Assembly: GCA_003135135.1 (NCBI GenBank)
Contig: PLDK01000042.1
Coordinates: forward strand, 24,749-75,997
DNA: 51,249 nt
Source of the DNA: Deltaproteobacteria bacterium
GTDB taxonomy: Bacteria; Desulfobacterota; Binatia; Binatales; Binataceae
Direction: 5' to 3'
The notes under the pieces were generated by a model, which saw only the letters and a list, made by a program, of their open reading frames with translations, made no database searches and was not told where the DNA came from. How positions within the stretch are numbered: the first letter of the stretch is position 1; every line of letters begins with the position of its first letter. Below, piece after piece: positions 1 through 51,249 of this stretch. The position numbers and the translations under genes were made by a program.

Positions 1-21
1 GGTGCAGGGCTCAGCCCTGCC
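1..21. repeat. GCAGGG inverted repeat, family 1-like
   Basis: A short hairpin (GCAGGGCT / AGCCCTGC) lies just downstream of the enoyl-CoA hydratase stop codon. It resembles the second hairpin of the dispersed GGGTGCAGGGGTCACCCCTGC repeat found elsewhere in the window. It may act as a 3' end structure, but it has no T tract. Confidence 0.4.
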
Positions 22-24
22 CTG

Positions 25-798
25 TCATTTCCCCTGGAATTTCGGCAAGCGCTTTTGCTGAAAGGCCGCGATGCCTTCCTCGTAGTCGGCCGTCCGCCCC
101 GCCGCGCCCTGCGCCTGAGCCTCGCATTTCAGAACCGCGAACAGGCCCATCGCCTCTTCATCGATCCTGCGGATCAGATGCTTCGATTGCATGAACGCTG
201 CGGTCGGACCGAGCGCGACCTGCGCCGCCAGCTTGCGCGTCTCTGCGACCAGCGAGTCCCTCGCGACAGCGCGGTTGACGAGTCCGAGCTGGGCCGCTTC
301 GGCGCCCGATAGCAATCGTCCCGTGTAAATCAGTTCGAGCGCGCGATGGGCTCCCAGGCGCGAGACGAAAAACGAATGGCCGCCCGAGTCCAGCACTGCG
401 CCGATACGCGCCAGCGGCGAACCGATTTGCGCATCCTCGGCGGCATAGACCACGTCGCATGCGAGCGCCAGCCCCAGTCCAACTCCCACGCACGCGCCGT
501 GAACCGCGGCAAAGGTTGGGGCCGGGAAGGCGACGATTCGCTTGATCAGCGGATTAACCGTGTTCTCGATTATCGCTTCGGCGTCTTCGATACCCGGGTC
601 GGCATCCGCCAGATCCCGTCCCACCGAGAACGCCGGCCCTTCACCGCGGATCATCATCGCGCGCACGCCGTGCGACGCCGCGCGCTCCAGGCATCCGTTG
701 AGTTCGGCCGCCATCGCGTCGTTGAACGCGTTGCGCTTGTCGGGCCGGTTGAGAACGATCTCCGCAAGACCGTTTTCGACCGACAGATCGACGCTCAT
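25..798 (-). CDS. Enoyl-CoA hydratase/isomerase family protein
   Basis: This 257-residue crotonase-fold protein probably hydrates or isomerises an acyl-CoA in fatty acid or aromatic degradation in the cytoplasm. The N-terminal ENGLAEIVLNRPDKRNAF strand, the oxyanion-hole region (FSVGRDLAD near residue 58) and HGACVGVGLGLALACD near residue 100 are typical of the superfamily. Length is normal. The usual hydratase glutamates are not clearly in place (LARIGAVLDSGG in the second region), so isomerase or another crotonase activity is possible. Its ATG overlaps the stop of the 49-residue gene upstream (ATGA), so the two are probably translated together. Confidence 0.85.
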   Translation of the reverse strand: MSVDLSVENGLAEIVLNRPDKRNAFNDAMAAELNGCLERAASHGVRAMMIRGEGPAFSVGRDLADADPGIEDAEAIIENTVNPLIKRIVAFPAPTFAAVHGACVGVGLGLALACDVVYAAEDAQIGSPLARIGAVLDSGGHSFFVSRLGAHRALELIYTGRLLSGAEAAQLGLVNRAVARDSLVAETRKLAAQVALGPTAAFMQSKHLIRRIDEEAMGLFAVLKCEAQAQGAAGRTADYEEGIAAFQQKRLPKFQGK

Positions 799-944
799 AT
801 TCGTCGTCGGCTGACCAGCATCACGATTAGAACGATCAAAATAACTCCGCCGATCCCGATTCCACCTGCGGGTCCGTAGGCGTAATAACCGCCGCCACCG
901 CCAAACAGCAACAACAGGATTAGTATCAATACCAATGGTGACAT
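795..944 (-). CDS. Small glycine-rich single-pass membrane peptide (49 aa)
   Basis: A short open frame encodes MSPLVLILILLLLFGGGGG, then YYAYGPAGGIGIGG, a second hydrophobic stretch and a terminal SRRRI. A strong ribosome binding site (GAGGAGG) lies a few bases upstream. The stop codon overlaps the start of the enoyl-CoA hydratase gene by ATGA. The composition resembles the DUF3309-type small hydrophobic proteins of proteobacteria, whose function is unknown. The coupling to an acyl-CoA enzyme may be incidental. The good ribosome binding site and overlap support a real gene. Confidence 0.6.
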   Translation of the reverse strand: MSPLVLILILLLLFGGGGGYYAYGPAGGIGIGGVILIVLIVMLVSRRRI

Positions 945-1128
945 GGGGGCCTCCTCGCGGGTCTGGCTATCGCCCGCGTCAACCCCTTCAATATCAAGTT
1001 CGGGAATCGCGGGAAACCGGATGCCCCATCGCTCGATCGTCGAAGGCGCGCCGCCTGCGGAGAGCGTTTTCCAGCGACCCGCTGCGGGCTATTATATTAC
1101 CAACCTGGATGCATTTGCCGGGGGCGGC

Positions 1129-2460
1129 GTGAATTCACCTCTAGCTCTACTCAAAAGCGACTCTCTGAACCGGCGCGAACTGACGTTCAAGGCCCTTGCC
1201 GGCCTGGTTGGCGGCGCGATCGGATGGCTCCCGGTCGAGCTGGCCTCGCACAACTCTCATCTCGGCCAGGTGCAGACGACGGGCGAGATGCTCGCGTACT
1301 ACATCTCGGCGGCGTTTGCGGCCGGCGCGATCGGCGCGTTCATCACGGCCGTGGATACATCCGACGTTCGCCTGACGCCGGAGTCCAAGCGCCGCTTCAT
1401 TCGCGGCTTCGCGATATGCGCGCTGCTCTCGCTGGTCTCCACTTACTTCGGAAATTATGTGTTCAACCTGGTTCTCATGGCAGGCGGCGTCGGCTTCAGC
1501 CCAAATGGCGAGTTGGTTTCGGGCTCGATCGTAACTCTCGTCATCGCAAGACTCCTGGGATGGGCAATCGACGGAGCGCTGGTGGGCGCCGGCGTTGGAC
1601 TGGCGACGCTCACGATGGAAAATGTTCCCAAGGGAGCGCTGGGCGGACTGGTGGGTGGAGCAGTCGGTGGAATCGGCTTCGATTTGATCGGCGCGATCGT
1701 CGGCGGCGGGCTGGCATCGCGGTTTTTTGGCGAAGCGGTCACCGGCCTTGCGATCGGATTGTTCATCGGGCTGGTGCAAGAGCTGACCAAGGCCGCCTGG
1801 GTCACGGTCGAGCACGGCCGGCTGCGCGGACGCCAGTACCGGATTGAAGGCGCGCGCGCGTCGATCGGCCGCGCCGAGGAAAATCCGGTCGGCCTGTTCG
1901 GCGATCCAGCCGTGCAGCTGCGGCACGCCGTAATCGAACGGCGCGGCGCCGACTACGTGATCAGAAATCTCGCGGTCCAGGACGGCACCTTCGTCAACGG
2001 CAAGCGAATCGAAAGCGTTGACCTGCGCGACGGTGATCGAATCGGCATTGGCGGCTACGAAATGCTGTTCCATCTGCGCGGGACGTCGGCGCCGGCCCGC
2101 CAGCAGTCGTCGCTCGCCGTCGACACGGTGAATCCCGCGCACGTCGCCACGCGGCTGGCCGGAGCAAACGCGAAGCTCGAGGGGCCGAGCCTGGTGGACG
2201 CGTCGGGGCAGCCCTACCCCGTCCGCTCCGGCGCGGTTACCCGCATCGGGCGCGCGCTCGACAATGACATCGTGGCCGGCCATTCCTCGGTCTCACGCCA
2301 TCACGCGAGTATCGAAAATTCCGACGGCGTGTTCGCGGTGAAAGACCTCAACAGCCAGAACGGAACGTTCGTCGGCAACCGGCGCGTGACCGAGCCAACG
2401 CGCGTGAGCGACGGCGACGCCGTAAGGTTCGGCGACGCGCAGTTTACCTTCCGTGGCTGA
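1129..2460 (+). CDS. Membrane protein with two C-terminal FHA domains
   Basis: The protein has about 230 residues of hydrophobic helices and glycine-rich stretches, then two forkhead-associated domains. FHA domains bind phosphothreonine, so this is probably a membrane partner of the Ser/Thr kinase two genes downstream. The second FHA domain is canonical (IGRALDND, SVSRHHASI, NSQNGTFVGNRRV). The first has IGRAEENP and DGTFVNGKRI, but its SRxH motif reads QLRHA, so the phosphate-contacting serine is missing. I prefer the GTG at 1129 because the frame upstream, open to 943, is unlike a membrane protein and overlaps the divergent small gene's promoter region. The 3' end overlaps the next gene by 8 bases. 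Confidence 0.8.
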   Translation: MNSPLALLKSDSLNRRELTFKALAGLVGGAIGWLPVELASHNSHLGQVQTTGEMLAYYISAAFAAGAIGAFITAVDTSDVRLTPESKRRFIRGFAICALLSLVSTYFGNYVFNLVLMAGGVGFSPNGELVSGSIVTLVIARLLGWAIDGALVGAGVGLATLTMENVPKGALGGLVGGAVGGIGFDLIGAIVGGGLASRFFGEAVTGLAIGLFIGLVQELTKAAWVTVEHGRLRGRQYRIEGARASIGRAEENPVGLFGDPAVQLRHAVIERRGADYVIRNLAVQDGTFVNGKRIESVDLRDGDRIGIGGYEMLFHLRGTSAPARQQSSLAVDTVNPAHVATRLAGANAKLEGPSLVDASGQPYPVRSGAVTRIGRALDNDIVAGHSSVSRHHASIENSDGVFAVKDLNSQNGTFVGNRRVTEPTRVSDGDAVRFGDAQFTFRG

Positions 2461-2794
2461 AGCGGAGTTCGAGAAGCCGAGGTTTTGCTCGCGATGCGGT
2501 CAGCCGATCGTCGTCGCCGACGCGAGTTTCTGCAAATCGTGTGGCGCGCCGGTCACTCGTTTCCCGCTGCTGCGCAGAGATCCGGGGTTCAGCCCGCTGC
2601 TGGCGCTCGTGCTAAGCATCGTTCCGGGCGTCGGCCAGATTTATCGGGGCAAGCCGTTGCGGGGGATCTTGTGGTTTTTTGGCGTATTGTTGGCGTACGG
2701 TGCGGGACCGCCGCTCGGCATCCTGATTCATCTCATATGCGCCGCCAATGCGGCCTTCTCCGATACGCTTCGCGAAGGCATGCCGGTGCGATAA
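2453..2794 (+). CDS. Zinc-ribbon membrane protein
   Basis: This 113-residue protein starts with a zinc ribbon (CSRCG near residue 12 and CKSCG near residue 28). Two hydrophobic helices follow, with a PGVGQIYRGKPLRGI motif that resembles TM2-type small membrane proteins. It overlaps the FHA gene by 8 bases and lies 60 bases before the kinase, so the three are probably one operon. The kinase also carries a CxxC...CxxC zinc ribbon, so the ribbon is a shared theme of this cluster. The specific role is unknown. Confidence 0.75.
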   Translation: MAEAEFEKPRFCSRCGQPIVVADASFCKSCGAPVTRFPLLRRDPGFSPLLALVLSIVPGVGQIYRGKPLRGILWFFGVLLAYGAGPPLGILIHLICAANAAFSDTLREGMPVR

Positions 2795-2854
2795 ACATGG
2801 AGTCCCGCCGGGGCGCCACAAGATTGAAGCGATGCTTAGATTCCGATTGAACGC

Positions 2855-4366
2855 ATGATTGCGCCCAATACCATCATCGGCGGCCGTTACCGCGTGATGA
2901 AGCCGCTCGGCGGCGGCGGGATGAAACTCGTCTATCTCGCCGAGGACTTGCGGCTTGCCGCGCGGCCGTGTGCGCTTGCCGAGATGGTCGATAGTTTCAC
3001 CAGCCCGGACACGCAGAAACAGGCGGTGGCGGCTTTTCAGCGCGAGGCCGACATGCTCGCGCAACTCAGCAACGAACATATCCCGCGCGTGTTCGATCGC
3101 TTCAGCGACCAGAACCATCACTATCTCGTCATGGAGTTCATCGACGGGATCACGCTGGAACAGAAACTCAAAGACGCCGGCGGCAAGCTTCCCGAGGACG
3201 CCGTCATCGATGTGGCGCTGCAAATTCTCGACACGCTCGAGTACCTGCACAACCTGGAACCGCCGGTGATCTATCGCGACTTGAAACCGTCGAACGTGAT
3301 GCTGACGCCGTGGGGGCAAGCCAAGCTGATCGACTTCGGCATCGCGCGCCTGTTCCAGCCGCTGAGCAACGCGACGATGATTGGTACGCAGGGCTACGCG
3401 CCGCCCGAGCAATATCGCGGTAAGGTCGAGTTCCGCTCGGACCTGTACGCGCTCGGCGCCACGATGCATCATGCGCTGTCGGGCCGCGACCCCGCGCTCG
3501 AGCCACCTTTCAGCTTTCCACCGTTGCGCCCGCTATGCCCTGGAATTACTCCCGCGCTTGCCGACCTGGTAGATCAGGCGCTCAAGTACGACGTGGTCTT
3601 GCGGATGGCCGACGCCGCGGAATTCAAGCAGAGGCTGATCGCGATCAAGTCGGGCGGCGCGCCGGCAACGACGCCGCAGCGCAATTCGTCAACCGGGCCG
3701 GCGCCACGGCCACAACTCAAACTGCCGCTCGGCGGAGTCAGGTCCGCAGACCAGCACGCGTCGGCGCCGACGATGCTGACCAACCAGATCGATACGGAAT
3801 GTCCGCGATGCGGCCGAAATATCCCGGTGGATTCCAACTACTGCTCGTTCTGCGCCGCCGACATGACGGGACGATTATCGGCGCCGGATCGCGGCGCGCA
3901 CGAGGCGCGGACGATCGTGCTCGACGACGTTGCTGCGCCGGGGGAATCTCCGGGTCCGATCTTTCATGAGCGCCGTCGCCGGCGGCATCCCGCGCGGACG
4001 CTGGCGCTGGTGGTCGGCGGATTTTTTCTCATTGGATACCTGATGTTCCATTCGTCGCAACCGCAGCCTTCCGACGGTGACACGGGACCCGACTTCGGCG
4101 CGGTTCCAGAGGTGCCCAATGGCGGCGCTCCCGGTCCGGCCGAACCTGTCCATACCGACCCGCGGGAAATAGCGCTGCGCCGCGCGCTCAACGCGCAGGG
4201 CTATGCGTCGGTGCATTTCGGGATGGAGGGCGACACGATCGTCCTGTGGGGCACGGTGCCGACGGAAGCCGATCGTCTCATGGTGCAGACGCAGGTTTTC
4301 CTGGTCGCGCGAGTTTTCTCGATCGAAGACCATCTCCAGGTACGCGACACGTTCGCCGAGCCGTAG
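2855..4366 (+). CDS. Membrane Ser/Thr protein kinase with WNK-like lysine placement, zinc ribbon and BON domain
   Basis: This is a 503-residue Hanks-type kinase. The catalytic domain spans about residues 10-270: glycine loop GGGGMKLVY (19-27), helix C glutamate E64, YRDLKPSN (140-147) with catalytic D142, DFG at 160-162 and APPE at 182-185. The usual VAIK lysine position reads CALA, so the lysine is alanine at 42. A lysine (K24) sits at the third glycine of the loop, as in WNK1 (GRGSFKTVY). A zinc ribbon (CPRCG...CSFC, about 313-334), a basic RRRRR patch and one membrane helix (about 380-400) follow. The C-terminal BON-like domain is probably periplasmic. The neighbouring FHA protein is a likely partner. 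The kinase call is firm; activity is inferred. Confidence 0.88.
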   Translation: MIAPNTIIGGRYRVMKPLGGGGMKLVYLAEDLRLAARPCALAEMVDSFTSPDTQKQAVAAFQREADMLAQLSNEHIPRVFDRFSDQNHHYLVMEFIDGITLEQKLKDAGGKLPEDAVIDVALQILDTLEYLHNLEPPVIYRDLKPSNVMLTPWGQAKLIDFGIARLFQPLSNATMIGTQGYAPPEQYRGKVEFRSDLYALGATMHHALSGRDPALEPPFSFPPLRPLCPGITPALADLVDQALKYDVVLRMADAAEFKQRLIAIKSGGAPATTPQRNSSTGPAPRPQLKLPLGGVRSADQHASAPTMLTNQIDTECPRCGRNIPVDSNYCSFCAADMTGRLSAPDRGAHEARTIVLDDVAAPGESPGPIFHERRRRRHPARTLALVVGGFFLIGYLMFHSSQPQPSDGDTGPDFGAVPEVPNGGAPGPAEPVHTDPREIALRRALNAQGYASVHFGMEGDTIVLWGTVPTEADRLMVQTQVFLVARVFSIEDHLQVRDTFAEP

Positions 4367-4376
4367 CATTCATCCG

Positions 4377-5033
4377 ATGATCGCTGATCTGCACGTCCAC
4401 ACACGGCTTTCGTCCGACTCCAACGTCGCGCCGGAGCAGTATCTCGAATTTGCGAAGCGCTCGGGCCGCGGACTCGGTGCGATTTGCTTCACCGAGCATC
4501 GTCTGTTTCCTGACGATCACCAAGTCGGCCGGCTATACGCGGAACTCGCGGAGCAATTTCAAATTGCCATCTTCAAAGGGATCGAAGCCGACACCGACCT
4601 CGGTCATCTGTTGCTGTTCGGCGTCACCGATGAAGTGATGCGCCGATTCGATCTGACGGCGCGGATGCTCAAGAGCGACAGCCTGATCGAAGTGCTGCAT
4701 CACGAAGGCGGCGTCGCGATTCCAGCGCATCCGTTTCGCGATTCCGGTTACGGCTCGCGCCTGGACGCATTGCTCAGCCGCCATGGCGCGGCGCTTGGCA
4801 CGATCGAAGTGCTCAACGGCCAGAACTCGATCGAGGAGAATCGGCGCGCGCAGGACACCGCGCTCAAGCTCGGGCTGACAGCGGTTGGCGGCAGCGACGC
4901 TCATTTCGCGACTGCAAAATGGTTCATGACGATCGCGACGGAGTTCGAACGCGACCTGCGCACGGTGGAGCAACTGTGTGCCGAAATCCGCGCCGGACGC
5001 GCTCGCCCCTATGTCTTTCCGGGTTCGGACTGA
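4377..5033 (+). CDS. PHP-domain metal-dependent phosphoesterase
   Basis: This 218-residue protein begins MIADLHVHTRLSSDS, the first metal-binding motif of the PHP family. Further likely ligands are FTEHR (about 39-43), GIEAD (about 63-67), PAHPFR and the terminal GGSDAHF. The family hydrolyses phosphate esters or nucleotides using two or three metal ions; the substrate here is unknown. The ATG at 4377 lies 10 bases after the kinase stop codon and fits the motif at the extreme N-terminus, although the frame is open further upstream. The 3' end overlaps the convergent CLC gene by 25 bases. Confidence 0.82.
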   Translation: MIADLHVHTRLSSDSNVAPEQYLEFAKRSGRGLGAICFTEHRLFPDDHQVGRLYAELAEQFQIAIFKGIEADTDLGHLLLFGVTDEVMRRFDLTARMLKSDSLIEVLHHEGGVAIPAHPFRDSGYGSRLDALLSRHGAALGTIEVLNGQNSIEENRRAQDTALKLGLTAVGGSDAHFATAKWFMTIATEFERDLRTVEQLCAEIRAGRARPYVFPGSD

Positions 5034-7075
5034 GCCGCGGTCCGCGCCGCGCCGGCGGGTTCCACGCTTTCCAACTCGCGGGTGAATTGCCGGAGGTCTT
5101 GCGGACGCCCTGCCGCAATCAGCTCGTCGCCTTCTTTGAGCGGGCGATCGGGCGTAATCGGCGCGAATCCGCCGTCCGGATTGCCCGCGTCCTGAACGGC
5201 GAGCACCGTGACGCTGAATCGCACGCGCGGATCGAGTTGACGCACCGTTTTTCCCGCGGCGTTGGCGGGGACCGCGAGCCGCGTCACTCGGTAACCGGTC
5301 GCCCAGTAGATGTTCGGGTCGCGCGTCGCAAGCGTCGAGAGAGAAACCGTCACGCGGTTGAGCGCTTGTGCGATATGCTGGCTGGTGACCAGCCCGAGAA
5401 AGTGCCGCGTGTTGTGCTCGACGACCGGAATCTCGTCGAGGCCGTCATGCTCCATCAACTGGCTCGCCTCATCGAGGTTCGCATTGAGCGACACGCTTGG
5501 ACCATGCGCGTTGCAGATGTCGAATGCGTTGACGAGAGGACCGAGCTCCTGTCCTCCGCTGAGCACCGACAACAAATCGCGGACTACGATTGTCCCCGCG
5601 AGCTCGCCTTCGCTGTTGACCACCGGCAGGGTGGATTGCGCCGTCTCACCCGCGGTGCGCAGCACCTCCAACAGCGAAGTGTTCTCGGTCACCGTCGTCA
5701 CGTCCTTGGTTACGACGGCGCTGACCGGTATGAGCGCCAGCGCGAGGCGCTCGCGGCCTATTTGCAGCGTCTTGCCCGCGCGCGCCAGCCGGAACTCGTC
5801 GATCGATTCGGTTTCGATCGCACGCGCCACGACCAGCGCCGTAATCGTCGCGATCATCGCCGGCAATGCGATCGTGCTGCTGTGCGTCATCTCCCACAGC
5901 AGGAACAGCGCCGTCAGCGGCGCGTGCGTGGTACCGGAGAGAAACGCGGCGAGCCCTACCAGCGCGTACGATCCGCGCGGCCCCGTAAGGTGGGGAATCA
6001 GCATCGCCGACAGGCGCTGGAACAAGCCGCCCGCCATCGTGCCGATGAAAAAGGTCGGGCCGAAGCACCCTCCCGGCGCGCCGCATCCGAGCGACACGCT
6101 GCTGGCGAAAAACTTCGCGCAGGTCAGCGCCGCCAGCATTCCGATGCCGAACTCGCCCGCCATCGCGCTGTTGATCACCGGATATCCGTCGGACAAGTTT
6201 TGCGGAAGCCAAATCGCAATCACACCGACGACTGCAAGTCCCGCTTCGAGCTTGACCCAAACCGGGAGCTTAAGGCTGCGAAACCATGCGTCGGTTGCGT
6301 TGAAAAACCGGATGTAGCCTGCCGCGAGCACGCCGAGCGCCGCGCCCATAAGCGCGTACGTCGCCATCTCCCAATAGCTGCGCAGTACGAATTCAGGCGC
6401 GAGGAAGACGGTCGCGTTGCCCACGATCGCTCGCGAAGTGATCACGGCGCTGAAGGTGGCGATGATCAGCAATGTGAGGTTGGCGATTTCGGTGTGGCCG
6501 AGCAGCACGATTTCCTGCGCGAACATCAGGCCGCCGATCGGCGCGTTGAACGTCGTCGCGATACCGGCGCCCGCTCCAGCCGCGACCAGCACCTTGGCGC
6601 GATCGGGCGACAGCTTCCTCAGCTGCGCGATAGTCGATCCGATCGCGCCTCCGACCTGCGCTATCGGACCTTCGCGGCCGACCGACGCGCCTGCTCCCAA
6701 TGAAAGCGCGGCGCCCGCAGCTTTGACGAATATCCAGCGGCGTTTGAGTCTCGCGGTGCCGAGGTTGACCATCTCCAGAAAATTCGGAAAGCCGTAACCG
6801 AGCACGTCTCCGGGAAAAATCCGGTCAAGCAGCAGTATTGCGACGCCGCCGCTCAGCAGAATCAACGGGATCAGTGCGCGATGCGGTCCGCCGAGCCCGA
6901 TTCCAAGCGCGTTCCACTCAAGCACGCGAAATAGCCAGGAGAAGAGTTCGATCAATTTGCGAAAGCCGAGATTTCCAAGCGCCGCGAGCACGCCCACGGT
7001 CACGGCAAGAATAATCAGCTGAACGTATTCGAACTGATCGCTGCGCAGCGAAAGTGAAGGTCGTCGCATCAGCAA
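5009..7075 (-). CDS. CLC-family chloride channel/antiporter with CBS and TrkA-C domains
   Basis: A 688-residue membrane protein with about ten hydrophobic helices over the first 430 residues. It has the CLC selectivity and gate motif GASVGREGPIAQ and, later, GLMFAQEIVL, where the glutamate matches the internal proton glutamate of exchangers. Two CBS domains follow (about 445-570; TVTENTSLLEVL, NANLDEASQLMEHDGL), then a TrkA-C-like domain near the C-terminus (VPANAAGKTVRQLD...KEGDELIAAGRPQDL). Both retained glutamates suggest a proton-coupled exchanger rather than a pure channel. The CBS/TrkA-C tail probably senses nucleotides. It converges on the PHP gene with a 25-base overlap. Confidence 0.9.
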   Translation of the reverse strand: MLMRRPSLSLRSDQFEYVQLIILAVTVGVLAALGNLGFRKLIELFSWLFRVLEWNALGIGLGGPHRALIPLILLSGGVAILLLDRIFPGDVLGYGFPNFLEMVNLGTARLKRRWIFVKAAGAALSLGAGASVGREGPIAQVGGAIGSTIAQLRKLSPDRAKVLVAAGAGAGIATTFNAPIGGLMFAQEIVLLGHTEIANLTLLIIATFSAVITSRAIVGNATVFLAPEFVLRSYWEMATYALMGAALGVLAAGYIRFFNATDAWFRSLKLPVWVKLEAGLAVVGVIAIWLPQNLSDGYPVINSAMAGEFGIGMLAALTCAKFFASSVSLGCGAPGGCFGPTFFIGTMAGGLFQRLSAMLIPHLTGPRGSYALVGLAAFLSGTTHAPLTALFLLWEMTHSSTIALPAMIATITALVVARAIETESIDEFRLARAGKTLQIGRERLALALIPVSAVVTKDVTTVTENTSLLEVLRTAGETAQSTLPVVNSEGELAGTIVVRDLLSVLSGGQELGPLVNAFDICNAHGPSVSLNANLDEASQLMEHDGLDEIPVVEHNTRHFLGLVTSQHIAQALNRVTVSLSTLATRDPNIYWATGYRVTRLAVPANAAGKTVRQLDPRVRFSVTVLAVQDAGNPDGGFAPITPDRPLKEGDELIAAGRPQDLRQFTRELESVEPAGAARTAAQSEPGKT

Positions 7076-7113
7076 GACCGTCGCGTGAACTCGCTATCCG
7101 CCATGAGTCGCCG

Positions 7114-7986
7114 CTACACGCCGAGGAAACGGTGCGTGACCGCCAGGAATTCGTCGAGGCGATCGTGATGCACCCAGTGGCCGGCCTTGTCGATCGTCAC
7201 CGATTCCGCGTGCTTGAAGGCCTGGATGCGCCCATCCTTGACCCAATCGCCCGCCCACGATTCCGTGCCGCGAATCAGCAGGGTCGGGCAGGTGATGCGG
7301 CCCCAGATTTCGCGCGCGTCGCGGTTGTTGAACATGTAGGGCGACGTGGCGTGAACGTAGTTGTCGAACTTCCAGGAGTAAGTGCCGTTCTCGTTGCGCT
7401 GAATTCCCCAAATCGTGAGATGGCGCGCCTGTTCGCGGCTCAGGTGCGGATTGGCCTCGATCATGCGGGCGAGAGCTTCCTCGATCGATGGATACTCGCG
7501 CGCCTTGCGCCGCGCCAGCGTTTGCATCTGGCCGATCCAGTTATTCATCCGATCGTAGGCCGGCGAGTCCTTGATCATTCCGGGCGGCGGACCCATCCCC
7601 TCGACCGAAACCACGCGCTTGACCGCGTCGGGATGCGTGCCGGTGTATTGCAAAACGATTCCGCCGCCGAGCGAGTGGCCGATAAGCGTCGCCGGCTCGC
7701 CGCCCACCGCGCTCATCAGCTGTGAGAGATCGAGCACGTAGTCGATCATCGCATAGCCGCTGCCCACGGCCCAGTCGGAGTCGCCGTGGCCGCGAAGGTC
7801 GGGCGCGATAATGTGGTAGTGCCCGCGCAGATCGAGCGCGACCCAATCCCAGTTGCGGCAATGGTCGCGGCCGCCATGCACCAGCACCAGCAGCGGCTTG
7901 TCGGGATTGCCCCAATCGACGTAGTGCAGTTTCAGGCGCTGCGAATAAAAGTAATGCGAAGTCGGCCCGATGATGCTATCGGCCAT
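7114..7986 (-). CDS. Alpha/beta hydrolase
   Basis: This 290-residue alpha/beta-hydrolase has the oxyanion strand LLVLVHGGRDHCRNWD, the cap APDLRGHGDSDW, the nucleophile elbow IGHSLGGG (serine near residue 104) and a C-terminal histidine in KAGHWVHHDR. The substrate cannot be told from sequence; epoxide hydrolase-, haloalkane- or ester-cleaving members all share this layout. It lies 41 bases downstream of the aminotransferase gene on the same strand, so both may be co-transcribed. Confidence 0.87.
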   Translation of the reverse strand: MADSIIGPTSHYFYSQRLKLHYVDWGNPDKPLLVLVHGGRDHCRNWDWVALDLRGHYHIIAPDLRGHGDSDWAVGSGYAMIDYVLDLSQLMSAVGGEPATLIGHSLGGGIVLQYTGTHPDAVKRVVSVEGMGPPPGMIKDSPAYDRMNNWIGQMQTLARRKAREYPSIEEALARMIEANPHLSREQARHLTIWGIQRNENGTYSWKFDNYVHATSPYMFNNRDAREIWGRITCPTLLIRGTESWAGDWVKDGRIQAFKHAESVTIDKAGHWVHHDRLDEFLAVTHRFLGV

Positions 7987-8027
7987 GTGCCGGTCTCTCC
8001 ACGAAGCTGGACGTGTTGCGTCAAACG

Positions 8028-9350
8028 CTACAGGTTAGGCTGGATCTCGTCGAGTGCCGCGCGCGCCGTGCGAATGATGAACTCGATTTCGGCGTCACCG
8101 ATGATGAACGGCGGCGTGATCATCATCGCGTCGCCGCCCGCCTTCCCCGCCATCCCGCTCGCCGGATAAAAGAACATCCCTCGTCGAACCGACGCGCCGA
8201 GCACGCGATTGGTCACTTTTTTTTCGGGCGCAAAAGGCATGCGAGTCGCCTTGTCCTGCACCAGTTCGATCCCCCAGAACATCCCGGCGCCGCGGATGTC
8301 GCCGACCATTGGATGCCCCGACAGTTCCTCCTTCAAGCTGGAACCGAGCCGCGCGCCGACTTCTGCCGAGCGCTCCACCAACCGCTCGCGCTCCATGATT
8401 GCCAGCACCTCGTCGGCGACCGCGCACGCCACCGGATGCGAGCTGTAGGTGTAGAACATGAAGTCGGCTTTGGCGCGCTCCAGTTCCTCGACCAACGATT
8501 CCTTGACCGCGATCATTCCCATCGGCATGTAACCGCCGGTGAGTCCCTTGCCGCCGATCAGGATGTCCGGCACGACGTCCCAATGCTCGACGGCGAAGCG
8601 CCGTCCGGTGCGGCCGAAGCCCGTCATCACTTCGTCGGCTATCAGCAGCACGTTGTGGCGCGTGCAGATCTCGCGAATTTTCGGCCAATATTCCTTGACC
8701 GGCGGGACCGCGCCGGCGCTCGAGCCCATCATTGGCTCGGCGATAAACGCGGCGATCGAGTCGGCGCCGTTCTTCAGGATCTCTTTTTCAAGCGCCGTCG
8801 CGCAGTCGATCTCGCATGATGGATAGGTTTTGCCCCACGGGCATCGGTAGCAGTAGCTCGGATCGATCTTCGGCCAGTCCAACAAAATGTCTTCGTAGTC
8901 CGCGCGCCGCCCGCTCCCGCCTGCCGACAACGCTGCGATGGTGTTGCCGTGATAAGAGCAGCGCCGCCCGATGATCTTGTTCTTCGATCGTTGGCCGCGA
9001 GCGCGGTGGTAGAGAATCGCGAACTTCAGCGCCGCTTCGACCGACTCCGATCCACCGCTGGTAAAGAAGAACCGCGTCAGCCCCGCCGGAGTCCACCGCG
9101 AGAGCCGCTCGACCAGCCGCTCGCGCTGGCGCGAGGTCCAGACCGGCACGATGTAATCGAGGCTGGCGATCGTGCGCGCCGCGACCTCGGCGATTTCGCG
9201 GCGCCCTTGTCCGATGTTCACCACCACGGCGCCACCGCCCGCGTCCAGGATCTTGTGGCCGTCGGAGGTGTAGAGCCATGGACCTTCGGCGCGCTCGATA
9301 CAAAGTGGATCGTGCGGGCCGCGCATGAACATCGGCGGTGGCTGTGGCAT
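8028..9350 (-). CDS. Class III PLP-dependent aminotransferase
   Basis: This 440-residue fold-type I aminotransferase shows the class III pattern: TSGGSESVEAALK, the substrate loop YHGNTIAALS, DEVMTGFGRTG for the cofactor aspartate, and the Schiff-base lysine in IGGKGLTGGYMPMG. Relatives transfer amino groups from omega-amino acids or amines to pyruvate or 2-oxoglutarate. An insert after residue 160 carries four cysteines (CYRCPWGKTYPSCEIDC), spaced like a small metal site. The gene is divergent from a TetR regulator across a short region with two palindromic operators, so that regulator probably controls it. Confidence 0.88.
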   Translation of the reverse strand: MPQPPPMFMRGPHDPLCIERAEGPWLYTSDGHKILDAGGGAVVVNIGQGRREIAEVAARTIASLDYIVPVWTSRQRERLVERLSRWTPAGLTRFFFTSGGSESVEAALKFAILYHRARGQRSKNKIIGRRCSYHGNTIAALSAGGSGRRADYEDILLDWPKIDPSYCYRCPWGKTYPSCEIDCATALEKEILKNGADSIAAFIAEPMMGSSAGAVPPVKEYWPKIREICTRHNVLLIADEVMTGFGRTGRRFAVEHWDVVPDILIGGKGLTGGYMPMGMIAVKESLVEELERAKADFMFYTYSSHPVACAVADEVLAIMERERLVERSAEVGARLGSSLKEELSGHPMVGDIRGAGMFWGIELVQDKATRMPFAPEKKVTNRVLGASVRRGMFFYPASGMAGKAGGDAMMITPPFIIGDAEIEFIIRTARAALDEIQPNL

Positions 9351-9408
9351 AGCCGAATCTTAACCGTGATTCGAGGGCGCGGGCAACGGAGGTCCCTTGC
9401 AGCTAAAT

Positions 9409-9422
9409 ATGAATTGATTCAT
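9409..9422. promoter_or_regulatory. Putative TetR operator 1 (ATGAATTGATTCAT)
   Basis: A perfect 14-base palindrome lies upstream of the tetR -35 box in the divergent aminotransferase/tetR intergenic region. A near-identical palindrome lies 53 bases away, centre to centre, at the tetR start. Paired palindromes around a promoter are the expected layout for autoregulation by a TetR protein. Binding is inferred. Confidence 0.6.
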
Positions 9423-9427
9423 GTTTC

Positions 9428-9457
9428 TTGACAAAGGCACGGACAGAGGACTAAATA
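9428..9457 (+). promoter_or_regulatory. Putative sigma-70 promoter of tetR
   Basis: A consensus -35 (TTGACA, 9428-9433) is followed after 18 bases by TAAATA (9452-9457). The promoter lies between two copies of the TGAATNGATTCA-type palindrome, so a bound repressor would flank RNA polymerase on both sides. Confidence 0.55.
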
Positions 9458-9461
9458 AATA

Positions 9462-9475
9462 ATGAATGGATTCAC
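9462..9475. promoter_or_regulatory. Putative TetR operator 2 (ATGAATGGATTCAC)
   Basis: The core TGAAT-GG-ATTCA is palindromic and matches operator 1 except for the central base and the last base. It lies just downstream of the -10 box and covers the proposed ATG (9466) of the tetR gene, where a bound repressor would block transcription. Confidence 0.55.
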
Positions 9476-10143
9476 TTTTAGCATTGGATAAACCGTCTGG
9501 ACTCCGCGACCGGCAGAAGCAGGAGCGCGAGCGCCGTATCGTTAAGGCGGCCGAGAAATTGTTCGCCCGCAAGGGCTACGCCGAAGTCGCAATGGAAGAT
9601 GTAGCGGCCCGCGCAGGCCTCGCGGTCGGCACCATCTATAACTACTTCCCGTCCAAGTCCGCCCTGCTGCTCGCAATCGTCAGGCGTGAAACGGAATCGA
9701 TGCTCGCGCGCGGGCGGAAGATCCTGGAGGACCCGCCGCGCGATCCGCTGGCGGCGGTGTCCGCGTTTACGGGGATTTTTCTCGACGACATCACGCGTGA
9801 CGACCGACGGCTGTGGCGCGAATTGTTCGGCGCTGCGATTGCGGAGCCGTCCACCGTGGGACAGCGCCTGTTCGAAGTCGATGTGCAACTGGTGTTGCAG
9901 CTCTCGTCGCTGCTCGAGCGATACCGCCGCGACGGGACTCTCACCTCCGACCTTGAACCGTTGCCCGCAGCGACGGTGCTGTACGGCGTCTGCTTCACCT
10001 GGCTCACCGCCTATCTGATGAACGACGCGATCAGCGCCGAGATGGCGGGCGACGAAATCCGCCGCGGCATCGCGATAGCGATGCGGGGTTTCTATCCCCG
10101 CGTCGACGGAATCTCAATTACTACAGGAGGACACGCACCATGA
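9466..10143 (+). CDS. TetR-family transcriptional regulator
   Basis: A 225-residue repressor with a typical N-terminal helix-turn-helix: RRIVKAAEKLFARKGYAEVAMEDVAARAGLAVGTIYNYFPSK, about residues 25-66. The C-terminal ligand and dimer domain is variable and gives no clue to the inducer. The ATG overlaps one of two palindromes that flank its own promoter, which suggests autorepression and joint control of the divergent aminotransferase gene. The stop overlaps the next start (ATGA), so it is probably co-translated with the SpoIIAA-like gene. Confidence 0.9.
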   Translation: MDSLLALDKPSGLRDRQKQERERRIVKAAEKLFARKGYAEVAMEDVAARAGLAVGTIYNYFPSKSALLLAIVRRETESMLARGRKILEDPPRDPLAAVSAFTGIFLDDITRDDRRLWRELFGAAIAEPSTVGQRLFEVDVQLVLQLSSLLERYRRDGTLTSDLEPLPAATVLYGVCFTWLTAYLMNDAISAEMAGDEIRRGIAIAMRGFYPRVDGISITTGGHAP

Positions 10144-10505
10144 TCGAGATTATCGAAGGCTTGCCCGAAAATGTAGTGGGAATTCTGGCAAAGGGCGAAG
10201 TGACGAGAAAGGACTACCTTGAGGTGGTGATACCGGCAATAGAAAAGTCGCTGAAGCGAAATGCCAAGCTGCGGCTTTACTACGATCTGGGTTCCCAGTT
10301 CACCGGATTCGATTTCGGCGCCGAATGGGAAGATTTCAAACTCGGAATTGAGCATCTTTCCCGTTGGGAACGGGCGGCCGTCGTGACCGACGTCGCCTGG
10401 ATCAGGCATTTGGTCGGCGCTTTTCGCTTTCTGATGCCCGGAGAACTGCGAGTCTTCACTACCGCCCAGATATCAGAGGCCCGGAAATGGATCGTCGCGC
10501 CGTGA
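10140..10505 (+). CDS. SpoIIAA-like (STAS-related) protein
   Basis: A 121-residue soluble protein matching the SpoIIAA-like family. It opens MIEIIEGLPENVVGILAKGEVTR and has the characteristic KLRLYYDLGSQFTGFDFGAEWEDFK strand-helix segment, then AVVTDVAWIRHLVGAF. Members have an anti-anti-sigma-like fold but generally lack the phosphorylated serine context, and their roles are poorly known. A clear AGGAGG precedes the start. It is coupled to tetR and lies 13 bases before the methyltransferase gene. Confidence 0.8.
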   Translation: MIEIIEGLPENVVGILAKGEVTRKDYLEVVIPAIEKSLKRNAKLRLYYDLGSQFTGFDFGAEWEDFKLGIEHLSRWERAAVVTDVAWIRHLVGAFRFLMPGELRVFTTAQISEARKWIVAP

Positions 10506-10518
10506 GCGGGAGCCATCC

Positions 10519-11061
10519 ATGAGAATCTTCGGGGATCCTTTCTTTTGGGCACTGGTCAGCATGTTCGGATTGGCAGGCGCCACGGCTCTGGTGGGCAGCG
10601 CCAGACTGGCGAAATTTCGATCACTGGGATTCGTAGCCGTGGGATTGTTCACCATCGGTCGAGTGGTGCTGGTCCTGCCCGCGGTAACTCAGCCGAGGCT
10701 CGTGGCGGGTGACTGGATCTGGGTTGTCGGAGGCGTGATCTTTGCCGCAGGAATGATTTTCGCGCTTCCTGCGTTAGTGATCAGGCCGTTCACAGGGCCC
10801 GAGGCTGGTGTGAGCCTGAGGACCGGAGGATTTTACCGGATCGTCAGGAATCCTCTTTATCTTTCAGATGTGTTGTGGTGCCTCGGTTGGGCAGTGATGT
10901 TCCGCTCGGAGATCGGCATCGCTCTCGTTCCCGTGTGGTGGGCGGGTCTGTGGCTGCTAACGATAATCGAGGAGGAGAGCCTCGAGCGGAAGCTCGGCCA
11001 GCCGTACATCGAGTACAGGCGACGAATCCGTGGACGTATCCTCCCCGGGCTGCCGCTATGA
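10519..11061 (+). CDS. Isoprenylcysteine carboxyl methyltransferase-like membrane protein
   Basis: A 180-residue membrane protein with about four to five helices and the C-terminal signature of the ICMT/phospholipid methyltransferase family: GGFYRIVRNPLYLSDV followed by EEESLERKLGQPYIEYRRR. In this family the RNPLY and EE...Y.EYRRR segments bind S-adenosylmethionine. The bacterial substrates are mostly unknown (lipids or small hydrophobic molecules). It is the third gene in the tetR operon. Confidence 0.8.
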   Translation: MRIFGDPFFWALVSMFGLAGATALVGSARLAKFRSLGFVAVGLFTIGRVVLVLPAVTQPRLVAGDWIWVVGGVIFAAGMIFALPALVIRPFTGPEAGVSLRTGGFYRIVRNPLYLSDVLWCLGWAVMFRSEIGIALVPVWWAGLWLLTIIEEESLERKLGQPYIEYRRRIRGRILPGLPL

Positions 11062-11177
11062 TCGCGCCGAGTCCGAATCCGCGCGGAAATGAGGCGGACC
11101 GCGCCTGACGCCGAACAGATTGCGGCATTGCGGCGATTGCCGGCGTCGCCGATCTCGCGCCGCCGCCCGATCACGCC

Positions 11178-12380
11178 TTACTTGATTGCGCCCGCCTCCC
11201 GCCAGCGGTCGATCTCGTCCTTGCCGTAACCAAGCGCGCCCAGGATTTCGTCGGTATGCTGCCCGAGTTGCGGCGCGAGCGACCTTATCGATCCCGGCGT
11301 ATCCGAGAACTTCACCGACACGCCGACCTGCTTGATCTTCTGGCCGCCGGGGCCCTCGACCTCGACGATCATCTCGCGCGCGAGCACCTGCGGGTCGCTC
11401 GGCACCTCGTCGAGCGTGAGCATCCTGCCCGCGCAGATGTCGCTCTTGGTGAGAATCGCGAACCATTCATCGCGCGTTTTGGTTTTGAATTTTTCAGTGA
11501 ACACGCGTGCTATTTCCGCTCGTTTGCTGGAATCAAATTCATGCGCAATAAAATCTTCCCTGCCGAGTGCGCGGCACAGGTTCGCGAAGAACCACGGCTC
11601 GATCGCCGCGATCGTAATGTATTTCCCGTCCTTCGTCAGATAGACGTTGTAGTTGGGAATCCCGCCGTCAAATATCGTCTCGCCGCGCTGCGGCACTTTC
11701 CCGCCCGCGAAAAATGCCGAGAACGCCTGCGCCAGCAGCGCGAGGCTGCCGTCCATCATCGAGATATCGACATACTGTCCCCGTCCGGTTTGGCTGCGCG
11801 CGACCAGCGCCGCAAGCACTCCGATCGCACCGTGCATCCCGCCACCGGCATAGTCCGCGACCAGGTTGTGCGGAATTGTCGGCGGCTGGCCGGGCCGTCC
11901 GAACAGCGACAGCACGCCGGCGGTCGCGATGTAGTTGATATCGTGGCCGACCAGATCGCGATACGGTCCGTTCTGCCCAAAGCCGGTGATGGCGCAATAG
12001 ATCAGCCGCGGGTTGCGCGACGAGAGTTGCTCGTAATCGATCCCCAGCCGCTTGGCGACGCCCGGCCGGTATTCCTCGACGATAACGTCGGCGCGCTCGG
12101 CGAGGCGAAAATAGATTTCCTTGCCCGCGCCGCTCTTGAGATTGATCCCGATCGACTTCTTGTTGCGGCCGAGCGCGTTGTACGGCGAGCTGCTGAAACT
12201 GTTGACCGGCCCCAGTGTGCCGGCGGCGCCGGCTTGCTGCGCGCGTCTTCCGGTGGGAGGTCCCGGCTCCTCGATCTTGATCACTTCAGCGCCAAGGTCC
12301 GCCAGCATCATCGTGCAGAACGGCCCCGGCGCGAGCTTGGTCAGGTCGAGTACTTTGATTCCGTCCAGTGGTGTGGTCAT
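11178..12380 (-). CDS. Family III CoA-transferase (CaiB/BaiF type)
   Basis: This 400-residue protein belongs to the CaiB/BaiF CoA-transferase and alpha-methylacyl-CoA racemase family. It shows the N-terminal GIKVLDLTKLAPGPFCTMMLADLGAEVIKIE segment, YNALGRNKKSIGINLK, and the probable catalytic aspartate in LVADYAGGG (near residue 169). Such enzymes move CoA between carboxylic acids or epimerise alpha-methylacyl-CoA. It stands alone on the minus strand, so the substrate is open. Confidence 0.88.
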   Translation of the reverse strand: MTTPLDGIKVLDLTKLAPGPFCTMMLADLGAEVIKIEEPGPPTGRRAQQAGAAGTLGPVNSFSSSPYNALGRNKKSIGINLKSGAGKEIYFRLAERADVIVEEYRPGVAKRLGIDYEQLSSRNPRLIYCAITGFGQNGPYRDLVGHDINYIATAGVLSLFGRPGQPPTIPHNLVADYAGGGMHGAIGVLAALVARSQTGRGQYVDISMMDGSLALLAQAFSAFFAGGKVPQRGETIFDGGIPNYNVYLTKDGKYITIAAIEPWFFANLCRALGREDFIAHEFDSSKRAEIARVFTEKFKTKTRDEWFAILTKSDICAGRMLTLDEVPSDPQVLAREMIVEVEGPGGQKIKQVGVSVKFSDTPGSIRSLAPQLGQHTDEILGALGYGKDEIDRWREAGAIK

Positions 12381-12392
12381 CGTGGCGCCGCG

Positions 12393-12740
12393 CTATTGGT
12401 TCGGGTTTAGCGGCTGCGAAAACGCATTCGGCACGGCGCTCGCGTCCGGATCGTTTTCGGAACCGTCGGGGACCTGCGGCGGATTCGACTGATCGTTGTC
12501 GGCGGCACTTTGCTGGTCCGTCTGATTGTCGTCGGCACTATCGTTTGAATTGCTGTCGTTATCGTTATTGGAAGTGCCGAGGTTCGATTGATCGTCCTGA
12601 GCGACCACCATGCCCGGCGGCGCTGCATGCGCTTGGCGGGTTATCGGCGCGGGATTCGTGGCCTCGCGATTCGAAGCGCACGCCATCGGTGGCGCCACCA
12701 TCAGAAACAACGCAGCTGTCAGGCTGATTTTCGGGATCAT
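12393..12740 (-). CDS. Exported Asp/Asn/Ser-rich low-complexity protein
   Basis: A 115-residue protein with a signal peptide (MIPKISLTAALFLMVAPPMACAS). The mature part is disordered and very rich in Asp, Asn, Ser and Gln (for example NNDNDSNSNDSADDNQ). The MAC motif could mark a lipoprotein, but the lipobox is poor. No domain is recognised. It ends 12 bases upstream of the CoA-transferase start and could share its transcript. The acidic repeats suggest metal binding or a surface spacer, which is speculation. Confidence 0.6.
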   Translation of the reverse strand: MIPKISLTAALFLMVAPPMACASNREATNPAPITRQAHAAPPGMVVAQDDQSNLGTSNNDNDSNSNDSADDNQTDQQSAADNDQSNPPQVPDGSENDPDASAVPNAFSQPLNPNQ

Positions 12741-12837
12741 ACTAATCTCCCATTGATTTCGATCGACGCGCGGAGTCGTTTTGATGGCCGCGCGGCCTCA
12801 TTTTAATGAACGCACCGCGTCGTTGCGCACGACCCGA

Positions 12838-13689
12838 TTATAGAACCGCGGCGCGTACGCGCGCCATTCTCTCCGCCAGCGACTTGAGCCCCCGCACCAT
12901 GTGAACGCCGTACCAATGCAGGTCGCGCCCACTGACCGTCAGCAGGCGGCGGCTGAGCGCGGGCGGAAGCAGCGTCTTCAACTCGGCGACGTCGGATTCG
13001 TCGAATTCGTACGGCTCGTCGGGAAGTATCACGATATCGGGGCGGCGCTGGACCGCCTCCTCGAGCGTCGTCATGGGGTACCGCTCGCCCGCCGACGCAA
13101 AGATGTTGTTATAGCCGAGCATCCGTAGCACGTCATGCGCATAGGTGTCGGCGTTGAATGACATCCACGGCTTCTTCCATATCGGACAGAAAACCCGCAG
13201 CCGCAGTTTGCTCCATACTCCGAGCGTCGCCTCGATTCCGCTCACGCTGAGCGTGATCTCCTTGGCCAGCGCGGCGGCCGCCGCCTCGCGGCCGAGCGCC
13301 CGGCCCATCCGCATGATCGATTCAACCGCACCCGGCACCGTGCGCGGATAAGTCGTGAACACCGGGATTCCCGCCGCGCGCAACCGCTCCACATCCTCGC
13401 GCCGATTCTCCTCCGCGTTGGCGATCACCAGCTCGGGCTCGAGCTTCACGATTGCGTCGATGTCGGGGTTCTTGGTCCCGCCGACTTTTGGAATCGACGC
13501 AACCGCCGCGACCGGCGCGACGCAGAACCTCGTGACGCCCACGACTTCGGAATTGAACCCCAGCGCGAACAATGTCTCCGTCCAGCTGGGCACCAACGAT
13601 ACGATTCGCGACGGCGGGCGCTCGAGCTCGACGCGAAAGCCCATGTCGTCCGCTATTTGCATCGAGGCCGCCATCGAATTGTTCGTCAC
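12838..13689 (-). CDS. BtuF-like periplasmic-binding protein (helical-backbone type)
   Basis: A 283-residue protein of the BtuF/FhuD fold used by vitamin B12 and siderophore ABC importers. Motifs include PPSRIVSLVPSWTETLFALG, VVGVTRFC, VGGTKNPDIDAIVKLEPELVIANAEENRREDVERL and PDIVILPDEPYEF. There is no clear signal peptide (the start reads MTNNSMAASMQIADD), and no permease or ATPase gene is nearby. It may be an orphan serving a distant transporter or a cytoplasmic derivative. Its ATG overlaps the stop codon of the small membrane protein gene upstream. Confidence 0.8.
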   Translation of the reverse strand: MTNNSMAASMQIADDMGFRVELERPPSRIVSLVPSWTETLFALGFNSEVVGVTRFCVAPVAAVASIPKVGGTKNPDIDAIVKLEPELVIANAEENRREDVERLRAAGIPVFTTYPRTVPGAVESIMRMGRALGREAAAAALAKEITLSVSGIEATLGVWSKLRLRVFCPIWKKPWMSFNADTYAHDVLRMLGYNNIFASAGERYPMTTLEEAVQRRPDIVILPDEPYEFDESDVAELKTLLPPALSRRLLTVSGRDLHWYGVHMVRGLKSLAERMARVRAAVL

Positions 13690-13982
13690 TTGGCCTTGCG
13701 TTTGATAATCGCGTCCAGCTCGCTGCGATCGCCTGGCGTCAGTTGTTCCGAGCCGCCGCGCGCGTCCGCATTGGATTTCGCGCTCGCCGCCGCCGAATCA
13801 TCCGCGTTGCCATTCCCCTTCGCAGCGGCGGGCGGATTTGCTTCTCTCATCGGTTGCGGCTGATCAGGTGGCCTATATGCGATGTAATGGACCGTTGACG
13901 GGATGAACGTTCGTTTCGCCAGAAATCCCAAAATCAACGCCACAAGCGCGGCCAACACCAGGATTCCCGGCCGCCGCCGCAT
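13686..13982 (-). CDS. Small single-pass membrane protein
   Basis: A 98-residue protein starting MRRRPGILVLAALVALILGFLAKRTF: a basic N-terminus, one transmembrane helix and an Ala/Asn/Ser-rich hydrophilic tail ending DELDAIIKRKAK-like. The ATG at 13982 is preferred because AGAAGGA lies about 8 bases before it; a longer frame reaches 14078 but adds only an Arg/Ala-rich stretch. Four bases overlap the BtuF-like gene, so the two are coupled. The function is unknown. Confidence 0.6.
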   Translation of the reverse strand: MRRRPGILVLAALVALILGFLAKRTFIPSTVHYIAYRPPDQPQPMREANPPAAAKGNGNADDSAAASAKSNADARGGSEQLTPGDRSELDAIIKRKAK

Positions 13983-14190
13983 CGTCTTCCTTCTCGCCGG
14001 CCGTCTCGCACCTGCGCGTTTTCGCGCCGGCCCCGCTCGTAATGAATCCGCCACCTGATTCCCCTCCGCTGCGAGCACCGGCAGAAATGCTACCGCACAG
14101 GCTCACCTAATAGAACCACACGGGCCCATCGAGCGATCAGGCGTCGCGATGCCGCGCGCGATCGGGCTCAGCGGCCATCTCCCAAAAGCC

Positions 14191-14223
14191 GCGCGGCGCA
14201 TCGAGCATCTCGATGCGCCGCGC
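14191..14223 (-). terminator. Rho-independent terminator after htrA
   Basis: A perfect 15-bp stem (GCGCGGCGCATCGAG / CTCGATGCGCCGCGC) with a 3-base loop, followed on the minus strand by GGCTTTTGGG. It lies about 30 bases beyond the htrA stop codon. The T run is short but the stem is very strong. Confidence 0.75.
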
Positions 14224-14250
14224 GTCGACTGCATGTGACTTACTTTTCGA

Positions 14251-15888
14251 TCAGCCCTGCGCCGAGCCGGCCGGCTTGATCACCGTGTACAGCGTCGCAC
14301 CGCCGCGTTGAACCAGCAGCAGCGCGGGCTTCTTCTGGGTCTGCGCTTCTTTTGCCTTGGCGACGAAATCCGCAAGCGCGGCGATCTTTTCGTGATTCAC
14401 TTCCAACACCACGTCGCCCGCCTGAAGACCTGCCTCCGCCGAAGGGCTGTCCGGCGCCACCTTCTGAACCACCACACCCTTGGTGCTCTCGAGATGGAAC
14501 TCCTGCGCGATCTCGGGCGTGATGTCCCCGACTTGCATCCCCCAGTTGCCGCCCGGCTCCTCAGACTTGGCCGACGCCACCTGCGGCTCCTTGCGCTCGC
14601 CAATCGTGACCGCGAGGCTGACGTGCTTGCCGTTGCGCACCACCTCGACCGGCACCTTCTGGTTGATGGGTGTCTGCGCGACCAGCGCGGGCAGCTCATG
14701 CTCGTCGTTGACCGGATGGCCGTTGAAACTGAGCACGATATCGCCGCGTTCGATTCCAGCCTTGCCCGCAGGCCCGTCCTTGTCCGCGCTGGCAACCAGT
14801 GCGCCCTCGGGCTTCGGCAATCCGAATGATTGCGCCAGGTCCGGCGTCACTTCCTGAATTTCGACGCCCAGCCATCCGCGGACCACGCGCCCGTGCGCCT
14901 TCAACTGATCCATCACGTTGCGCGCCATGTCGATCGGGATGGCGAAGCCGATGCCGTTATTGGCGCCGGTGCGGCTGTAGATTGCGGTGTTGATTCCGAT
15001 GACCTCGCCGCGCGTATTGATTAACGGACCGCCTGAGTTGCCGGGATTAATCGACGCGTCCGTCTGAATGAAATCGTCATAGTCGCCGCCGAGGATTCGT
15101 CCCTTGGCGCTGACAATTCCCGCCGTCACTGTCATGCCGACGTTAAACGGGTTGCCAATCGCGATTACCCAGTCGCCGACGTCAGTGGAATTGGAGTCCC
15201 CCAGCGTCGCGACCGGCAATGCGTCCTTCGTATCGATCTTGATCAGTCCGAGATCGGTCTTCGCGTCCTTGCCGATTACCTTGGCCGTAAATTCGCGCTT
15301 GTCCTGCAGCGTAACGTGGATTTCATCGGCGTTACCGACCACGTGATTGTTGGTCAGGATGTAGCCGTCGGCTGACACGATCACGCCCGATCCCAACCCA
15401 TGCTGCTTGTATTCGCGCTGACCGCCCTGGCCGAAGTAGCGGCGCAGCTGGTCGAACGGATCGCCAGGCCCCATTCCGCCACCGCCTCCTTGATCACCAC
15501 CGCCGCTGCCGTTGCCCTCATCGCCGCCATTGTCGTCGCCGGGTACACCCGGCGCTATGCCAAACGGCATTCCCGAAATCTTCACATCCTGAACGACGTT
15601 GACGCTCACCACCGCCGGTATCATTCGCTTGACCAGCGGCGCGAACGAGGTGATTACTCCGACCTTTTCGGTCGGCTCAGGCGCATTCGGCGGTGCCGGC
15701 ACCACATGTACCCCAGGCACCGGAGGCGCCGGCAGGGGCTCCGCCGGCGCTGCCTGTGCTTGCTGCGCAGGTGGCGGCTTGGGAGCATTCGAGTCGGAAC
15801 CCCAGAAAGGGAACGCGCCGACGCGCGCAAAGGCTATGATCAGGCCGATAAAAACGCCGCCGGCCACGGCGGCGATCTTCTTAACCAT
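14251..15888 (-). CDS. HtrA/DegP-family periplasmic serine protease with two PDZ domains
   Basis: A 545-residue trypsin-like protease. Catalytic triad: H182 (LTNNHVVG), D212 (KTDLGLIKI) and S285 (NPGNSGGPL). Two PDZ domains follow (about 345-440 and 455-540). The N-terminus has one hydrophobic helix as anchor or signal, then a Pro/Ala-rich linker. A Gly/Asp-rich insert at about residues 116-142 precedes the protease core, where DegP proteins have their flexible loop. The family degrades or refolds damaged envelope proteins. Length is slightly over the usual 450-500 because of the linkers. A strong terminator follows. Confidence 0.93.
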
Positions 15889-16139
15889 GCAATCCTCCTG
15901 GAATGCAGCGAAACTCTTGCGTCATGCGGCAGGGCAAGTACCGGACCATGTAAACTATCGGACGATAAATTTCGGCCGAAATTCAGGCACCCGCCTGACC
16001 GCCTGCCGTCCGCGCCGCCTGGTCAAGACCCTCGCCAACTGATCTATCAAATCAAATTCGCGAGGCTAATAAAACGCCCCCCACGAGCGCGCCGCCCCCG
16101 GCCGTGGCGACGGAAGCGCAGTATTAAACCGTTGTCAGT
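15889..16139. other. Intergenic region upstream of htrA
   Basis: This stretch holds the untranslated region and presumably the promoter of htrA. It has GATAAATTTCGG-like AT-rich patches but no promoter I would place with confidence. It ends where a family 1 repeat begins. Confidence 0.4.
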
Positions 16140-16197
16140 GGCCGCGCGCGACAACGGAGCGCGGCCTTAACGGTGGGTGCAGGGGGGTCACCCCTGC
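16140..16197. repeat. Family 1 palindromic repeat, two-hairpin copy
   Basis: Hairpin A (GGCCGCGC...GCGCGGCC) is followed by TTAA and hairpin B (GTGCAGGGGGGTCACCCCTGC). The unit runs right up to the stop codon of the hydrolase gene. It closely matches the copy at 47757-47812, including the flanking CAGT. Confidence 0.8.
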
Positions 16198-17762
16198 TAG
16201 AACATGAAAGTTATCGGGCTCGACGCCGCGATCAGCCACGCGAGCCATAGCGTTTCGAAAATCGCGATCAGCGTCAGATTGTGCGACGCGCTGTAGGCCG
16301 ACGCCGAGAATATTTCGATCATCACGAAATTCACCACGATGATCGGCAGGATCAGCATCAGGAAAAACGGCAGCAGTCCCAGGCTCACGCCGACCACCAT
16401 CAAAACCACGATCAGGATGCGCCCGAGCGCGGCCCAAACCGTCGAAATCGCCGGCCCTCCGCGTCGCACCAGCAACTCGAAGCCCATCCAGAACGGAAAC
16501 GACAGCACGCTCGCCATCGCCATGACCATCAGCCGCTCGGGCGACATCGACTGGTAATGGAACGCCACCGACATCGCCACCTGGCACACGTAGGCCACCG
16601 CGAAACCCCCTGCCCCGGCGAATATTGCGGCGCCGGCCCCATCGCGGATGCGGGACCAATCAAGCCAGTGCGCCAGCGCGAGCGCGCCCACCATGATCAG
16701 ACCTGCGACCCCGAACCATGAGAGCTGGGCGTCGCCGACCACCACCGGCACAAATGACGCCGGGTCGGCCGCCGCCAGCGGCATCGCTGCAATCAGCGCG
16801 CCGCCCAGGATCAGCAGTCCAATCCATCCGCTGGGTCCGGGCCGCTCGTCCGCCCACGACGTCACCATCGAGCCGCAGACTCTGCCCATCGGCGCCAGCA
16901 GAATCACAAAGATCAACAGCGCCAATCCGGTAGCGCCCAGCCGCGCGTCTGCAACTTCGATCGCTCCAGTTCTGGTGATTCCAAACGTGCTATCGAGCCA
17001 TCTCACGATCGTGGTGGCGGCCGCCGCCGAATAGACGATCGTTATGTGATCGAGCCCCGGCATTCGGATCGCTTCGACCGCGTTGCCCTGGGCGAAATCG
17101 CCGTAGGTCTTGCCGAGCTCGATTTGCGCCACGTCCGCCACACGCGCCGCCAGCGCAGGCGACGTGTCCTGGATCATGTCCGGATCGCGCTCGGCAAAAA
17201 TGAACAGCGCATTCTTCGGACGTTCCGGACCGAGCTGCCAGCCGCCCGAGATCATCACCGCGCCTTTGATATGGGGATCGTGCGTAGCGTAGTCAAGCGC
17301 CGCGCCCGCGCCCATCGAATGCCCCATCACCACTATTCGCGATCCATCGACAAACTGGCTGGCGCGAAGATAATTGACCGCCTGCCTCACGTCCTCGCGC
17401 AGGCTGGCGGAGTCGCCCACGCCGCCACCGAAGGGATTGGAATTCTCGCCGTGCCCGTTAACGTCGATCGCCAGCACCGCGTAACCGTTCTCCGCCAGCC
17501 GTCGCGCGAGCACGCTCATCAGCTTGCGATCGGCCATGAAGCCGTGAATCAGCACCACCGCCGGTGGCCGCTGGTCCGCGGGTTTGGGCGGTTGCATGTA
17601 AAATGGACGCTCCGGTCCGGGGATGTACAGCGTGGCCGGTTCCTGCCCAGGCAACATGATCGGCATGTGCGACGGGCCGCGGTTTTCCAGCCGTGCCAGC
17701 CGCGCGATCGCCAAAATAAATACAACTGCGAGGCCGATCGTGATGATGCGGGAAATTTTCAT
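16197..17762 (-). CDS. Alpha/beta hydrolase fused to a multi-pass membrane domain
   Basis: A 521-residue protein. An N-terminal anchor (ITIGLAVVFILAIARL) precedes an alpha/beta-hydrolase domain (about 65-270) with VVLIHGFMADRK, the elbow MGHSMGAGAA and GLDHI near its end. The remaining half (about 280-521) has six to seven hydrophobic helices with no domain I recognise. The hydrolase part resembles dienelactone hydrolase and peptidase S9-like enzymes. The fusion suggests action on a substrate at or inside the membrane. The gene stands between repeat copies at both ends. Confidence 0.8.
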   Translation of the reverse strand: MKISRIITIGLAVVFILAIARLARLENRGPSHMPIMLPGQEPATLYIPGPERPFYMQPPKPADQRPPAVVLIHGFMADRKLMSVLARRLAENGYAVLAIDVNGHGENSNPFGGGVGDSASLREDVRQAVNYLRASQFVDGSRIVVMGHSMGAGAALDYATHDPHIKGAVMISGGWQLGPERPKNALFIFAERDPDMIQDTSPALAARVADVAQIELGKTYGDFAQGNAVEAIRMPGLDHITIVYSAAAATTIVRWLDSTFGITRTGAIEVADARLGATGLALLIFVILLAPMGRVCGSMVTSWADERPGPSGWIGLLILGGALIAAMPLAAADPASFVPVVVGDAQLSWFGVAGLIMVGALALAHWLDWSRIRDGAGAAIFAGAGGFAVAYVCQVAMSVAFHYQSMSPERLMVMAMASVLSFPFWMGFELLVRRGGPAISTVWAALGRILIVVLMVVGVSLGLLPFFLMLILPIIVVNFVMIEIFSASAYSASHNLTLIAIFETLWLAWLIAASSPITFMF

Positions 17763-17893
17763 GGTGAATTAGCCTCCGTCCTCCCGGCCGACAGCCGCAA
17801 TTCGCATAACGATGTACCAGACATGCGCGCACGCGTCGATCACCCCGCGCGACCGTTAGTACGGCATGAAGGAAGAATCACCTGCGCGGTGGG
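17763..17893. other. Intergenic region upstream of the hydrolase-membrane fusion
   Basis: No gene-like frame is seen. The region carries the upstream sequence of the minus-strand hydrolase gene. It runs into a cluster of family 1 repeats at 17894-18145. Confidence 0.4.
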
Positions 17894-18145
17894 CGGCAGG
17901 GGTGACCCCTGCACCCGGTGTTAGGAAGACGCGAAAATCTGCGCAACGCATCTTTTCGCGACTACGCAATGGAAGACCCGTTGGCACTGGAGGCCACTAT
18001 TAAGAGACCGCGCGCGACAACGGAGCGCGGCCTTAACATTGAGTACAGGGGTCACCCCTGTCGCCCGCCAACGGCGGGCGGCCTTAATACTGGGTGCAGG
18101 GGTCACCCGTGCCCGTCGCCACGGCCAGGGGTCACCCCTGCACCC
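17894..18145. repeat. Cluster of family 1 palindromic repeats
   Basis: At least four copies of hairpin B lie here in mixed orientation (17896-17916 inverted, 18041-18061, 18092-18112, 18124-18145). Hairpin A is at 18006-18032, and a variant (GCCCGCC AAC GGCGGGC) is at 18062-18083. This is the densest cluster in the window and fills most of the gap before the ABC exporter operon. Confidence 0.8.
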
Positions 18146-18267
18146 TGATTTGCGCGCAGCTTGAGCGTGAAATACAAATGAAACGGCGGGCGAGATCGCG
18201 GCTCAAATTAACCCGTGCCGCCGCCAGCGTAAAATGAACCGCCGTCGCGTTCAAAAGGCATAACCTC

Positions 18268-18996
18268 ATGGACCAAAAGTACGCAATTGACTTCGAACAC
18301 GTGACCCGAATCTACAAGCGCGACGAGTTCGAGGTCCGCGCACTCGACGACGTGTCCGCGCAGATCGCGACTGGGCGCTTCGTGGCGATCATGGGGCCGT
18401 CGGGATCGGGCAAGACCACGATGCTCAACCTGATCGCGGGAATCGATCACGCAACCAGCGGACGAGTCGCCGTCGGCGGCGAGGAAATCACCGGCATGAA
18501 GGAGCGCGACCTGGCGGGCTGGCGCGCGCGCCATATCGGGCTGGTGTTCCAGTTCTACAATTTGATTCCGGTGCTGACGGCGTTCGAGAATGTCGAATTG
18601 CCCCTCCTGCTGACCCATCTCAATAAGGCCGAGCGGCGCGCGCATGTCGAGACCGCGCTTAGGGTGGTCGGGCTGGCGGACCGGATGGATCATTATCCGC
18701 GCCAGTTGTCGGGCGGGCAGGAGCAGCGGGTCGCGATTGCGCGCGCGATCGTCGCCGATCCCACGATCATCGTCGCCGACGAGCCGACCGGCGACCTCGA
18801 CGCGAAGTCGGCCGAGGAAATCTTGAGCTTGCTGGTCGATCTGAATCGCCAGTTCCAGAAAACGATCGTGATGGTCACGCACGACCCGCGCGCCGAGCGT
18901 TACGTCGATACCGTCTACCGGCTCGACAAGGGCGTGCTCGCCGGCGTCGAGCCGGGCAAGCGCGGCGCGGCACCGGACGCGGCGGCGCATGCTTAG
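18268..18996 (+). CDS. ABC transporter ATP-binding protein (MacB/LolD type)
   Basis: A 242-residue ATPase with Walker [10 protein letters not shown] (about 43-51), Q-loop [20 protein letters not shown], signature [14 protein letters not shown] (about 147) and Walker [13 protein letters not shown]. The Q-loop and GDLD wording are typical of the MacB/LolD/FtsE group, which powers exporters that act on periplasmic or membrane substrates rather than importing. It is followed after 14 bases by two permeases and a membrane fusion protein. Confidence 0.92.
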
Positions 18997-19010
18997 AGGC
19001 GTGAGTTAGC

Positions 19011-20150
19011 ATGAAGTACGCGGCGCTGGTGTTGAAAAATCTGTTGCGCAGCAAGCGCCGCACTATTCTGACCGTGCTGTCGATCGCGGTCTCGCTGTTT
19101 ATCTTCTCGGCGCTGGTCAGCATCCCGACCGCGGCCAACCAGATCCTCAGCGATACGGCGGCGTCCACCCGGATCGCGACCCATAACAAGGCCGGGCTGG
19201 CCTACGCGATTCCGGTCGCCTACAAGCAGCGAATCGAGACGATACCGCACGTCGAGGTGGTGGCGCCGGAGAGCTGGTTCGGCGGCATATACCATGATGT
19301 GTCGGATCAGTTCCCGAACCTGGCGGTCGATCCCGAGCAGGTCGATCTGATGTGGCCCGACTACGGAATCAGCAAGCAGCAGTTCGCGCAGTTCAAGAAA
19401 ATCCGCACCGCGTGCCTGGTCGGCGCCGACACCATGAAGCGCTTCCATCTGCATATAGGACAGCAGATCCAGCTGCGCGGGACGCTCTACCCGTTCAACG
19501 TGACGCTGAATATCGTGGGCACGACTGGCGGCAAGGCGCCCCCCGATTACCTGCTCTTTCGGCGCGACTACCTGGAAGAGGCGGCCGGGCGGCCCGGTTT
19601 CGTCGATCTCATCTGGGTCAAGGTCGATAAGCCGGAAAATGTGCCGCAGGTAATCGCGGCGATCGATGAAGGTTTCGCCAACTCGTCGGCGGAGACATTG
19701 TCGGAATCGGAGGCGGCGTTTATCGGCGGCTTCATGGACCAGTACCGCACGTTTTTCACGATGGCGGAGGTGCTGGGATTTATCGTGGTGCTGATGATAG
19801 GGCTGGTGGCCGCCAACACGGCGGCGATGTCGATTCGCGAGCGGCGCGGCGAGATTGCAGTGATGCGCTCGATCGGATTTCCGGTGCGCACGATTCTGTC
19901 GATGCTGCTCGCCGAGTCGATCCTGATAGGCGTGGCCGGCGGGATCGTCGGATGCAGCGCGGCGTATATCGTGCTGAAAGTGTTTTCGGTCGGCAATGCC
20001 GCGGGCCCGCTCAGCACGATCCGCATGCAGCCGGCGATTCTGGCCGAGACCCTGGTCGTGGCCGCGCTGATAGGACTGTTCAGCGCAATCGTGCCTGCCA
20101 GTTCGGCGGCGCGGCGCAATATCGTCGATGCGCTAAGGACGGTTGCCTGA
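19011..20150 (+). CDS. ABC transporter permease, FtsX/MacB type (first)
   Basis: A 379-residue permease with one N-terminal helix (ILTVLSIAVSLFIFSALVSI), a large periplasmic domain (about 45-255) and three C-terminal helices (about 255-370) bearing SIRERRGEIAVMRSIGFP, the coupling segment of the FtsX family. This is the 4-helix MacB topology. It is translated almost directly into the second permease; the stop ends one base before that start. Confidence 0.9.
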   Translation: MKYAALVLKNLLRSKRRTILTVLSIAVSLFIFSALVSIPTAANQILSDTAASTRIATHNKAGLAYAIPVAYKQRIETIPHVEVVAPESWFGGIYHDVSDQFPNLAVDPEQVDLMWPDYGISKQQFAQFKKIRTACLVGADTMKRFHLHIGQQIQLRGTLYPFNVTLNIVGTTGGKAPPDYLLFRRDYLEEAAGRPGFVDLIWVKVDKPENVPQVIAAIDEGFANSSAETLSESEAAFIGGFMDQYRTFFTMAEVLGFIVVLMIGLVAANTAAMSIRERRGEIAVMRSIGFPVRTILSMLLAESILIGVAGGIVGCSAAYIVLKVFSVGNAAGPLSTIRMQPAILAETLVVAALIGLFSAIVPASSAARRNIVDALRTVA

Positions 20151-20151
20151 G

Positions 20152-21315
20152 ATGGCTATTCCGCTGAAGTACAACGTGCGTTCTCTGCTGGTGCGGCGCG
20201 TCTCGACCGCGATGACGGGCGGTGGAATTGCGCTGGTGGTGGCGGTGTTCGTGATCGTGATGGCGCTGGTGGCGGGACTCAACTCGGCGATTTCCGACAC
20301 CGGCGACCCGGACAACGTAATCGTGCTGCGCAAAGGCGCGACCACCGAGACCTATTCCGCCATCCAGCTCGATCAGTTCGACGCGATGAAATTCCTGCCG
20401 CAGATTCGGCGCGAGCCCGACGGCGAGGTCGACGCGTCGCCGGAATTGCCGGTGCAGGCGCTGATGGAGCGCACCGGCGGCGGCCGCGACAATATCGTGG
20501 TGCGCGGGGTTCTGCCGATCGCGCTCAAGGTCCATCCCAAGGTCAAGATCGTCGAAGGCCGGATGTTCAATCCGTCAGTCAACGAAGTGATCGTCGGCAA
20601 GGGCCTGATGGGGCATTACGAGAACACGACGCTCGGTTCCACGCTTCGCTTCGGGCGCGGCAAGTGGAAGGTGGTCGGGATAATGGAGGCGGCCGGCGGC
20701 TCGTTCGAGTCGGAGGTGTGGGGCGATATCCATAATGTGCAGGACGACGCGCAGCGCGGCGCGTATTACGCCGACGTGCGTCTCAAACTTGCGCCCGGCG
20801 CGGACAGCGATGCGCTGATTCGGCGGCTGGCGGACGATCCCCGAATCAATCTGCTGGCCGAGACCGAGGCGGACTACTACAAGGACCAGGCGGTGGTCGC
20901 CAACCAGATGCGCGTGCTCGGGATGATCGTCGCGGTAATCATGGCGGTCGGCGCAATCTTTGGCGCGATGAACACGATGTACGCGGCGGTCTCGTCGCGG
21001 ACCACCGAAATCGGCACGCTGCGCGCGCTCGGCTTCGCGCCGATCGCGGTGATGACGTCGTTCCTGCTCGAGTCTCTGGTGCTGGCGGTGGCGGCCGGCG
21101 CGATCGGAATCGTGCTGGCGATGCCGATCAACGGTTTGAGTTCGACGTTTGGCAACTTTGTCACCTTCTCAACGCTGGCGTTCAGCTTCCACGTCACTTT
21201 TGCAATAGTGATCGAGGCGCTGATCTTCGCCGCCGTGATGGGCGTGGTCGGCGGCTGGCTGCCGGCGCGACAAGCGATGAGAATGTCGATCGTCGATGCG
21301 CTCAGGAGCGTCTGA
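20152..21315 (+). CDS. ABC transporter permease, FtsX/MacB type (second)
   Basis: The second FtsX-type permease, about 387 residues, has the same plan as its neighbour: one N-terminal helix, a large extracytoplasmic domain and three C-terminal helices with SSRTTEIGTLRALGF. The ATG at 20152 just after the upstream stop is preferred over the frame opening at 20143. Two different permeases suggest a heterodimeric exporter, unlike MacB, which is a single fused polypeptide. Confidence 0.9.
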   Translation: MAIPLKYNVRSLLVRRVSTAMTGGGIALVVAVFVIVMALVAGLNSAISDTGDPDNVIVLRKGATTETYSAIQLDQFDAMKFLPQIRREPDGEVDASPELPVQALMERTGGGRDNIVVRGVLPIALKVHPKVKIVEGRMFNPSVNEVIVGKGLMGHYENTTLGSTLRFGRGKWKVVGIMEAAGGSFESEVWGDIHNVQDDAQRGAYYADVRLKLAPGADSDALIRRLADDPRINLLAETEADYYKDQAVVANQMRVLGMIVAVIMAVGAIFGAMNTMYAAVSSRTTEIGTLRALGFAPIAVMTSFLLESLVLAVAAGAIGIVLAMPINGLSSTFGNFVTFSTLAFSFHVTFAIVIEALIFAAVMGVVGGWLPARQAMRMSIVDALRSV

Positions 21316-21317
21316 CC

Positions 21318-22523
21318 GTGTCCACCGAATCACCCCGAGGTCCCAATATCCGCGAACTCGAGTCGCTGCGGATTGCGCGCGCGGCCGAGCCGAAGAAGCC
21401 GAGCAGAATCATCCCGGCCGCGATCATGCTCGCGATTCTCGCGGTGGCCGGCGCGGCGGGATTTTTCGTCTATCAGCGGACCATTGGCCGTCCGCCCGAA
21501 GTGCAAACCGCGATCGTCACGGTGAAACAGGCGGGACAGGCCGGCACCGTGCTGACCGGCAGCGGCTATATCATCACCAAGCACAAGTACATCGTGATCG
21601 GCACCAAGATTCTCGGCCAGATAGTCGCCGAGCCGATCGAGGAAGGGCAGCGCGTCAAGGTCGGCGACCTGCTGGCGCGGATCGACGATCGCGACTACCA
21701 GGCGCAACTGAAGCAGGCCTATGCGGATCGCGATCTGGCGGCGGCCAACGTCGTGCTGAAGAGGGCGCGCGCGCAGCGCCTGCGCGAACTCTACAAACAA
21801 CACGTGCAATCGAAGGACTCGCTCGAGGACGCGGAGAATCAGCTCTCGGTGGCGGAGGCGGAGCTCAAGAAGGCGGACGGCGCGATCGATTTCGCAAGGT
21901 TCAACGTGAGCCAGACCGTGATCACGGCGCCAATCAACGGTGTGGTGCTGCAGAAGTATCGCGAACTCGGCGACACGATTAACTACGGCGGCGAAATCCA
22001 GGCCGGCGGCGGCGCCACCGATATCGCGCAGCTTGCGGACTTGAGCGATCTGCGCTGCGAAGTCGATATCAACGAAAGCGATATCGCGAAGGTGACGATG
22101 GGAACGCCGGCGACGGTGATCCCGGACGCGTACCCCGACAATCCGTTTGCGGCACAGGTCGTGAAGATTTATCCGGAGGCCGACCGCCAGAAAGGCACCG
22201 TGAAAGTCGAAGTCAGAATCCTTCAGCCCGATTTGAAGATTATCAAGCCGGAAATGAGCGCCAAGGTTACGTTCCAATCAATTATGACGCAGACCGCGGC
22301 TGCCCCTATGGTACTGGTGCCGAAGAAAGCGATCGTCACCGAGGGCAACGCCAGTTCGGTGTGGGTCGTGCGCGCCGCCACGGCGCATCTGACGCCGGTC
22401 GTGCTCGGGCGCGAGTTCCAGGAAGGCGTCGAGGTCAGGAATGGATTGAGCGGCGGCGAGATGGTGATAGTAGTACCGCCGGCAGCGCTCAAGGAAGGAC
22501 AGGCCGTCACCCCGGTGAGTTAG
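21318..22523 (+). CDS. Periplasmic adaptor (membrane fusion) protein, MacA/HlyD type
   Basis: A 401-residue adaptor with one N-terminal membrane helix (about 36-56), a lipoyl-like barrel (ILGQIVAEPIEEGQRVKVGD), an alpha-helical hairpin (about 120-190), the second lipoyl half (ITAPINGVVLQK) and beta-barrel domains ending in a membrane-proximal domain. It begins with GTG 2 bases after the second permease. Such adaptors link an ABC exporter to an outer membrane channel. No channel gene is in the operon, so a TolC-like partner must be elsewhere. Confidence 0.9.
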   Translation: MSTESPRGPNIRELESLRIARAAEPKKPSRIIPAAIMLAILAVAGAAGFFVYQRTIGRPPEVQTAIVTVKQAGQAGTVLTGSGYIITKHKYIVIGTKILGQIVAEPIEEGQRVKVGDLLARIDDRDYQAQLKQAYADRDLAAANVVLKRARAQRLRELYKQHVQSKDSLEDAENQLSVAEAELKKADGAIDFARFNVSQTVITAPINGVVLQKYRELGDTINYGGEIQAGGGATDIAQLADLSDLRCEVDINESDIAKVTMGTPATVIPDAYPDNPFAAQVVKIYPEADRQKGTVKVEVRILQPDLKIIKPEMSAKVTFQSIMTQTAAAPMVLVPKKAIVTEGNASSVWVVRAATAHLTPVVLGREFQEGVEVRNGLSGGEMVIVVPPAALKEGQAVTPVS

Positions 22524-22526
22524 TAG

Positions 22527-22550
22527 GCGGGGGTGACCCCTGCACCTGAA
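22527..22550. repeat. Family 1 hairpin B, single inverted copy
   Basis: GGGGGTGACCCCTGCACC lies 4 bases after the adaptor stop codon, in the gap before the next hydrolase gene. It is the inverted form of the hairpin seen elsewhere and could form a terminator-like stem for the exporter operon. Confidence 0.65.
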
Positions 22551-22569
22551 TCAGGAAAAGAGGGAAAAG

Positions 22570-23301
22570 ATGGCGGAGACATTCGTACTGGTGCATGGCG
22601 CGTGGCATGGCGGGTGGTGCTGGGCCGCGGTGATCAATCAACTCGAGCGGTTGGGCGACAGAGCCTACGCGGTCGATCTCCCGGGGCATGGCATGAACCG
22701 CGCCGACCGCGCGAAGGTGACGCTCGACAGCTACGTCAACAGCGTCGCGGAGTTTATCGAGCGGCACGATCTGAAAGACGTGGTGCTCGCGGGACACAGT
22801 CTCGGCGGGATTACGATCTCCGGCGTCGCGGCGAAGATTCCCGCGCGGATCAAGCGCGTGGTGTGGGTCACGGCGATGGTGGCGCTGGACGGGCAGCCGA
22901 CCGTGGATCCGGCGAAGTCGCCGCTGGCGGCGGCGGCCGATTCGTTTCCGGAGCGATCGAATACAATCGAGATGATGGGCAAGAAATTTCTCGACGGGCT
23001 AACCAACGACATGGCGCCTGCGCTTAGAGAATACGTGATGTCGGCGCTGGGTCCGCAGCCGCTGGCGCCCCTGCTCGCGCCGGTGCCGATGGCGCCCTAC
23101 TTCGCCACCGGAATTCCCAGCAGCTATATCGTTTGCGAAGACGACCAGACGCCGGTCGCGGGCGCACCCAACTGGCATCCCCACTTTTCGAGCCGGCTCA
23201 GGAATCCAACGCTCAAGTTCGTCAAGAGCGGGCATGAAGTGATGTTCACGCATCCTGTGGAATGCGCGCGCGCGCTGCACGAGTTGGCGCGCGGCGATTG
23301 A
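22570..23301 (+). CDS. Alpha/beta-fold hydrolase (esterase-like)
   Basis: A 243-residue protein opening FVLVHGAWHGGWCWAAVINQLERLG, with the cap DLPGHGMNRAD, the nucleophile elbow LAGHSLGGITISG and a C-terminal KSGHEVMFTHPVE histidine. The HGAWHGGWCW start and final GHEVMF are typical of the plant methylesterase/hydroxynitrile lyase-like group of bacterial esterases. The substrate is unknown. Confidence 0.87.
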   Translation: MAETFVLVHGAWHGGWCWAAVINQLERLGDRAYAVDLPGHGMNRADRAKVTLDSYVNSVAEFIERHDLKDVVLAGHSLGGITISGVAAKIPARIKRVVWVTAMVALDGQPTVDPAKSPLAAAADSFPERSNTIEMMGKKFLDGLTNDMAPALREYVMSALGPQPLAPLLAPVPMAPYFATGIPSSYIVCEDDQTPVAGAPNWHPHFSSRLRNPTLKFVKSGHEVMFTHPVECARALHELARGD

Positions 23302-23393
23302 TGCGAGCGCCCTCGTTGTAAGCAAGCGGCAGGTACGTCAATTTCCCGGCAATCGACGCCGTTGGGCGCTCACGTCGCGCATGAACGTGGCGC

Positions 23394-24536
23394 TTATATC
23401 ATGTCGGCGGGTTTGATCCGGCGGGCGGCGCCGGCGCGAAAGCGGGCCGGCGAAAAGGGCGCGAGATCGATGGCTGGCATTCGGCCCTTGACCAGGTCGG
23501 CGATCACTTCGCCGGTTAGCGCGGAGAGCAAAATGCCACTGCGGAAATGTCCGGCGGCGTAGAGCACGCCGGCGACCGTCGGCGATGGGCCGAGCACCGG
23601 CAGCAAGTCGTCGGTGGCCGGGCGAAGTCCAGCCCATGCTTCGCGAAATGGAATCGAGGCAATCGAGGGGACCATCGCACGCACTGCGCGCAGGATCCGT
23701 TCCATCCCATCGAGCGTGACCGACTTGTTGAAGCCCGCATCCTCGAAGACCGAGCCGGCGAGCAGCCGCCCGTCGCGCCGCGGCACCAATATTCCGCCAC
23801 CCGAGAACAGCGAAGGCACAACCAGGCCCGGCCGCGCGTCGAAGGATAGAATCTGGCCGCGCACCGGGTAGAAGCGGATTCGATCGTCTTCGAGGCCGCG
23901 GATGTCGCCAGCCCATGAGCCGGCGGCGTTGATGATTACATCGCCGGTCTCAAGTGATCCGTCGGCGAGGCGCAGGCCGGTGGCGCGCCCGGCGGTGGTG
24001 GTGATCGAATCGACGCGGGCGCCTTCGCGGAAATCGGCGCCGGCGTAAGTGGCGGCGTTGATATAGGCAAGGGTGAGTTTGCGATTCTCGACGCGCCGAT
24101 TGTCCGGCATGTGGAGCGCGAAGATGATTTTTTCCGACAGCACGGGCGCGAGCTTGAACGCCTGGCGCGGGGATAATTCCTCGACGTCGCCACCCGCCGC
24201 GCGTTGCCATCGCGCCCGCGATTGCAGTTCCGCGCGCGCCGCGTCGTCGAAGGCGACGTAGAGCACCCCATGACGGTCGTACTCGGGATCGACGCCGCTC
24301 TCGGCGGTGAGCCGTTCGACGATCGCGTCGAAGCATTTCTTGCCGGCCAGAGCGAGATCGAAGAACACGCCGGGTTCGTGCGCCTCGGCCTGCGGGCTGA
24401 TAAGTCCAACCGCCGCCCACGAAGCTTCAAGGCCGAGACGGCCGCGCTCGAAGACGGAAACCTGGACACCGTCGGAGGCGAGCCGCCACGCCACCGAACT
24501 TCCGATTATGCCGCCGCCGATTACGAGAGCTTTCAT
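23394..24536 (-). CDS. thiO: FAD-dependent amino acid oxidase, glycine oxidase (ThiO) like
   Basis: A 380-residue flavoprotein with the N-terminal dinucleotide motif VIGGGIIGSSVAWRLASDGVQVSVFERGRLG. It shows the D-amino acid oxidase family pattern and glycine oxidase features: EASWAAVGLISPQAEAHEP, DVIINAAGSWAGDI, FYPVRGQILSF, VPRRDGRLLAGS and WAGLRPATDDLLPVLG. ThiO oxidises glycine to the imine used for the thiazole of thiamine. No other thi genes lie nearby, so a role in amine or D-amino acid use is possible. Confidence 0.82.
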   Translation of the reverse strand: MKALVIGGGIIGSSVAWRLASDGVQVSVFERGRLGLEASWAAVGLISPQAEAHEPGVFFDLALAGKKCFDAIVERLTAESGVDPEYDRHGVLYVAFDDAARAELQSRARWQRAAGGDVEELSPRQAFKLAPVLSEKIIFALHMPDNRRVENRKLTLAYINAATYAGADFREGARVDSITTTAGRATGLRLADGSLETGDVIINAAGSWAGDIRGLEDDRIRFYPVRGQILSFDARPGLVVPSLFSGGGILVPRRDGRLLAGSVFEDAGFNKSVTLDGMERILRAVRAMVPSIASIPFREAWAGLRPATDDLLPVLGPSPTVAGVLYAAGHFRSGILLSALTGEVIADLVKGRMPAIDLAPFSPARFRAGAARRIKPADMI

Positions 24537-24633
24537 GTTTTCAATGAGAACCTGACGACGACTAGATTACCGGCGCGGCGGAGGTGGTGAAAGCGCGCCG
24601 CGAGCCTGTCAGTATTGCGCAAATGCGCCGACG

Positions 24634-26163
24634 ATGATTCACTCGCAGCCGTCGTTGAAGATCCAGAGCTATTCGCTACTTTCGGCGTCGCGATGGACGC
24701 TGGTGCTTTCGATCGCACTCGCGACGGCTGACAACTTCGCCGATCCAGACCTGTGGATGCACATTCTGACCGGTCAGGCGATCCTCCGCACCGGTCATAT
24801 TCCACGGTTCGATACCTACTCCTACAGCGCGGCGGGAATGCCGTGGCACAATCACGAATGGCTGGCGCAGGTGGCGCTGGCCGTCAGTTACGCGCATCTC
24901 GGCGTATTCGGCCTCAAGCTCCTGAAGCTCGTCTGCGCGAGCATCACGATACTGGCATTGGCGATCGGAATTTCCGCCACCCGCGCGTCGAGCCGGATTC
25001 AGAGGATGACGCTGATACTTATCGCCGTTGCGCTGGCGACTCAGATGCAATTCCGGCCTCAGCTCTTCACCTTCATGATGCTGAGCGTGGTGATGACGGT
25101 AGTCGCGATCGAAGTTTATCGGGGCGGAGCAATACTGTGGCCGCTGATTCCGATGTTCGCGCTGTGGGCCAATCTTCATGGCGGCTACACGATAGGACTT
25201 GGCGCGATGATCATTGCGGTTGCGGTTTTGTTCATCCAGGGCCTTGGAGACGCAGGCCGCAAGACCTCGGCGCGCCGGCTGGGATTGGTCACGCTTGGAT
25301 GCGCGGGCGCCACGATTCTCAATCCGTTCGGAGTCGGCTTGTGGACGGGAGTGGCGCATTCGGTCTCCGACCCGCTGATTCGGCAGATAGTCAATGACTG
25401 GGTGCCGTTGCCGAACACGCTGCTATCCATGTGGCGCGAGTCCAAGCCGGAGCTGCTTAAGGATGTTGCCCCGATCCTGCTGTTTGCCAGTTTCATCGGG
25501 GCAGTTGCGATGGCTCCAGGCCTCGGGGACGCGGCCTTAATCGCGATCGCGACGACCTTCATCGGGGGCGCCTTTTATGCCGGGCGCAACATAGCGCTGG
25601 CGGTGATTGCGCTCGCGACTCCGCTGGCGCGCCATGCCACTTTGGCATTGGAGAGCGACGCGCCGCAGCCGACGGTCAGCACCGAACCGGCGCCGGCGCT
25701 GCTGGCGATTTCGGCGCTCCTGGTCGCGCTAGTGGGTGGAACTTTTTCCAATCGGCTCAAAACCTGGAAGCCCGAGCCGACCGGCGCGGTCGCATTCATG
25801 GAACGCAATGGCCTTCACGGCAACATCCTTAACCAGTACGAATGGGGCGAGTACCTGATCTGGCACGTGGGCAATGACAGCCGGGTCTTTATCGACGGAC
25901 GCTGCGAGCTGGTCTATCCGGACAAGCTGATCCGCCAGTATGCTATCTTTTTCTACGGACTGGAGGGCGCTCAAAATGTGCTCGACACATTTCCCCACGA
26001 CTTCGTGCTTATCGGCCCGCATACCAAAGCCTACGACGTCGTCAGGAAGGACGGACGGTGGCATTTGCTCTATAGCGATGCGACCGCGGCGCTTTTCGCG
26101 CGAGCCTCGTTGCCCGTCGAGGCGCCCACCGGCGGTAAGGTTGCCGACGGCTATTTTCCTTGA
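24634..26163 (+). CDS. Multi-pass membrane protein with DPDLWMHILTG motif
   Basis: A 509-residue membrane protein with about ten hydrophobic segments. The N-terminus has FADPDLWMHILTGQAILRTG and, after PRFDTYSYSA, MPWHNHEWLAQ; similar motifs are shared by a widespread family of uncharacterised bacterial membrane proteins that resemble GT-C glycosyltransferases. The C-terminal part (about 385-509) is soluble with RVFIDGRCELVYPD. The aspartate in DPDLW would match the catalytic Asp of GT-C enzymes. The function is unproven. Confidence 0.7.
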   Translation: MIHSQPSLKIQSYSLLSASRWTLVLSIALATADNFADPDLWMHILTGQAILRTGHIPRFDTYSYSAAGMPWHNHEWLAQVALAVSYAHLGVFGLKLLKLVCASITILALAIGISATRASSRIQRMTLILIAVALATQMQFRPQLFTFMMLSVVMTVVAIEVYRGGAILWPLIPMFALWANLHGGYTIGLGAMIIAVAVLFIQGLGDAGRKTSARRLGLVTLGCAGATILNPFGVGLWTGVAHSVSDPLIRQIVNDWVPLPNTLLSMWRESKPELLKDVAPILLFASFIGAVAMAPGLGDAALIAIATTFIGGAFYAGRNIALAVIALATPLARHATLALESDAPQPTVSTEPAPALLAISALLVALVGGTFSNRLKTWKPEPTGAVAFMERNGLHGNILNQYEWGEYLIWHVGNDSRVFIDGRCELVYPDKLIRQYAIFFYGLEGAQNVLDTFPHDFVLIGPHTKAYDVVRKDGRWHLLYSDATAALFARASLPVEAPTGGKVADGYFP

Positions 26164-26317
26164 GCTTTCCGTCGGCTGATGGAGAATGGGTCGCCAGCAA
26201 TGCATTTTGGGACACCCGCCGCGACTGGGGAAAAAATTCGACGACCGAAGCCAACTTCAGGCTGCGATAGCAACTCATTGCCGCGCTCCGCGCGGGCATT
26301 GGACTTGCTATTAAGGT

Positions 26318-29300
26318 GTGGACCATCAGATCGATCCGTCCGGCGACGGTTTGGGGAACGCTGACCCGCGCCACTTAGCCAACGGTACGGCTGCGTCGGC
26401 CACGCGTGACGCATTTCCCGCCATAACTGACAGCATTGAACTGGAATCGACGGGCGCTTCTGACCAAGCGGTGACGCTCGTGATGGGCGACGGCGACAAT
26501 TCCGAGTGGGTGTCGTCGGCACTGCGCGCGGCCTCACTTGCGATCATAGTATTTCAGATTGGATACGCGGTGCTTGACGGCGGGGAATATCCGCAGACCT
26601 TCGCGCGAACTCTGCCGCTTCATATCGCAAGCATGACGCTGGGCGTGGTTGCGCTCATGGCAACGCTGTCGCCGCGTGCGATGCGGAACTGGCGCGCGAT
26701 CGCGCTGGCAATCTGTTCGTCGATTCTGGCGATCACGGCGTGGATTGCAGCGATCAATAGCGACGGCGACGTACTGGTCGCGTCGATTCTGCTGTCTTTC
26801 CTGGGCTCAGGCGCGTTGATTCCATGGAGCCCGCGCTGGCAAGCAGCCTTCAATGTTAGCGGGGCGCTGGCGTTGCTGGGGTACTCGATGCAAGCCGCGC
26901 ATCCGATTTCGCGCCTGGCAATTGCCTGGACGATGCTGGTGAGCGCGGCGCTGCTGTCCCAACTGAGTTCGGTCCATGGCACCCGCTATCGCCGGAAATT
27001 GGCCGAGCAGTTGGCGGCGCTGGTCGACAACCATCGTTTACTCAGGCGCGAGATGGAGCTGCGCGCGGAAACTGCATCCGCCCGGGAACGCGATCACGTC
27101 CTGCTGCAGGCCAGCGAGTCGATGCTGCGCAAGTTATTCGAAGCGTCACCGGACAACATCGTAGTCAACCGCCTTTCCGACGGACGTTTCATTGCCGTCA
27201 ACGACGAGTACCGGGTCGCGGGTTACACGCGCGATGACGTGATGGGGGCCAACGTGATCGCGCTTGATACGTGGCGGCACAAAGAAGAGATAGCCCGGTT
27301 TCTCGAAAGTCTTCGACGAACCGGGCACGTCAAGAACATGGAAATCACGCAGCGCCGCAAAGATGGCACGGTCGACGAGACGCATCTGATCTCGGCCTCG
27401 CTGATCGAAGTTAATGGCGACCCGTGCGTGATTTCGATGCTCCGGGACATCACGGAGATAAAGCGCGTCGAGCGCGACCTGCTGGCGGCGCGCGAGGAAT
27501 TGTCACGGCAGGTGAAGGCGCTCAGCGACAGCGAGGAGACCTTCCGCAGACTTTTCGACGCCAACCTGGACAGCATGACGCTGAACGGACTCGATGGAAA
27601 GTACATCGACGTCAACCAGGAGTTCACCCGGGCGACCTGGTTTTCGCGCGAAGAGGCCATCGGCCATCATTTCAGCGAGCTCAACATGTGGATCCATCCG
27701 GACGAAATGATTGCCTTCGTCAATCAACTTTTCAGTACCAACGAAGTCCGGAACCTTGAGGTGGCGATCCGTCGCAAGGACGGCTCGGAGCAGCCGGCGC
27801 TCATCTCGGCGGTGAATCTGGAGCTGCATGGACAGCTCTGCTGCCTGGCTATTTCGCGCGAAATATCCGACCTCAAGATGACGCAACGGGAACTGGTCGG
27901 CGCGCGCGAGGCGGCGCTGGCCGCGTCGCGGGCCAAGTCGGAGTTCCTGTCGAGCATGTCGCACGAGATTCGCACGCCGATGAACTCGATTCTCGGGATG
28001 GCCGATCTGCTCATGGAAACGAAACTCGACGATGAGCAACGAAGATATTTGAGCACTGTCATCACCAACAGCCACGTGCTGCTCCAACTGATCGACAGCA
28101 TCCTTGACCTCGCCAAGGTCGAGAGCGGGCGCATCAGCCTCGAGGCGGTCGAATTCGATCCCAAAGACGTGACCGAGAAGGTACTCGAGACGCTGGCGAT
28201 CCGCGCGCATGAAAGAGGCCTCGAGCTGATGGTGCGCTTTGCGCCGGAGATCCCCGACCTCGCGCGCGGCGATCCATTCAGACTCGGGCAGATCCTGATC
28301 AACCTGGTCGGCAACGCGATCAAATTCACGCAGCACGGACAGGTGCTGGTGTTGGTCGAGCCCGACCGGAACTCCACAACTGCGGCTGGTCTCAAGTTCA
28401 CGGTGACCGATACCGGAATCGGAATTCCAGCCGACAAGCTCCACCTGCTGTTCAACGCATTCACCCAGGCCGACTCTTCGACCGCGCGCAAATACGGCGG
28501 CAGCGGGCTCGGACTGGCAATCGTCGCGCGACTGGTTGAGCTGATGCACGGCAAGGTCGAGGTAGCGAGCGAGCCCGGAGTTGGGAGCGCATTTTCATTC
28601 ACCGCGCAATTTGGGGCGGCAAGCGCCAGGACGGCGACGGCGGGGCCGCGGGAAGGGGCGTTCGGCGACGTAGGAATTCTGCTGGTCGATGACAACTCCG
28701 ACAGCCGGTCGATTCTCTCGGAACTGCTCACGGCGCAAGGGGCGAATGTGACTCAGGCGTCGTCGGGAACGGAGGCGTTGGCCCTACTTCGTAGCGACGT
28801 TTCGCGAAGCTCGCGCTTCCAGATCATCCTGCTGGACAGCACGATGCCTGTGCCGGGCGGATTCGACGTCGCAAAAGATCTCCTGAGCGGCGGCCCCGGG
28901 GGGCCGCAGATCGTGATGATGCTCAGCACCAATGACTTGACCAACAAGGTTGGGCGGCTGCGTGCGATCGGGGTTGACCACTATATTGTCAAACCGGTGC
29001 GGCGCGCTGAGTTGCTCGCAGCGGTCGCGCGAGCGTGCGACGGAGTATGCGTCGAACCGCGCGGCGACAGGTTCGCATCGCCGGCAATCGCGCCGATATC
29101 AACGTCTTCGCCAATGCTCGATCGGCCGCTGCAAATTCTTATCGCCGACGATTCGCAGGATAACCGCGCGTTGATCCGGGCGTATCTGAAAAAAACGCCC
29201 TATCGTCTCGAAGAAGCCGAAGATGGCCAGCAGGCGATCGACAAATTCATCGCCGGGAAGTTCGATCTGGTGCTGATGGATATCCGGATGCCGATCGTTG

Positions 29301-29563
29301 ACGGCTACCAGGCGACCAGCAGAATTCGCGGCTGGGAGCGGGCAAACAATCGCCGCCGCACTCCAATCGTGGCCTTGACGGCATCCGCGCTCGAAGAAGC
29401 CGCGCATCGGACAAAGGCCGCGGGGTGCGACGCGCACGTGACCAAGCCGGTCAAGAAATCGACGCTGCTCGATGCCATTCGCGGCGCGATCGAAGGAAGC
29501 CCGTTGGGCGACGAGCGGGCGGACCTCATCAATCTCAAGGAGGCAACATGCCAGACCGAGTAA
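26318..29563 (+). CDS. Hybrid sensor histidine kinase with two PAS and two receiver domains
   Basis: A 1081-residue hybrid kinase. The N-terminal region (about 65-225) has five to six membrane helices. Two PAS domains follow (about 270-385 and 405-525), then HisKA with H549 (SHEIRTPMNSILGMADLL), HATPase_c (NLVGNAIKFTQHG, TDTGIGIPADKL, YGGSGLGLAIVARLVELM) and two receivers with D840 (IILLDSTMP) and D988 (LVLMDIRMP). The start is GTG; the first 60 residues look disordered, so a later start is possible. Its end overlaps the HPt gene by 16 bases, and together they form a full His-Asp-His phosphorelay. Confidence 0.9.
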   Translation: MDHQIDPSGDGLGNADPRHLANGTAASATRDAFPAITDSIELESTGASDQAVTLVMGDGDNSEWVSSALRAASLAIIVFQIGYAVLDGGEYPQTFARTLPLHIASMTLGVVALMATLSPRAMRNWRAIALAICSSILAITAWIAAINSDGDVLVASILLSFLGSGALIPWSPRWQAAFNVSGALALLGYSMQAAHPISRLAIAWTMLVSAALLSQLSSVHGTRYRRKLAEQLAALVDNHRLLRREMELRAETASARERDHVLLQASESMLRKLFEASPDNIVVNRLSDGRFIAVNDEYRVAGYTRDDVMGANVIALDTWRHKEEIARFLESLRRTGHVKNMEITQRRKDGTVDETHLISASLIEVNGDPCVISMLRDITEIKRVERDLLAAREELSRQVKALSDSEETFRRLFDANLDSMTLNGLDGKYIDVNQEFTRATWFSREEAIGHHFSELNMWIHPDEMIAFVNQLFSTNEVRNLEVAIRRKDGSEQPALISAVNLELHGQLCCLAISREISDLKMTQRELVGAREAALAASRAKSEFLSSMSHEIRTPMNSILGMADLLMETKLDDEQRRYLSTVITNSHVLLQLIDSILDLAKVESGRISLEAVEFDPKDVTEKVLETLAIRAHERGLELMVRFAPEIPDLARGDPFRLGQILINLVGNAIKFTQHGQVLVLVEPDRNSTTAAGLKFTVTDTGIGIPADKLHLLFNAFTQADSSTARKYGGSGLGLAIVARLVELMHGKVEVASEPGVGSAFSFTAQFGAASARTATAGPREGAFGDVGILLVDDNSDSRSILSELLTAQGANVTQASSGTEALALLRSDVSRSSRFQIILLDSTMPVPGGFDVAKDLLSGGPGGPQIVMMLSTNDLTNKVGRLRAIGVDHYIVKPVRRAELLAAVARACDGVCVEPRGDRFASPAIAPISTSSPMLDRPLQILIADDSQDNRALIRAYLKKTPYRLEEAEDGQQAIDKFIAGKFDLVLMDIRMPIVDGYQATSRIRGWERANNRRRTPIVALTASALEEAAHRTKAAGCDAHVTKPVKKSTLLDAIRGAIEGSPLGDERADLINLKEATCQTE

Positions 29564-29862
29564 TAGTCGAAGTGGACGAGGACCTTAGCGACTTGATCCC
29601 GGGGTTCCTGACGCACAAGCGCGCCGATGTCGTAACGATTGTCGACGCGAATGCGCGCCGCGACTACGCGGAGATCGGCCGCATCGCGCATCGGATCAAG
29701 GGCGAAGGCACCAGCTACGGATTCGAAACGATGACGGAGATGGGCCGCTCGCTCGAGCAAGCCGCCGCGATGCGCGACGATGGCGCAGTAGCCACGCTCG
29801 CCCGCCAGCTGCTCAACTACATGGATCGTCTCGAGATAGTGTTCCAGCCGTCCAGGGATTAG
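29548..29862 (+). CDS. HPt histidine phosphotransfer protein
   Basis: A 104-residue HPt domain protein with the phosphorylated histidine in IGRIAHRIKGEGTSYGFE, followed by the amphipathic MTEMGRSLEQAA helix. The ATG at 29548 follows AAGGAGG and lies inside the 3' end of the hybrid kinase gene, a classic coupled arrangement. It should relay phosphate from the kinase's receivers to a response regulator; none is adjacent. Confidence 0.85.
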   Translation: MPDRVIVEVDEDLSDLIPGFLTHKRADVVTIVDANARRDYAEIGRIAHRIKGEGTSYGFETMTEMGRSLEQAAAMRDDGAVATLARQLLNYMDRLEIVFQPSRD

Positions 29863-29923
29863 CGCGGCGGCTGCATCATTGCCGGCGAGCTTGCGCTCCA
29901 ACTGCCACGGCTAAGAGGAATTC

Positions 29924-31507
29924 TCAGCTTGCCACGTCGGCGCCGTGCTCGCCCAGTGTCGCGAGGCTGAGGCCCTTGAATGCGGGCTCCGCGGCAGCCA
30001 TCGACGCAAACACCGCGTCTGCTGAGTTCGGACGATCGACGCCGTCGAGCGCATGACCAAGCCTCGCGATCGCCTCGATAGCGGAGACCGCGGCTCCGGG
30101 CGGCGGAAACGCCGCGTTGATTCGCTGCACACGGCCCTTGAAGTTCGTAAAGCTGCCGTCGATTTCGGGATACGCCGCAATCGGCCAGACCTGGTTGGCC
30201 ATCTGGCAGGTCTCGTTGGCGTCTGTAGATAGTACCAGCATGTAGTCGAGCGCGCCGAAGCGCTTGACGAACTCCTCTTCGCCGAATGCGCGAACCAGGT
30301 CGGCGCGCATCGCGATCAGCATCTTGAGTTCGCCCGACGCGACTGCGGCTGCGAGTCCGTCGAGTCCGTCGGCCGGGAGCGCCAGCGCCGCGAGTCCGCG
30401 CGCGTTGGGATTTTTGTTCGCGCGGATCAGCAAGTCGTCATCGCTGCTGGCGCCGGGCGGCGACCAGATGAGCGTCGCTATTCGATCCGATCCGATCGCG
30501 GTTTTCATCAACTGTTTCAGCGCGAACGCTTCTTCGTTGGTGGACTGCGCGTCGACCACCGCCGCGATCGAATTGGGGCCGTACTGGCGCTTGTAATCCG
30601 CGATGATCGACGCTGCGCGCCGGATACCTTCGCCCCAGGGCTCGGTCACCAGCTGGTCCTTGGCCTGCACCAGCGGCGACGTGAGCCGCGTCTCGTTCTG
30701 CAGCTCGGGGAAACTGTGACGGCCCTCGTCGCACATCCAGTAGCTGTTGACGCCGGGGTTGAAGCGCGGCTTGAAGCGGTAGATGCGTCCGCGATGGTGG
30801 TGGATATCGATCGCGCATCCACGCTCGCATCCGCCGCATACCGACGCGGTGCGATGCAGGTACCAGACGCGCATCCGGAAGCGGAATTCTTTTTCGGTGA
30901 GCGCGCCGACCGGGCAGATGTCCACGACGTTGCCGGCGTACTTGTTGTTGACCGGCTGGCCGGGATTGATGTCGATGCGGTTATGGTCGCCGCGCTCGAA
31001 AATCGCCAGTTCGGAGGTCTTCGTCACTTCGTCGAAGAATCGCGTGCATCGCGCACACAGGATGCATCGCTCCTGATCGAGCATCACGCCCGAGCCGATG
31101 TCGATCGCCTTGCCCTTGTGATTTTTCCTGGGCAACGGAAAGCGCGATGGCTGCTGATCGTAATCCATGTAGTAGTCTTGCAGCTTGCACTCGCCGGCCT
31201 GATCGCAGACGGGACAATCGATCGGATGGTTGATCAGCAGGAATTCGAGCACCGCCTTTTGCGCGGTCTTGGCCTTCTCGCTTTTGGTATGGACGACCAT
31301 CCCCTCGGCGACCCGTGTGTTGCAGGCGATTTGGAGCTTGGGCGCCTTTTCGACTTCGACCAGGCACATCCGGCAGTTGCCGACGATCGTCAAGCCGGGG
31401 TGGTAGCAATACTGGGGGATCTCGATGCCGACGAGTTCGGCCGCCTGGATGAGATTCAGGTTCGCGCCAGCGTCAACTTCTTTGCCGTCAATGGTGAGCT
31501 TGGGCAT
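29924..31507 (-). CDS. nuoG: NADH-quinone oxidoreductase subunit G
   Basis: A 527-residue iron-sulfur subunit of the N-module of complex I. The N-terminus is a [2Fe-2S] ferredoxin domain (CYHPGLTIVGNCRMC, CNTRVAEG). Next are the His-Cys3 [4Fe-4S] motif (HPIDCPVCDQAGECKL), CILCARCTRF with NVVDICPVGAL, and CGGCERGCAI. The C-terminal molybdopterin-like part is only about 290 residues, so it is shorter than the roughly 700-900 residues common in other bacteria. It is the last gene of a nuoB-nuoF-nuoG run. Confidence 0.92.
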   Translation of the reverse strand: MPKLTIDGKEVDAGANLNLIQAAELVGIEIPQYCYHPGLTIVGNCRMCLVEVEKAPKLQIACNTRVAEGMVVHTKSEKAKTAQKAVLEFLLINHPIDCPVCDQAGECKLQDYYMDYDQQPSRFPLPRKNHKGKAIDIGSGVMLDQERCILCARCTRFFDEVTKTSELAIFERGDHNRIDINPGQPVNNKYAGNVVDICPVGALTEKEFRFRMRVWYLHRTASVCGGCERGCAIDIHHHRGRIYRFKPRFNPGVNSYWMCDEGRHSFPELQNETRLTSPLVQAKDQLVTEPWGEGIRRAASIIADYKRQYGPNSIAAVVDAQSTNEEAFALKQLMKTAIGSDRIATLIWSPPGASSDDDLLIRANKNPNARGLAALALPADGLDGLAAAVASGELKMLIAMRADLVRAFGEEEFVKRFGALDYMLVLSTDANETCQMANQVWPIAAYPEIDGSFTNFKGRVQRINAAFPPPGAAVSAIEAIARLGHALDGVDRPNSADAVFASMAAAEPAFKGLSLATLGEHGADVAS

Positions 31508-31547
31508 CTGGTTTCTTCAGTGTTGCTCTCTTCGCTTGCGTCCGCGA

Positions 31548-32837
31548 TCAGGCAGCCTGTCTCGCAGAGCCGTCCTTGAACGGGCATCGCCCGAGCTTGA
31601 TGTGCGCCTCGAATTCGTCGCGATACTTGGGCACGAAGCTCTTCACCGGCATCGAGAGGCTGTCGGCGAGCACGCAAATGGTGTTGCCTTCCATGTTGGA
31701 GGCGGCATCGACCATAACCTTTAGGTCTTCCATCTTGCCGCGCCCCGCTTCCAGCTCGATCAACAATTTTTCGATCCAGCCGCATCCTTCGCGGCACGGC
31801 GTGCACTGTCCGCATGACTCGTGATGGTAGAAATGCGCGATCGTTTTGAGCGCATCGACCATGCAGGTGTCTTCGTTCATCACCATCACGCCTGCGGTTC
31901 CCATCAGCGAACCGGCAGCGCGGACCGAGTCGAAATCCATGTTGACCTTGACCGCCTCTTCCGCCGTGAAGATCGGGAACGACGACCCGCCGGGGATGAC
32001 GCCCTTGAGCGCCTTCCCGTCGAGGATTCCACCGCCGACCTCGTAGATCAGATCCTTGAGCGGAAAGCCCATCGGCAATTCGTACAATCCCGGTTTGTTG
32101 ATGTGACCGGAGAGGCAGAAGATTTTCGGACCGGGACTTTTTTCAGGACCGATCGATTTGTACCAATCGGCGCCCCGGTTGATGATGTGCGGGACGTTCG
32201 ACAGCGTCTCGATATTGTTGACCACGGTCGGGCATCCGAACGCGCCCTGGATGGCGGGGAACGGCGGTCGGTTGCGGGGATACCCGCGCTTGCCTTCGAG
32301 CGATTCGAGCAGGCCGGTCTCCTCGCCGCAGATGTATGCGCCCGCGCCGCGATGCGTGAAGACTTCGAGGTCGAAGCCGGAGCCGAGGATGTTCTTGCCC
32401 AGGTAATTGTTGGCGTAGGCCTCGGCGATTGCGGCGTCGAAAATTCTCTTCTGCACGGTGAACTCGCCGCGCAGGTAGGTGTATGCGGTACGCGCGCCGA
32501 CCGCGCGGCACGCGATCGCGATGCCCTCGATGATGCAGTGCGGATCGAACTCGATCTCGTAGCGATTGGCGAACGTGCCGGGCTCGCTCTCGTCGGCGTT
32601 GCAGCACAGATAGACCGGCTTCTTGGATTCCTTCGGAATGAAGCTCCACTTCACGCCGGTTGGAAACGCCGCGCCGCCGCGCCCGCGCAGATTCGAGTTC
32701 TTGACCTCGTTGATAATCTCCTCGGGCTTCATCTCGAACAGCGCCTTGCGCAGCGCCTTGTATCCGCCGTTGCCGGCGTACACGTCGAGCTTGCGAAGGT
32801 CAGGGATATCCAGCCAGCGAGTCAGTATCCGTTCCAT
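31548..32837 (-). CDS. nuoF: NADH-quinone oxidoreductase subunit F
   Basis: A 429-residue subunit that binds NADH and FMN and passes electrons to the iron-sulfur chain. Motifs: NSNLRGRGGAAFPTGVKW (nucleotide loop), YLCCNADESEPGTF, GAGAYICGEETGLLESLEG, and the [4Fe-4S] site ESCGQCTPCREGC with the fourth cysteine in GNTICVLADS. Length is normal. It lies between nuoB and nuoG; the usual companion nuoE is absent. Confidence 0.94.
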   Translation of the reverse strand: MERILTRWLDIPDLRKLDVYAGNGGYKALRKALFEMKPEEIINEVKNSNLRGRGGAAFPTGVKWSFIPKESKKPVYLCCNADESEPGTFANRYEIEFDPHCIIEGIAIACRAVGARTAYTYLRGEFTVQKRIFDAAIAEAYANNYLGKNILGSGFDLEVFTHRGAGAYICGEETGLLESLEGKRGYPRNRPPFPAIQGAFGCPTVVNNIETLSNVPHIINRGADWYKSIGPEKSPGPKIFCLSGHINKPGLYELPMGFPLKDLIYEVGGGILDGKALKGVIPGGSSFPIFTAEEAVKVNMDFDSVRAAGSLMGTAGVMVMNEDTCMVDALKTIAHFYHHESCGQCTPCREGCGWIEKLLIELEAGRGKMEDLKVMVDAASNMEGNTICVLADSLSMPVKSFVPKYRDEFEAHIKLGRCPFKDGSARQAA

Positions 32838-32864
32838 GTGAATCCGGGTGCGTCCGTCGTCCGG

Positions 32865-33401
32865 TCAGGAGGTTTGATGCTTGTCGCTGAGCGCCATCAG
32901 TTTCTGCTTCTGGCCCTGGATTTTCCGCTGCAGCGCCATCAATGCGTCGAGCACGCTCTCGGGCCGCGGTGGACATCCGGGAACATACACATCAACCGGG
33001 ACAATTCTGTCGATGCCGGGCACGGTCGCGTAGTTGTCGTAGAAGCCGCCGGTCGAGGCGCACGCGCCAAACGCCATCACCCACTTGGGCTCTGCCATCT
33101 GATCGTACACGCGGCGCAAAATCGGTCCCTGGCGAACCGTCACGGTGCCGATCACCATCAGCAGATCCGCCTGGCGCGGAGTGAACCGCGGCAGCAGCGC
33201 GCCGAAGCGGTCGATGTCGTAAGGAGTCATCGACAGCGACATATACTCCATCGCGCAGCAGGCGGTCGCGAACGGATACGGAAAGATCGAAAATTTTCGC
33301 GCCCAACCAATCGCCTTGTCCAGCCGGGTCAGGACCGCGGTATCGCCGAGCAGGATCTCCTCGCCCTTGGTCGATTCGAGCCCGCTTTTAATTAATGCCA
33401 T
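32865..33401 (-). CDS. nuoB: NADH-quinone oxidoreductase subunit B
   Basis: A 178-residue subunit of the quinone module that holds the terminal N2 [4Fe-4S] cluster. The tandem cysteines in ATACCAMEYM, the FGACASTGG cysteine and VPGCPPRPE are the expected ligands. The first gene of the nuoB-F-G group, 27 bases before nuoF. Linking nuoB directly to nuoF and nuoG, without nuoC, D or E, is unusual and implies the remaining subunits are encoded elsewhere. Confidence 0.93.
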   Translation of the reverse strand: MALIKSGLESTKGEEILLGDTAVLTRLDKAIGWARKFSIFPYPFATACCAMEYMSLSMTPYDIDRFGALLPRFTPRQADLLMVIGTVTVRQGPILRRVYDQMAEPKWVMAFGACASTGGFYDNYATVPGIDRIVPVDVYVPGCPPRPESVLDALMALQRKIQGQKQKLMALSDKHQTS

Positions 33402-33533
33402 CGAAGCCTCTGGCGCTTGATATATACGTTAGATCTCCTAAATTGAAGCGTAGCAAGCATCGCGTCGGCGCGTCAACGAATCCTAATGAAACGGCCGTTC
33501 TGAGTGAAGGAAAACTTGCACTGCCGTGGCATC

Positions 33534-34559
33534 TCACGAAATTCGCAACACGCCGGCCCCTTTGATCTCGTCGTGCTTGAGCATCTTGAGCGCCATATTC
33601 GCCTCGGCCAGCCCGAAGGCCACTGTACTGGTGCGAATCGGTATCTCGCCCGCAAGCTTCAGGAACTCTTCGCCGTCGGCGCGGGTGTTAGCCGTCACGC
33701 TGCGAAGTTCTTTTTCGTAGAAGAGATGTCTTTCGTAGTCCAGCGCCGGAATTGGACTTAGGTAAATTCCCGCGACTGCCAGGATCCCTCCGCGATCGAG
33801 CGCTTCCAGTGCCGGCCGCACGAGATTTCCCGCCGGAGCAAACAGAATTGCCGCATCCAGCCGCGCCGGCGGCGGATCTTTCGCGTTGCCGATCCATTCG
33901 GCGCCAAGATCTTTCGCCAGGTCGCGATGCGGTCCGCCCCGGCTCATCACAAACACGCGGCATCCCCAATGGCGCAGCACCTGAAGCGCAAGATGAGCCG
34001 AGCCGCCGAAGCCGTACAGTCCGACCGTCGCACCCGGCTTGACCTCGGCACGCTTGATTGCGCGAAATCCGATAATTCCGGCGCACAACAGCGGCGCCGT
34101 TTCTTCATCGCCGAGGCAGTCGGGAAGAGCATAGGCGAAGTCCTCCCGCACTACCGCCCATTCGCAGTACCCGCCGTCGTGGTCGTAGCCGGTGAAGCGC
34201 GCGTTCGGGCAGAGATTTTCGCGCCCGCGACGACAATAGATACAAACGCCACAGGTCTCGCGAAGCCATGCGACCCCGACTCGATCGCCCTGCTTGAATC
34301 GACCGGCGCCCGCGCCGCGCCGGTCCACGACGCCCACCACTTCATGACCCGGGATAATTCGCGCACGGCGCGGCGGCAGGTCGCCTTCGGCGACGTGAAG
34401 ATCGGTCCGGCATACGCCGCAAGTGCGTACCCGCACCAGAATTTCGCCCGGCCCCGGCTCGGGCACGGCTGCGTCGATAGCGTGAAGGGGATCCGATTCG
34501 ATCGGCGCGGGCTTTTCGACCACCATCGCCTTCATTTTTTCATCTATATCTGCTCGCAA
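33534..34559 (-). CDS. Zinc-dependent alcohol dehydrogenase
   Basis: A 341-residue medium-chain dehydrogenase. It has the catalytic-zinc region (CGVCRTDLHVAEGDLP, GHEVVGVV), the four structural-zinc cysteines (ETCGVCIYCRRGRENLC) and a Rossmann domain (VGLYGFGGSAHLALQVL). The VYD/GFGGSAH pattern matches the alcohol dehydrogenase group often called AdhA-like. The true start may be the second methionine (MKAMVVEKPAP, residue 9). Reads on the minus strand, 132 bases upstream of nuoB. Confidence 0.88.
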   Translation of the reverse strand: MRADIDEKMKAMVVEKPAPIESDPLHAIDAAVPEPGPGEILVRVRTCGVCRTDLHVAEGDLPPRRARIIPGHEVVGVVDRRGAGAGRFKQGDRVGVAWLRETCGVCIYCRRGRENLCPNARFTGYDHDGGYCEWAVVREDFAYALPDCLGDEETAPLLCAGIIGFRAIKRAEVKPGATVGLYGFGGSAHLALQVLRHWGCRVFVMSRGGPHRDLAKDLGAEWIGNAKDPPPARLDAAILFAPAGNLVRPALEALDRGGILAVAGIYLSPIPALDYERHLFYEKELRSVTANTRADGEEFLKLAGEIPIRTSTVAFGLAEANMALKMLKHDEIKGAGVLRIS

Positions 34560-34707
34560 CGACTGGATCGGTTCGCAACGATTGGACTCGAACTAAAAAA
34601 TATCATACCCGATGCGCCCGCCGTTGGCTTGCCAAAGAACTTCTTAAGCCATCCCAAGGCCAAGAATTGCGCTACTGTTCATCGGCGTGCTCTATTGAGC
34701 CGCACGA

Positions 34708-35859
34708 ATGCAGGCGATCAAACAATCGCAACCGTCGGGCGAACTTTCGTTTGCGCGTTCCGATAACTCTACGCTGGTCGTCCGGCTCTCCGGCGATTGG
34801 CATCTTCGTCACGGCCTGCCCGGGCCCGACCTTGTACTGAAACAACTCGACACCGCGCCGAAGCCTGCCAGGCTGACCTTTGACGCTGCCGGGCTTGGCG
34901 ACTGGGACAGCGGCCTGCTCACGTTCCTGATGGGCGTCAGCGAGATCTGCCATACGCGCAAGTTGCCCGCGGATTGGAGCCCGCTTCCCGAGGGCGTGCG
35001 GGGCTTGATGCAGTTGGCCGAAGCGGTGCCGGAAAAAACCGGCGCGCGCCACGAGGCCGCGCACAGCTCGTTCATCGAGCAGCTTGGCCGGGAAGCGATT
35101 TCGTTTGCGCGGTCGCTGGATGAATTTCTGAGCTTTCTTGGCGAGGTAACGCTCGCGTTCGCCAGGCTGGCCGTCGGCAAGGCGCGTTTTCGAAGAGTTG
35201 ACCTGATGATCGTGATCCAGGATTGCGGCGCCAACGCGTTCGGGATCGTCACGCTGGTCACATTCCTGGTCGGGGTGATTCTCGCGTTCGAGGGCGCGGT
35301 ACAGTTGCAACAGTTCGGCGCGACAATCTTCGTCGCCGACCTGGTTGGAATTGCGATGACCCGCGACATGGGCGCGATGATGGCGGCGATCATCATGGCG
35401 GGCCGCACCGGAGCCGCGTTTGCCGCGCAGCTTGGCTCGATGAAAGTGACGCAGGAAATCGATGCGCTGACCACCATGGGAATCTCGCCGCTCGAATTCC
35501 TGGTGTTGCCGCGCGTGACGGCCTTGTTCCTGATGATCCCGCTGTTGTGCGTCTTCGCCGATTGCATGGGAGTGGCTGGAGGAGCGTTCGTCAGCGTGAC
35601 GATGCTCCATACCTCTCTGCGCAGCTACCTCATAGAGACGAAGCATGCGATTACCCTCACCATGTTCTTCGGTGGCCTGTTCAAGGCCGCCGTTTACGGC
35701 ATAATCATCGCGGTCGCCGGATGCCTGCGCGGGTTCCAGTGCGGCAACAGCTCGTCGGCGGTCGGTGACGCGGCGACCAAGGCGGTGGTTACGGGAATCG
35801 TCTATGTAATCGTCGCGTGCGGAATATTCGCGTTCGTCTTCAACGTGCTGGGAATTTAA
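34708..35859 (+). CDS. mlaE: Lipid ABC transporter permease with fused N-terminal STAS domain
   Basis: A 383-residue MlaE-family permease of the phospholipid (Mla) system. Residues 1-110 look like a STAS domain (LVVRLSGDWHLRHG, DAAGLGDWDSGLLTFL), which in E. coli is the separate protein MlaB. The remainder carries the MlaE core: five to six helices, FEGAVQLQQFG, GRTGAAFAAQLGSMKVTQEIDAL and CLRGFQCGNSS. The fusion keeps the MlaB equivalent tethered to the permease. First gene of the mla operon. Confidence 0.9.
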   Translation: MQAIKQSQPSGELSFARSDNSTLVVRLSGDWHLRHGLPGPDLVLKQLDTAPKPARLTFDAAGLGDWDSGLLTFLMGVSEICHTRKLPADWSPLPEGVRGLMQLAEAVPEKTGARHEAAHSSFIEQLGREAISFARSLDEFLSFLGEVTLAFARLAVGKARFRRVDLMIVIQDCGANAFGIVTLVTFLVGVILAFEGAVQLQQFGATIFVADLVGIAMTRDMGAMMAAIIMAGRTGAAFAAQLGSMKVTQEIDALTTMGISPLEFLVLPRVTALFLMIPLLCVFADCMGVAGGAFVSVTMLHTSLRSYLIETKHAITLTMFFGGLFKAAVYGIIIAVAGCLRGFQCGNSSSAVGDAATKAVVTGIVYVIVACGIFAFVFNVLGI

Positions 35860-35906
35860 GCGTCAGACTCCAATGAGAATCAAGCTGGACAGTTTGCCGC
35901 ACTGAG

Positions 35907-36755
35907 ATGGCCACCACGCCCTCACCAATCAAGTCCTCGGACGGCAAAGGCCTCTCGGTGCCGAAGTTCCCCAAGGATGGTCCCCCGCCAATCACGGTCA
36001 AGAATCTCACGATGGCGTACGGAACCTTCGTGTTGATGAAAGATGTAAACTTCACCGTGAATCACGGCGACATCTTCATAATAATGGGCGGCAGCGGCAG
36101 CGGGAAAAGCACCCTGCTTCGCCATATGCTCGGGCTGATCGAGCCGGCCAAGGGCGAGGTTTGGTACGGCGATTTCAATTTCACCAGAGGCGAGCCGCTT
36201 GAGCGCGAGGAGATGCTGCGGCATTTCGGCGTGCTGTACCAGGGCGGCGCGCTATGGAGCTCGATGACGCTGGCGGAGAACGTGGGACTGCCGCTGGGCG
36301 AATTTACCGATCTGTCGGAGCCGGAAATTCTCGAAGTTGCTTCGCTGAAGCTGGCTCTCGTCGGGCTCAAGGGCTTCGAGGGCTACTATCCCAGCCAGAT
36401 CAGCGGTGGGATGCAAAAGCGGGCGGGACTTGCACGGGCGATCGCGCTGGACCCGGAAATACTTTTCTTTGACGAGCCGTCGGCCGGCCTCGATCCGATC
36501 AGCTCGCGCCTGCTCGACGACTTGATATTGGAACTGCGCGACAACCTCGGCGCGACGATCGTCGTCGTGACTCACGAGCTCGCCAGCATCTTTGCAATCG
36601 GCAATAACAGCGTCTTTCTCGACGCGGAGAGCAGGACCGTGATCGCTCAGGGCGACCCCAAGGACCTGCTGGCGCATAGCACCGATCACCGCGTGCAGAC
36701 TTTCCTCACTCGCGGAGGAGAAGACGCGGAAAAATCAGCGAGGAATCATGGGTAA
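35907..36755 (+). CDS. mlaF: Lipid ABC transporter ATP-binding protein
   Basis: A 282-residue ATPase with Walker A GGSGSGKST (61-69), Q-loop VLYQGGALWSSMTLAEN, signature ISGGMQKRAGLARA, Walker B ILFFDEPSAGLDP and the switch VVVTHE. SGGMQKR with DEPSAGLDP is characteristic of MlaF. An N-terminal extension of about 27 residues is unusual but short. The 3' end overlaps the mlaD start by 8 bases. Confidence 0.92.
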   Translation: MATTPSPIKSSDGKGLSVPKFPKDGPPPITVKNLTMAYGTFVLMKDVNFTVNHGDIFIIMGGSGSGKSTLLRHMLGLIEPAKGEVWYGDFNFTRGEPLEREEMLRHFGVLYQGGALWSSMTLAENVGLPLGEFTDLSEPEILEVASLKLALVGLKGFEGYYPSQISGGMQKRAGLARAIALDPEILFFDEPSAGLDPISSRLLDDLILELRDNLGATIVVVTHELASIFAIGNNSVFLDAESRTVIAQGDPKDLLAHSTDHRVQTFLTRGGEDAEKSARNHG

Positions 36756-37725
36756 GCGAATCAATCCAGCGATGGTGGGTATGTTCGTTTTGAGCGCGGT
36801 GGGGCTGATCCTGGCGGCGATTGTGGTCTTCGGATCAGGAAACCTGTTCCGCAATACCCACGATTTTGTCATCTACTTCGCCGGCGGCATCAGCGGCCTC
36901 AGGGTCGGCGCGCCGGTCAGGTTCAAGGGCGTCGACGTGGGTGCGGTCAAGGAAATTCAATTGAGCCTGGGCCAGGAGATGAACAAGCAGACCCGCGAGC
37001 TGAGCGCCAACGTCCACATCCCGGTGACCATCGAGCTCGATCAAGCAAAGATTCTTTCCCACGGCGCCACCGCCATCGACTTGAGCGACCCGCATACAAT
37101 TCCCAACCTGATCCGGGAAGGGATGCGTGCGCAACTGGGCATGGATAGCATCGTGACCGGAATGATGTACGTCGCGTTGGACATCGACCCGAATACCAAG
37201 ATTCAAATGGTCGCGCCGCAAGGCTCTCCGCTCCAGGAAATCCCCTCAATTCCAACCACCCTCGAACAAGCCCAGGAGGTGGCAATGCGAATTTTCGAAA
37301 AGCTCGACAAGGTGGACTTCGACGCCATGTTCACGCAGATGACCGGGATGCTGGATTCGATCAGGCAAATCACCACCTCGCCTGGGCTCAGGGAAGCGGT
37401 GGCCAATTCCGAAAAAACGCGCGAGCAACTGGACCACACGCTGGCCGGCATGCAGCAGACTCTCAACACGATGAACAGCCAGGTGCCGCCCCTGTCGAAC
37501 TCTTTGCAGAAGACTTCGCTTTCCGCGGACGCCGCGGCGAAGCAGGCCCGGCTGACGCTCGGCACCGTGCAAACGGCGATCGAGCCGAACTCTCCGATAA
37601 ACTACCAGGTGCTGCAGACCCTGCAGGACGTCTCCGCTGCCGCGCACTCGATCAAGGAGCTGGCGGACTACCTGCAACGTAACCCGAGCGCAATCATTCG
37701 CGGGCGCGACCTCAGCCAGGATTAA
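36748..37725 (+). CDS. mlaD: MCE-domain lipid-binding protein (MlaD type)
   Basis: A 325-residue protein with one N-terminal membrane helix and an MCE domain (YFAGGISGLRVGAPVRFKGVDVGAVKEIQ, about 40-125). A long helical C-terminus follows. MlaD forms a hexameric ring that shuttles phospholipid between the membranes. At about 325 residues it is longer than E. coli MlaD (about 180); the extra helical tail is typical of MCE proteins in other phyla. Confidence 0.88.
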   Translation: MGKRINPAMVGMFVLSAVGLILAAIVVFGSGNLFRNTHDFVIYFAGGISGLRVGAPVRFKGVDVGAVKEIQLSLGQEMNKQTRELSANVHIPVTIELDQAKILSHGATAIDLSDPHTIPNLIREGMRAQLGMDSIVTGMMYVALDIDPNTKIQMVAPQGSPLQEIPSIPTTLEQAQEVAMRIFEKLDKVDFDAMFTQMTGMLDSIRQITTSPGLREAVANSEKTREQLDHTLAGMQQTLNTMNSQVPPLSNSLQKTSLSADAAAKQARLTLGTVQTAIEPNSPINYQVLQTLQDVSAAAHSIKELADYLQRNPSAIIRGRDLSQD

Positions 37726-37727
37726 CG

Positions 37728-38393
37728 ATGACCTCGACCAGACAGCTTCTCAAGACTTGTGCGGTAGCCACGATCGCGATGGCGCTGGCGGGATGCGCCT
37801 CTGTCGCCAGAACAATTCTCGCCCCGCAGCCGGACATCACGAAGTTTTATCTCCTCACACCCACGGCGGGCGGTGCGGCAGCGGCGCCGGCGGCCGCGCA
37901 GAGCGTGGGCGGCGAGTTCGCGATCGGACTTGGGCCGATCAAACTGCCTCCGTACCTCGATCGCCAGGAAGTAGTGACCCGCGCCGCGCCCAATCGTCTC
38001 GAGCTCTCAAAGGACGCGCGATGGGGCGAGTCGCTGCAAAACGGCTTCACCAGCGTGATGGCGCACGACCTCGCCGCACAGGCCGGGACCGGCCAGGTGA
38101 TTGTCTTCCCGTGGTACAACACGGTGCATATCGATTTGCAGGTCCAGATAGACATCTATCGCTTCGAGACGGACGGCAATGGCAACGCGCAACTGTCGGC
38201 GAAATGGACCATCCTCGACTCCACCGGCAAGAACATCCTCTACACGGTGGAGTCCGATCTGACGCAGCCCTCCAAGCCCGGCGATATCACCGATGCGGCG
38301 GCGGCGCTCAGCCGCACGATCGGCGATCTGAGCGGCCAGATCGCGAACATGATTCACCAGCTGCGCTCGCAACAGGGTGCGCATCCGGCCTGA
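37728..38393 (+). CDS. ABC-type transport auxiliary lipoprotein (PqiC/LptE-like)
   Basis: A 221-residue lipoprotein: signal peptide with lipobox MALAGCAS and an acylated cysteine near residue 23, then a family pattern FYLLTP, GEFAIGLGPIKLPPYLDRQEVVTR and LQVQIDIYRFE. This is the lipoprotein family (DUF330, PqiC) that accompanies MCE transporters in the periplasm. It follows mlaD by 2 bases, so it belongs to the same transport operon. Confidence 0.88.
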   Translation: MTSTRQLLKTCAVATIAMALAGCASVARTILAPQPDITKFYLLTPTAGGAAAAPAAAQSVGGEFAIGLGPIKLPPYLDRQEVVTRAAPNRLELSKDARWGESLQNGFTSVMAHDLAAQAGTGQVIVFPWYNTVHIDLQVQIDIYRFETDGNGNAQLSAKWTILDSTGKNILYTVESDLTQPSKPGDITDAAAALSRTIGDLSGQIANMIHQLRSQQGAHPA

Positions 38394-38400
38394 TCTCCGT

Positions 38401-38428
38401 GTCATTCTAGAGCGAAGCGAAGAATCCC
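38401..38428. repeat. Family 2 repeat (GTCATTCTAGAGCGAAGCGAAG)
   Basis: GTCATTCTAGAGCGAAGCGAAGAATC begins 7 bases after the stop of the mla lipoprotein gene. Related sequences occur at 48688-48800 and 48962-49007. No gene-like frame was seen between 38394 and 38598. Confidence 0.65.
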
Positions 38429-38601
38429 AATCTTTTTTTATGACTCAGCACTCAAATCGCGCCAAGGATGGGTGGGGCAAAACGCTCTTGTCTCCGACGC
38501 CACAGTTATTCCAGGGGCCGCGTCGTTGCCGAGTCGCATATGGTAGTCTTCATTTGCAACTAGGTTGCCTCACCGTATCTGATCGCTTATAAACGCGATT
38601 G

Positions 38602-39801
38602 ATGCCGTCGATGCATTCATCGCTCGCTTCCGCGCCGCCCCAGCGCGCGTCGATTCGCGATATCCTCGATCGAGCGCTGGCGGGCGCGCGCCTCGGCGAT
38701 GCCGACGCGATCGCACTTATCGAATGCCCCGACAGCGCCCTCGACGCCATGCTCTGCGCGGCCGCCGAACTCCGCGATCGCGGCAAGGGCCGCGACGTAA
38801 CCTATTCGCGCAAAGTTTTTCTGCCCGTCACCAATCTTTGCCGCGACCGATGCACCTACTGCACGTTCCGCAAGGACCCCGGCGACCCGGGCGCGTGGAC
38901 GATGATGCCCGACGAGATTGCCGATTGGTCGCGCCGTGGCGTCGAACTCGGATGCAAAGAGGCGCTGATGTGCCTGGGCGACAAGCCCGAGGTCGCATTC
39001 AAGGAATATCGCGAGACGCTGGCCCGCCTCGGCGTCCGCACCACGATTGAATACGTCGCCCGCGCCTGCGAAATCGCGCTGGCCGCGGGACTGCTGCCGC
39101 ATACCAACGCCGGCCTGATGACGCCCGATGAGATGCGCGCGCTACGTCCGCTCAACGCGAGCATGGGTCTGATGCTCGAAAATATCTCGCCGCGACTGCG
39201 TGCGCGCGGCGCGGTGCATCAGGCCGCGCCCGACAAGGACCCCGCGCTGCGCATTAAGATGATAGACGACGCGGGCGCGCTGCGAATTCCGTTCACGACC
39301 GGAATCCTGCTCGGTATCGGCGAGACGCCCGCCGAACGCGCGCTGAGTCTGACCGCGATTCGCGACACCCATGAGCGTCACGGCCATATCCAGGAAGTGA
39401 TTATCCAGAATTTTCGCGCCAAGCCTGAAATTGCGATGGCAGACGCGCCCGAGCCCGACGCCTACGACATGGCGCGCGCGATTGCGACTGCGCGCCTGGT
39501 GCTCGGGCCGGCGATGAACGTGCAGGCGCCGCCCAACTTGTCGCCGCGTCAGATCGAGTTGTTCCTGAGCGCCGGAATCAACGACTGGGGCGGGATTTCG
39601 CCGCTCAGCAAGGACTACGTGAACCCCGAGGCGCCGTGGCCGCACATCGACAGGCTCGGCGAGCAATGCGCGCGAGCCGGATTCAGGCTCGCTGAAAGGC
39701 TCGCAATTTATCCCGAATATATTAATGATAAGTGGCTCGACCCGGCGGTCGCGACTAAAGTGCGCGCGATATGGGATCGACCCGTCGGAGGCCAACAATG
39801 A
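38602..39801 (+). CDS. cofG: 7,8-didemethyl-8-hydroxy-5-deazariboflavin synthase subunit CofG
   Basis: A 399-residue radical SAM enzyme. The Fe-S cluster motif CRDRCTYC (about residue 80; CxxxCxxC) is the CofG form. It acts with CofH to build the deazaflavin F0 of coenzyme F420 from a tyrosine-derived adduct. NMQAPPNLSPRQ near the C-terminus and GGISPLSKDYVNPE match the family. I prefer ATG at 38602 over TTG at 38599. It overlaps the cofH start by 4 bases (ATGA). Confidence 0.93.
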   Translation: MPSMHSSLASAPPQRASIRDILDRALAGARLGDADAIALIECPDSALDAMLCAAAELRDRGKGRDVTYSRKVFLPVTNLCRDRCTYCTFRKDPGDPGAWTMMPDEIADWSRRGVELGCKEALMCLGDKPEVAFKEYRETLARLGVRTTIEYVARACEIALAAGLLPHTNAGLMTPDEMRALRPLNASMGLMLENISPRLRARGAVHQAAPDKDPALRIKMIDDAGALRIPFTTGILLGIGETPAERALSLTAIRDTHERHGHIQEVIIQNFRAKPEIAMADAPEPDAYDMARAIATARLVLGPAMNVQAPPNLSPRQIELFLSAGINDWGGISPLSKDYVNPEAPWPHIDRLGEQCARAGFRLAERLAIYPEYINDKWLDPAVATKVRAIWDRPVGGQQ

Positions 39802-41051
39802 ATCTGGAGTACTGGCGAGATTACGTCGACGAAATCGAAGCGACTCCCGTTGACGCTTTGCTTGGCAAGGCGTCCCCCGCGGTGCGCTCCGCGCTTGAAC
39901 ACGCTCTCCTGAAAAGAGAACTGACGCCCGAAGAAGGGCTGCTGCTATACACCGCCGACGGCGACGACCTGCGCGCGACGGTCAGATGCGCCGACATCGC
40001 GCGCGCCGAGGACGTCGGCGACGAAGTCACCTACATCGTCAATCGCAATATCAACTTCACCAATATCTGTTTCGTGGGATGCCAGTTCTGCGGCTTCAAG
40101 CGTCAACGCTGGGAGGCCGACGCCTACGATCATTCCGACGATACGATCTTGCGCAAAGTAGCCGACGCAGTCGCGCGCGGAGCGACCGAGATCTGCATGC
40201 AGGGCGGCATTAACCCCGACATGCCCCCGTTCAAGTATCGCGACCTGCTAGACACGATGAAGGGCGCCTTTCCCGACATACACATCCACGCATTCTCGCC
40301 GATGGAGATAATGTACGGCGCCAAACGCGCGCGGATGGACTATCCGGAATACATCACGATGCTCAAGGATCACGGACTCGGCTCGATTCCGGGCACCGCC
40401 GCGGAAATCCTCGACGACGGCGTGCGCGAGATCCTCAGCCACAAGAAGGTCGATGTGTCCGCGTGGGTCGAGATAATCACCACCGCTCACGCGGTCGGCG
40501 TGCCGACGACTTCAACCGTTATGTACGGTCACGTCGAGACTCCCCGCCATGTGGTGAATCATCTCGACTTGATCCGCACGATCCAGAAGCAGACGCGCGG
40601 CTTCACCGAGTTCGTGCCGCTCAGGTTCATCCATCAGAACACGATGCTTTACCGCAAGGGCCTGGTTTCGCCGCCCGATCGTGGTCAACTGGATTTCCAG
40701 ATGTACGCGTTCTCGCGCCTGTTCCTGCGCGGGCAAATCGACAATATCCAGACCTCGTGGGTCAAGTGCGGCGTCGATCTCGCGGCGTTCACGCTCAAGG
40801 CTGGATGCAATGATTTTTCGGGCACCCTGATGGAAGAAAGCATCACGGCGCTGGCCGGCGGCGACTCGGGCGAGTTCGTGCCGGTCGATTTGTTCGAGGA
40901 AAAAGCGCGCGAGATGGGCCGCGTCGCCGTCGAACGCACCACGCTCTACAAGAAGCTCTACGGAAGAAAGGCACCCAATGGAGCGCGGCCAATCGCATCC
41001 TCTCCCGTCCTCGCGGATCACCACGCTTGCGGGGGGAGTGGGTGCGGCTAA
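39798..41051 (+). CDS. cofH: 5-amino-6-(D-ribitylamino)uracil-tyrosine 4-hydroxyphenyl transferase CofH
   Basis: A 417-residue radical SAM enzyme with CFVGCQFC (91-98) after YIVNRNINFTNI. CofH joins tyrosine with the riboflavin precursor diaminouracil, and CofG completes F0. The QGGINPDMPPFKYRDLL, PGTAAEILDDGVREILS and MYGHVE motifs fit the family. The ATG at 39798 overlaps the cofG stop. The last 25 codons overlap cofD by 74 bases and add a GGSGCG tail that other CofH proteins may lack. Confidence 0.92.
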   Translation: MNLEYWRDYVDEIEATPVDALLGKASPAVRSALEHALLKRELTPEEGLLLYTADGDDLRATVRCADIARAEDVGDEVTYIVNRNINFTNICFVGCQFCGFKRQRWEADAYDHSDDTILRKVADAVARGATEICMQGGINPDMPPFKYRDLLDTMKGAFPDIHIHAFSPMEIMYGAKRARMDYPEYITMLKDHGLGSIPGTAAEILDDGVREILSHKKVDVSAWVEIITTAHAVGVPTTSTVMYGHVETPRHVVNHLDLIRTIQKQTRGFTEFVPLRFIHQNTMLYRKGLVSPPDRGQLDFQMYAFSRLFLRGQIDNIQTSWVKCGVDLAAFTLKAGCNDFSGTLMEESITALAGGDSGEFVPVDLFEEKAREMGRVAVERTTLYKKLYGRKAPNGARPIASSPVLADHHACGGSGCG

Positions 41052-41943
41052 GTTCATCCGGGGACTGGTTCGGCGTATCGATCCCTGCATGCTGACCGTC
41101 GTCGTTAACACCGGCGACGACGACACCTTTTACGGACTTCACGTCTCACCTGATATCGACACCGTTACCTACACGCTCGCCGGCGTGGTCAGCCGTGCGC
41201 AAGGCTGGGGACTCGACGGAGAATCGTTCAACGTGCTCGGCGCGCTCGCGCGTTTCTACGGTCAGCCGTGGTTCGGTCTGGGCGATCGCGACCTCGCCAC
41301 GCATCTGTACCGCACCGAGCGGATGCGCCACGGCATTTCGCTAAGCCGCATCACCGCGGAAATCGCCGACGCATTCGCGGTCAAGTCGCAAGTCATCCCC
41401 ATGACCGACGACCGGGTGCGGACCTTCGTGAAATTGCGCGGACGCCGCGCCATCCCGTTCCAGGAATACTTCGTGCGCGGGCGCGCACGCGGCACCGTCG
41501 AAAAGATCGAGCTGCGTGGAATCGGCGCCGCGCGCCCCAATCCCGCGGTCCTGCGCGCGATTCGCAAATCCGCCGCCGTCATCCTCGCGCCGTCCAATCC
41601 GTTCGTCTCGCTCGGCCCGATTCTGAAATTGACGGGCGTGCGCGCGGCGCTGCGTCGCGCCAAACCGCGCGTCGCGGCCATTAGCCCGATCGTCGGCGGA
41701 AAGACGATCAAAGGCCCCGCTGACAAGATGCTCCGCAGCCTCGGGATGGAAGTCTCGCCGCTTGGAGTTGCGCGGCTCTATCGCGACATAGCCGGACTGT
41801 TCGTGCTGGACAACGCCGACCGGCGCTACCTCGAATCGATCGAACGGCTGGGGATGCGCGCGCTGGCTACCGATACGATCATGGCCACTCCCGAGCGCGC
41901 CGCCGCCTTGGCCGAAGTGGTTCTGCGAGCGCTTGCGGTGTAG
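40978..41943 (+). CDS. cofD: 2-phospho-L-lactate transferase-type enzyme CofD
   Basis: A 321-residue protein that attaches a phospho-lactyl-type side chain to F0. The family signature ITTLAGGVGAAKFIRGL is at the N-terminus; VVVNTGDDDTFYGLHVSPDIDTVTY and WFGLGDRDLATHLYRT, with the phosphate-binding NPFVSLGPILKL near the end of the domain, confirm CofD. It starts inside the 3' end of cofH. In bacteria the donor may be phosphoenolpyruvate-derived; this cannot be told from sequence. Confidence 0.92.
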   Translation: MERGQSHPLPSSRITTLAGGVGAAKFIRGLVRRIDPCMLTVVVNTGDDDTFYGLHVSPDIDTVTYTLAGVVSRAQGWGLDGESFNVLGALARFYGQPWFGLGDRDLATHLYRTERMRHGISLSRITAEIADAFAVKSQVIPMTDDRVRTFVKLRGRRAIPFQEYFVRGRARGTVEKIELRGIGAARPNPAVLRAIRKSAAVILAPSNPFVSLGPILKLTGVRAALRRAKPRVAAISPIVGGKTIKGPADKMLRSLGMEVSPLGVARLYRDIAGLFVLDNADRRYLESIERLGMRALATDTIMATPERAAALAEVVLRALAV

Positions 41944-41959
41944 TAGGCTGGTCCCGCCG

Positions 41960-42712
41960 ATGCGCACGATAAGTCTCATTGCGATCGAGGGAATCCCGAT
42001 GGTGAAGGCGGGCGACGATCTCGCCGCGCTGATCGCGGACCGGCTCGACGCCACTGGCCTCAGACTCGAACCCGGCGATATTCTCGTCGTATGCCAGAAG
42101 GTGGTCTCGAAAGCCGAGGGTCGCGTCGTGAATTTGAAGGACTTCGAGCCCTCCGAATTCGCCCGCAACTATGCCAGGCGATGGGAAAAAGATCCGCGCG
42201 CGATCGAAATCGTGCTGCGTCAAACCAACCGAATCGTCCGCAACGACCGCGGCGTCCTGATCGTCGAGACCGGACCCGGATGGGTCTGCGCCAATGCCGG
42301 CGTCGATGAATCCAACAGCCTTGAAGACGACCGCGCCATCCTGCTGCCTGAGGATCCCGACGCGTCGGCGCGCCGTCTTCGCGACCAGATTCGCCGGCGC
42401 CTGGACGTTGCCGTCGCAGTGCTGATCACCGACACCTTCGGCCGTCCGTGGCGCGACGGCCTTACCGAAGTATGCCTCGGCATAGCCGGCATGAATCCGA
42501 TGCTCGACTTGCGCGGCACCACCGACTTGGGCGGCCGCGAATTGCATCACACTGTGGTCGCCATCGCCGACGAGATCGCATCCGCCGCCGGCCTCCTGAT
42601 GGAAAAAGCGGGCGCCATTCCGGCGGTCATCGTGCGCGGATACAAATTTGAACCGTTCGAAGGCAGCGCCAAGGTATTGATTCGTCCCGCCGAAGCCGAT
42701 TTATTCCGCTGA
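41960..42712 (+). CDS. cofE: Coenzyme F420:L-glutamate ligase CofE
   Basis: A 250-residue ligase that adds the first glutamates to F420-0. Motifs: GIPMVKAGDDLAALI, LVVCQKVVSKAEGRVV, VDESNSLEDDRAILLPEDPD and ITDTFGRPWRDG with GIAGMNPMLDLRG. It is a single-domain CofE, not the FbiB fusion with a nitroreductase domain that is usual in actinobacteria. The start at 41960 follows the cofD stop by 16 bases; a longer frame opens at 41933 but fits the family less well. Confidence 0.92.
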   Translation: MRTISLIAIEGIPMVKAGDDLAALIADRLDATGLRLEPGDILVVCQKVVSKAEGRVVNLKDFEPSEFARNYARRWEKDPRAIEIVLRQTNRIVRNDRGVLIVETGPGWVCANAGVDESNSLEDDRAILLPEDPDASARRLRDQIRRRLDVAVAVLITDTFGRPWRDGLTEVCLGIAGMNPMLDLRGTTDLGGRELHHTVVAIADEIASAAGLLMEKAGAIPAVIVRGYKFEPFEGSAKVLIRPAEADLFR

Positions 42713-42735
42713 TTGCATTTAGTGATAAGTGATAC

Positions 42736-43776
42736 GTGAAAAGTGAAAAAGTTGAAAAGCGAAAAGTGAAAAGAGCCAAGGCAACTCAGCTCGCTGCCGC
42801 ATCCACGCCTGAGGCTTTGAACCCCGCGCGCCTGGTAGAAGCCGATCTGACCGTGGCCGAAGCGAAACTTTCCCGCCTGCTCGACTCCAACGAGCCGGTC
42901 ATCGCGGAAATTTGCCACTACCTCGTCGACGCGGGCGGCAAGCGGCTGCGGCCGACGTTCATCCTGCTGGTGTACCGCGCATGCGGCGGAACCGATGCCA
43001 AAGTGACCGACGCGATCGACGCCGCAATCGCGCTCGAACTGATCCATTCCGCGACCCTGCTCCACGACGACATCATCGATCGCGGTCTGCTGCGTCGCGG
43101 CAAGCCGTCCGCCTTCGCACGCTATGGCTTTGGCCCGTCGTTGATCGCCGGCGACTATCTGTTCTGCCGCGCCTTCGAGGTATGCGGCCGCTTCGAAGAA
43201 CATCTCGTACGCACCGCGGCGCAGGCCTGCATCCAGCTCACCGAAGGCGAAGTGATGGAGGGCAGATTCCGTCACAATGCGGCCGCGACCCTGGCCGACT
43301 ATTTCGGGGTGATCGATCGCAAGACCGCGTCGCTGTTCCACGCCGGCGGCAAGGTTGCCGCCGATCTCGCGGGCGTGTCGGCGCAGACCATCGATGCGAT
43401 GGCGAAACTCGGAACCGCGATGGGCCTGGCATTCCAGATGGTAGATGATCTGCTCGACATCCTGGGGCCGGAAGAAAAAATCGGCAAACCGGTCGGCTCC
43501 GATTTGCGCGCCGGCATTCCGTCGCTGCCGGTCGTGCTCGGCGTCGAGCGCAACGCCGAGCTGCGCGCGCTGTTCCAGAACGGGACGAAGATGGAAGGCG
43601 CGGTGCTCGAGCGCGCGCTCGGCCTGCTGCGCGACCCGGAAATCATCGCCGCCGCACGCCGTCTTGCCGCCGAGCAAGTCGCCATCGCCCGCTCAATCGT
43701 CGGCCAGCTCGAACCGTCCCCCTACCGCGACGGCCTGGCAACGTTGATCGACGACCAAATCTCCCGCGAAGTCTGA
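42736..43776 (+). CDS. ispB: Polyprenyl diphosphate synthase (IspB/HepT type)
   Basis: A 346-residue trans-isoprenyl diphosphate synthase. The first aspartate-rich motif is LLHDDIIDRG and the second MVDDLLDI, with GGKRLRP near the N-terminus of the fold. It makes the long side chain of quinones. The annotated start is GTG inside a GTGAAAA-type short repeat, giving a Lys/Glu-rich leader; TTG at 42817 (LNPARLVEADL) is an alternative that begins where homology begins. It is 2 bases before the FAD monooxygenase gene. A 57-bp piece of its 3' end recurs at 48806-48862. Confidence 0.9.
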   Translation: MKSEKVEKRKVKRAKATQLAAASTPEALNPARLVEADLTVAEAKLSRLLDSNEPVIAEICHYLVDAGGKRLRPTFILLVYRACGGTDAKVTDAIDAAIALELIHSATLLHDDIIDRGLLRRGKPSAFARYGFGPSLIAGDYLFCRAFEVCGRFEEHLVRTAAQACIQLTEGEVMEGRFRHNAAATLADYFGVIDRKTASLFHAGGKVAADLAGVSAQTIDAMAKLGTAMGLAFQMVDDLLDILGPEEKIGKPVGSDLRAGIPSLPVVLGVERNAELRALFQNGTKMEGAVLERALGLLRDPEIIAAARRLAAEQVAIARSIVGQLEPSPYRDGLATLIDDQISREV

Positions 43777-43777
43777 A

Positions 43778-44980
43778 ATGCTCAATGCAATCGTCGTGGG
43801 TGCCGGACCGGCGGGCGCCCTGCTCGCATGCCTGCTCGCGCGCCGCGGCGTTCCGGTGACATTGCTCGAACGACAGACTGATTTTTCGCGCGAGTTCCGC
43901 GGCGAAGTCCTGATGCCGTCGGGCATCGCGGCGCTCCACGAGGCCGGACTTCGTCAACCGCTCGACGCTTTGCCCAATCTCACGATTCGAACCGTCGAGA
44001 TCTTTCGCGGCGAACGGCGAGTGGTTGCCATTCCGGTTGACGGCCTCGACCCGCCGCCGCGCGTCGTGCCGCAGCCCGCGATGCTCGAGATGATTGTTGC
44101 CGAGGCCGCGAACTCCCCCGGCTTCAAGCTCGAGCGCGGCGTAACCGTCCGCGATCTGATCTACGAAAAAGATCGCGTCGCGGGCGTTCATGCCGACACG
44201 CTCGAGGGTCCGCGCGATTATCGCGGCGACTTCGTAATCGCATGCGACGGGCGCGCATCTGCGATTCGTAAACGCGCCGCCCTCCCCCAAGACCGCATCA
44301 TGCAAGCCTTCGATGTCGTATGGGGCCGCGTCCCCGGCCATTTCCTCGACGGCCGCACCGCGCGCGCCTACATCGGAAACGGCCACCTGCTCATCATCTA
44401 TCCTTCTCCCGAAGGGCACATGCAGATCGGATGGGTGATCGACAAGGGAACCTTCGGCGACATCAAAAAGATTGGCGCCGACGGATGGATCCGCGCGCTC
44501 GCGCCGCATGTGTCATCCGATCTGAGGAATTTTCTCGCCGCCGATAAGACCGGCCCGGCGCATCCGTTCTTGCTCGACGTCGTCTGCGATCGGCTGCGCG
44601 AGTGGACCGTGCCGGGGTTGCTCCTGATTGGCGACGCTGCCCATCCGATGTCGCCGGTCGCAGCGCAGGGAATCAACCTCGCGCTGCGCGATGCGGTCGT
44701 CGCGGCCAACCGTCTGGGTCGCGCGCTCATATTGCATGCCGACGAGGCCATGCTCGATTTTGCGGCGCGCAATATTCAGGCCGAGCGATGGCCCGAGATC
44801 GTGAAGATACAGGACATGCAGCAGGTCGGACCGCGCTTCGTGGCGTCGAATTCGATCCTTAGCCGTATCGTAGTTAGCGCGCCGATGATCGCGTTCGCGA
44901 AACTTTTCCTCGGCGGCTTCCTCGCGCGCCGCTTCGATCCGTTCCTCAACGGCGTCACCCGCGTCGTGATGGAGCAGTAA
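43778..44980 (+). CDS. FAD-dependent monooxygenase (UbiH/PHBH-like fold)
   Basis: A 400-residue flavoprotein with the N-terminal GxGxxG (VVGAGPAGALLACLLARRG), a middle CDGRASAIRK (DG motif) and the GD motif LLIGDAAHPMSPVAAQGINLALRDAV. This is the p-hydroxybenzoate hydroxylase/quinone hydroxylase pattern, so a ring-hydroxylation role in quinone synthesis is plausible next to ispB. It could also be a geranylgeranyl reductase-like enzyme. The last 99 bases are repeated at 45808-45906, and 58 of those again at 48885-48942. Confidence 0.82.
   Translation: MLNAIVVGAGPAGALLACLLARRGVPVTLLERQTDFSREFRGEVLMPSGIAALHEAGLRQPLDALPNLTIRTVEIFRGERRVVAIPVDGLDPPPRVVPQPAMLEMIVAEAANSPGFKLERGVTVRDLIYEKDRVAGVHADTLEGPRDYRGDFVIACDGRASAIRKRAALPQDRIMQAFDVVWGRVPGHFLDGRTARAYIGNGHLLIIYPSPEGHMQIGWVIDKGTFGDIKKIGADGWIRALAPHVSSDLRNFLAADKTGPAHPFLLDVVCDRLREWTVPGLLLIGDAAHPMSPVAAQGINLALRDAVVAANRLGRALILHADEAMLDFAARNIQAERWPEIVKIQDMQQVGPRFVASNSILSRIVVSAPMIAFAKLFLGGFLARRFDPFLNGVTRVVMEQ
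44882..44980. repeat. 99-bp direct repeat, original copy (3' end of FAD monooxygenase gene)
   Basis: This segment, ending with the monooxygenase stop codon, is repeated at 45808-45906 with three differences in 99 bases by my count. The two copies flank the toxin-antitoxin pair. A 58-base part is repeated again at 48885-48942 with about four differences. Confidence 0.85.
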
Positions 44981-45014
44981 TTCCTCGAAGCCGCGCTGAC
45001 CGAGTGGCTCGCGT

Positions 45015-45037
45015 CGGGGTGTGGCGCAGCCTGGTAG
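45015..45037 (+). other. 5' tRNA fragment (tRNA-Pro-like)
   Basis: CGGGGTGTGGCGCAGCCTGG followed by TAG matches the acceptor 5' strand and D-arm of a bacterial tRNA-Pro. The next bases (CCAATCGCGCC) do not continue into an anticodon arm, so only the 5' third is present. It lies 34 bases after the monooxygenase stop, between the two 99-bp repeats and before the toxin-antitoxin genes. Confidence 0.6.
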
Positions 45038-45078
45038 CCAATCGCGCCGCTTCGCGGCTCATATCTCCTTTCATCGTT

Positions 45079-45360
45079 TCAGGCTGCCCGTAGTTTAAGG
45101 ACGGGCCGCGAGTCTGTGGCCTTCGCGAAGCGCAGTAGCGTCTTGACGCTGGGTAACTGAGCGCCACTCTCAAGCCGTGCTATGGCCGATTGAGTCGTAC
45201 CCATACGATCCGCCAGTTGAGCTTGTGTGAAACCAGCGCGAACGCGCGCGGCGATCAGTTCGCGGGCGAGAGCGAATTCTTCGTCCAAAGCGGCGTAGGC
45301 CGTCCGGACTTCGCGCTCCGCCAGCATCTTCTTCTTCACAGAATCCAGACCCCTGGTCAT
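45079..45360 (-). CDS. higA: HTH antitoxin (HigA/XRE type)
   Basis: A 93-residue protein with a helix-turn-helix of the Xre type (LIAARVRAGFTQAQLADRMGTTQSAIARLESG, about 35-66). In HigBA modules this protein neutralises the toxin and represses the operon. Its ATG overlaps the toxin stop by 4 bases. Toxin-before-antitoxin order is the HigBA layout. It is flanked by the 99-bp direct repeats. Confidence 0.85.
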   Translation of the reverse strand: MTRGLDSVKKKMLAEREVRTAYAALDEEFALARELIAARVRAGFTQAQLADRMGTTQSAIARLESGAQLPSVKTLLRFAKATDSRPVLKLRAA

Positions 45361-45686
45361 GATTTGATCTCCCTCATTCTCCTGCGCGCTGCGTCGATCG
45401 CGCGCTGCGGAGTCTTCTGAGTCTTCTTTACGAATGCGTAGAGCACAATAAGTCGCCGCCCTGAAGCAGCCGTATAAATGGCCCGGCCGATACCAGCAGA
45501 ACCCGTAAGCCGCATTTCCCAGAGCTTCTCACCCAGCGGTCTCACGTGTGGCATGCCCACATGCTGTGGCCCGAAGCCCTCCAGCAGTTCGGAGATTCTC
45601 AAAAAGCGGGCTTGCATGTCTTTCGGCAGAGCAAGCAGCTCTGCTTCGACCGTCTGATTGAGAATTTCAACCGCCCATTCCGCCAC
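45357..45686 (-). CDS. higB: RelE/HigB-family toxin (phage Gp49-like)
   Basis: A 109-residue toxin of the HigB/Gp49-like group (DUF891): EAELLALPKDMQARFLRISELLEGFGP, VGMPHVRPLGEKLWEMRL and IVLYAFVKKTQKTPQRAIDAARRRM. Members cut mRNA on the ribosome. The C-terminal KKTQKTP(x)...A..R segment and LWEMR are the conserved core. It precedes the HTH antitoxin and overlaps it, forming a standard module. Confidence 0.87.
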   Translation of the reverse strand: MAEWAVEILNQTVEAELLALPKDMQARFLRISELLEGFGPQHVGMPHVRPLGEKLWEMRLTGSAGIGRAIYTAASGRRLIVLYAFVKKTQKTPQRAIDAARRRMREIKS

Positions 45687-45807
45687 AGCCCCCGCAGCAT
45701 AGCATTTCTGCTATGTCCAGAAAAACGAAACAATAAGATGCAGCGACGGGCCGCCTCCGAGTAGGTTGGCTCAATTCGCGCGCGTGTGGTAGGCACTCTC
45801 GTCCGCA

Positions 45808-45906
45808 CCGATGATCGCGTTCGCGAAACTTTTCCTCGGCGGCTTCCTCGCGCGCCGATTCGATCCATTTCTCAACGGCGTCACCCGCGTCGTGATGGAG
45901 CAGTAA
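45808..45906. repeat. 99-bp direct repeat, second copy (pseudo 3' end of monooxygenase)
   Basis: This stretch repeats the last 99 bases of the FAD monooxygenase gene, including the stop codon, with three differences. No upstream part of the gene accompanies it. Together with the original copy it brackets the toxin-antitoxin pair. The rest of the gap from 45687 to 45983 has no gene I can support. Confidence 0.85.
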
Positions 45907-45983
45907 TCGCTCGCTCATTTTTGGTTTGGCATGAGGCAAAACCCTTGATCGCAGGGGCCTCCAAGTGTTAGCTCGTTGCGGTC

Positions 45984-46781
45984 ATGGATTGGAAAGACGC
46001 AATCGTTACGGTGCTTCAAGACGCCAAAGTGCCTATGCACTATACGGAGATCGCTGAACAGATCGCCCTGCGCTCATTACGGGACGAGCTTACCGCGACT
46101 CCCGCGAACACCGTCGTCGCGATAATAACCACGTCTCTGAAAAATGACGGCGATAGGTCGCCTTTTTCTCGCACTTCCCGAGGATATTATTCCCTTCGCG
46201 GTGCCGAGCAGCGGGCGCCGGTCTTGGAGCAAGAATCAGAGACCGAAACCTCGGAGGAGACCGGGCTAGTCAATGCGTTTGGAATGTTTTGGGAAAGATC
46301 CAAGGTCCTCTGGGCATCGCAACCTAAGATTCTAGGGCAACAACAGACTGCCTCCATCAGCGTCGATTTCTGTGATCAAAGGGGTGTTTATCTCCTGCAC
46401 GATTCACAGGGAGTTGTTTACGTCGGACGTACCACGGATCAGAATCTTGGACGTAGACTCTATCAGCACACTCTCGACAGACTCGCGGGCCGTTGGACTA
46501 GATTCTCTTGGTTCGGTGTTTATCCCGTCGAGGAGAACGGTACTCTAAGAACTGCCGCTGCTTTAGAAGCGATTGACACAGATGTGGTGATTACGACCAT
46601 GGAAGCGGTGCTGATCGAGGGACTAGAACCCCGCCAGAACCGGAAGCGCGGAGACGACTTCCAAGCCATAGAGTTTATCCAGCTCGAAGACCCAGAAATC
46701 GAGAGCGAACGAAACCTCAGACTCCTGCAAGAGCTCACAACAAGTGTCAGGAGTCGTCCGCACCCCGCAGGCGGCGGGTAG
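45984..46781 (+). CDS. HARE-HTH and GIY-YIG nuclease fusion protein
   Basis: A 265-residue protein. Residues about 1-73 form a HARE-HTH domain (VPMHYTEIAEQI, SPFSRTSRGYYSLRG), a winged helix linked by published domain analysis to chromatin and modified-DNA systems. After a linker, residues about 130-220 form a GIY-YIG nuclease: RGVYLLHD (GIY), VVYVGRTT (YIG), LGRRLYQH, catalytic glutamate E207 in MEAVLIEGLEPRQN and N219. Codon use and base content look less GC-rich than in the core genes. No methylase or helicase is adjacent. It may be a DNA repair, restriction or mobile-element nuclease. Confidence 0.82.
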   Translation: MDWKDAIVTVLQDAKVPMHYTEIAEQIALRSLRDELTATPANTVVAIITTSLKNDGDRSPFSRTSRGYYSLRGAEQRAPVLEQESETETSEETGLVNAFGMFWERSKVLWASQPKILGQQQTASISVDFCDQRGVYLLHDSQGVVYVGRTTDQNLGRRLYQHTLDRLAGRWTRFSWFGVYPVEENGTLRTAAALEAIDTDVVITTMEAVLIEGLEPRQNRKRGDDFQAIEFIQLEDPEIESERNLRLLQELTTSVRSRPHPAGGG

Positions 46782-46834
46782 ACTTCCGCGCTTATTGCTC
46801 CAAGAACGCGCGCAAATCCCGATGACTCCTGAAT

Positions 46835-46914
46835 CCGGGTTTGGGGATGAATTATTCAGCCTGACCCGGCGGATTTGGCGTGCTATGCGTACAGTATGAA
46901 AAGCCATCCGCCAG
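46835..46914. repeat. Upstream segment of lipase gene, duplicated at 49073-49150
   Basis: The sequence around the lipase start (GGGGATGAATTATTCAGCCT, then TGCTATGCGTAC) is repeated with about 80-90 percent similarity at 49073-49150. It covers the intergenic region and the first codons of the lipase frame. The second copy is not followed by a lipase gene. Confidence 0.7.
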
Positions 46915-47648
46915 CGGAACAATCGCGATGGCGAGTGATGGCGAGCGAGGCGTTCGCATTCACAGAGATCGCCTCGCTGCGGATCGATCCGATCTATCGC
47001 GGCGAGGGCGTGCCGCGCGGCGACGGACGCCTCGTCGTAATCATTCCCGGACTTTTCGGCAGCGACTTCTATCTCTGGCCCTTGCGGCGATGGATTTCTC
47101 GCATCGGCTTTCGCGCGTGCACCTCGGGACTGTGGGTCAACGCGGGATGTCCCGACCGGCTCACGTCAGACATCGAGAAATGGATCGAACGCCAGCAGCC
47201 GCAGCACGATCAACCTCTCGTGCTGATCGGCCATAGCCGCGGAGGCCTGCTTGCGCGAGCGCTGGCCGTACGGCTTGGGCGCCGGGTGTCACATCTCATC
47301 ACGCTCGGATCGCCGGTGGGGCTCGTATCGGCGTTCGCGCAGCTCGGAAACGTCCCGCCAATCGCGCATCCAACGATGAGCACGGTATGGAATGCGAGCA
47401 ACACCGCGCGCCGGATTCTCGATCCTCAATGCCGCTTCCCGGATTGTGGATGCGAATTCGTCGATAACATGCGCGCTTCGCTCGCTCCGGAGACAACTGT
47501 GCTTTCGATCTACAGCCGCGAGGATCCGATCGTCCCGCCGCAAGCATCAATCGTGACCGGCGCGCGCAACGTCGAGGTGACGGGCACGCACTCGGGCCTG
47601 GTTTACAATCTGGCGGTCTACCGTGAACTCGCCCGCTCGCTCCCGTGA
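46896..47648 (+). CDS. Alpha/beta hydrolase, lipase-like
   Basis: A roughly 250-residue hydrolase of the triacylglycerol lipase/EstA-like type: LVVIIPGLFGSDFYLWPL (oxyanion), the elbow LIGHSRGGLLARALA, HLITLGSPVG and a C-terminal region with SREDPIVPPQA and TGTHSGLVYN, where Asp and His of the triad are likely. The start is uncertain: ATG at 46896 or ATG at 46938 (MASEAF), and the frame opens at 46875 with a TTG. The upstream region is part of the duplicated segment, so 46938 may be correct. Confidence 0.8.
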   Translation: MKSHPPAEQSRWRVMASEAFAFTEIASLRIDPIYRGEGVPRGDGRLVVIIPGLFGSDFYLWPLRRWISRIGFRACTSGLWVNAGCPDRLTSDIEKWIERQQPQHDQPLVLIGHSRGGLLARALAVRLGRRVSHLITLGSPVGLVSAFAQLGNVPPIAHPTMSTVWNASNTARRILDPQCRFPDCGCEFVDNMRASLAPETTVLSIYSREDPIVPPQASIVTGARNVEVTGTHSGLVYNLAVYRELARSLP

Positions 47649-47756
47649 ATTTCAGCCCGGCGTGATCGAGCAGCAAACGCCTTGCCGGCACTGGTTCAGT
47701 CTCGATGAAAATGGAGCACTGGAAGGCGGCCAAGTCGCAATCGCGCGCGCGGCAGT
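47649..47756. other. Intergenic stretch after the lipase gene
   Basis: No gene-like frame is present between the lipase stop codon and the family 1 repeat at 47757; nothing more is seen here. Confidence 0.35.
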
Positions 47757-47812
47757 GGCCGCGCGCGACAACGGAGCGCGGCCTTAACACTGGGTGCAGG
47801 GGTCACCCCTGC
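47757..47812. repeat. Family 1 palindromic repeat, two-hairpin copy
   Basis: Hairpin A (GGCCGCGC...GCGCGGCC), TTAA and hairpin B (GGTGCAGGGGTCACCCCTGC) follow each other as at 16140-16197, where the order and flanking CAGT are the same. No gene is seen between it and the tandem-repeat membrane protein. Confidence 0.8.
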
Positions 47813-47962
47813 CGTGCTCGGGCGGTTTTGGCGTTGTCCTCCGGCATTTTTCCCTAACGCTCTGGTGAGTTTTTCCGCTCCCGGTCGGTCGATCTCCCAA
47901 TTACATAAGCGGTCGGGAAGACTTACTCTTAGCTCAGGACAACGAAGTGAGGTGACACGGCG

Positions 47963-48532
47963 ATGTTGAAAAAATACCAAGGTGGAGAGAACGTGAAAGG
48001 TGGCTTTTACTGGAACACCGCAGAATTGGAGGTGGTGCCGGTTGACGGGAAGAATGGAACGCTGCCCGGCGGTCCGACGCAGAATTACCTGAAGGTGCCG
48101 GCGCTGGCGTTGATTCCGCTTGCGATCGGGTTCAGTGCTCTCTACGTGATGTTCCTGCCCTTCATCGGGTTCGCGATGGTGCTGAGCCTGGTCGTGCGCA
48201 AGGTCCGCAAAGGAGGCGCGAAGCACCAGGGCGGAGCGAACGTAAAAGGTGGCTTCTATTGGCATACCGCGGGACATGAGTTTGTGACGGTCGACGGCAA
48301 GAATGGACCGCTGCCCGGTGATCCCACGCAGAAGTACATCAAGGTGCCGACGTTGGCGTTCATCCCGCTTGCGCTGGTGATGGGTGCTCTTTTCGTGGTT
48401 TTCCTTCCCGTCATCGGGTTCGCGATGCTGCCGATCCTTCTGGTGCGCAAGAGCCTCGCCAGCAAGGGCTTGCTCAATGTCACCCGTGCCTCACTGCGAA
48501 GGCTCGCGGCGCTGACCGCCCCGGAGTCATAA
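47963..48532 (+). CDS. Tandem-duplicated two-repeat membrane protein
   Basis: A 189-residue protein built from two near-identical units of about 80 residues (about 4-83 and 87-166). Each unit has a polar module (GGxNVKGGFYW, VDGKNG, LPGxPTQ) followed by one hydrophobic stretch (IPLA...FLPxIGFAM) and a basic end. By my count about 49 of 69 aligned positions are identical. A GAGGTG lies 7 to 13 bases upstream of the ATG. No known domain. The fold is likely a pair of membrane hairpins, and the duplication looks recent. Confidence 0.65.
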   Translation: MLKKYQGGENVKGGFYWNTAELEVVPVDGKNGTLPGGPTQNYLKVPALALIPLAIGFSALYVMFLPFIGFAMVLSLVVRKVRKGGAKHQGGANVKGGFYWHTAGHEFVTVDGKNGPLPGDPTQKYIKVPTLAFIPLALVMGALFVVFLPVIGFAMLPILLVRKSLASKGLLNVTRASLRRLAALTAPES

Positions 48533-48687
48533 ACGCGGACGGCGCAACTTGGCGCGGACTGGGTTACCGGCGGCAGGGTGAGCGGAGCTAAGCCCCCTGC
48601 CGCTTGTGCGCTTACGGTTCAACAGCCACCCTCGGGTCCGAGCAAGAGACCTCCTTGGGCCGCCGAACGGACCGCGCTGGCGCGCGA
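48533..48687. other. Gene-free stretch after the tandem-repeat membrane protein
   Basis: No coding frame or repeat is supported in this stretch. It opens an approximately 850-base region without intact genes that contains family 2 repeats and decayed copies of upstream genes. Confidence 0.4.
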
Positions 48688-48800
48688 GATACTTCGCTGC
48701 GCTCAGGATGACTCAAAAAAAGCAAGCGGCCCCCCGTGTCATTCTAGAGCGAAGGCCGCCGTAGCGAAGAATCCCGGATCCGGGTTCCTTCGCTGCGCTC
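48688..48800. repeat. Family 2 repeat cluster (TTCGCTGCGCTCAGGATGAC)
   Basis: Two or three pieces of the dispersed repeat lie here in both orientations: ACTTCGCTGCGCTCAGGATG at 48690, GTCATTCTAGAGCGAAGG with an inserted GCCGCCGTA at 48738, and TTCCTTCGCTGCGCTC at 48785. They could pair with each other to form a long hairpin. Confidence 0.7.
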
Positions 48801-48805
48801 GATTG

Positions 48806-48862
48806 TACCGCGACGGCCTGGCAACGTTGATCGATGACCAAATCTCCCGCGAAGTCTGAAAT
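48806..48862 (+). pseudogene. Fragment of ispB 3' end
   Basis: This 57-base segment repeats 43723-43779, the last codons and stop of the polyprenyl synthase, with one difference by my count. It still reads YRDGLATLIDDQISREV and stop, but no catalytic part precedes it. Confidence 0.85.
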
Positions 48863-48884
48863 CCCTGCGCCCGCCCCGCCGCCA

Positions 48885-48942
48885 CGCGCGCCGACTCGAT
48901 CCGTTCCTCAACGTCGTCCCCCGCGTCGTGATGGAGCAGTAA
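48885..48942 (+). pseudogene. Fragment of FAD monooxygenase 3' end
   Basis: This 58-base segment repeats 44923-44980 with about four differences, including the terminal ATGGAGCAGTAA. It follows the ispB fragment by 22 bases, so the order ispB end then monooxygenase end is the same as in the intact pair, but everything between is deleted. Confidence 0.82.
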
Positions 48943-48961
48943 ACGCGGTTCAGTCATTTCT

Positions 48962-49007
48962 GTCATCCTGACCGAAGCGAGCAACGCGAGCGCAGGGAAG
49001 GATCTCG
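48962..49007. repeat. Family 2 repeat copy
   Basis: GTCATCCTGACCGAAGCGAG is followed by CAACGCGAGCGCAGGGAAGG. It matches the GTCATTCT...GCGAAGAATC family, with longer spacing. Confidence 0.6.
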
Positions 49008-49072
49008 GACAGCTTCGCGCCAGCGAAGCCGGTACCGGTTTTGAGTCGCTGCGTCCAACTTTGTTTTTCAGG

Positions 49073-49150
49073 CCGGGTTTTGGGGATGAACTGTTCAGCC
49101 TGACTCCGGCGCATTTGGCATGCTATGCGTACCCTATGGTCAGCCGCCAG
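49073..49150 (+). repeat. Decayed copy of the lipase upstream segment
   Basis: Matches 46835-46914 with several substitutions (GGGGATGAACTGTTCAGCCT, TGCTATGCGTAC). No lipase frame follows. A GACAAAA-ATTAC-TTTTGTC hairpin at 49201-49219 lies beyond it. Confidence 0.7.
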
Positions 49151-49200
49151 GATATCCCGCACTCGTCCGGCTCGTCCGAAATCGGACGACCCCTGCGTCT

Positions 49201-49219
49201 GACAAAAATTACTTTTGTC
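49201..49219. terminator. Hairpin GACAAAA / TTTTGTC
   Basis: A 7-bp stem with a 5-base loop. It could be a weak terminator for whichever transcript reaches the gene-free region, but the stem is AT-rich and has no clear T tract after it. Confidence 0.3.
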
Positions 49220-49346
49220 GGAACAAAGCTAGCCCTAGAGCGGAGCCGTCCCAAAACCACTACCGATGGTATAAATTGCCCTTTCCGCCTCTTTTCGATC
49301 ACTCAGAATCGCGCCCATTTTGGTTGACATGGTGATTATCCGGCAG

Positions 49347-49374
49347 TTGACACGGAACCTGACATCGTGCTAAT
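49347..49374 (+). promoter_or_regulatory. Putative promoter of the IS transposase
   Basis: TTGACA (49347-49352) is followed by 16 bases and GCTAAT (49369-49374). A second TTGACA lies at 49324. A transcript from this promoter would start close to the ATG at 49386 and so have almost no leader. Confidence 0.4.
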
Positions 49375-49385
49375 CTCCGTCCATC

Positions 49386-50312
49386 ATGAACAAGCGCAAC
49401 AAACCGCCCAAGCCGCTGACCGTACAGCCTTCGATCACGCTGGCCAAGATGATGAGCCAGTTCGCGACCGAAGACGCGTGCAAAGCGTATATCCGTGACT
49501 TGCGCTGGCCGGATGGCGTGCGATGCCCACGCTGCCAAGATGCTCACGTTCACGAAGTCACGAAGAAGCCGTTTCACTGGCAATGCCGCAAGTGCAACAA
49601 AAACGGCTATCGTTTCAGCGTGATCACCGGCACGATTTTCGAGAATACGAAATACCCGCTCGTGACGTGGTTTCAGGTCGGCTACCTGATGTGCCAGTCC
49701 AAGAAGGGAATGAGCGCTTTACAGATTCACCGCACGATGGGAACCGGCTCTTACGAAACCGCTTGGTATATGTGCACGCGGCTCCGCGCCGCGATGAAAA
49801 ACGAAACATTCGACAAACTGATCGGTGAAGTCGAAGCCGACGAAACTTGGATCGGCGGGAAAGACAGAAACAGGCATTGGAACAAGCGCAGTCACGCGTG
49901 GGGGCCGCATCTCAGCGGCAAAACGATGGTGATCGGGGCCATCAGCCGCAAAGGAAACGTAGTCTGCCAAATGATCGAAGAGGCTGGATTCAACACGCTG
50001 GAAAATTTCGTGAAAGAAACCGTATCGAAAAAAGTCACGCTCATGGCGACCGATGAGAATTTCGGATACCGGCATCTTGGCGGCCACGGTTTCGTTCATA
50101 AAACGGTCAATCACAGCCATCATGAGTACGTTGTTGGCTCGACTCATACGAACACGATTGAAGGCTTCTGGAGCCTGCTCAAGCGCGGAATTGTGGGCAG
50201 TTACCACAAGGTGAGCAAGGATTATTTGCCGCTGTACCTGAACGAATTTGCGTTCCGATACAATCATCGCAACGATCCCGACATTTTCCGCGCGTTGCTT
50301 TCACGCGTGTAG
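49386..50312 (+). CDS. IS1595-family transposase
   Basis: A 308-residue transposase with an N-terminal zinc ribbon (CPRC at 47-50, CRKC at 67-70) and an ISXO2-like DDE domain: D152 in EADETWIGG, D223 in MATDENFG, and NTIEGFWSLLKRGI with H274 in the C-terminal DDENH pattern. The gene is intact with no internal stop. Base composition is less GC-rich than in the core. Terminal inverted repeats could not be identified by eye, so the element's limits are unknown. Confidence 0.9.
   Translation: MNKRNKPPKPLTVQPSITLAKMMSQFATEDACKAYIRDLRWPDGVRCPRCQDAHVHEVTKKPFHWQCRKCNKNGYRFSVITGTIFENTKYPLVTWFQVGYLMCQSKKGMSALQIHRTMGTGSYETAWYMCTRLRAAMKNETFDKLIGEVEADETWIGGKDRNRHWNKRSHAWGPHLSGKTMVIGAISRKGNVVCQMIEEAGFNTLENFVKETVSKKVTLMATDENFGYRHLGGHGFVHKTVNHSHHEYVVGSTHTNTIEGFWSLLKRGIVGSYHKVSKDYLPLYLNEFAFRYNHRNDPDIFRALLSRV
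49386..50312 (+). mobile_element. IS1595-family insertion sequence (ends not placed)
   Basis: Only the transposase span is marked. Small genes downstream (50345, 50613) might be passenger genes of the same element, as passengers are known in IS1595 elements, but I could not find matching inverted repeats or a target duplication. Confidence 0.5.
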
Positions 50313-50344
50313 CCATCCGCCCGCGCCTACGCTAAAATGGAGCC

Positions 50345-50521
50345 GTGGGCAAATCACTCGGCATCACGTCAAACGGACTCGGCTTTGAACGCTTCATGAA
50401 AGCCCTGGTATCTGTGCCGAAAGACGAGATCGACCGCGAGATCGAAAAACAGAAAGCAGAGAGAACGGCCAGAAAGACAAAGAAGAATGCGCCCCCTCGA
50501 AAGGGGGCGCATTCCTTATGA
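50345..50521 (+). CDS. Small charged protein (58 aa)
   Basis: Starting at GTG 50345 the frame encodes MGKSLGITSNGLGFERFMKA, then VPKDEIDREIEKQKAERTAR, then a lysine-rich tail. The charged helix and position 32 bases after the transposase stop suggest a passenger or accessory gene. Its last codons form the stem of the hairpin at 50486-50513. No homologue recognised. Confidence 0.5.
   Translation: MGKSLGITSNGLGFERFMKALVSVPKDEIDREIEKQKAERTARKTKKNAPPRKGAHSL
50486..50513 (+). terminator. Terminator-like perfect hairpin
   Basis: AATGCGCCCCCT-CGAA-AGGGGGCGCATT is a 12-bp perfect stem. It overlaps the 3' end of the 58-residue frame. Only a short CCTTA follows, so termination may be weak. It could serve the transposase transcript. 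Confidence 0.6.
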
Positions 50522-50612
50522 CGAGTCGTGATACGGCATAGTCGTACTCCTCTGGTTGTGCGCGGCCCCCGTTCTAGTCCAACGAGGGCCGCACTGTTTC
50601 ACCTAGCCGACG

Positions 50613-50753
50613 CTAGTCGCGCCGACGCTTCCGCCAGCGAAACACCCGCTTTCCGTAGTCGGAAGCGCGGATGATCCGGCCGCCCTTGGTGCGAAAGTAT
50701 GGGCGATAAACCCAGTTTCCACCACGGACGGACTTGTCCTTTGAAGTTGGCAT
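50613..50753 (-). CDS. Small arginine-rich protein (46 aa)
   Basis: An open frame encodes MPTSKDKSVRGGNWVYRPYF, then RTKGGRIIRASDYGKRVFRW and RKRRRD. A good ribosome binding site (GAGGAG) is 9 to 12 bases upstream. The basic, aromatic-rich sequence suggests nucleic acid binding. Function unknown. Confidence 0.55.
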   Translation of the reverse strand: MPTSKDKSVRGGNWVYRPYFRTKGGRIIRASDYGKRVFRWRKRRRD

Positions 50754-50825
50754 AAGCCAAACTCCTCAGAACGCAAGGGAGATTTCGGCAGGTTTTTAGG
50801 GTATCTTGACCCGAAGGTCGGATGA

Positions 50826-50843
50826 GACTATCATCCGGTTGTT
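50826..50843. repeat. Small hairpin ATGAGACTATCAT
   Basis: CGGATGA-GACTA-TCATCCG forms a 7-bp hairpin. Its role is unknown; it lies between the small arginine-rich gene and the terminator at 50883. Confidence 0.3.
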
Positions 50844-50882
50844 ATACACAGAGACCAGAGTCCGCCGATTACGGACTCCCCA

Positions 50883-50908
50883 AAAACCACGGCCTGACCC
50901 GTGGTTTT
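50883..50908. terminator. Bidirectional terminator-like hairpin
   Basis: AAAACCACGG-CCTGAC-CCGTGGTTTT: a 10-bp stem with A and T flanks on each side, the usual appearance of a bidirectional intrinsic terminator. It lies just after the 3' end of the minus-strand HTH gene, which ends at 50945. Confidence 0.65.
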
Positions 50909-50944
50909 CGGCTTTCTGACCCAAACTCCGTTATACCACGCTCC

Positions 50945-51226
50945 CTACGCGGCCACGTCGTAAAATCCTCTTTTGACCCGCGTGAGCACCCCACGCGAGA
51001 CGCCACGCTGAAGGCGATTGCGAGCGGCAGCCTGATCGCAGTTGAGCGCCATCGCCAGCGCAGCCGCGTCCAAAGGCTTACCGGCGGCTTTAATCGCCGT
51101 CACAGCCTCTTTCACATGCTGTGCGACTTCGGAACGAAGTCGCCGCCGCTTCCTACTTCGTGGCGGCTGTCGCGGTGCGCTGGGCGCGTTGTCCGCAGAT
51201 ACAGGGGCAACGACTGGCCCAATCAA
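50945..51226 (-). CDS. Winged-helix DNA-binding protein, possibly truncated at window edge
   Basis: A 93-residue protein. After a Pro/Arg-rich head (QPPRSRKRRRLRS) it has a probable HTH: KEAVTAIKAAGKPLDAAALAMALNCDQAAARNRLQRGVSRG, ending VKRGFYDVAA, the winged-helix end often seen in small regulators. The frame is open to the window edge upstream of TTG 51226, so the real start may lie outside. It may regulate mobile or phage-like genes on the next contig part. Confidence 0.55.
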   Translation of the reverse strand: MIGPVVAPVSADNAPSAPRQPPRSRKRRRLRSEVAQHVKEAVTAIKAAGKPLDAAALAMALNCDQAAARNRLQRGVSRGVLTRVKRGFYDVAA

Positions 51227-51249
51227 TTTAGGGCAATAACCTAGTTGAC

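Follow-up and report, generated by a model that had tools for sequence, protein, structure and literature searches.

A bacterial Hanks-type kinase whose ATP-anchoring lysine has probably moved to the WNK position

The question raised by this locus is how a Hanks-type kinase without the VAIK lysine in strand beta-3 would anchor ATP, and whether a lysine at the third glycine of the glycine-rich loop, the place of the catalytic lysine in the eukaryotic WNK kinases, has taken over this role. The window, by which we mean the whole stretch of 51,249 nucleotides analyzed, comes from a genome of 3.73 Mb (98% complete) and contains an open reading frame of 503 codons from ATG to stop encoding a Hanks-type kinase, referred to here as the window kinase, with the following features.

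2855 to 4366, plus strand: gene for a membrane-anchored Ser/Thr kinase (kinase, zinc ribbon, transmembrane helix, BON-like domain)
2888 to 3664, plus strand: kinase domain, about residues 12-270 (Pfam PF00069 at residues 12-213; AlphaFold model of residues 1-275, pTM 0.83)
2909 to 2935, plus strand: glycine-rich loop GGGGMKLVY (G19-Y27), with the K24 codon at 2924-2926 in the third-glycine position
2969 to 2980, plus strand: beta-3 motif CALA (C39-A42) replacing VAIK, TGT GCG CTT GCC, with the A42 codon at 2978-2980
3044 to 3046, plus strand: alpha-C glutamate E64, from the alignment
3272 to 3295, plus strand: catalytic loop YRDLKPSN (D142, K144, N147), from sequence and alignment
3332 to 3340, plus strand: DFG motif (D160, F161), F161 lying at the place of the WNK1 chloride-site residue Leu369
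3797 to 3865, plus strand: zinc ribbon CxxC...CxxC, CPRCGRNIPVDSNYCSFC, its cysteines read from the sequence
3998 to 4048, plus strand: presumed transmembrane segment TLALVVGGFFLIGYLMF, read by eye
4160 to 4342, plus strand: BON-like alpha-beta-beta-alpha-beta domain, presumably periplasmic (Pfam, model, Foldseek)

The protein passes the Pfam Pkinase model (E 7e-34; 117.8 bits against a curated cut-off of 31.7) and, scoring 187.2 bits under a cut-off of 450, is not a member of the PASTA kinase equivalog NF033483. The zinc ribbon matches Zn_Ribbon_1 (E 0.0012) and UPF0547 (E 0.00023), both under the curated cut-offs. Among 20 aligned C-termini, 12 have a Pfam BON match at E <= 0.5, the best at 2.5e-5, whereas that of the window kinase (0.026) is under the cut-off; the model of the C-terminal domain has the order alpha-beta-beta-alpha-beta (pLDDT 74, pTM 0.54), and its nearest solved fold is OsmY (Foldseek E 4.4e-3). 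Rfam and tRNA scans of the whole window gave no matches.

The first-pass annotation had read CALA at residues 39-42, K24 at the third glycine and intact E64, D142, K144, N147, and D160, and had placed K24 at the position of the glycine-loop lysine of WNK1; residues, codons, and numbering are all as it described, and in our alignment K24 falls on the WNK1 lysine and A42 on the WNK1 beta-3 cysteine. Because the window kinase aligns without gaps across both positions to the canonical paralogue L003 (LGGGGMGMVYLARDQRLANRPCAIKEMVD) encoded in the same genome, the lysine exchange is exact: from the third-glycine place (position 55 below) to the place of the VAIK lysine (position 72) there are 18 residues in both proteins. 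A shift in register of the VAIK lysine was considered for the Binataceae CALAEM kinases (clade i) and rejected, there being no lysine from C39 to F48 and the alignment to CAIKEM being ungapped. The exchange is also fixed. A class-wide search (148 genomes) found the window kinase in all but one of the 41 genomes listed for its family; the exception, with no match at E <= 1e-45, is 53% complete. The collection of homologues that had been proposed as a check gave both K24 and A42 in 40/40 orthologues, all of which were read. The pair is likewise present in 27/27 loci from a scan of related-genome contigs (26 orthologues and the paralogue L033) and in all eight paralogues L097-L104. Codon use varies at both sites among the 40 orthologues (Lys24: AAG 30, AAA 10; Ala42: GCC 32, GCG 4, GCT 3, GCA 1), and this synonymous variation speaks for selection on the residues themselves. 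In an alignment of 28 rows (A2), K24 and A42 are invariant, as are E64, D142, K144, N147, D160, and the activation-loop residues T174/T178.

The same genome encodes two canonical relatives, L003 (GGGGMG...CAIKEM) and L002 (LGVGGMGRVYLSNDTRLANRPVAVKEMV; GVGGMG, VAVKEM), neither with a BON domain at E <= 0.001; L002 ends in a C-terminal FHA domain. L003-type kinases form the sister group of clade i in our trees and occur in the window's family and in its sister family f78, where a single match (E <= 1e-45) occurs in 9 of the 16 genomes listed; the five of these that were read are all canonical. Beyond these relatives, kinase queries matched 742, 147, and 214 plasmid records, and six of the 742 were read, each with Lys72. 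Two canonical kinases on plasmids of Paenibacillus and Agathobacter (L034:3001-3612:+ and L035:2001-2639:+) have Ser at the third glycine and keep the VAIK lysine, so this glycine can be replaced even without the exchange. The genome of the window kinase also encodes a cluster of vWA, kinase-FHA, PP2C, kinase, and FHA genes, in which a protein of 685 residues (L125:4650-6707:-) combines zinc-ribbon, kinase-like, and PP2C domains and lies between two canonical kinases.

An AlphaFold2 model of the kinase domain (residues 1-275) built from 28 sequences has a mean pLDDT of 83 and a pTM of 0.83, with the activation loop (166-178) poorly predicted. In the model K24 is the first residue of beta-2 (24-31), A42 lies within beta-3 (37-45), and E64 is in a helix (51-69). 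The nearest solved folds are the canonical kinases PknA and PknB (best PknB, Z 26), as expected from descent and thus no direct support for a relocated lysine. WNK3 with AMP-PNP (PDB 5o26) is the 34th fold match (Z 23.8) and no WNK is among the best 50 Foldseek matches listed; neither the rank nor the absence carries weight.

The genes around the kinase were compared across its orthologue loci, and they bear both on its possible signaling role and on the chloride question discussed below.

943 to 2460, plus strand: protein with two C-terminal FHA domains and a hydrophobic N-terminal part, adjoining the kinase in 26/26 orthologue loci
2453 to 2794, plus strand: small zinc-ribbon/TM2-like protein (Pfam matches under cut-offs), in 24/26 loci
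4377 to 5033, plus strand: PHP-domain gene, in 21/26 loci
5009 to 7075, minus strand: CLC-family anion transporter (CLC, CBS, and TrkA_C), with GYGFP for GSGIP and GREGP kept

This arrangement, with a BON-like domain on the outside, the kinase and zinc ribbon on the inside, and an FHA gene alongside, suggests a receptor kinase whose phosphothreonine would be read by FHA domains; the BON-like domain would probably receive the signal and the neighboring FHA protein would pass it on. Two proteins with PP2C domains are encoded elsewhere in the genome.

A second group of kinases with Lys55 (clade ii) was found with a kinase motif of the type GEGGKKRVYLARD...RDVALALIK, which at E <= 1e-10 matched 24 of the 143 genomes searched in the class. 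Among 30 loci from this query, 17 have Lys55 together with Ala, Ser, or Gly at position 72, and the other 13 are canonical. Six full proteins were scanned, and they contain a kinase domain (6/6), AAA_16 (5/6), a double zinc ribbon (3/6), and a class III cyclase (2/6). A search of 395 genomes of the phylum, in which at most six candidates per genome were scored and counts of clade ii are lower bounds, gave at least two further genomes with members (G009 and G083, which belong to another family). Three residues past position 72 many members have Lys (VALALIK) and others Arg or no basic residue; because this residue varies while Lys55 is constant, a shifted VAIK lysine cannot explain clade ii. 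In one member (L161:1594-4257:-) a class III cyclase and a SPOR domain are fused to the kinase.

We then tallied 183 aligned kinases, counting copies of the same gene once and dropping two antisense mis-hits (L003_-_0_0 and L126_+_1_1709). Lys55 is present in 77 of them (48 of clade i, 26 of clade ii, L105, L221, and WNK1), none of which has Lys72, and Lys72 is present in 105, none of which has Lys55; one incomplete row is blank at both positions. In this sample, which is biased because many rows were gathered using Lys55 profiles, no kinase has both lysines and none besides the incomplete row has neither. The equivalents of E91, D166, N171, and D184 are present in all Lys55 rows aligned before L221 was added, except in L105 (G219:C44:102117-102752), a decayed paralogue that keeps the glycine-loop lysine but has SHD for YRD and no longer has the Asn of the catalytic loop or the Asp of DFG. 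Viral contigs gave 23 loci, of which 22 yielded aligned rows, one of these rows being blank, and Lys55 occurs only in L221:1896-2948:+ (IMGVR_UViG_3300042991_001118), which in the MAFFT alignment has no Lys72 and has Ser at the alpha-C Glu. The gene upstream of it is FHA-like by eye. L221, a single sequence, is a possible third origin of Lys55. Clade i differs from 17 canonical sisters in twenty-one columns, and in just two of these, 24 and 42, does clade ii (29 rows, three of them repeats of genes already counted) likewise deviate from the remaining canonical kinases; at position 67 (Met) and a few others, clade i agrees with WNK1 and not with clade ii.

Trees were built without columns 24 and 42, leaving out L105, WNK1, L221, and the rows collected later. 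Clades i and ii separate both in a quick tree of 85 of 125 rows (fork support 90 and 99, respectively) and in a careful tree of 42 rows (97/93 and 100/98). The trees require two changes to produce the Lys55 pattern. Because WNK1 is eukaryotic, clade i has canonical bacterial sisters, and clade ii has canonical neighbors, the descent of WNK1 is separate, and the convergent relocation relative to WNK proposed in the first-pass annotation is well supported by sequence and phylogeny; the canonical sister paralogues and the second Lys55 clade lay outside the view of that annotation. Bacteria thus seem to have evolved the WNK arrangement on at least two separate occasions. We also considered a single Lys55 ancestor for both clades, with Lys72 restored in the canonical kinases that lie between them. 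Because the tree is unrooted, its two changes could be gains or losses; however, the two clades lie on opposite sides of the branch starred in the tree, each with canonical neighbors, forcing them into one clade is rejected in an AU test (p = 0.000197), and the spacing from position 55 to 72 is 17 residues in the clade ii member L129 as opposed to 18 in the window kinase and L003. We therefore regard a single origin as very unlikely.

Our working hypothesis is that the window kinase is probably an active, membrane-anchored Hanks-type kinase of Binataceae bacteria whose lysine for the ATP phosphates has left beta-3 and now sits, as in WNK, on beta-2 at the place of the third glycine. A canonical CAIKEM kinase would have been duplicated and the lysine moved in one copy, with the canonical copy persisting in the genome. 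By analogy with WNK, K24 would reach into the pocket from beta-2, contact the alpha and beta phosphates, and pair with the alpha-C glutamate E64, while with A42 the pocket would be open at its back. The identical exchange would have taken place independently in another bacterial clade, made up of large kinases. The main alternative to catalysis is a pseudokinase, in which loss of the beta-3 lysine left a non-catalytic switch that binds ATP or a partner and K24 only compensates charge or structure. Under the usual definition, as given in the available text of a 2025 review on pseudokinases in bacteria (PMC12599244), a kinase that has lost one or more of the beta-3 Lys, HRD Asp, and DFG Asp counts as such when activity data are absent, and the window kinase lacks the beta-3 Lys only; the same text discusses conserved beta-2 arginines in bacterial DLHK pseudokinases. 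The decay of L105 documents that the lineage of the window kinase does make dead kinases. Yet L105 lost its catalytic-loop Asn and DFG Asp together, whereas in the window kinase and its aligned relatives every residue from E64 to D160 listed above, as well as T174/T178, is invariant, and on this basis a pseudokinase is unlikely. Against relocation of an active site it must be said that the fork of clade i has only 90% support in the quick tree and that L221 has Lys55 yet Ser at the alpha-C Glu. In summary, the sequences establish that the exchange is exact and fixed, that the catalytic residues are intact, and that the origins are separate; relocation is very likely real and functional, and from the same residues we infer that the kinase is catalytically active. 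The catalytic step is better grounded than the signaling route because the phosphotransfer residues are retained, with one lysine that beta-2 would supply.

A further question raised in the first-pass annotation was whether chloride might inhibit the kinase as in WNKs, a question made attractive by a CLC gene convergent with the cluster. The CLC gene is indeed present and convergent, but the PHP-domain gene separates it from the kinase. In favor of a WNK-like sensor of chloride or other ions paired with this transporter are the lysine position, which has been proposed to permit halide binding in WNK (available parts of PMC7606576 and PMC4718504), and the occurrence of the CLC gene at most 5 kb downstream in 19 of the 26 orthologue loci. 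In WNK1, according to the accessible text of PMC7606576, chloride is bound by the backbone amides of Gly370 and Leu371 and surrounded by Phe283, Leu299, Leu369, and Leu371, and the L369F mutant, also named in the portion of PMC13397483 at hand, is chloride-insensitive. The window kinase agrees with this site only in Leu91 (Leu299) and the similar Ile163 (Leu371). It lacks the DLG motif and the hydrophobic chloride site of WNK, having DFG, V79 at Phe283, and at Leu369 F161, which is invariant in the 28 rows of A2 and equals the chloride-insensitive mutant. Because the canonical sisters carry the identical DFG-Ile, the four chloride-site places show no move toward WNK. The CLC gene, in turn, is missing in 2 of the 21 loci with 5 kb of downstream DNA (the other five end within 2.7 kb), and its block is shared with an alpha/beta hydrolase beyond CLC in 17 of the 19 loci and an aminotransferase in at least 11 of the 19, several loci ending early. 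A partnership with CLC was rejected on the grounds that the conserved neighborhood also holds these other genes and that a second CLC lies elsewhere in the genome (G000:C44:138582-139619). The serine of GSGIP shapes anion choice in CLC proteins, and in the alignment of the CLC gene product to CLC transporters in the PDB it is replaced by Tyr. Judged by the WNK1-site residues and the neighborhood, we found no evidence of halide control; a chloride link for the window kinase is unlikely going by its residues, and a WNK-like ion sensor paired with this CLC is very unlikely. One clade ii kinase, L140:949-1800:- (within the open reading frame L169:612-3995:-), has KTVY, VAIAAIR, and DLGLAT and, with DLG and Leu at 371, resembles the chloride-site motif of WNK more closely than the window kinase does, although this is a single sequence. 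It is conceivable, if quite unlikely, that WNK-type sites recur in bacteria with at least two and possibly three origins (Binataceae CALAEM kinases, AAA/cyclase-fused kinases, and L221) and that some of them sense ions or water through the emptied pocket, in which case L140 (DLGLAT with KTVY), and not the window kinase, would be the best candidate for sensing.

Returning to an active kinase with a relocated lysine, independent bacterial origins with surviving canonical sisters would recast an apparent peculiarity of eukaryotes as an evolutionary experiment that can be repeated, in which one can ask what the first step was, why both lysines never occur together in our sample, and whether moving the lysine is by itself enough to make the pocket accessible to ion control. 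There is also a practical side, as lists of pseudokinases called by the VAIK lysine alone could label such bacterial families dead.

In the portions available, a paper from 2007 states that among functional ePK families the WNKs alone lack K72 and numbers the WNK1 glycine-loop lysine K233 (PMC1821047), the review of bacterial pseudokinases uses WNK as an analogy (PMC12599244), and PMC4718504, PMC9758233, and PMC2631154 make no mention of a bacterial case. Among titles and the beginnings of abstracts in the open-licence literature, we found none describing a bacterial Hanks kinase with its lysine placed as in WNK. One of the Lys55 clades may be listed in a recent bacterial kinase atlas, reportedly from the group that wrote the pseudokinase review.

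Several known systems resemble the window kinase in part. In POMK (SGK196) the lysine also migrated to beta-2, but POMK is a glycan kinase in which the other catalytic motifs are displaced too, and the reverse lysine swap improved it (PMC10211241, text consulted in part). In CAK-chloro small-molecule kinases, a subfamily of choline/aminoglycoside kinases, the positive charge also shifted from 72 to 55, but as Arg55/Met72 and with Phe for the alpha-C Glu (PMC1821047, in the part available). Bacterial PknB and StkP share fold and family with the window kinase (best PDB sequence match StkP, E 2e-35), and lie apart from it in keeping the VAIK lysine and, with the exception of StkP, which has Asp at that place, the third glycine; L003 and L002 likewise have the lysine in its normal position, whereas the window kinase, with A42, lacks this Hanks-type hallmark. 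With the WNKs (WNK1, PDB 5w7t/4q2a; WNK3, 5o26) it shares the third-glycine Lys on beta-2, the missing beta-3 Lys, and the retained alpha-C Glu, HRD Asp, and DFG/DLG Asp. It differs from them in belonging to a bacterial PknB-type lineage, in having Ala rather than Cys on beta-3 and DFG rather than DLG, and in the zinc ribbon, transmembrane segment, and BON-like domain that follow the kinase. Common descent with eukaryotic WNKs does not fit its relatives, since its sisters are canonical bacterial paralogues and its best matches StkP and PknB (WNK1 was outside the trees). Judged by sequence, the window kinase would work like a WNK at its lysine, but it is not a WNK.
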